From a virus: a stretch of DNA of 24,567 nt. This document shows positions 1 through 24,567 of this stretch, one piece after another. The position numbers were made by a program, and so were the translations under genes. Location: positions 1 to 24,567 of the IMG/VR virus record IMGVR_UViG_3300036931_000002; one strand, written 5' to 3'. Within the stretch, counting starts at the first letter, position 1. Every line of letters begins with the position of its first letter. Under the pieces are notes generated by a model. The model saw nothing but the letters and a program-made list of their open reading frames with translations. It searched no databases and was not told the origin of the DNA.

Positions 1-7
1 ATGCATA

Positions 8-190
8 ATGAAAACTATCTTTTCCGGTAACATAACAATAACAACCAGCAAAGAAGACGGGGAATATACCGCTACGGCAGAATGGAATGGCAAGGGTATA
101 ACTTCATCGAAGACCAATCGTGAATACGCGTCAATTGGGGAACTATTCGGAGAGTTGAAAAAGTTAGCGATAAAGGAAGGGGAGAAATGA
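8..190 (+). CDS. Hypothetical small protein (60 aa)
   Basis: I do not recognise this protein. It is 60 residues, mostly polar, with an N-terminal stretch likely to form beta strands (TIFSGNITITT) and a C-terminal lysine/glutamate-rich helix. A TAA at 6-8 overlaps the ATG as TAATG, which suggests a coupled upstream gene outside the window. The next small gene starts inside its stop codon (ATGA at 187-190), so it belongs to a compact operon. Its ribosome binding site would lie before the window. Confidence 0.6.
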   Translation: MKTIFSGNITITTSKEDGEYTATAEWNGKGITSSKTNREYASIGELFGELKKLAIKEGEK

Positions 191-321
191 TATCCATTCG
201 ACTCGATGATCTTATAATTATTGCAGTATGTTCTTTTGCTTTAGGTTGCGCCTTTGCTGCATTTATCTGGTTATGGTCGAATGAAATAGCAAACAGAAAG
301 AAGGGTATTGAAAATGGCTAG
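187..321 (+). CDS. Small single-pass membrane protein (44 aa)
   Basis: A 44-residue frame starts in an ATGA overlap with the previous gene, preceded by AAGGAAGGGGAG. Residues about 9-30 are one uninterrupted hydrophobic segment (LIIIAVCSFALGCAFAAFIW), followed by a charged tail with NRKK, so a single transmembrane helix with a cytoplasmic C terminus is expected. The TAG stop lies inside the start of the following gene. Function unknown; tiny membrane proteins like this are common in phage accessory operons (holin- or spanin-like, or inner-membrane effectors), but nothing here picks one role. Confidence 0.6.
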   Translation: MISIRLDDLIIIAVCSFALGCAFAAFIWLWSNEIANRKKGIENG

Positions 322-733
322 AATTAAAAAGAACAAAACAAAGATACCTGAAAGATGGTTGATAGCTGTTGATTATTTAACTCAGTACAGAACAGTAAAA
401 GAAATAAGAACACAAATTGGTAGTGATTGTAATTATGTATACGACTTAATGGGAAAGCTTCAATCATGCGGAATAGAAATAAAAATGCAAAAAGCTAAGG
501 GTGGATTCAAAAAGTATGTTATACTATCAAGCAGGGAAACGGTAGAGAAATGTTTAGAACTTGATAAAGAAAAAGCCATAGAAAAGTTAAGCGAAAAAAT
601 GTTTCAGATAAGTGAATTAAAAGAACTTGACAGAAAGTACAATCAGGGAATGCCGTGGTATCTTATATCAGATGAAGGTAAGGCAATATTCAAGTCAACG
701 GTTTTACCGGATAGACAAATAAAAATAGTTTGA
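314..733 (+). CDS. Putative winged-helix DNA-binding protein
   Basis: This 139-residue basic protein probably binds DNA. Residues about 12-70 look like a winged helix: a first helix (ERWLIAVDYLTQ), a helix-turn-helix-like stretch (TVKEIRTQIG, then DCNYVYDLMGKLQSCG), and a wing ending in KKYVIL. The rest is helical and charged. The ATG at 314 is chosen over the upstream TTG at 308 because AGAAGGG (299-305) lies 8 nt before 314 but only 2 nt before 308. It overlaps the end of the membrane-protein gene by 8 nt. The winged-helix assignment rests on pattern only, and no specific family is recognised. Confidence 0.6.
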   Translation: MARIKKNKTKIPERWLIAVDYLTQYRTVKEIRTQIGSDCNYVYDLMGKLQSCGIEIKMQKAKGGFKKYVILSSRETVEKCLELDKEKAIEKLSEKMFQISELKELDRKYNQGMPWYLISDEGKAIFKSTVLPDRQIKIV

Positions 734-746
734 TAAAATAAAACAA

Positions 747-766
747 TATTACTCGTATGGGTAATA
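747..766. repeat. Short inverted repeat between genes
   Basis: TATTACTC (747-754) and GGGTAATA (759-766) pair over 8 bp with one G-U wobble and a four-base loop. No T-tract follows, so it is not an intrinsic terminator. It could be an operator or an mRNA processing or stability hairpin between the winged-helix gene and the next gene. Confidence 0.4.
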
Positions 767-788
767 AATAATGATTTTAGGAGTGTTT

Positions 789-1013
789 ATGAAAAAGGTG
801 TGGTTCATCGGGCGTAAAAGAGGCGCGAGCGTTGAGGTGCGAAGTCAAGAATTTGCAACAAAAGAACTTGCAGAAAGGCATATTGCCGTGTCTCAAGAAA
901 GAGATTCTTCTGATGAGACAGAATGGTTCGTCGCGGAGGTTATTGAAACAGTAAAACCCGCGCCTGTTCCTGTGGAAATACTTCCAGTAACAATCGAAAA
1001 AACAGAACAATAA
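789..1013 (+). CDS. Hypothetical protein (74 aa)
   Basis: A 74-residue protein starting with MKKVWFIGRKRG, which looks like a first beta strand, followed by an amphipathic helix (TKELAERHIAVSQ) and a proline-rich, acidic C-terminal tail. The start at 789 is preferred over an in-frame ATG at 771 because AGGAG (779-783) sits 5 nt upstream of it. No family is recognised. The fold pattern resembles many small phage proteins of unknown role. Confidence 0.6.
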   Translation: MKKVWFIGRKRGASVEVRSQEFATKELAERHIAVSQERDSSDETEWFVAEVIETVKPAPVPVEILPVTIEKTEQ

Positions 1014-1036
1014 ACGGAGGTAACGGTATTTGCTTC

Positions 1037-1192
1037 ATGATTCTAATCCTATCATTTCTTGTAACTGACGCAATCGCCAGTACACCTGTAGAAGTTCCAT
1101 ATCTCGAAACGATGGAACGGATAAAGGCCGTAATAGCCTATGCTATCATGGGACATACGGCAAACGTGATTTGTACTTTAGATTATGGTTAG
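1037..1192 (+). CDS. Small hydrophobic-leader protein (51 aa)
   Basis: This 51-residue frame begins with a hydrophobic segment (MILILSFLVTDAIAS) that could be a signal peptide or short membrane anchor, followed by a helical stretch and one cysteine near the C terminus. A strong GGAGGT lies at 1016-1021, but it is 15 nt from the ATG. An in-frame ATT at 1028 would be at ideal distance, so the start is uncertain. It is the last gene before the terminator at 1255. Reality as a gene is moderately supported; function unknown. Confidence 0.4.
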   Translation: MILILSFLVTDAIASTPVEVPYLETMERIKAVIAYAIMGHTANVICTLDYG

Positions 1193-1254
1193 CTAGAATC
1201 AAATAAGGTTCGCCATCAACAACTTTATACCCTTTTTTTTAGCGGGTAACATTA

Positions 1255-1298
1255 GCCGGTTGAAAACCCATAGTAGGAAACAACCGGCGTTTTTATTT
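1255..1298 (+). terminator. Intrinsic terminator of the first operon
   Basis: GCCGGTTG (1255-1262) pairs perfectly with CAACCGGC (1281-1288) around an 18-nt loop and is followed by GTTTTTATTT. The same TTTTTATTT tail occurs at other terminators in this window. Confidence 0.85.
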
Positions 1299-1299
1299 A

Positions 1300-1328
1300 T
1301 TGACAGTAAAGCAATGGCATGATATAAG
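1300..1328 (+). promoter_or_regulatory. Consensus sigma-70 type promoter of a small RNA
   Basis: A perfect -35 TTGACA (1300-1305) is separated by 17 bp from TATAAG (1323-1328), a near-consensus -10. The predicted start is near 1334. There is no gene before the next terminator, so the transcript would be only about 60 nt. Confidence 0.75.
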
Positions 1329-1333
1329 TACCT

Positions 1334-1396
1334 ATCGTTCAGACTTCCTTGATATTGCCCTGCTGGTCTACCCTTTACCAGTGGGGCTTTTTTATT
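1334..1396 (+). ncRNA. Candidate small RNA (about 60 nt)
   Basis: This interval runs from the predicted start of a consensus promoter to a strong intrinsic terminator, with no open frame of note. The 5' part is unstructured and carries ACTTCCTTGAT (about 1342-1352), whose CTTCCTT is the complement of the AAGGAAG ribosome binding sites used by several genes here, for example before 6223 and 6636. The 3' half is the terminator hairpin. What is seen is promoter plus terminator. The base-pairing role, such as translational control or immunity, is inference. It could instead be an attenuated leader, but the next gene has its own promoter. Confidence 0.5.
1357..1396 (+). terminator. Intrinsic terminator before the XRE gene
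   Basis: GCCCTGCTGGT (1357-1367) pairs with ACCAGTGGGGC (1377-1387) over 11 bp with two G-U wobbles and a 9-nt loop, followed by TTTTTTATTT. The wobbles fit a transcript of the + strand. Confidence 0.85.
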
Positions 1397-1402
1397 TGAT
1401 GC

Positions 1403-1431
1403 TTTACAAACAAGCTTTAATATGTTATTAT
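1403..1431 (+). promoter_or_regulatory. Promoter giving a leaderless XRE mRNA
   Basis: TTTACA (1403-1408), a 17-bp spacer and TATTAT (1426-1431) form a good promoter. The XRE start codon begins at 1439, only 7 nt beyond the -10, and no Shine-Dalgarno sequence precedes it, so transcription probably starts at or within two bases of the ATG. Confidence 0.7.
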
Positions 1432-1438
1432 TCAATAC

Positions 1439-1714
1439 ATGAAAACAGTAGGTGAAATACTATCAAAAGCGCGATGGGATAAAGGGTTAACCGTTCGACA
1501 GGTAGCTAGTCAAATGGGAGTATCTGCTATGACTATCAGCTTTGCAGAAAAGAAGAACGCAACCCGTAAAATGGTATCGGATGACGTAATTGTAAAGATA
1601 GCAGAGTTCTACGGGCTTGACCCTGAACCAATTGTTGCTCAATACCAGAAAGAACAAGCAGCCATAAAGGCAAAAAACAAGGCTGATAGAACGGCAAGGA
1701 AGGTAGAGGGATGA
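1439..1714 (+). CDS. XRE-family helix-turn-helix regulator
   Basis: This 91-residue protein is a small Cro/C1-type DNA-binding regulator. Residues about 6-60 form the five-helix domain: GEILSKARWDKGLTVRQVASQMGVSAMTIS, in which LTVRQVASQMG and SAMTISFAEKK are the turn and recognition helices, then FYGLDPEPIV as the closing helix. The C-terminal 25 residues are a lysine/alanine-rich helix. There is no C-terminal protease or dimerisation domain, so it resembles a Cro-like or accessory regulator more than a full repressor. It heads an operon running into terminase (ATGA overlap at 1711). The mRNA appears leaderless, as is known for lambda cI from PRM. DNA target unknown. Confidence 0.85.
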   Translation: MKTVGEILSKARWDKGLTVRQVASQMGVSAMTISFAEKKNATRKMVSDDVIVKIAEFYGLDPEPIVAQYQKEQAAIKAKNKADRTARKVEG

Positions 1715-2019
1715 ATCTATCAAAACTTTTTGAAGAGGTACAAACAGAACTTACACGCGCAAGGGAGAAACATCCTGTAAACGCTAAATACTTGCTTCAC
1801 CCTGAAACTGACCCGACAGTATCACAACTTGAAAACAGCCTTGTATGGAGACGTAAAGACAACGATACTGCAGAGTCTATGGGTGAACATTCACACTTTG
1901 CGATTATAGGGGAAGAATGCCGCGAGATATTCACCGCAAAGACCAAAGAAGAACGTCATATTGAGATAGTGCAAGCAATCGCTACATTGGTACGACTTGA
2001 TGAGGATGAGGAGATATGA
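1711..2019 (+). CDS. MazG-like nucleotide pyrophosphohydrolase-fold protein (probable)
   Basis: A 102-residue, mostly helical protein. The C-terminal half reads GEECREIFTAKTKEERHIEIVQAIATLVRLDE, matching the pattern of all-alpha NTP pyrophosphatases (MazG/HisE-like), where an EExxE helix and a later ExxQ helix bind magnesium. If active it would hydrolyse nucleoside triphosphates in the cytoplasm. The N-terminal helix (FEEVQTELTRAREKHP) also fits phage members of this group. It overlaps both neighbours by ATGA. The catalytic glutamates are only partly recognisable, so activity is uncertain. Confidence 0.5.
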   Translation: MNLSKLFEEVQTELTRAREKHPVNAKYLLHPETDPTVSQLENSLVWRRKDNDTAESMGEHSHFAIIGEECREIFTAKTKEERHIEIVQAIATLVRLDEDEEI

Positions 2020-2234
2020 CACTTCAAGACCTTTATAATCAAATAGAAGGGCAATTACGCATGTGTCCGCGAAAAGGGGAAGACACTGTTTGTATTCGCG
2101 TGTTTGGTGGTACTTTTGGCGGTCAACCTGTACAAAATGTGAAATCTGCCGGATGCGGTTTTGACTGGGATAATGGCAAGTTTATTATATACCCTGAAAA
2201 AGAACTTTACAAAGAAGACGTAAATGTCAACTAA
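2016..2234 (+). CDS. Hypothetical phage protein (72 aa)
   Basis: A small alpha/beta protein: an N-terminal helix (TLQDLYNQIEGQL), a strand (DTVCIRVFGG), then a C-terminal strand pair around AGCGFDWDNGKFIIYPEKEL. The FDWDNGKFIIYPE ending is a pattern I associate with small unknown proteins in phage genomes. It starts in an ATGA overlap with the MazG-like gene, and its end overlaps the terminase small subunit by 11 nt. Function unknown. Confidence 0.6.
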   Translation: MTLQDLYNQIEGQLRMCPRKGEDTVCIRVFGGTFGGQPVQNVKSAGCGFDWDNGKFIIYPEKELYKEDVNVN

Positions 2235-2721
2235 AAATACTATCATGCCAGTTAAAAAAGACTCTATACAAAAGGATGCACCAAAAAACGCCGAAGAAAC
2301 GCGGAAAGACTATAAAATAGGTAAGGGTAAACCCCCAAAGGGTACGCCTTTCACAAGCGAGAATCAGCCTGATAACCCCGGAAGAAAGACGTCATTGCTC
2401 AAAAAGTGGATAAAAGATAACGGTATCAGCATTCAGGACGTTCGCCTTGTAATGAAGGGTATCATTATGGATAACAACATAGATGACCTTAAAAAGATAG
2501 GCGACGATCCTACAGAATCAATGCTAACCCGAACGATTATAAAGGCGTACTTGAAAGACTTTGAAGCTGGAAGGATAGATACCCTCAATTCAATACTTGA
2601 CAGGGTGTACGGCAAAGCTAATCAGGATATAAACCTTTCAGGGGAGTTTACGACAGTGACAATAACAGCCAAAGAAAGGGCAGACAGAATAGCGCAACTT
2701 AAAAAAGAATTGGAAGAATGA
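2224..2721 (+). CDS. terS: Terminase small subunit (probable)
   Basis: This 165-residue protein is the likely DNA-recognition subunit of the packaging motor. Its N terminus has a disordered basic stretch ending in FTSENQPDNPGRK, close to the GxxSGNPxGRP motif (DUF5681-like) seen at the start of many terminase small subunits and related phage proteins. The middle is helical, and the C terminus is a charged helix (ERADRIAQLKKELEE) that could contact the large subunit. The assignment relies mainly on position: it ends 4 nt inside the large terminase gene. The first ATG at 2224 has AGAAG upstream; an alternative ATG lies at 2245. Confidence 0.7.
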   Translation: MSTKNTIMPVKKDSIQKDAPKNAEETRKDYKIGKGKPPKGTPFTSENQPDNPGRKTSLLKKWIKDNGISIQDVRLVMKGIIMDNNIDDLKKIGDDPTESMLTRTIIKAYLKDFEAGRIDTLNSILDRVYGKANQDINLSGEFTTVTITAKERADRIAQLKKELEE

Positions 2722-3983
2722 CAGAGAAAGAACGGGAATTAAAAGAACTTGAATTGATAGGATTACTAGAGCAAGAAAAGCGCGAACAAATAATATCAAA
2801 GTTAAACATATTCAAAGAACCCGCTCGATATAAGTTAGTTCATGGTGGGCGGGGATCTGGTAAATCACAATCAATAGCAAGTCTAATAGTCCAGAAAGCG
2901 CAAGTACAAGAGGTAAAGGTGCTTTGTGCCCGAGAAATTCAATATTCATTGGAGGAGTCTGTATATGCCCTCATCGTTGAAACTATTGGTAAACTGCAAT
3001 ATCTTGGTTGGAAGATAACCAAAGAAGGGATAGAGCATCAAAATGGCAGTCGATTTATATTCAGAGGCTTAAAAGATTTACGAGCCGCTGATAGCGTCAA
3101 GAGCATGGAAGGTATAGATATATGCTGGCTAGAAGAGGCTCAAAACATATCAAGGCAATCTCTGAAGATACTTGTACCTACTATTCGTAAGGACGGAAGC
3201 GAGATATGGGCAAGCTGGAATCCAGAAACAGAAAGTGATCCGATAATGGAGTTAGCAGAAAAGCCGGATGCAGTTGTTGTAGAGTTAAACTGGCAAGATA
3301 ATAAATGGTTTCCTAAAGTACTCAAGAAAGAAATGGAAGACGACTTTATAAAGAATCCTGATGAAGCAGAACATACGTGGAATGGACTGCCACGAAAACA
3401 AGGTGATAATTGTGTGTTTTCCAGGACATCTATCCGGGCGGCAATGGATAGAGAAGCAACGGAAGAAGGTGCTACGGAAGTTGGTCTTGATGTCGCGCGT
3501 TTTGGTGGAGATACAACTCAAGGCTATAAACGGAAGGGAATGAAAATAGTTGACCACTTTGAACTGTCAAAGGCAGATACGAATGAAGTTGTCGATAGGC
3601 TTTATATGTTCGTTCAGGGTAATACGAGTGTATCATGCAAAATAGATGAGGGTTATAATCCCGGCGTGGTTGACGTTGCCAAGGCAAAGGGTATCAATGT
3701 CGAGGCTGTTTCTTTCGGTGGACAAGCAAGCTACCCAGAATTATACCCAAACAAAATAAGTGAAATGTGGTTTACCTTTCCAATCAACGAGGCTCAAATA
3801 CCTAATGACCTGGACATAATGGAACAGATGAGCGACAGACGATATAAATATGATAACAAGGGCAGACGATGCATCGAGCCTAAAGATGACTATAAGAAAC
3901 GGCATGGCGGTAAAAGTCCTGATAAAATTGACGCACTTTTATTAGCCTTCTATGAACAGCATACCTCATGGGCATTACTATAG
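2718..3983 (+). CDS. terL: Terminase large subunit (packaging ATPase and nuclease)
   Basis: This 421-residue protein pumps DNA into the prohead and cuts it. Walker A is HGGRGSGKS at residues 42-50, and Walker B is IDICWLEEA at about residues 134-142. The C-terminal RNase H-like nuclease shows its acidic residues in GLDVARFGGD, KIDEGYNP and SPDKIDALLLAF. The length and motifs fit the PBSX/Terminase_3 family. It starts in an ATGA overlap with terS. The stop is TAG followed at once by TAA. Unusually, the portal does not follow: about 6 kb of accessory genes intervene. Confidence 0.95.
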   Translation: MTEKERELKELELIGLLEQEKREQIISKLNIFKEPARYKLVHGGRGSGKSQSIASLIVQKAQVQEVKVLCAREIQYSLEESVYALIVETIGKLQYLGWKITKEGIEHQNGSRFIFRGLKDLRAADSVKSMEGIDICWLEEAQNISRQSLKILVPTIRKDGSEIWASWNPETESDPIMELAEKPDAVVVELNWQDNKWFPKVLKKEMEDDFIKNPDEAEHTWNGLPRKQGDNCVFSRTSIRAAMDREATEEGATEVGLDVARFGGDTTQGYKRKGMKIVDHFELSKADTNEVVDRLYMFVQGNTSVSCKIDEGYNPGVVDVAKAKGINVEAVSFGGQASYPELYPNKISEMWFTFPINEAQIPNDLDIMEQMSDRRYKYDNKGRRCIEPKDDYKKRHGGKSPDKIDALLLAFYEQHTSWALL

Positions 3984-3989
3984 TAACAC

Positions 3990-4018
3990 TTGTTTTATCA
4001 ACAGGGTGATGGTATAAT
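3990..4018 (+). promoter_or_regulatory. Promoter for the first accessory module
   Basis: TTGTTT (3990-3995), a 17-bp spacer and a perfect TATAAT (4013-4018) lie between terL and the next gene. The predicted start is near 4025, followed by AGAGGTAAGGA ahead of the ATG at 4037. No terminator is seen after terL, so read-through is also possible. Confidence 0.6.
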
Positions 4019-4036
4019 ACCGGCAAGAGGTAAGGA

Positions 4037-4309
4037 ATGAAAGACGATTTATATGAACGTATGGAAGCGATAAGGAAACCAACGGCTAATCCATGGAACG
4101 ATACTGATACAACTTGCGGCTTGAAAAAGACTTCTATCGGCTGGGTATCTTTTGGGAATACCGAAATGAATTATCGGAAATACATTGATGGTACTGGATG
4201 GATTCCTCTGACGATGGGCGACATGGTATGGATAGGGAAAGAACTGCCGAATAAACAAACCATCAAACAAAAGATAAAGAACTTCTTTTCAAGGAAGGCG
4301 GCCAAATGA
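4037..4309 (+). CDS. Hypothetical protein (90 aa)
   Basis: I do not recognise this protein. It has two aromatic-rich segments (SIGWVSFGNTEMNYRKY and GTGWIPLTMGDMVWIGKELP), suggesting a small beta-rich domain, then a strongly basic C-terminal helix (KQKIKNFFSRKAAK) that could bind nucleic acid or membrane. It is the first gene after the promoter at 3990-4018, with a clear AGAGGTAAGGA site. The next gene begins in an ATGA overlap. Confidence 0.65.
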   Translation: MKDDLYERMEAIRKPTANPWNDTDTTCGLKKTSIGWVSFGNTEMNYRKYIDGTGWIPLTMGDMVWIGKELPNKQTIKQKIKNFFSRKAAK

Positions 4310-4518
4310 GCGGAAAGACTGCAAAGATAACTAGGCGCGCCGTTGAACGTAATATGGCAAAGCAAACACAAAAAATACAGACAGAGTTCGTTGAAAGTCA
4401 TTCAACGGAAATATTTGAAGCGGCTATAAAGGGTATGGCTATCTTCCCCTTGTATAAACGCATAGGGGTAGCCTTGCGTATAATATTTAGTAAGCGGGTA
4501 AAGGAAGGGAAGAAATGA
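4306..4518 (+). CDS. Hypothetical basic protein (70 aa)
   Basis: A 70-residue, lysine/arginine-rich, helical protein with no recognised domain. Residues about 41-61 (AIKGMAIFPLYKRIGVALRI) are moderately hydrophobic and flanked by basic residues, so peripheral membrane association or an amphipathic helix is possible. It starts and ends in ATGA overlaps and is preceded by AAGGAAGGCGG, so expression is coupled to its neighbours. Confidence 0.6.
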   Translation: MSGKTAKITRRAVERNMAKQTQKIQTEFVESHSTEIFEAAIKGMAIFPLYKRIGVALRIIFSKRVKEGKK

Positions 4519-5255
4519 CACCAGAACAGGAAAAGAAGTTTCATAAATGGGTTATTAAGAATGGCGATAGGACTGATTTCTTTATTAAAGAACTTGAACT
4601 AACTAAAGACGCATGGCAAGCTTGTCTCGAAGCAAACGGGATTAAAGAAAATAATAAAACTGAAGTTGATGTTGATTATGTATCATCTTATTTTCAAGTA
4701 AACCTTGAGAGAAGTGTAAAAGAAACAAGTCATAGATTTGCAGAGCACTACAACTTAAAAAAGACACTTGAAAAAGAAGCGATAGAAAGGGATCGTGCCT
4801 GTATCGTAAGTGAATATGAAAAGGTTCACGGTAAAAGCGAAGTACTTCATTCAACCGCTGATAGCAACCATTCCGCGACTGATTGGGTTATCAATATGAT
4901 GAAGACAGGCAAGCCGGTGAAGTGTTTGGCGTGGGATATGCCCGACGATAAGAAACAAGAAATACTTATAACGGGATATGACTCCAAAGGTTCTGCAAGG
5001 TATTTAGGAACAAATGGATGGTGGAGATTTGCCGAGCCTATCACTGAATGGAAACCACAGATAGGGGACGCGGTTTTTGCAAGATATAAAAACAAAGAAG
5101 ATAGATACATAACTGTTACAGGCAGGGTGTATAAAATAAGGGATGATTGGTGGTATCACATAAAGTGTGTTGATGACTTCAATGTACTGACTGGGATGGA
5201 ACATATCAAGCCCTTCAACGCTTCAAAAATCGGCAAGCCTTGGGGTGAGATATGA
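4515..5255 (+). CDS. Hypothetical protein with a possible SH3/Tudor-like C terminus (246 aa)
   Basis: The largest gene of the accessory module. Residues 1-110 are helical and charged (for example KKFHKWVIKNGDRTDFF). The C-terminal part, from about residue 130, is rich in tryptophan and beta-strand patterns: VKCLAWD, WWRFAEPITEWKPQIGDAVFARY, then RVYKIRDDWWYHIKCVDD. That last part resembles a small barrel of SH3/Tudor type, the kind that often binds protein or nucleic acid. This domain call is pattern-based and unverified. It overlaps both neighbours by ATGA. Function unknown. Confidence 0.65.
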   Translation: MTPEQEKKFHKWVIKNGDRTDFFIKELELTKDAWQACLEANGIKENNKTEVDVDYVSSYFQVNLERSVKETSHRFAEHYNLKKTLEKEAIERDRACIVSEYEKVHGKSEVLHSTADSNHSATDWVINMMKTGKPVKCLAWDMPDDKKQEILITGYDSKGSARYLGTNGWWRFAEPITEWKPQIGDAVFARYKNKEDRYITVTGRVYKIRDDWWYHIKCVDDFNVLTGMEHIKPFNASKIGKPWGEI

Positions 5256-5593
5256 TACAAGGAAGTGATTGCAAATTGTCATATGTAAACCAGCAGGGAC
5301 AGAGACAAACCATTTCGCTGTCGGATAATCCTTATGAGGTTAAACCATTGAAAGGGAAAAAGGTTTGTGGAAGTTTTATGATTCCTTTACATCTTGAAAA
5401 ATCAGTATTGGAAGAAATTGGATTGATTGATTTTAATAATTGGATTAATGAATTAGAAAGAATACAAACAATAAGGGAATTGATGACGGTAAAATCAAAA
5501 GAGTCTAAATTGCTTGAGAAATATGATAGCAAGGAACAACGTTATCAAGCAAAGGTACGCAAGTTTATGAAACAAATGGAGGGGAGAAAATGA
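5252..5593 (+). CDS. Hypothetical protein (113 aa)
   Basis: No family recognised. Residues 1-50 look beta-rich (CKLSYVNQQGQRQTISL, then KVCGSFMIPL). Residues 50-113 form a long charged helical tail with possible coiled-coil character, ending in RKFMKQMEGRK. Two cysteines occur in the N-terminal half. It lies inside a run of ATGA-overlapping genes, so it is translated with the 246-residue protein before it and the membrane protein after it. Confidence 0.6.
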   Translation: MIQGSDCKLSYVNQQGQRQTISLSDNPYEVKPLKGKKVCGSFMIPLHLEKSVLEEIGLIDFNNWINELERIQTIRELMTVKSKESKLLEKYDSKEQRYQAKVRKFMKQMEGRK

Positions 5594-5769
5594 TAGAGTT
5601 TATTTCACCTGTTAAAAAGGAAACAAAGATCGGTACGGTTATCGGTCACATTATCAGCGGTTTATTGCTTGCCTTTATCGGTATAGCGACGCTTATCGTA
5701 ATGATTGTTATTGGACGGTTCCTGTTCATAGCTTTTATGTGGGCGATTACTTTCAGGATCGGGGGTTAA
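5590..5769 (+). CDS. Small membrane protein (59 aa)
   Basis: This 59-residue frame starts in an ATGA overlap with the previous gene after GGAGGGGAG. Residues about 15-55 are almost wholly hydrophobic (VIGHIISGLLLAFIGIATLI, then MIVIGRFLFIAFMWAI), enough for two short transmembrane helices split by a single arginine. The N terminus carries KKETK. A holin-like or other inner-membrane role is possible, but no lysis partner is seen. Function unknown. Confidence 0.6.
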   Translation: MIEFISPVKKETKIGTVIGHIISGLLLAFIGIATLIVMIVIGRFLFIAFMWAITFRIGG

Positions 5770-5771
5770 GT

Positions 5772-5984
5772 GTGGAAGGATTAACAGGTATCCAGCAAGA
5801 CGTACTTGACCATATCAAGGCGTACAAAGCAGAGCATGACGGTATGTCCCCTACACGAGAAGAGATGGCAAAGCACTTTAACGTCAGCGCGACGGCTATA
5901 GCAGGGACGTTAAAGCTTATCGAAAAGAAGGGGTATATCAAGTTGTATGACGGTATCCCGCGATCAATCAGGGTAATTAAATGA
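5772..5984 (+). CDS. Stand-alone LexA-like winged-helix DNA-binding protein
   Basis: This 70-residue protein matches the N-terminal DNA-binding domain of LexA: LTGIQQDVLDHIKAYKAEHDG, then PTREEMAKHF and SATAIAGTLKLIEKKGYIK as the helix-turn-helix and the helix leading into the wing, and a final strand RSIRVIK. The S24 autoprotease domain of full LexA is absent, so it cannot self-cleave. The GTG at 5772 is chosen because GGGGG (5761-5765) lies 6 nt before it and the domain begins there; an upstream in-frame GTG at 5739 lies inside the membrane gene. It may bind a phage operator. Confidence 0.75.
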   Translation: MEGLTGIQQDVLDHIKAYKAEHDGMSPTREEMAKHFNVSATAIAGTLKLIEKKGYIKLYDGIPRSIRVIK

Positions 5985-6052
5985 TAACCATTGGGGCTAT
6001 CGTGCTTGTATCAACCCTGTTCATTGCTATTATCGTAATAATTGTTACTTAA
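5981..6052 (+). CDS. Tiny transmembrane peptide (23 aa)
   Basis: A 23-residue frame starts in an ATGA overlap with the LexA-like gene. Almost every residue is hydrophobic (AIVLVSTLFIAIIVIIV), a single membrane helix with no charged flank. The overlap supports translation, and two terminator hairpins follow directly. So short a frame could be chance; if real it is a membrane micropeptide of unknown function. Confidence 0.4.
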   Translation: MITIGAIVLVSTLFIAIIVIIVT

Positions 6053-6058
6053 TACATA

Positions 6059-6095
6059 AAGGCGTGCTACTATCAGGCACCTTATCTTTTTCTTT
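6059..6095 (+). terminator. Weaker first hairpin of a tandem terminator
   Basis: AAGG (6059-6062) and TGC (6065-6067) pair with GCA (6077-6079) and CCTT (6080-6083) with a two-base bulge. The T-rich run ATCTTTTTCTTT follows. It precedes a stronger terminator. Confidence 0.45.
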
Positions 6096-6135
6096 GGGCT
6101 TCGGAGTTTAACCCCTTACTCCGGAGTCCTTTTTT
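6096..6135 (+). terminator. Strong intrinsic terminator of the first accessory module
   Basis: GGGCTTCGGAGT (6096-6107) pairs with ACTCCGGAGTCC (6118-6129) over 12 bp, including two G-U wobbles, around a 10-nt loop. TTTTTT follows at 6130-6135. Confidence 0.85.
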
Positions 6136-6159
6136 ATGCTCATTTATGCAAATAAACGC

Positions 6160-6188
6160 TTTACAAATCAACCAATATAAGCGATACT
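6160..6188 (+). promoter_or_regulatory. Promoter for the second accessory module
   Basis: TTTACA (6160-6165), a 17-bp spacer and GATACT (6183-6188) lie just downstream of a terminator. The 10-mer GCTTTACAAA around the -35 is identical to the one at 1401-1410 ahead of the XRE gene. The -10 is imperfect; TACTAT at 6185 is an alternative with a 19-bp spacer. Confidence 0.5.
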
Positions 6189-6222
6189 ATAGGTAGGTTG
6201 ATAGACCAAAGGAAGGTATGGT

Positions 6223-6576
6223 ATGGCAAAGTATGACGATTATTTGAAGGCAAAAAAGGATTATGATGATGCTGTTGAATAGAATAATCTGCCTAATGGG
6301 CAGAAATACCAGAATGACAAAATGGACGTTTCGGTAGGGCATTGTTCTCTTAAACTTGTAAGAGCGGGACAGCAATATCAAGGCGGTCAGAATTATTGGG
6401 AGTCGCCCGGAGCACTTAACAGTATGATACTTTCTGTTATTTTAGATCGAGGTGGCTTTATTGATTTTGCTATTGCGCGTCTATCTGAAAGAGCAACGAA
6501 AGCATTAGCCGATTGCGAACAGGAAACCGTTGATAGACTTGCAGATATCCAGAAAGCAAAAGACTCCATTAAATAA
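6223..6576 (+). pseudogene. Gene interrupted by an in-frame TAG
   Basis: The frame opens with a good AAAGGAAGG site and ATG at 6223, encodes 19 residues (MAKYDDYLKAKKDYDDAVE), meets TAG at 6280-6282, and then stays open in the same frame for 97 further codons to TAA at 6574-6576. The downstream part reads as an ordinary protein (VGHCSLKLVRAGQQYQGGQN, then a helical C terminus ending DIQKAKDSIK). The ATG at 6322 has no ribosome binding site. The simplest reading is a nonsense mutation, or a one-base sequencing error, in a 117-residue gene; CAG to TAG would be one change. Leaky suppression is possible. No family recognised. Confidence 0.65.
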
Positions 6577-6635
6577 TTATTACCACGCCGTCGAGTCTGA
6601 CCAACTCCCGGCACATAACTAAAGGAAGGTCCATC

Positions 6636-6788
6636 ATGACCAGTTTATTTGAGACATTGGCACAAGCGACGAAACCGGAATCAGTCCCTTGTGGACTATG
6701 GGAAGATCATCTATGCAACAAAGGATCTTGCGCGGAATGTTGCAGGATAGCTAATCAGACGAATGATGAAGAGGAAGGTAACAAATGA
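6636..6788 (+). CDS. Cysteine-rich small protein (50 aa)
   Basis: A 50-residue protein with five cysteines between residues 19 and 36 (PCGLWEDHLCNKGSCAECC), a density that suggests one bound zinc ion. The start has AAAGGAAGG 8 nt upstream. It ends in an ATGA overlap with the next gene. No named family recognised. It is the first of several small cysteine-containing proteins in this module. Confidence 0.6.
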   Translation: MTSLFETLAQATKPESVPCGLWEDHLCNKGSCAECCRIANQTNDEEEGNK

Positions 6789-7156
6789 ACGAAATAATTA
6801 TCACGCCAGAGATGAAAGAGGACGCAAAGAAGTGCAACGGAAGTATGGCATGTGGTGTTTGTAAAATGCCAAGAGAGTTTCAGTTACATCCGCAAATGTG
6901 TATTGAAGCTATTGCCTCATTACCGGGAGTATGGGACGAAGCGCCGGAATGGGCTGACTGTGCTGATGTAACCTTTACAGACAAAAACAGAACACGAAAG
7001 GGGCATACACAGACATACACCCGTACCCTTCCGAAGTCGCTCGAAGATGAGATCAAAGATGCTTGGTCGGAAAAACTATCAATGATGTCAAAAGCAAATC
7101 TTGAATTATTTATCCCCGTCATGCTCAAAGAATACAACGAAAGGCAGGTGAAATAA
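6785..7156 (+). CDS. Hypothetical protein with an N-terminal Cys cluster (123 aa)
   Basis: Residues 16-39 contain CNGSMACGVCKMP and a further cysteine (HPQMC), a pattern that could hold zinc. A further cysteine occurs near residue 59 (WADCADV). The C-terminal half is helical and charged (KSLEDEIKDAWSEKLSMMSK). The gene starts in an ATGA overlap after GAGGAAGG and ends in TAATG with the next. No family recognised; the zinc-site reading is inferred from spacing only. Confidence 0.6.
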   Translation: MNEIIITPEMKEDAKKCNGSMACGVCKMPREFQLHPQMCIEAIASLPGVWDEAPEWADCADVTFTDKNRTRKGHTQTYTRTLPKSLEDEIKDAWSEKLSMMSKANLELFIPVMLKEYNERQVK

Positions 7157-7311
7157 TGGACGATACAAAGATCAAGGAAGATAATCCAGTAATTATAAGT
7201 TGTCGAACTTGCTGGTATGAAGCATATGCCGATCGGGAGCCGTGTATGTATTGCATGGGTAATCATTGTTGGGCACCAAAAGGAAAGGTCATCCATGAAA
7301 ATCAAGGATAA
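7156..7311 (+). CDS. Zinc-ribbon-like microprotein (51 aa)
   Basis: This frame starts in a TAATG overlap with the previous gene. Five cysteines form two knuckles: CRTC at residues 16-19 and CMYC at 30-33, with another at 38 and a histidine at 37. Two CxxC pairs 10 residues apart are the usual geometry of a zinc ribbon. Such domains commonly mediate nucleic-acid or protein contacts. No specific family recognised. It overlaps the next gene by 17 nt. Confidence 0.6.
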   Translation: MDDTKIKEDNPVIISCRTCWYEAYADREPCMYCMGNHCWAPKGKVIHENQG

Positions 7312-7507
7312 CGGGAGAACTCTGGTACTCAAGAGCATAAACGATAAAGATTCAGACTGTAATACCTGTCACTATCTGAATAAAACAGCTAATACTGCTT
7401 GCCCTAAAAATGTAGATGGCTCGAGAATATGCAAGACTTATCAGAATTGGCGTGAAACTCTTCCATCGAAACTCTCAAGGCTCATTAAAAGGATGATGAG
7501 GAAATGA
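7295..7507 (+). CDS. Cysteine-containing small protein (70 aa)
   Basis: A 70-residue protein with CNTC at residues 22-25 and cysteines at 36 and 46, a possible four-cysteine zinc site, followed by a basic helical tail (SKLSRLIKRMMRK). The ATG at 7295 is chosen because AGGAAAGG lies 7 nt upstream; an earlier in-frame ATG at 7217 has no such site and lies deep in the neighbouring gene. The stop overlaps the next start as ATGA. Confidence 0.65.
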   Translation: MKIKDNGRTLVLKSINDKDSDCNTCHYLNKTANTACPKNVDGSRICKTYQNWRETLPSKLSRLIKRMMRK

Positions 7508-7815
7508 ATGAAATCAAGAATACTGTACGCGTACAAGTTTGTTATGAAGAGGGTTGTGACTTATCAGAAAAAGAATACTCGCTGGAAATAATCGGGTTTA
7601 TCGGATCACTGGATATATCTGATATTGATGAACACAATGGAGTTGGAGACGGTGCGCTGATTCGTGAAGCGGTCTATGAATGGATTGACGCGGATAAATT
7701 GCCGAAAGGACAAACCGTCATAACTCTTGACCTGAAAGAATCAGGTGAGTGGGAAGATGTGTTCTGGCACAAATACTACATTGTAGAAGCATACAAAGTT
7801 GATAAACTAACATAA
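7504..7815 (+). CDS. Hypothetical acidic protein (103 aa)
   Basis: No family recognised. The protein is acidic, with beta-like segments (NTVRVQVCYEEG, QTVITLDLKESG) and an aromatic C-terminal part (EDVFWHKYYIVEAYKV). The length and strong negative charge would suit a DNA-mimic or small binding protein, but nothing specific shows that. It is the last gene of the second accessory module. Tandem repeats and a terminator follow within 70 nt. Confidence 0.6.
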   Translation: MNEIKNTVRVQVCYEEGCDLSEKEYSLEIIGFIGSLDISDIDEHNGVGDGALIREAVYEWIDADKLPKGQTVITLDLKESGEWEDVFWHKYYIVEAYKVDKLT

Positions 7816-7820
7816 ATAGT

Positions 7821-7850
7821 TTGCAATCACTTGCAATAACTTGCAATCCC
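7821..7850. repeat. Three tandem 10-bp direct repeats
   Basis: TTGCAATCAC, TTGCAATAAC and TTGCAATCCC follow each other with no gap. The TTGCAAT core is identical in all three and recurs every 10 bp, close to one helical turn, as expected for protein sites on one face of the DNA. Confidence 0.8.
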
Positions 7851-7856
7851 CTCCAT

Positions 7857-7886
7857 CGCCTCCCGCTTGCGGAGGCGTTTTTATTT
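7857..7886 (+). terminator. Intrinsic terminator of the second accessory module
   Basis: CGCCTCC (7857-7863) pairs with GGAGGCG (7871-7877) around a 7-nt loop and is followed by TTTTTATTT (7878-7886). Confidence 0.85.
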
Positions 7887-8445
7887 ATCAGGTGTTACGT
7901 ATTGCTTAGTTGGTGGAGTGGTTGGTCAAGGTTGGTAGATATTCGATTGGTGGGATTATATCTTTGGACAAGCCGAAAGATCCTCACGCAGTAAATGCGC
8001 AAGAATCCGGCGGTTTCCAACTTGCTTATATTCGACCGGAGCCGATCATAGAGCCTTGGACAGTAAGTCACGTTAGCTACTTACCGATTGATAGATTAAC
8101 ATGCTAACGCACGGCACAACTCCCGCTCTATCGACTTCGCCTCTCCGGTGGAAGGTATGTTTTATTGGAGCAAGTCGCTTTTCGCGTTGTCGTCTGCTCT
8201 CCCATACCGATGGTCACGTTGTGTTATCCCCTTGACCCCTCAGACAATAAATCAGGTAAGTGTCAGCATTTCAGCCCGTACCCCGATTGACTCCGGTAAA
8301 TAAAAAGCCCTTTGGCAATCTATTTTCGGTTGGAAGCCGAGACACTCGTATAGGCGTGTACCAATAGATTCCCAAAGGGATTCTTGTATTCTATACGAAT
8401 AGTCGCGGAGTTCCAAGTCCGTGCGTTGACTTTCATCAACAAAAG
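7887..8445. ncRNA. Candidate large structured phage RNA
   Basis: No convincing gene lies between 7816 and 8593, yet this part is dense in complementary segments and visibly richer in G+C than its flanks. Seen pairings include: 7927-7935 with 8017-8024; ATCTTTGG 7960-7967 with 7973-7981; CGCA/TGCG at 7987-7999; GTAAGT 8063-8068 with 8079-8084, whose loop segment CGTTAGC (8071-8077) matches GCTAACG at 8103-8109; GGTATG 8154-8159 with 8203-8208; a 17-bp stem at 8308-8324 with 8363-8379 (one mismatch) enclosing two small hairpins, with loop segment CGTATAG (8347-8353) matching CTATACG at 8391-8397; and GTTGA/TCAAC at 8425-8440. Two loop-to-flank matches imply pseudoknots. Size, phage setting and complexity resemble the large phage RNA classes GOLLD and ROOL, but I cannot assign it. 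Strand is uncertain; neighbouring genes favour +. Confidence 0.5.
8298..8379 (-). terminator. Possible minus-strand intrinsic terminator
   Basis: Read on the minus strand, the 17-bp stem formed by 8379-8363 and 8324-8308 is followed immediately by CTTTTTATTTA (8307-8297), the same T-tract as the + strand terminators here. It could end a minus-strand transcript starting near 8520. Alternatively it is just one arm of the structured RNA with an A-rich linker. The 38-nt loop holds two further hairpins, which is unusual for a plain terminator. Confidence 0.45.
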
Positions 8446-8540
8446 AATAATAAATCACAATTAAAAACAAATACAGACTGTGGGTTAAACAACTTATATT
8501 AAAACAAGTATTACTTTGCACACTGTTAACATAAACAGGA

Positions 8541-8569
8541 TTGTGTTATTTATAAAACCCTCCCATACT
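8541..8569 (+). promoter_or_regulatory. Weak promoter candidate before the ferritin-portal operon
   Basis: TTGTGT (8541-8546), a 17-bp spacer and CATACT (8564-8569) precede the gene at 8594. Both elements are imperfect. Nearby, CCCTC (8558-8562) and GAGGG (8580-8584) can pair around the predicted start. A promoter is expected here because a strong terminator lies upstream. Confidence 0.3.
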
Positions 8570-8593
8570 CTTTTGTAAGCGAGGGACGCCTTA

Positions 8594-8857
8594 ATGAACG
8601 ATTCATCTACCCGGACAAAACGGGTTTATACAAAGAAAATCGATAAAATAAATATCAATAACAGAATGATTAATTCTCTAATCAACAATGAAATGCTTGT
8701 TGGAAATCATTCATTAGCAGAATGTTGCCGGAATTGTAAATATATTCGTGGCAGTATCTGTAAAAGGTTCCCTCCTTGCATAGGTCAGACTGCATTTATT
8801 CAGCCGATGGTACAGGATACTGATTGGTGTGGATGCTTTGAAAGGGCGGGTAAATAA
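8594..8857 (+). CDS. Cysteine-rich protein (87 aa)
   Basis: The N-terminal third is basic (TRTKRVYTKKIDK). The C-terminal half carries seven cysteines: CCRNCKYIRGSICKRFPPC, then DWCGCFE. This resembles phage zinc-binding microproteins, and the arrangement is similar in style to the cysteine-rich genes at 6636-7507, although clear sequence identity is not seen. The ATG follows GAGGGA by about 8 nt. It is the first gene after the structured intergenic region. Function unknown; DNA or RNA contact through a zinc site is a guess. Confidence 0.65.
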   Translation: MNDSSTRTKRVYTKKIDKININNRMINSLINNEMLVGNHSLAECCRNCKYIRGSICKRFPPCIGQTAFIQPMVQDTDWCGCFERAGK

Positions 8858-9058
8858 GTGAAAGACATAAAAATTAAAATAGCATTATCGCTCGCAACAA
8901 TCCCGGGCGTTATAATTATTGGATGTTTTATCGCAGGTGGATTAGACTGGTTGACCATGTCAGGTTTTAACGGAATATTTTCAAGGATAGTTGCAGTATT
9001 TGTAATAATCTTTGTAATACCTTTTGTTTGGATGGCAGACTTTAAGGAAGTAAAATAA
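8858..9058 (+). CDS. Small two-helix membrane protein (66 aa)
   Basis: Starts with GTG directly after the previous stop. Two hydrophobic segments are visible: residues about 7-26 (IALSLATIPGVIIIGCFIAG) and about 42-57 (RIVAVFVIIFVIPFVWM), separated by a short loop. The N terminus is basic (MKDIKIK). Two helices in 66 residues could fit a small holin, but no endolysin is present nearby and no family is recognised. It is followed at once by the DUF5662 gene. Confidence 0.65.
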   Translation: MKDIKIKIALSLATIPGVIIIGCFIAGGLDWLTMSGFNGIFSRIVAVFVIIFVIPFVWMADFKEVK

Positions 9059-9529
9059 ATGGAATATGATTCAACGGCAGACACACTTAAACATATAAAG
9101 CGCGTAAACGAGCTATTGATATTTGCGGCAACCGAACTTTTGAAGCGTGGCATTTGCCATGATTCTTCAAAACTTGTAACACCTGAAAAAGAATGTTTTG
9201 ATGTCATCACGCCAATACTGAAAGAATCGACATATGGAAGCCCGGAATACAAGGCAACAATGGCCGAGTTTAAACCGGCAATCGAACATCATCAGAAAAA
9301 CAACTCTCATCACCCCGAGTTTTATGAAAACGGGATTAGCGGATTTGATTTGTTTGATCTTGTTGAACTATTTTTTGACTGGAAAGCCGCTTCAGAAAGA
9401 CATTCCGACGGCGACATAATAAGGTCAATAAAAATAAACAAAGATAGGTTTGGATATTCAGAACAAATTGCTCAAATACTTGAAAATACAGCACGGCGTT
9501 ATTTTGCATTCAAAGAAGAGGTAAAATAA
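9059..9529 (+). CDS. DUF5662 family HD-like protein
   Basis: This 156-residue protein matches the DUF5662 pattern known from phages and bacteria: an N-terminal TADTLKHIKRVNELL helix, GICHDSSKLVTPEKECFD with the HD pair at residues 34-35, a STYGSPEYK segment, an EHHQKNNSHHPEFYENG histidine cluster at about 76-92, DLVELFFDWKAASERHSDGD, and a closing NKDRFGY. The histidines and aspartates suggest a metal-binding HD-type phosphohydrolase fold; the substrate is unknown. It lies directly before the ferritin with AAGGAAG upstream of its start, suggesting joint expression with ferritin and portal. Confidence 0.85.
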   Translation: MEYDSTADTLKHIKRVNELLIFAATELLKRGICHDSSKLVTPEKECFDVITPILKESTYGSPEYKATMAEFKPAIEHHQKNNSHHPEFYENGISGFDLFDLVELFFDWKAASERHSDGDIIRSIKINKDRFGYSEQIAQILENTARRYFAFKEEVK

Positions 9530-10066
9530 ATGGGCGTTATATACGCTAATATCCTTTCATTACTTCAAGCTCAATACAAACACGAAATTAGCAACTACTT
9601 TCGATACCTTGCACGTTCCTCGTGGGCGCGATTTAGAGGGCTTGAGAATACCGGCGACTTCTTTGAAAAGGAAGCGGAAGGGGAAAAAGGACACGCGGAT
9701 ATCGTACGAAAGTACATTGAAGACCGTAATGAGGCACTTGATCCGGCAGGGCTGGTATTCGCTGATTCAAGCCTCTTCGCTACTTTCGACGAACTCTTTA
9801 CCACTGCGCAGATAGTGGAGCGCGAGACCACAGACAGTCTACAAGCCATTTATGCAGAATCATTCAAAGCAGGCGACTACATGACTTGTGAATGGATGAT
9901 GAAGCTCATTAAAGAACAGGTTCTCGAAGAATCAGAATACCAAACCATCATTGACCGTATCGTCCAGCGTGGCGGTGGCATTGGACAAGAGGAATCAATC
10001 AAGGCTTTCCGAAATGACATATCAGCCGTTCACGACATAGATTTATTTCTGGGTGAACGCGCATAA
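9530..10066 (+). CDS. Phage-encoded ferritin
   Basis: This 178-residue protein is a full-length non-haem ferritin, which oxidises Fe(II) and stores iron in a 24-subunit cage. Aligned by eye with E. coli FtnA, the ferroxidase ligands are present: E19 (FtnA E17), E52 (E50), H55 (H53), E97 (E94), Q130 (Q127) and E133 (E130). E129 matches E126, while FtnA E49 is replaced by G51, so the third iron site is altered. Helix patterns QYKHEISNYFRYLARSSWA, GEKGHADIVRKYIEDRN and KEQVLEESEYQTIIDRI are typical, and the C terminus AVHDIDLFLGERA matches the final helix of ferritins. Its stop overlaps the portal start (TAATG), so it is coupled to virion genes. Whether it enters virions is unknown. Confidence 0.88.
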   Translation: MGVIYANILSLLQAQYKHEISNYFRYLARSSWARFRGLENTGDFFEKEAEGEKGHADIVRKYIEDRNEALDPAGLVFADSSLFATFDELFTTAQIVERETTDSLQAIYAESFKAGDYMTCEWMMKLIKEQVLEESEYQTIIDRIVQRGGGIGQEESIKAFRNDISAVHDIDLFLGERA

Positions 10067-12207
10067 TGGGACTTTTTGGGAAAGGCTCAACATTAACAAA
10101 CATAATCGCTCGGGCTAGGGACTCACTGAAAGTACAGTGGAGTATGCCCCCTAGCCGGACAACTGCTTTATGGACTGATATATTCCACAAGAATACAATG
10201 CTAGATCCCGTCGACATGATCGCACGGGATTTTTCTGTTTGTACATTCAAGCTTTTTAATAAAGTCCAGTATCGTGTAGACCCACAGAACGCAAAGCCAA
10301 TAGGCGACAGTCTTATATATGACCTGTGGGAAAACCCCATGCCTGATCATCCCGAAGTTGATATGCAGTCCGTGCTTTACCTTACGTCGGCATATTACGA
10401 AATACTCGGAGAATGTTTTTGGCTTATTGATAAAGACGAACGTGGCAGACCCGCGGGTATTTTTATCATCCCGCCTCTATGGGTATTACTTACTCCAACG
10501 CAAGCCGTGCCGTATTTCAGGATTCAACCATTAGGGAATACCGCTTATAAATATTTCAACGCAGACCCGCAAGATGTTGTCTGGTTCAAATCGCCTGACC
10601 TTAATAATCCCTACGGGCGCGGGCGTGGACACGCGGAACCAATGGGCGACGCTATCGATACGCATGAGTATTCAGAGAAATACGCAAAGCGATTATTTTA
10701 CAACGATGCTACTCCTCCAGTAATATTTGAAATGCCCGGAATTTCTAAGCCTGATGCCGATGCATTCAAAGAATCATGGATGCAGAAATTAGGTGGGATG
10801 CTTAACGCATACAAGCCGGGAATAGTTTCACAAAAAGACTTTAAGGTTCACCAACTCGCAACCAGCCCGAAAGAGATGGACTTCACGGAGTCACGCAAGT
10901 ATTTAGTACAGACTGCCAACGAGCATTGGTGCGTACCTCCCGAAATGCGCGGTAACTTACAGAACTCGAATAGAGCAACAATTGATAGTGCTTATTATCT
11001 TTGGACAAAGAACGTAGTAGCAAAAAGGCTAAAGATTATAGCATCACAAATAAATAGAATGTTCATCCCTATGTTTGATACGAACATAATATTTGTTTAT
11101 GACGAAATTGTTCCAGAAGACAAAGAATCTAAAATGAAGATCGCCAATGATGGATTAGAAAAAGGATCGTTAACTCTTAACGAATGGAGAAAGATTGCCA
11201 GTATTTGCGGTGTTCAGCTCTTGCCAGATATTCAGCGCGGTGATGTTTACTTGCGTCAATTCTCAGTAACGGAAGTACCAGCAAACAAGAAAGAAGTAAT
11301 AACAGAACCAATCGCGGAACCCGTTAAGCCTGCTAAGGAAGAAACGCCAGTCGATGAAACTATCGACCTTGGTAAATGTATTGCAGAGATTGAAGCCAAA
11401 ACAAAGGCTATGAAAAAGTCAACGTATACCGATGACCAGAAAACAGCATTTTGGAAATCATTCGATAATAAAGCAACGGCTCATGAACCACTGTTTGAAA
11501 AAGCAGTCAGTAAGTTTGCAGGAACTCAACAAAAAATAGTTAGGGATAAACTTAAAAACATTACGGACATTAAAGAAATAGATAGCATACTTGATTCTGT
11601 ATTCAATGATAAAGCCAATGAAGCATTCAAACGTTCCCTTGCTCCGGCATGGCTTGCAACGATGAACGCGGGGAAGGATATTGCTCAATCATCCCTCAAG
11701 GAAAAAAAATCCGTAAAGAATGATTCACAAGTCTATAACAAACTTTTCAACGCATGGGTAGATAAAAACGGTATGCAGAAATGCACCTACATGAACGATA
11801 CGACAAAGAAGAAACTAGCCGCACGATTGTCTGATTCCATTGAAGAAGGCCAAGGACTTCAACAGCAGATAAAAAATATCCTTGATGCTTGCGATGGTGT
11901 GTATGATGAAATGACCACAACACGGGCAAAGCTGATAGCGCGTACAGAATCATGCAGTACAGAAAATTTTGGTATTGTGTCAACGTACAAAATTGAGGGC
12001 GTGGAATACAAAAGTTGGCTTGCAACTCTTGACGAAAGGACAAGGGACGATCACTCAGAAGCAGAAGAAGATAATCAAGACATTCCAATTGATGATCCTT
12101 TTATTGTTGGCGGGGAAGAAATGGATTATCCCGGCGATCCTGACGCAGACGTTGGCCAGATCGCAAATTGCAGATGTACCGTATTAGCCTCATGGGGCAA
12201 TGATTAA
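10066..12207 (+). CDS. Portal protein fused to SPP1 gp7/Mu F-like head morphogenesis domain
   Basis: A 713-residue fusion. Residues about 1-400 are an HK97-type portal, the ring at the capsid vertex through which DNA enters: RDFSVCTFKLF, DVVWFKSPDLNNPYGRGRG and the late ENSNRATIDS-like stretch (LQNSNRATIDSAYYLW) are characteristic. A proline/glutamate-rich linker at about 415-440 leads to a helical region and a C-terminal minor head domain with ARTESCSTENFG, SWLATLDERTRDDHSEAE and the ending PGDPDADVGQIANCRC, typical of the gp7/Mu F family that is injected or helps head assembly. Many phages encode these as two genes. The start overlaps the ferritin stop. Confidence 0.92.
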   Translation: MGLFGKGSTLTNIIARARDSLKVQWSMPPSRTTALWTDIFHKNTMLDPVDMIARDFSVCTFKLFNKVQYRVDPQNAKPIGDSLIYDLWENPMPDHPEVDMQSVLYLTSAYYEILGECFWLIDKDERGRPAGIFIIPPLWVLLTPTQAVPYFRIQPLGNTAYKYFNADPQDVVWFKSPDLNNPYGRGRGHAEPMGDAIDTHEYSEKYAKRLFYNDATPPVIFEMPGISKPDADAFKESWMQKLGGMLNAYKPGIVSQKDFKVHQLATSPKEMDFTESRKYLVQTANEHWCVPPEMRGNLQNSNRATIDSAYYLWTKNVVAKRLKIIASQINRMFIPMFDTNIIFVYDEIVPEDKESKMKIANDGLEKGSLTLNEWRKIASICGVQLLPDIQRGDVYLRQFSVTEVPANKKEVITEPIAEPVKPAKEETPVDETIDLGKCIAEIEAKTKAMKKSTYTDDQKTAFWKSFDNKATAHEPLFEKAVSKFAGTQQKIVRDKLKNITDIKEIDSILDSVFNDKANEAFKRSLAPAWLATMNAGKDIAQSSLKEKKSVKNDSQVYNKLFNAWVDKNGMQKCTYMNDTTKKKLAARLSDSIEEGQGLQQQIKNILDACDGVYDEMTTTRAKLIARTESCSTENFGIVSTYKIEGVEYKSWLATLDERTRDDHSEAEEDNQDIPIDDPFIVGGEEMDYPGDPDADVGQIANCRCTVLASWGND

Positions 12208-12229
12208 TTAACTTAAACGGAGGAATATA

Positions 12230-12775
12230 ATGGCAAGAAAAGTAATCACGCAAGGTGATCCAAATGATGTTGCTTCAAGTAATATCGACAAAAACTTTAT
12301 TGAGTTATACGCAGAGGATGCAACACTTCAAAACAATATCGATACCGTTGCAGGTAATGTGACTGGGCTATCTCTTGCCGGTAGACCTTTTTCGTATACG
12401 GCTAAACTTGTTGCAACCGCCGGGGCAACTCCGGTTGTGTTGGTTCCTGCTTCCGTTGTGGCAACTGCGGAAAAGATTTATCTGCGCGGATTCTTGCTTA
12501 ACGTTTCCGGTAGTACACCATGGACGGATGTCACCGCTACTCAGTTAGTAATTGCAGATACAAATAGTTCTGCAAAAAGTGCATTGACAATTGCAAAAGC
12601 CGGACTTATTGCCAATGCGGTTATTGACAGTTTTGCAGATGCGAATACCGTAGCCTCCACTTACGTTCTACTTAATACTGGATTCACCGCAGGCAAGGGA
12701 TTATCAATGGCAACCGATGCGAACTTTACCGCTGGTTCTGATATTTACGTAACAGTATGGGGGTACATTAAATGA
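12230..12775 (+). CDS. Putative head-associated beta-rich protein (181 aa)
   Basis: A low-complexity, alanine/threonine-rich protein. Residues 1-45 contain a helical start (SSNIDKNFIELYAEDATLQ) that could trimerise. The rest alternates beta strands (TAKLVATAGATPVVLVP, KIYLRGFLLNVSG) and ends with TAGSDIYVTVWGYIK. It has a strong CGGAGGAAT-type binding site and sits between portal and prohead protease, where phages often carry head decoration or fibre genes. That role is inferred from place and composition. A similar TAGSDIY motif occurs in the tail gene at 23847. Confidence 0.65.
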   Translation: MARKVITQGDPNDVASSNIDKNFIELYAEDATLQNNIDTVAGNVTGLSLAGRPFSYTAKLVATAGATPVVLVPASVVATAEKIYLRGFLLNVSGSTPWTDVTATQLVIADTNSSAKSALTIAKAGLIANAVIDSFADANTVASTYVLLNTGFTAGKGLSMATDANFTAGSDIYVTVWGYIK

Positions 12776-13128
12776 TAGGTATTCATCCAACAGCACCAAC
12801 ATGGAGCGCGACAAGCGGGGCAACACCATTAGCAACCGCGACGGCAACAGTAGTAAAAGCGGCAATAGCTGATCCCGTTTCTATTTACTTAACTGACTTG
12901 CAGATAGTAAATGTACACGCAACCGTAAGTACTGTGATAACGATACTTGACGATACGACGGTGGTATGGACGGGATACCTTCCCGCGATGACAGTTGCAC
13001 TTGTTGCAGTCCCTGTCAATGCTCAGCTTTCAGCACCTATTAAAATCACCGCGGGTAAAGCATTGAACATAAAAGCCGTAACAACGGGTGCAACAATTTA
13101 CTGGAACGCACAAGGATTTATAGCATGA
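12772..13128 (+). CDS. Putative small structural beta-rich protein (118 aa)
   Basis: Begins in an ATGA overlap with the previous gene and ends in another with the protease. Composition is alanine/threonine/valine-rich with many short strands (SIYLTDLQIVNVHATVSTVI, PIKITAGKALNIKAV) and almost no charged residues, the look of a small beta-sandwich virion protein. It shares an IYL-strand pattern with its upstream neighbour, and the pair may be distant relatives. A capsid decoration role is plausible but not shown. Confidence 0.65.
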   Translation: MIGIHPTAPTWSATSGATPLATATATVVKAAIADPVSIYLTDLQIVNVHATVSTVITILDDTTVVWTGYLPAMTVALVAVPVNAQLSAPIKITAGKALNIKAVTTGATIYWNAQGFIA

Positions 13129-14126
13129 GTGAAAAAAAAGAAAGAGACTTAACCAAAAGCCAGAAACTTGAGATAACGACAATAGTAAAAGAAGTCGGCG
13201 GAGAAGGTTCCCGCGTACTTGAGTTTATCGCCTCTACCGAAACCCCTGACCGCTCGAATGACATTATAGATGTTGCAGGGTGGGACTTAACCAACTACAA
13301 CAAGAATGCAATCTTTGCATGGTCGCATGACTATTCAAAACTTCCTGTAGGTAAGGGCGTAAATGCTTTTGCAGACATTCGAAACAAAGCGTTAAAGATT
13401 CAGGTAAAGTTTCCAACAATTGCGGAACTGTGTTCTGATGTTGAGCATCCCAGTAAAGAGGCTCTACTTGCAGACACTGTCTACAATATGTACAAGGGTG
13501 GATATCTCAACGCGGTATCAGTCGGATTTCGCGGTCTCGAATATGAACAGCGAAGTGATGATTCGGTCAAAGATCTTCCTATGTGGGAAAGAGGAATCCA
13601 CTTCAAGAAAGCAGAATTATTCGAACTGTCTGCCGTACTTGTACCATGTAATCAGGAAGCGTTGGTTACCATGCGCGGAATGAAATCATTTAATCCGGAA
13701 GGGTTAAAAATGGTTGAAGATATTTTATCAAAATCAAATGTACCAGAAGGTGAAACTTCCGGGGAGGTTGAAGATATGGAAATCACAGAACAGATAAAGG
13801 CTCTTACTGATAAAGTAACCTCCCTTGAGGAAAAGCTTAACAGTAACGTAGAAACAAAAGCAGGCGCAAAGTTCTCGGCGGCTACAAAAGCAGAACTTCA
13901 GAAGGTCTCTGAAGCTATGAAAGCGTGTCACAAAGGAATGAAAGCCTGTCATGAATCACTCTCGAAAATGCTCGAAGACCCACAGGAAGACCCTGCTGGA
14001 GACGAAGGCACAGACGCGGGTTCTGATAGCGGGGTTGAAAAACCAAAACCAAACGACAAGGCACTAGACCTTGCAAGCGATGGCGTAGAGTCAATCGCTC
14101 ATAAACTTTTTAGTGAGGATAAATAA
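13125..14126 (+). CDS. Prohead maturation protease with scaffold-like C terminus
   Basis: A 333-residue protein. Residues 30-185 are the HK97 gp4-type (U35/S78) prohead protease: FIASTETPDRSNDIIDVAGW, catalytic His 68 in FAWSHDY, catalytic Ser 132 in AVSVGFRG, and an acidic partner near ELFELSAVLVPCN. It cleaves the scaffold and capsid N termini. From residue 220 a coiled coil (QIKALTDKVTSLEEKLNS) and a helical, acidic tail follow, consistent with an internal scaffold released during maturation. The tail holds a duplicated MKACH motif (AMKACHKGMKACHES). The start overlaps the previous stop as ATGA. Confidence 0.92.
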   Translation: MSEKKERDLTKSQKLEITTIVKEVGGEGSRVLEFIASTETPDRSNDIIDVAGWDLTNYNKNAIFAWSHDYSKLPVGKGVNAFADIRNKALKIQVKFPTIAELCSDVEHPSKEALLADTVYNMYKGGYLNAVSVGFRGLEYEQRSDDSVKDLPMWERGIHFKKAELFELSAVLVPCNQEALVTMRGMKSFNPEGLKMVEDILSKSNVPEGETSGEVEDMEITEQIKALTDKVTSLEEKLNSNVETKAGAKFSAATKAELQKVSEAMKACHKGMKACHESLSKMLEDPQEDPAGDEGTDAGSDSGVEKPKPNDKALDLASDGVESIAHKLFSEDK

Positions 14127-15377
14127 ATGGCAGACACAGCAGTTAGCATTTCCCAAACTGAGGAAATGAAAAAGCTCGATAATTATATCGAAGCAAAGAT
14201 GAAAGAGATCGAAGCGTCAAAAGCAAACGATCCACTGGTTAAAGAAAAAGTAGCCTTGCAGACGAAATACGCGGAAGCAATGGCAAACGCCAATTTGCAG
14301 GAAATGAAGAAAGGACAGAAGTCAGAATCTGACCTGAACCGTTTCGGCGCGTTCGCTTCGATCGTTCTTCGCTCCAACAACGACAAGGGACTCGCCTTGC
14401 AGATTGCGGAAAAGGATTATAAAAACGATCCCTTTATTGTTGAGAGCTTCAAAGCACTTTCAACCGGAACGCCGTCCGAAGGTGGATTCTTTGTACCGGA
14501 AGTTCTTTCTTCCATCGTTATCGATACCCTTAACCCTAATCTGATTTATACTCAGATGGGTTCAACTCGTATCGAAATGTCCGGTGGAAATATGAACATC
14601 CCCCGATTCGATGCAAGGGCGGCGGCAACCTATATCGGTGAAGCAAAAGCGGCTGTTTCCTCCAAGCAGGTTATCGGTAACATTCGCGGATCGAGCAAGA
14701 AACTTTCTGCAATCATCCCGATATCCAACGATCTTATTCGTAACGCCAATCCGTCTTTCTCTGGGTATGTTCAGAACAGTTTGATTACTACTCTGAAACT
14801 CAAGAAAGACTATACCGCACTGTATGGAACCGGTGGAGAAAACTCTCCCGCTGGTATCAAAACACAGCTTACCTCAACGGAAAAGATCGGTTCGTCCAGT
14901 ACCGTATTTACCGCCGATACCCCGGCTGATATGCTTGGTGCTCTCATGGCAAAAGATGCTCCGATGACCAGCGTTGGATTCGCGTTCAATGGTTGGCACT
15001 GGAAGTATCTGTATAACCTCAAGACCACAACCGGCGCATACATTTTCCGCGACGAAATGAATCAGGGAAAATTGCTTGGTCAGAAGTTCATCGTTTCCAA
15101 TCAGATTTATTCCGACAACCTTGCCGGAAAGACTGCACCGACTACTAGCAACTACGGCGAAATGTTCCTCGGAGATTGGAGCGAGTTCATTGAGTTCGTT
15201 CAGCTCGACATGGAACTGATGGCATTCAAGGAAGCATCGTTCACGGATGAAAACAGCAACACCGTGTCCTGCATGGCTAACGACTTGACCGCTCTACGTG
15301 CAATCTGCTTGCATGACTTCGGACTCAAGCACATTGATTCGTTCATCATGAGCACCAACAAGTATTCAGCGACCTAA
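14127..15377 (+). CDS. Major capsid protein, HK97 fold
   Basis: A 416-residue HK97-type capsid protein. Residues 1-110 form a helical, charged delta-like domain (MKEIEASKANDPLVKEKVAL), normally removed by the protease. The shell domain begins near residue 115 with TPSEGGFFVPEVLSSIVID and continues with SGGNMNIPRFDARAAATYIGE, DLIRNANPSFSGYV and LKKDYTALYGTGGENSPAGI, all typical. It directly follows the protease gene. Strong purine codon ends and a downstream hairpin pair fit high expression. Confidence 0.95.
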   Translation: MADTAVSISQTEEMKKLDNYIEAKMKEIEASKANDPLVKEKVALQTKYAEAMANANLQEMKKGQKSESDLNRFGAFASIVLRSNNDKGLALQIAEKDYKNDPFIVESFKALSTGTPSEGGFFVPEVLSSIVIDTLNPNLIYTQMGSTRIEMSGGNMNIPRFDARAAATYIGEAKAAVSSKQVIGNIRGSSKKLSAIIPISNDLIRNANPSFSGYVQNSLITTLKLKKDYTALYGTGGENSPAGIKTQLTSTEKIGSSSTVFTADTPADMLGALMAKDAPMTSVGFAFNGWHWKYLYNLKTTTGAYIFRDEMNQGKLLGQKFIVSNQIYSDNLAGKTAPTTSNYGEMFLGDWSEFIEFVQLDMELMAFKEASFTDENSNTVSCMANDLTALRAICLHDFGLKHIDSFIMSTNKYSAT

Positions 15378-15384
15378 TCGAACA

Positions 15385-15438
15385 CATACCGGATAGCACC
15401 TACGTTATCCGGTATGCTTATACGCCTTGCATGAGGCG
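15385..15438 (+). terminator. Double hairpin after the capsid gene
   Basis: CATACCGGATA (15385-15395) pairs perfectly with TATCCGGTATG (15406-15416), followed by ACGCCT (15422-15427) with AGGCGT (15433-15438). Only TATT follows, so it may be a leaky terminator or an RNA-stabilising structure that lowers expression of later genes relative to capsid. Confidence 0.55.
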
Positions 15439-15461
15439 TTATTAAAAGTAGGGAGAAAATT

Positions 15462-15938
15462 ATGAGAAGCAAACTTATCCAGCAAGTCGATTCGGTGGTA
15501 TCCGTTCCGGCACAGGTTATCACTGCAAGCGGTAGCGCGTACACAAAGAAAGGAACGGGATGGAAGCACGTTGATGATAATGGTGCACTCGGTCGTACCG
15601 ATACCGCCGTGGTTATTACCAACATGGGACTGTCTTCGGGTGCGACTGGTACTTGTACGATGAAGGTACAGGAATCCGACGATGACACCGATGGGAATTA
15701 TGCAGATGTTACAACCGTTGCTGTTCTTCCTGTTGTCTCGGTTACCAGTTCAGCCGCATCGGTAGTCCAGTTCTTTTTCAAGACTTCCGGTCTTAAGAAA
15801 TGGGTTCGCGTAGTCAATGTGTTTGCAACCGCAGGCGCAAGTGACACTGTGCCGTTCTCACAGACGATCGTACGCGGAGACGGAAACGTTGAAAGTCTTC
15901 CCCGTGCGGCAGTCGCGACTGTTTACAGCAAAGCGTAA
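15462..15938 (+). CDS. Probable capsid decoration or cement protein (158 aa)
   Basis: Follows the capsid gene with its own AGGGAGAAA site. The protein is rich in valine, threonine and serine with many strands (DTAVVITNMGLSSGATGT, DVTTVAVLPVVSV) and a WVRVVNVFATAGASDT segment, consistent with a beta-sandwich. Phages often place a head decoration protein directly after the capsid gene, and hairpins on both sides suggest a separately controlled, abundant product. The specific family is not recognised, so the role is inferred from place and composition. Confidence 0.6.
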   Translation: MRSKLIQQVDSVVSVPAQVITASGSAYTKKGTGWKHVDDNGALGRTDTAVVITNMGLSSGATGTCTMKVQESDDDTDGNYADVTTVAVLPVVSVTSSAASVVQFFFKTSGLKKWVRVVNVFATAGASDTVPFSQTIVRGDGNVESLPRAAVATVYSKA

Positions 15939-15944
15939 TTGATT

Positions 15945-15974
15945 AACCGGGGTGATTAAGTTCATCCCGGTTTT
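15945..15974 (+). terminator. Hairpin after the probable decoration gene
   Basis: AACCGGGGTGA (15945-15955) pairs with TCATCCCGGTT (15962-15972) over 11 bp with one G-U wobble and a 6-nt loop; TTTTCCTT overlaps and follows its end. The T-tract is weak, so partial termination is likely. Confidence 0.6.
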
Positions 15975-16041
15975 CCTTCAAAGGAAGAAATGGAAATCTA
16001 CAATAAAATGATTCGGGTAAAACCGGATACAAGGAGTACCG

Positions 16042-16731
16042 ATGGCAGTAATCAACGCACTAACAACCTTAGCGAATGCAAAGATCGTAGCGGGGATACC
16101 GTCATCAGTAACGACTTACGACGCGACGTTGGAATATCTGATAAACAAAGTCAGCGGAAAGATTAGAAATTATTTAGGCCGCACTCTTGCACGAAGCACG
16201 ACTACTGAAAAATTACCGGCTACAAGTCGGCAGTATTTGATTCTGAAAGAGTGGCCTATTGTTTCTATCACTTCGCTTTCGTCATCGGATACCGCACTTA
16301 CCCTCAACACTGATTATCGGCTTGACGCTCAGGATATGGCAAGCGGGATGGTATATCGAGAGTTGGGATGGGAACCGCGGGTACTTGTTACAGGTTTGGT
16401 AAATGATATTGTCGCGGCGGCGAGAACACTTGATATCGTGTATGTTGCAGGGTATTATCTTCCCGCTGATGTAACGGTTGCACCGGCTGATCCTCATTAT
16501 GTTGCAGGTGATGCTTCAAGTTTGCCTCTTGAGATATCCGGTATAGTTGATGAAATGGTTGTAGAAGAATACTTGAGAATCAAAACCCATTCACAAGGAG
16601 TAACTGGATATTCAGAGGGCGGAATAAGTTACACATGGGCAGGGTCAAGAAACATAAACACAGTCAATATGGGAATAAGCGATGAGCACGCGGTTGTATT
16701 GAATAATTACAAACGGACGGTAATAGCATGA
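16042..16731 (+). CDS. Head-tail connector (gp6-like adaptor)
   Basis: A 229-residue protein of the HK97 gp6-like adaptor group, which forms a ring beneath the portal. The N-terminal helices (ATLEYLINKVSGKIRNYLGR) followed by the strand segment TEKLPATSRQYLILKEWPIVSITSL and a loop with YRLD are typical. The C terminus (GISYTWAGSRNINTVNMG) resembles other members. It begins the connector set of four genes that follow capsid and decoration, in the usual order. A good AAGGAGT site precedes the ATG. Confidence 0.85.
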   Translation: MAVINALTTLANAKIVAGIPSSVTTYDATLEYLINKVSGKIRNYLGRTLARSTTTEKLPATSRQYLILKEWPIVSITSLSSSDTALTLNTDYRLDAQDMASGMVYRELGWEPRVLVTGLVNDIVAAARTLDIVYVAGYYLPADVTVAPADPHYVAGDASSLPLEISGIVDEMVVEEYLRIKTHSQGVTGYSEGGISYTWAGSRNINTVNMGISDEHAVVLNNYKRTVIA

Positions 16732-17084
16732 TAGAAAATGCAACCGTCGCAATATATGTGCCCGTACAAACGCAAAGTGACGAAGGAACAATCCGCAACA
16801 CATGGGGGTATAAACAAGTCCCTGCTCTTGCGCCTATTGAAACCTTTCGGGCGGATGTACAGTCAAAAGTATTATCGCAAGTTGAACAGCAGGTATATGG
16901 AATATCTAATCAAGCGGCTGATGTTAAAATCATGTTCGCTGATTATACCGAAAATGCAGATATTCCAAACAGGGCGAAAGTTGAAAGTGACATGGACGGA
17001 AAGACAAAATATTATACCGTTCGTGCTATGAATGTTTGGCAGATTCATGCGGAATATTTATTGTTGCCGGTGGTAGGCGAATGA
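16728..17084 (+). CDS. Head-tail joining (stopper) protein
   Basis: A 118-residue beta-rich protein: VAIYVPVQTQSDEGTIRNTW, APIETFRADVQSK, then KIMFADYTENADIPNRAKVE and KYYTVRAMNVW. This small beta-barrel pattern and its place directly after the adaptor fit the SPP1 gp16-like stopper, which closes the filled head and docks the tail. It overlaps both neighbours by ATGA. The sequence family is divergent, so the call rests partly on gene order. Confidence 0.75.
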   Translation: MIENATVAIYVPVQTQSDEGTIRNTWGYKQVPALAPIETFRADVQSKVLSQVEQQVYGISNQAADVKIMFADYTENADIPNRAKVESDMDGKTKYYTVRAMNVWQIHAEYLLLPVVGE

Positions 17085-17566
17085 CGACCAGTGAAGCAAA
17101 AGCAGACCTGAAAAAACAGGTATCAGATATGCAGGCACGATTTAAGGCGAGAGCGCAAACAGAACATACAAATCTATATACGCAAGTAGCAAAGTCATGT
17201 ATGCAAGTTGAAAATACAGCGAAACGAAAGATGACAGACGCGGTAACGGATGATGCAATATCTTACGGAAAGCGCGGACATCATCCATCCGTTCCGGGTT
17301 CGGCTCCGGCTGTTGACGCTGGAACATTGCGTAGAAGTGTAATGCATGACGTTACGTCTTTCGGGGGGGCAGTTGAAGGACATGTTGGTTCTACGATAGT
17401 CGTTCCCAATTATGGAATGTTCCTAGAAAATGGAACTTCTAAAATGCAACCGCGTCCGTGGCTTATGCCTTCGGTTGATGAAAATATGAGTAACATACGG
17501 GATAACATAAAACAGGCAGTTGTAAGTAAAGACTTTACAGTGAACGACGTAGCGGTGGAGGGATGA
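17081..17566 (+). CDS. HK97 gp10-like tail completion protein
   Basis: 161 residues from the ATG at 17081, which overlaps the previous stop; an in-frame ATG further upstream at 17036 is less likely because it lies within the stopper gene. A charged helical N terminus is followed by the signature segment HHPSVPGSAPAVDAGTLRRS, then VVPNYGMFLENGTSKMQPRPWL, characteristic of the HK97 gp10 family (P..GxLRRS, YxxFLExGTSKMxxRPxL). Such proteins act at the head-tail interface or in tail completion. Confidence 0.88.
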   Translation: MTTSEAKADLKKQVSDMQARFKARAQTEHTNLYTQVAKSCMQVENTAKRKMTDAVTDDAISYGKRGHHPSVPGSAPAVDAGTLRRSVMHDVTSFGGAVEGHVGSTIVVPNYGMFLENGTSKMQPRPWLMPSVDENMSNIRDNIKQAVVSKDFTVNDVAVEG

Positions 17567-17567
17567 A

Positions 17568-17954
17568 ATGCTTGCAGTAAAAAAAGCAGTCAGAACATTT
17601 ATAATTGCTGATACTGCGCTTGTTTCTGCATTTGTAAGCGTTGCCCATATTGTGGACGCATGGCCGGGAACAATAGAAACATTTCCCTTGCTTATTATAA
17701 CAGAGGAAAATCAAAGTGACATGGAATATAAAGACAATCTTCCAACAATGTCAAGGGTAAAAATAAAATGCGATATTTTTACGAAAGATGACGCGGCGTA
17801 TCCTACGAGTTCAACTTTAGGCGGTCACGTAGCGCGGGTGTTCATGGCACAGTTTTGGAATGCTTCAACAAACGGGGAAACACCTGACGATACAGTCGGG
17901 GTTAGACATAGAGTAATGCGATTCAACCGGGAAATGCTTCCCGGAAATCTATAA
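17568..17954 (+). CDS. Tail terminator protein (probable)
   Basis: 128 residues, starting one base after the previous stop. Segments include TALVSAFVSVAHIVDAWPGT, FPLLIITEENQSD, and SRVKIKCDIFTKDDAA, an alpha/beta pattern like gpU or DUF3168-type tail terminators, which cap the tail tube at the head end. Position between the gp10-like gene and the tail tube gene is exactly where this protein is expected. The sequence match is weak, so confidence rests on order and pattern. Confidence 0.72.
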   Translation: MLAVKKAVRTFIIADTALVSAFVSVAHIVDAWPGTIETFPLLIITEENQSDMEYKDNLPTMSRVKIKCDIFTKDDAAYPTSSTLGGHVARVFMAQFWNASTNGETPDDTVGVRHRVMRFNREMLPGNL

Positions 17955-17969
17955 TTTTCGGAGGTATAT

Positions 17970-18884
17970 ATGAGTGGCTTTTTAGCTCCAATGATAGGAC
18001 TTGACGGGTGTTATCTCGCTAAGTTATCGACAGATGTAGCTGGTGGCTCTGCAACATGGGGTACTCCAGTTTCAGTACCCGGAATTGTTAAGGCTTCAAT
18101 CAAAGCCAATGGCGCGCTTATAACTGATTGGGCAGATAACCGTCAGTTCTTCTTGACCAATTCTCGCGGGAACACGCAGGGGTCTTTTGAGTTTGTTGAC
18201 ATTGACCCGACGTTGCTTGCCGATATGCTCGGCCAGACTCGTGCAAACGGGATAACGGAAGAGCGCCCTCTTGACCAGTCAAATTATTACGCGGTTGGTT
18301 TTCGTGTTTGGATCGGAGGTAACCAAAGTGACGGTTCTGCAATCTATCGATACGTATGGCTGCTTAAAGGAAAGTTTGCATTGCCTGATCTTGATGGCGA
18401 AACAAAAAAAGAAACCATCAGCCCGAAACATATTGCCCTGTCTGCCGAGTTTATCGCTATCAATGGCGGCAACAATCAGATCATGGCAAGCGGAAGGAAT
18501 GACTGGGACTTGACTATCGGTTCAACGTGGTTCAATCAGCCTGTATATTCTTCGAGCGTTTCTCTTTCAGCCGTTACGGTTGGAACAGTTACCGGAAGTG
18601 CTTCTGCTCACACTCTTACGATTCCTTTCACAAAGGGTTCGTCTGAAACGTTTGCCCTGGTTGCACCGACTGACGATACTCGTATCGTTATCACTGCAAA
18701 CACTACCGGACTTCTTCTTGCGGGAACCAACGCCTATGTGGCAAGCGTGGCTGGAACAGCGCCGACTATTACGATTACCAATGCAAATATTTCGGCGGCA
18801 TCGTACAACGTTGCGGTAGTCAATGTTATCGACAGCAATGGAGTTAAAGCGACTCCGAAAGCGCAGGATGTTACAGTTTCGTGA
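17970..18884 (+). CDS. Major tail tube protein with C-terminal Ig-like domain
   Basis: 304 residues. Residues 1-190 are the tube domain that stacks to form the tail: GCYLAKLSTDVAGGSATWG near the start, an N-terminal strand set, NRQFFLTNSRGNTQGSFEF, and a helix and loop before VWLLKGKFALPDLDG. The last 100 residues (SSVSLSAVTVGTVTGSASA through to TPKAQDVTVS) are a serine/threonine-rich beta domain resembling bacterial Ig-like domains often attached to tail tube proteins and displayed outside the tail. It is preceded by a GGAGGT site and followed by a terminator-like hairpin, in line with high expression. Confidence 0.85.
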   Translation: MSGFLAPMIGLDGCYLAKLSTDVAGGSATWGTPVSVPGIVKASIKANGALITDWADNRQFFLTNSRGNTQGSFEFVDIDPTLLADMLGQTRANGITEERPLDQSNYYAVGFRVWIGGNQSDGSAIYRYVWLLKGKFALPDLDGETKKETISPKHIALSAEFIAINGGNNQIMASGRNDWDLTIGSTWFNQPVYSSSVSLSAVTVGTVTGSASAHTLTIPFTKGSSETFALVAPTDDTRIVITANTTGLLLAGTNAYVASVAGTAPTITITNANISAASYNVAVVNVIDSNGVKATPKAQDVTVS

Positions 18885-18890
18885 GGATGA

Positions 18891-18922
18891 GTTCCCGTCT
18901 GAAATATGGCGGGAACATTTTT
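18891..18922 (+). terminator. Hairpin after the tail tube gene
   Basis: GTTCCCGTC (18891-18899) pairs with GGCGGGAAC (18908-18916) over 9 bp with one wobble and an 8-nt loop, followed by ATTTTT. Probably a partial terminator that reduces the chaperone and tape measure mRNA relative to the tube protein. Confidence 0.65.
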
Positions 18923-18948
18923 GCAATTGTTTATAAAGGAGTTTGTAA

Positions 18949-19290
18949 ATGAGTGAATTGGAACAGATTAAAAGCAAAAAAGAATATATCATAATTGGTG
19001 GAAAGGAACGTGAGATAAAGTTTGGTATGGCTGCCTTTGCAAAGGTAGAAGAATTGTATGGAGACCTTGCGGAAATGGGTACGGCAATGACTGCAAAACC
19101 TTTTACCGTTCTTCCAAAAGTCATCCTTTACGCTATCAAAGACCGTGAAGGACTTACAGAAGAAAATATGGCAGAAATGCTTGACGAAAATTATAACATT
19201 AACGATTTGAAAGATATGCTAACAAGTGCAATATCATCATCTATGCCAACCGCAAAGAAGGGAAAAGGAAACCCTCCGAAGGCCGAGTAG
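18949..19290 (+). CDS. Tail assembly chaperone, zero-frame product (gpG-like)
   Basis: 113 residues. N-terminal beta strands (KEYIIIGGKEREIKFGMAAF) and a helical remainder (TVLPKVILYAIKDREG) match tail assembly chaperones, which coat the tape measure protein before tube assembly. The zero frame ends at TAG 19288-19290. A GGGAAAA slippery heptamer at 19260-19266, placed exactly as X-XXY-YYZ, lets some ribosomes enter the -1 frame 8 codons before the stop. The gene lies between tube and tape measure genes, the standard location. Confidence 0.9.
   Translation: MSELEQIKSKKEYIIIGGKEREIKFGMAAFAKVEELYGDLAEMGTAMTAKPFTVLPKVILYAIKDREGLTEENMAEMLDENYNINDLKDMLTSAISSSMPTAKKGKGNPPKAE
19260..19266 (+). other. 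-1 programmed frameshift site
   Basis: GGGAAAA begins at the third base of a zero-frame codon, so both tRNAs (GGA and AAA) can re-pair after slipping back one base. The -1 frame continues open to 19544. Lambda uses the closely related GGGAAAG at the same place between G and T. Confidence 0.9.
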
Positions 19291-19544
19291 ATAAAGGGTG
19301 GCCGTGGAAGTACTTCTTTACAGCGGCGCAAACTGAACTCGGCAAAAGTGAAGAATGGTTTTGGGACGTAACACCGAAAGTGTTGATCGTAATGTTGGAT
19401 GAAAAGAAAAGAATCGATGTTGAGAAAATGCGCGTTGCCGGATGCCTGAACCAGGGCGGTAAGGTGACGTTACCTAGTGAAGAAGATGACAGAGGAATAC
19501 CGGGAATTGATTATCCGATTGGCGAAAACGAACTAGGGTTTTAA
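19266..19544 (+). CDS. Tail assembly chaperone, -1 frame extension (gpT-like part of gpGT)
   Basis: This frame has no start codon of its own and follows from the slip at 19260-19266. It adds 92 residues to the first 106 of gpG, giving a 198-residue fusion. The segment reads WPWKYFFTAAQTELGKSEEW, WDVTPKVLIVMLDEK and a C-terminal acidic tail (SEEDDRGIPGIDYPIG), the pattern of the T domain that contacts the tail tube protein. Both products are expected from one mRNA, with the fusion as the minor form, as in lambda. Confidence 0.88.
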   Translation, partial: RKPSEGRVDKGWPWKYFFTAAQTELGKSEEWFWDVTPKVLIVMLDEKKRIDVEKMRVAGCLNQGGKVTLPSEEDDRGIPGIDYPIGENELGF

Positions 19545-19555
19545 GGGAGACGGTT

Positions 19556-22500
19556 ATGGCTGATGAAGAGTACGGAATAAAAGTAAACATAGGCGCAGAT
19601 GACTCCGACTTTCAGAAAGTCATAACCGAAACCATAACGGGACTTGGCGATATCACTGACTCTTTCGACAAAATGACCAATGAGAACAAGCAAGCATTTG
19701 CAGACCTTGCAAATCAGTTTCAGGCTATTGATGCAAAGGCCAAAATATGGGGCGATGATTCTGATGTTGTTGCTGATAAACAAGAAGCCGTAAAGGAAGC
19801 AATCAATAAATTAATATCAGAGGGTATTGATCCTGCAAGCAAGCAGATTCAAGAGCTGAAAAAATCTTATGATGAACTAGCAAGTTCCGATAAAAGCGAA
19901 GTTCTAGAAAAATCTTTTGCCTCTTTACGAGATATAATGCAAGGGCCTGTAGAGGCGGCTAAATTAGTGATTGAAGCATTAAAAGGAATTGCAGAGCAGC
20001 TTGCAGAATGTACAAAAGAATATGCAGAAGATGAAGAGGCTACTCTAAAGTTTAATTCAGCTATAGACGCAAGCAACGTACTTACTGGAGAGGCAAAAAA
20101 AAGGCTTGAAGAATTAGCAATAGCAACCGCAAAAGCAACTGGAGAAACAAATGCACAAGCTGAAAGCCAGATAGCAGCTCTTGTGGCAACAGGTAGAAAC
20201 GATGAACAGATAAAAAGAATGGTAGATACAGCAAAAGGAATGGCGGCAACATTGCCCATATCATTCGATGCTGCGTTATCATCATTAAATAAAACTTTTG
20301 ACGGAGTTAAGCCGCGGATAGAGGGAGTTAAGGGGATTACGTCAGATTTAACAGCAGCGCAATTAAAGAACGGTGATGCTATAGATATTATTAATAAGGC
20401 ATATGGGAAGTTTGCTAATACACTTGATGGTGATGCAAAAAACTCATTAGCCGCAAGCACTAATGCTTGGGGTGAGTTTCGGGGTGCTATTGGTGGCATA
20501 GCAGACACTTTTATAAAACCGATACGAGATGAGATAACAAAACTTGTTACTGGTTTAACTGACTGGATAAATAAAAGTTCTGGAATAAAAACCGTACTGT
20601 CTATTTTATTTCCAATTTTGACAGGAGTTGTTGCAGGGCTTATAGTATTTGTGGCAACATTGGCAATAGGCCCAATAATTGCCGTGGCATCAGCTGCAAT
20701 AGGGGTTTTAACGACAGCACTTGCAGGTATGGGGATTGCACTTGGAGCGGCTACTGGGGGTATTTCTCTGGCAATAGCCGCATTGGTTGCGGGTGCATTA
20801 TTAGTGATTCAACACTGGGACACTGTATCAGATGCATTCAAAACTCTATTTGCTTATATAGTATTTGGGGTTGAAACAGCAGCAGGTAAATTATCAAGTG
20901 TATTTATAATTGCATTCAATCTGGTAAAGACTGCGATGCTTACTTTTGCGCAAGTATATGCCGATACTGTGCTTTCCTCTATTTCTAATCTTCTTAAAAT
21001 GGCATCAAACATTCCCGGCATTGGTGGTATGTTCAAATCCGCTGCCGCCGGTGTTGATAGTTTTAAGTCATCGATAGATAAAAGCATACAAGCATCTAAA
21101 GATGAAAGCATGCAGGCTATTGACACCGCAAATAAAGCAACGATTGCGGCTAAGTCACGTCTTGATTATACATTGCAATCGATACAGAATGAAAAAACAT
21201 TTCGTGAAGCTGCAAATAAAAAAGATATAGATGGACAGAAAAAAACTGAATTAGCTAAACAAGGACAAACAGCGGATACGGTGGCATATCAAGATGCACA
21301 AAACGCAAAGGCAAGCCAATCCTATATAGATTCTCTTAATAAACAAAAATCTGCGGCTATAGATTTAGCAGAAAAGAAAGAGGAATCGGTTGAAGAAGTT
21401 GTAGCAATTGCAAAAGATTATGACAATCAGGAACTGACCGCTTATACAGAGATGATTGAATCAGAAAGGAAAGTAGCTCTTGCAGAGGCAAATAAAAAGG
21501 GAGCAGATGCTGATACAATAGCAAATATAAACCAGCAATATAATGACAAGATAACGACATATGAACAGACTCAATTAACTGCAAGGGAAAAACTCAATAC
21601 CGATTACACAAAAAATCTTGAAGCAAAGATAAAGGAACGGGCTGATTTTGAATTGAAGTGGGCGAAGCAGGGAACAACTGATAAACAGACTCAACTAGAT
21701 TTACAATATGCGGCTGATATTGCAAAGGCTAAAAAATTAATCACCAACGAAACTGAATTAAATAACACTCTTCTAAATATTGATAAAAAGTATGCATACG
21801 ATTCAAAACAAGTTGCACTTGACAAATTAAAAACTATAGCCGGTTATGGTAAGTCGGTAATATCATCGGTCGGGGGTGATGGAGCGGAAGTATTAAATAA
21901 TGTAATAACTTCAACCACAGACGTAGCAACTGCGGCGGCAAGTGGTTTTACAAACATACAGGCAGACCTAGCAGGGTTGACCGATATAATCGGGCTTGCA
22001 GGTGACGCAGATAAAAAAAAGTTTGCAGAGTTACAAGAAAAACTTGCTGATATCGCTGCCGAACTACTCGATGCAATGGCTCCGGTGTTGGATTTAATAC
22101 TTGATATACTTATTGACCTGATGCCAATCTTAGAAGATTTGATGCCAATAATTAAAGATATTTTTGATATCATTGAACCATTTCTACCTATAATCATGGC
22201 AATTGTTACTGTTGGTCTTTTCCCTCTTACAGCATCTCTTAAAATTATAAACGCAGTGCTTCAAGAAATGAAAAAGTTTCTTGAACCAGTGCGCGTAGAG
22301 TTTCAAAAGTTTGGGGAGTGGGCAAAGGACGCGGGTGATAATTTAATAAAGGGATTTACCGACGGTATAACTAATGCAGGTGTGGCTATATGGAATAATG
22401 TAAAACATATTTTCACTGGATTCTGGGACAGCGTGTGTAACTTTTTCGGCATACATTCTCCATCGACTTTGTTTGCAGACATGGGAGAGAATATTATACA

Positions 22501-22981
22501 GGGTCTTATAAACGGCTTGTTATCAGCCGGATCAAGCCTATGGAATGCGGTATCAGGAATCTTTACCGGTCTATGGGATAACATAACAAATGTGTTTTCA
22601 GGGGCTATGGATTTAGGCTCATCGATTATATCTGGTATTTCATCAGGAATATCCGGTCTAACTTCATCCATCGGGGATACGATAAGTAATGTAGCGTCTG
22701 GTATTGGTTCTTTCTTTGGATTTGCGAATGGAACTGATTCTGCTCCAGGTGGTTATGCGATTGTTGGAGAACAGGGTCCAGAACTTGTAAACCTTCCTCG
22801 TGGTACAAGTGTTACTCCAGCGGGAAAGACGGCTGATCTTCTAAACGGTCTTAATAAATCAGGAACGAGTAGCAATGAATATAATTTTACGATAAATGCC
22901 GGACAATCTTTAAGTGCGGCGCAAATCGCTTATGAAGTTAAAAAGCAAAGCCGTGCAATCGCGGCAGGGTTGGTATCGTGA
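19556..22981 (+). CDS. Tape measure protein
   Basis: The 1141-residue protein that sets tail length, which at about 0.15 nm per residue would be near 170 nm. The N terminus (NIGADDSDFQKVITETITGL) and long alanine-rich coiled coils are typical. A hydrophobic block at about 345-420 (SILFPILTGVVAGLIVFVAT and following) is the membrane region of these proteins; residues about 840-890 (LILDILIDLMPILEDLMPII) are also hydrophobic. The C-terminal part carries FGIHSPSTLFADMGENIIQG, then a glycine/serine-rich repeat-like stretch and GEQGPELVNLPRGTSV, motifs common in siphovirus tape measures. No lysozyme or peptidase motif is obvious. Confidence 0.95.
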   Translation: MADEEYGIKVNIGADDSDFQKVITETITGLGDITDSFDKMTNENKQAFADLANQFQAIDAKAKIWGDDSDVVADKQEAVKEAINKLISEGIDPASKQIQELKKSYDELASSDKSEVLEKSFASLRDIMQGPVEAAKLVIEALKGIAEQLAECTKEYAEDEEATLKFNSAIDASNVLTGEAKKRLEELAIATAKATGETNAQAESQIAALVATGRNDEQIKRMVDTAKGMAATLPISFDAALSSLNKTFDGVKPRIEGVKGITSDLTAAQLKNGDAIDIINKAYGKFANTLDGDAKNSLAASTNAWGEFRGAIGGIADTFIKPIRDEITKLVTGLTDWINKSSGIKTVLSILFPILTGVVAGLIVFVATLAIGPIIAVASAAIGVLTTALAGMGIALGAATGGISLAIAALVAGALLVIQHWDTVSDAFKTLFAYIVFGVETAAGKLSSVFIIAFNLVKTAMLTFAQVYADTVLSSISNLLKMASNIPGIGGMFKSAAAGVDSFKSSIDKSIQASKDESMQAIDTANKATIAAKSRLDYTLQSIQNEKTFREAANKKDIDGQKKTELAKQGQTADTVAYQDAQNAKASQSYIDSLNKQKSAAIDLAEKKEESVEEVVAIAKDYDNQELTAYTEMIESERKVALAEANKKGADADTIANINQQYNDKITTYEQTQLTAREKLNTDYTKNLEAKIKERADFELKWAKQGTTDKQTQLDLQYAADIAKAKKLITNETELNNTLLNIDKKYAYDSKQVALDKLKTIAGYGKSVISSVGGDGAEVLNNVITSTTDVATAAASGFTNIQADLAGLTDIIGLAGDADKKKFAELQEKLADIAAELLDAMAPVLDLILDILIDLMPILEDLMPIIKDIFDIIEPFLPIIMAIVTVGLFPLTASLKIINAVLQEMKKFLEPVRVEFQKFGEWAKDAGDNLIKGFTDGITNAGVAIWNNVKHIFTGFWDSVCNFFGIHSPSTLFADMGENIIQGLINGLLSAGSSLWNAVSGIFTGLWDNITNVFSGAMDLGSSIISGISSGISGLTSSIGDTISNVASGIGSFFGFANGTDSAPGGYAIVGEQGPELVNLPRGTSVTPAGKTADLLNGLNKSGTSSNEYNFTINAGQSLSAAQIAYEVKKQSRAIAAGLVS

Positions 22982-23844
22982 GAAAAATACAGTACGTAAA
23001 TCAAAACAACGTATCAATTGAGTTTTATCTTGACCCGTTTTTAATAACCGCGCTTGATGGTCTAGACATGGCGACTCTTACTTTGCAGGAACAAAAGTCA
23101 CCGTTTCAGGATGGATCTGTACAGATTGACAGACTGTTCGAACCGCGCGAAATAAGTATGACTTTTGTAACAATCGCGCCTAATGATTTTCTGCTCATTA
23201 ATCAATACAAAAGACAGATAATGAGCGTGTTAAATCCAAAATTAGGGCAAGGAACTTTAGTTTATACAAATGATTTTGGATCATGGAAAACAACGGCTAC
23301 CGCCGAAGGTCCTGTTTTTGCGAATAAAGATTATTCAGTCCCGAATCAATCTGGTAAATTAATATTTTATTGCAACGATCCATATTGGTATGAAACTGTC
23401 GAGCAAAGTATATCAATGCAGACCATCGGAGGCAATTTAACTTTCCCGATGACGTTTCCGGCTGGGGGCGTAACGCTTGGTAATTATATCCAGATAACCC
23501 AATCGGTTCAAAACTTAGGCGACTGGACAACTCCGGTAAAAATTACATTCCAGAACGCTTGTACTAATCCAAAAATGACAAAGACAACCACGGGAGAGTA
23601 CATACGCCTTATTAAAACAATGGTTGCAGGGGATGTTATAACAATCGATACAACTCCGGGGAACAAAACTGTCTACTTTACTCCGAATGGCGGGGCTACA
23701 GTAAACGGGATTAATTTACTCGATACGGCTTCAACATTTTTCTCTCTCGATCCGGGCATTAATACATTAACGTTTACGGATGATGTTTCAAGCACTACCA
23801 GACAGTGTTTTGTAAAATGGACTAATAGGTATATAGGAGTATAA
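22978..23844 (+). CDS. Distal tail protein (Dit-like)
   Basis: 288 residues from a GTG that overlaps the tape measure stop. The start MRKIQYVNQNNVSIEF, the LTLQEQKSPFQDGSVQIDRL strand region, REISMTFVTIAPN, and PNQSGKLIFYCNDPYWYETV fit the siphovirus tail component family (Dit), the hub that joins tube to baseplate. The C-terminal half is a beta galectin-like domain (KTVYFTPNGGATVNG). Its place directly after the tape measure gene agrees. Confidence 0.88.
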   Translation: MRKIQYVNQNNVSIEFYLDPFLITALDGLDMATLTLQEQKSPFQDGSVQIDRLFEPREISMTFVTIAPNDFLLINQYKRQIMSVLNPKLGQGTLVYTNDFGSWKTTATAEGPVFANKDYSVPNQSGKLIFYCNDPYWYETVEQSISMQTIGGNLTFPMTFPAGGVTLGNYIQITQSVQNLGDWTTPVKITFQNACTNPKMTKTTTGEYIRLIKTMVAGDVITIDTTPGNKTVYFTPNGGATVNGINLLDTASTFFSLDPGINTLTFTDDVSSTTRQCFVKWTNRYIGV

Positions 23845-23846
23845 TC

Positions 23847-24567
23847 ATGGCAGAAACAAGTCAATTTTTTACAGCGGTTACAGGTTCACCTTCTTACAAT
23901 GGTAGCGATTTTGCCGCATGGATGTATAACAGACTTTTCCGAAAAGACGGCGTGTTAAAAGGACTCGACAACGCACTTGCCGCAACTTTTGACGGATCAG
24001 GGAATGCGCTTGTCGCTACAGGTTGCGCGACAAAGAACGGTTACGGATACCAAAACAGCGCGGTACTGACAAAAGCGTTGACGTTACCAACAGCGGGAAA
24101 CACAAACATAAATACCGTTATTATTCGAGTAGATGGAACGGCAAACCCGAACTTGGTACACGCGGTTGTATTGGTTGGTACGGGCGTTGCGATTGGCAAC
24201 ACTCCCACGGCTCCGGCGTTAACCGCTGGCTCTGACATTTACCTTGCAGATATTCAATGCACAAATACGGCTGGTACTTATAGCTATGTGGCAACGGATA
24301 AACGTGCATACGCGGCGACAATCGTGCATGATACCGACTTAGGTACAGGATGGTTTTCTGTTTTGTTTGCCAATCTGTCTGCCTTTGTCGCTCCAAATGC
24401 AACCAATGCAACCAATGCAACCAATGCGACAACGGCGACAACGGCACTTTATGGCATGAACTTCGATTATGTAATTGACTCCGATGCGAAGTTTCTTGCG
24501 TGGAAGGGAATGACAAGCGGATGTGAAAAGGTACTCATACGAAAAGGAACATGGACACTCGCATCTG
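23847..24567 (+). CDS. Baseplate or receptor-binding protein, incomplete at the window end
   Basis: The frame starts at ATG 23847 after AGGAGT and stays open to the last base; at least 240 residues are visible. The N terminus (ETSQFFTAVTGSPSYNGSDF, then AAWMYNRLFRKDGVLKG) resembles the attachment domain of siphovirus baseplate or tail-fibre proteins. Beta-rich segments follow (PAL-TAGSDIYLADIQ), then a repetitive linker of Asn-Ala-Thr (NATNATNATNATTATTA) encoded by tandem 9-bp repeats, then a new segment starting LYGMNFDYVID. The C-terminal receptor domain lies outside the window. Confidence 0.75.
   Translation, partial: MAETSQFFTAVTGSPSYNGSDFAAWMYNRLFRKDGVLKGLDNALAATFDGSGNALVATGCATKNGYGYQNSAVLTKALTLPTAGNTNINTVIIRVDGTANPNLVHAVVLVGTGVAIGNTPTAPALTAGSDIYLADIQCTNTAGTYSYVATDKRAYAATIVHDTDLGTGWFSVLFANLSAFVAPNATNATNATNATTATTALYGMNFDYVIDSDAKFLAWKGMTSGCEKVLIRKGTWTLAS
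24396..24446 (+). repeat. Tandem 9-bp repeats in the tail gene
   Basis: AATGCAACC occurs three times in a row (24396-24422), followed by the variants AATGCGACA (24423-24431) and ACGGCGACA (24432-24440), then ACGGCA. Each unit is exactly three codons, so copy-number changes keep the reading frame. Confidence 0.85.

Follow-up and report, generated by a model that had tools for sequence, protein, structure and literature searches.

What does a phage keep in a stretch of its genome that holds no credible gene? To our knowledge, only a handful of large, ornate RNA types have been recognized in phages. The window (the whole stretch of 24,567 nucleotides analyzed here, from an IMG/VR virus record) derives from a tailed phage with terminase (2718–3983), portal (10066–12207) and major capsid protein (14127–15377) genes, its genes being located on the + strand. 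The initial annotation had singled out its gene-free stretch as a possible large RNA, and all of the features that it named are present in the sequence; the strand, which it had left open, is most likely the minus strand. The reading that we favor, with a probability of roughly 0.6, is a free-standing noncoding RNA of the phage, some 450–520 nt long, encoded on the minus strand and belonging to a modular family that is absent from Rfam.

The gene-free stretch and its strand

No credible ORF is found in 7816–8593; the flanking genes end at 7815 and begin at 8594, and the gap is situated on the terminase–portal side of the genome. A + strand terminator hairpin (7857–7877) closes the upstream + strand genes. 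The relative L003 (85% identity in the portal protein) shares these neighbors and contains a homologous gene-free stretch at the same place; over 355 nt the two stretches are 72% identical, with greater divergence in the rest. The small ORFs of the gap are not conserved, since indels of 1–2 nt in the alignment with L003 break their frames. The region is thus free of a conserved reading frame, as had been proposed.

Comparison of folding energies with shuffled sequences, a check suggested in the initial annotation, gave a divided answer: the + strand is ordinary (z −1.0, with 17 of 100 shuffles as good), whereas the minus strand folds better than most shuffles (z −2.0, with 3 of 100 as good; −3.0 in a separate run). 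L003 and a second relative, L043, likewise favor the minus strand (z −3.3 and −6.2, respectively). The two strands differ by only 1.2–2.0 standard deviations in each sequence (window, L003 and L043), so the assignment draws jointly on energy, the U-tract and G-U pairs and, in relatives, on promoter and neighbor orientation. In the hairpin between the repeats X and X′ (see below), whose helix is kept in L003, G-U pairs favor the minus strand, and a TATAAT promoter and same-strand neighbor genes in relatives agree with this reading. RNAalifold, applied to the plain alignment of the window with L003, gave significant results for both strands and did not discriminate between them. The RNA is therefore likely to be encoded on the minus strand, opposite to the phage genes.

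Crossing helices and paired repeats

The features of the element are listed below in the 5′ to 3′ order of the RNA. The 5′ end of the element is uncertain, between about 8400 and 8510, while its 3′ end falls directly after X′.

7932–8445, minus strand: whole RNA element, placed from the gene-free gap, the homologous stretch of L003 and the minus-strand folding bias
8391–8401, minus strand: pseudoknot strand a, UAUUCGUAUAG, core UCGUAUAG; CCGUGCC instead in L003
8363–8379, minus strand: 5′ strand of helix b, CCCUUUGGGAAUCUAUU, from sequence complementarity
8343–8353, minus strand: pseudoknot strand a′, CUAUACGAGUG, within the loop of helix b; GGCACGG instead in L003
8308–8324, minus strand: 3′ strand of helix b, AAUAGAUUGCCAAAGGG, from sequence complementarity
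8298–8307, minus strand: terminator-like U-tract after helix b, CUUUUUAUUU, from sequence; order kept in relatives
8103–8110, minus strand: 5′ strand of H2, GCGUUAGC, pairing with the H1 loop; two compensatory pairs versus L003
8063–8084, minus strand: hairpin H1, GUAAGU (8079–8084) with ACUUAC (8063–8068); three compensatory pairs versus L003
8054–8061, minus strand: 5′ strand of H3, within GUCCAAGG, partner UUGGA inside 8012–8020; two compensatory pairs versus L003
8028–8043, minus strand: GGCUCCG followed by direct repeat X (UCGAAUAU, 8028–8035); kept in relatives
7968–8025, minus strand: hairpin between X and X′, outer GCAAGUU/GGCUUGU, inner 7996–8007 with 7979–7990; helix kept in L003
7939–7952, minus strand: CACCA followed by direct repeat X′ (UCGAAUAU, 7939–7946), the 3′ boundary, from comparison with relatives

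In the RNA sense (the minus strand of the window), the 5′ module has the order a-b-a′-b′, with the helices crossing, followed by the U-tract. The long stem described in the initial annotation is present, with arms (8302–8324 and 8363–8385) that are 87% complementary, and the two loop-to-flank matches that it had noticed (8343–8353 with 8391–8401, and 8070–8077 with 8103–8110) both proved to be pseudoknots with compensatory change relative to L003. The first, a/a′, is UCGUAUAG/CUAUACGA in the window versus CCGUGCC/GGCACGG in L003, a compensatory replacement of both strands as a pair. Across 14 members, in each of which the a and a′ stretches were picked as best matches, the mean complementarity is 20.1 for a member's own strands versus 14.2 for swapped partners. 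The a-b-a′-b′-U-tract arrangement of the window scores 58; among 150 dinucleotide-shuffled versions of the window region, none scored as high. The strong threshold of the pseudoknot finder was passed by 14 of 24 family loci (some of them closely related to each other), compared to 4 of 3600 shuffles (about 0.1%) and 16 of 1896 control windows. The U-tract is placed as in the window in L003, L065–L067, L073–L079, L081–L083, L086 and L087. L067, with a bulged stem, and L080, L084 and L085, which have no U-tract, escaped the finder and their modules were read by hand; in L043 and L053 the finder located no 5′ module.

Judged from the sequence, helix b with its U-tract resembles an intrinsic terminator whose loop is pseudoknotted, so that the earlier view of such loop matches as hard to explain by terminators calls for caution. 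One match among the control windows, on the minus strand of L030 (about 1050–1230), a phage contig that carries a related portal gene, consists of a TATAAT, a pseudoknot and a U-tract directly before a VapE-like gene. It resembles the 5′ module alone and looks real.

The second pseudoknot is located in the 3′ domain, where the loop of H1 contains the 3′ strand of H2 (GCUAACGU, 8070–8077). H2 also changes in a compensatory manner, being GCGUUAGC/GCUAACGU in the window versus GCGUAAAC/GUUUACGU in L003. The covariation that the initial annotation had asked to be sought is thus present: in the 3′ half, the window and L003 differ by at least two compensatory pairs in each of four helices, a result matched by 0 of 100 column shuffles (mean 0.52). 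The fourth of these candidates (GUUGU with GCAAU), which spans most of the 3′ domain, may be due to chance. H3 and H4 share two bases and may alternate. The Vibrio phage group, in an alignment of its own, contributes 15 covarying pairs, independent of the window/L003 comparison. We are confident that the element is a real, conserved, pseudoknotted phage RNA. A DNA-level element with hairpins, such as a replication origin, packaging or attachment site, would suit a gene-free gap on the terminase–portal side that adjoins conserved 10-bp direct repeats (7815–7854), but the covarying crossing helices, G-U pairs, strand bias, U-tract and the promoter in relatives point to RNA and render it most improbable.

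The 3′ domain ends in GGCUCCG-X-hairpin-CACCA-X′, in which X and X′ are direct repeats that change together between phages. In the window both are UCGAAUAU, 89 nt apart; among members, the starts of X and X′ are separated by 67–93 nt. X is likewise identical to X′ in L003 (GCCGAAUAC), L043 (ACCGAAUAG) and the Vibrio phages 2.095.A (UCUCAUAGGU), 1.242.O (GUCAUAAG) and 1.240.O (AAGUCAUAAGGGU); the repeat of Xanthomonas phage Kintu is weaker (AAGCAG twice, by eye). GGCUCCG-X is conserved in L003, L043, L053, L067, L073–L076 and Kintu, and homology among the Vibrio phages stops just beyond X′. We also considered X as an antisense to the phage's own genome, and found neither enrichment nor a target in the window genome. 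A tmRNA- or tRNA-like ending, considered for the CACCA, was not found by ARAGORN.

Relatives and neighboring genes

Two sets of records count once each, L002, L006 and L052 being one near-identical contig and L043–L045 one near-identical set. An exact search of IMG/VR with a motif common to the window and L003 identified L043–L045, and a second form of the motif identified L053; what else matched was evidently coding or repetitive sequence. In both L043 and L053, the RNA is located just before a same-strand HNH gene, the two genes being homologous and a few bases from the RNA 3′ end. A tblastn search of annotated phages with these HNH proteins led to Vibrio phages 1.178.O, 1.276.O and 2.095.A, Kintu and Sulfitobacter phage phiGT1, each with an unannotated gap of 460–640 nt before the HNH gene; the membership of phiGT1 is the least certain. 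Pantoea and Microcystis phages from the same search have no such element. Further members, in Vibrio phages and Pseudoalteromonas phage H105/1, were identified by blastn with the 2.095.A RNA and others. In Vibrio phages 1.242.O and 1.240.O, a tRNA-Arg (UCU) gene (1397–1473 in both L075 and L076) sits between the two modules of the RNA. Separately, a promoter-like stretch, CCCACTTTGCATTTGTGTGGAGTGGGGTATATAAT, is observed at the RNA start in L067 (1245–1293) and in over 300 Vibrio phage records.

Blastn of the window region against phage and plasmid collections gave no match, and the portal relatives L004, L005 and L024–L040 contain no sequence homologue of the RNA. A scan of the genome_contigs collection with the 3′ motif returned six matches without CGAATA repeats, mostly in apparent coding sequence, and a second RNA pattern returned four beyond those known; both sets were taken as chance. 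With the window and L003 left out of its construction, a sequence profile of the 3′ end ranked L003 first (E 0.038) and the window second (E 0.17) in 33 kb, with weak scores, at the right place and on the right strand. The link across phage groups is based on module order and architecture together with short motifs, and the likeness of the Vibrio and window 3′ domains on the end motif. From these sequence features, the window RNA probably belongs in a single family with those of the Vibrio phages and Kintu.

The recurrence of HNH genes raises the possibility that the RNA is part of a mobile HNH endonuclease cassette, HEARO-like or intron-like, whose ORF is missing in the window phage. HNH genes follow the RNA in 1.178.O, 1.276.O, 2.095.A, Kintu and phiGT1, and the homologous genes of L043 and L053 begin within a few bases of its 3′ end. 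However, the share of HNH neighbors is inflated because HNH served as bait, and other members carry methylase, phosphoesterase or other genes at the same place; we dropped HNH as a dedicated partner once these were found. Moreover, no RuvC or PLMP part is present and the HEARO and group I intron models gave no match. We therefore regard a cassette of this kind as improbable.

The position of the RNA just upstream of a same-strand gene in several phages, the terminator-like sequence of helix b and U-tract, and the L030 module between TATAAT and a VapE-like gene would all suit a cis-acting leader, with the 5′ pseudoknot and U-tract as terminator or attenuator and the 3′ part as a further leader of the downstream cargo gene. 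Such a role is hard to see in the window, since no minus-strand gene lies downstream of the RNA there, or in L003. In addition, the RNA is kept while its neighbors vary (HNH, methylases, phosphoesterase, T5orf172-type), and three Vibrio copies have no U-tract. A leader is thus rather unlikely, and, mainly because no gene-like sequence follows the RNA in the window, we lean towards an RNA that acts in trans as a free-standing molecule.

Comparison with known RNAs and possible role

Scanning the RNAs of all members against the whole of Rfam 15 with cmscan gave no match, and lenient thresholds gave chance matches only; no Phage C4 or P4 immunity antisense RNA family was among them. The individual models for GOLLD (RF02032; E ≤ 10), ROOL (RF03087, with control genomes silent too) and HEARO (RF02033) found no match in nine records. 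The covariance model search proposed in the initial annotation was therefore negative throughout, and, of the two identities that it had offered, an unrelated new class is favored over membership in GOLLD or ROOL. Because its relatives and candidate relatives (other IMG/VR contigs, many Vibrio phages, Kintu and H105/1) are unannotated and Rfam holds no match, the family seems to represent a type of large viral RNA not described before. It did not turn up in a search of the open-access literature, and may have been described elsewhere.

In GOLLD, a tRNA can lie between the variable 5′ portion and the conserved 3′ portion (PMC12286853). The new RNA is likewise large and phage-encoded, with a conserved 3′ part, a less conserved 5′ part and sometimes a tRNA in the linker, but it is shorter, has a 5′ pseudoknot with U-tract and ends in GGCUCCG-X/CACCA-X′. 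ROOL, a phage and prophage RNA that is about 500–600 nt long, contains several pseudoknots and often lies close to tRNAs (PMC12286853), is similar in size and pseudoknot content; the modular 5′ pseudoknot-terminator does not figure in the ROOL description consulted. A very diverged member of either family would account for the phage location, the size, the conserved 3′ and variable 5′ parts and the intervening tRNA, but is very unlikely given that neither model nor cmscan gives a match. HEARO, or the omega RNA of IsrB, is comparable in being a structured RNA upstream of an HNH gene, as in several members here. In contrast, the proteins concerned are HNH endonucleases of the plain phage type, and other genes often take their place: in a search for an IsrB/IscB-type protein, Pfam shows only HNH (PF01844, HNH_5) beside the RNAs of relatives, and none beside the window copy. 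A long, ORF-less noncoding transcript is also the most abundant of the Vibrio phage ICP1 (PMC7567579); set side by side by description only, it differs in its length (about 800 nt) and in adjoining the lysis cluster.

The free-standing RNA that we favor would be a transcription unit in its own right, read from the 8593 side. Its pseudoknotted 5′ end could form a compact, decay-resistant cap, and the U-tract might end some transcripts at about 100 nt, giving a small RNA, with others reading through to full length. A linker joins the 5′ module to the 3′ domain. This domain may act in trans and, with X in two identical copies, could offer a common RNA or protein target the same short sequence in duplicate. 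The X segments could even be paired guides of a re-programmable trans-acting RNA, with one target sequence recognized twice and both copies re-set together in each phage lineage. This idea is highly speculative and we give it little credence; if true, the RNA would be unlike GOLLD, ROOL or ordinary antisense RNAs. By analogy, its way of life would resemble that of GOLLD and ROOL, as a large, structured, non-messenger RNA in a spot of variable cargo, sometimes with a tRNA between modules.

The family is compact, modular and spread over phages of several hosts. It includes described isolates (the Nahant Vibrio phages) and is therefore open to direct testing; the separable modules and co-changing repeats provide concrete handles on the role of such RNAs.

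Some minor observations concern the surroundings of the RNA. A promoter search of the window gave one weak, unconvincing site (shuffles give 1.7). A conserved noncoding block (8494–8590; 76% identical in L003) separates the RNA from the + strand gene that follows, and may hold the promoter of either. A ferritin-like gene (PF00210; 9530–10066) lies directly upstream of the portal gene; L003 has the same neighbor, as do L004 and L005 judging by eye. Just beyond the RNA 3′ end, 7815–7854 consists of three tandem 10-bp repeats of the TTGCAATMAC type, possibly an operator or iteron, which are almost invariant in L003, whereas the adjoining RNA is far more diverged.
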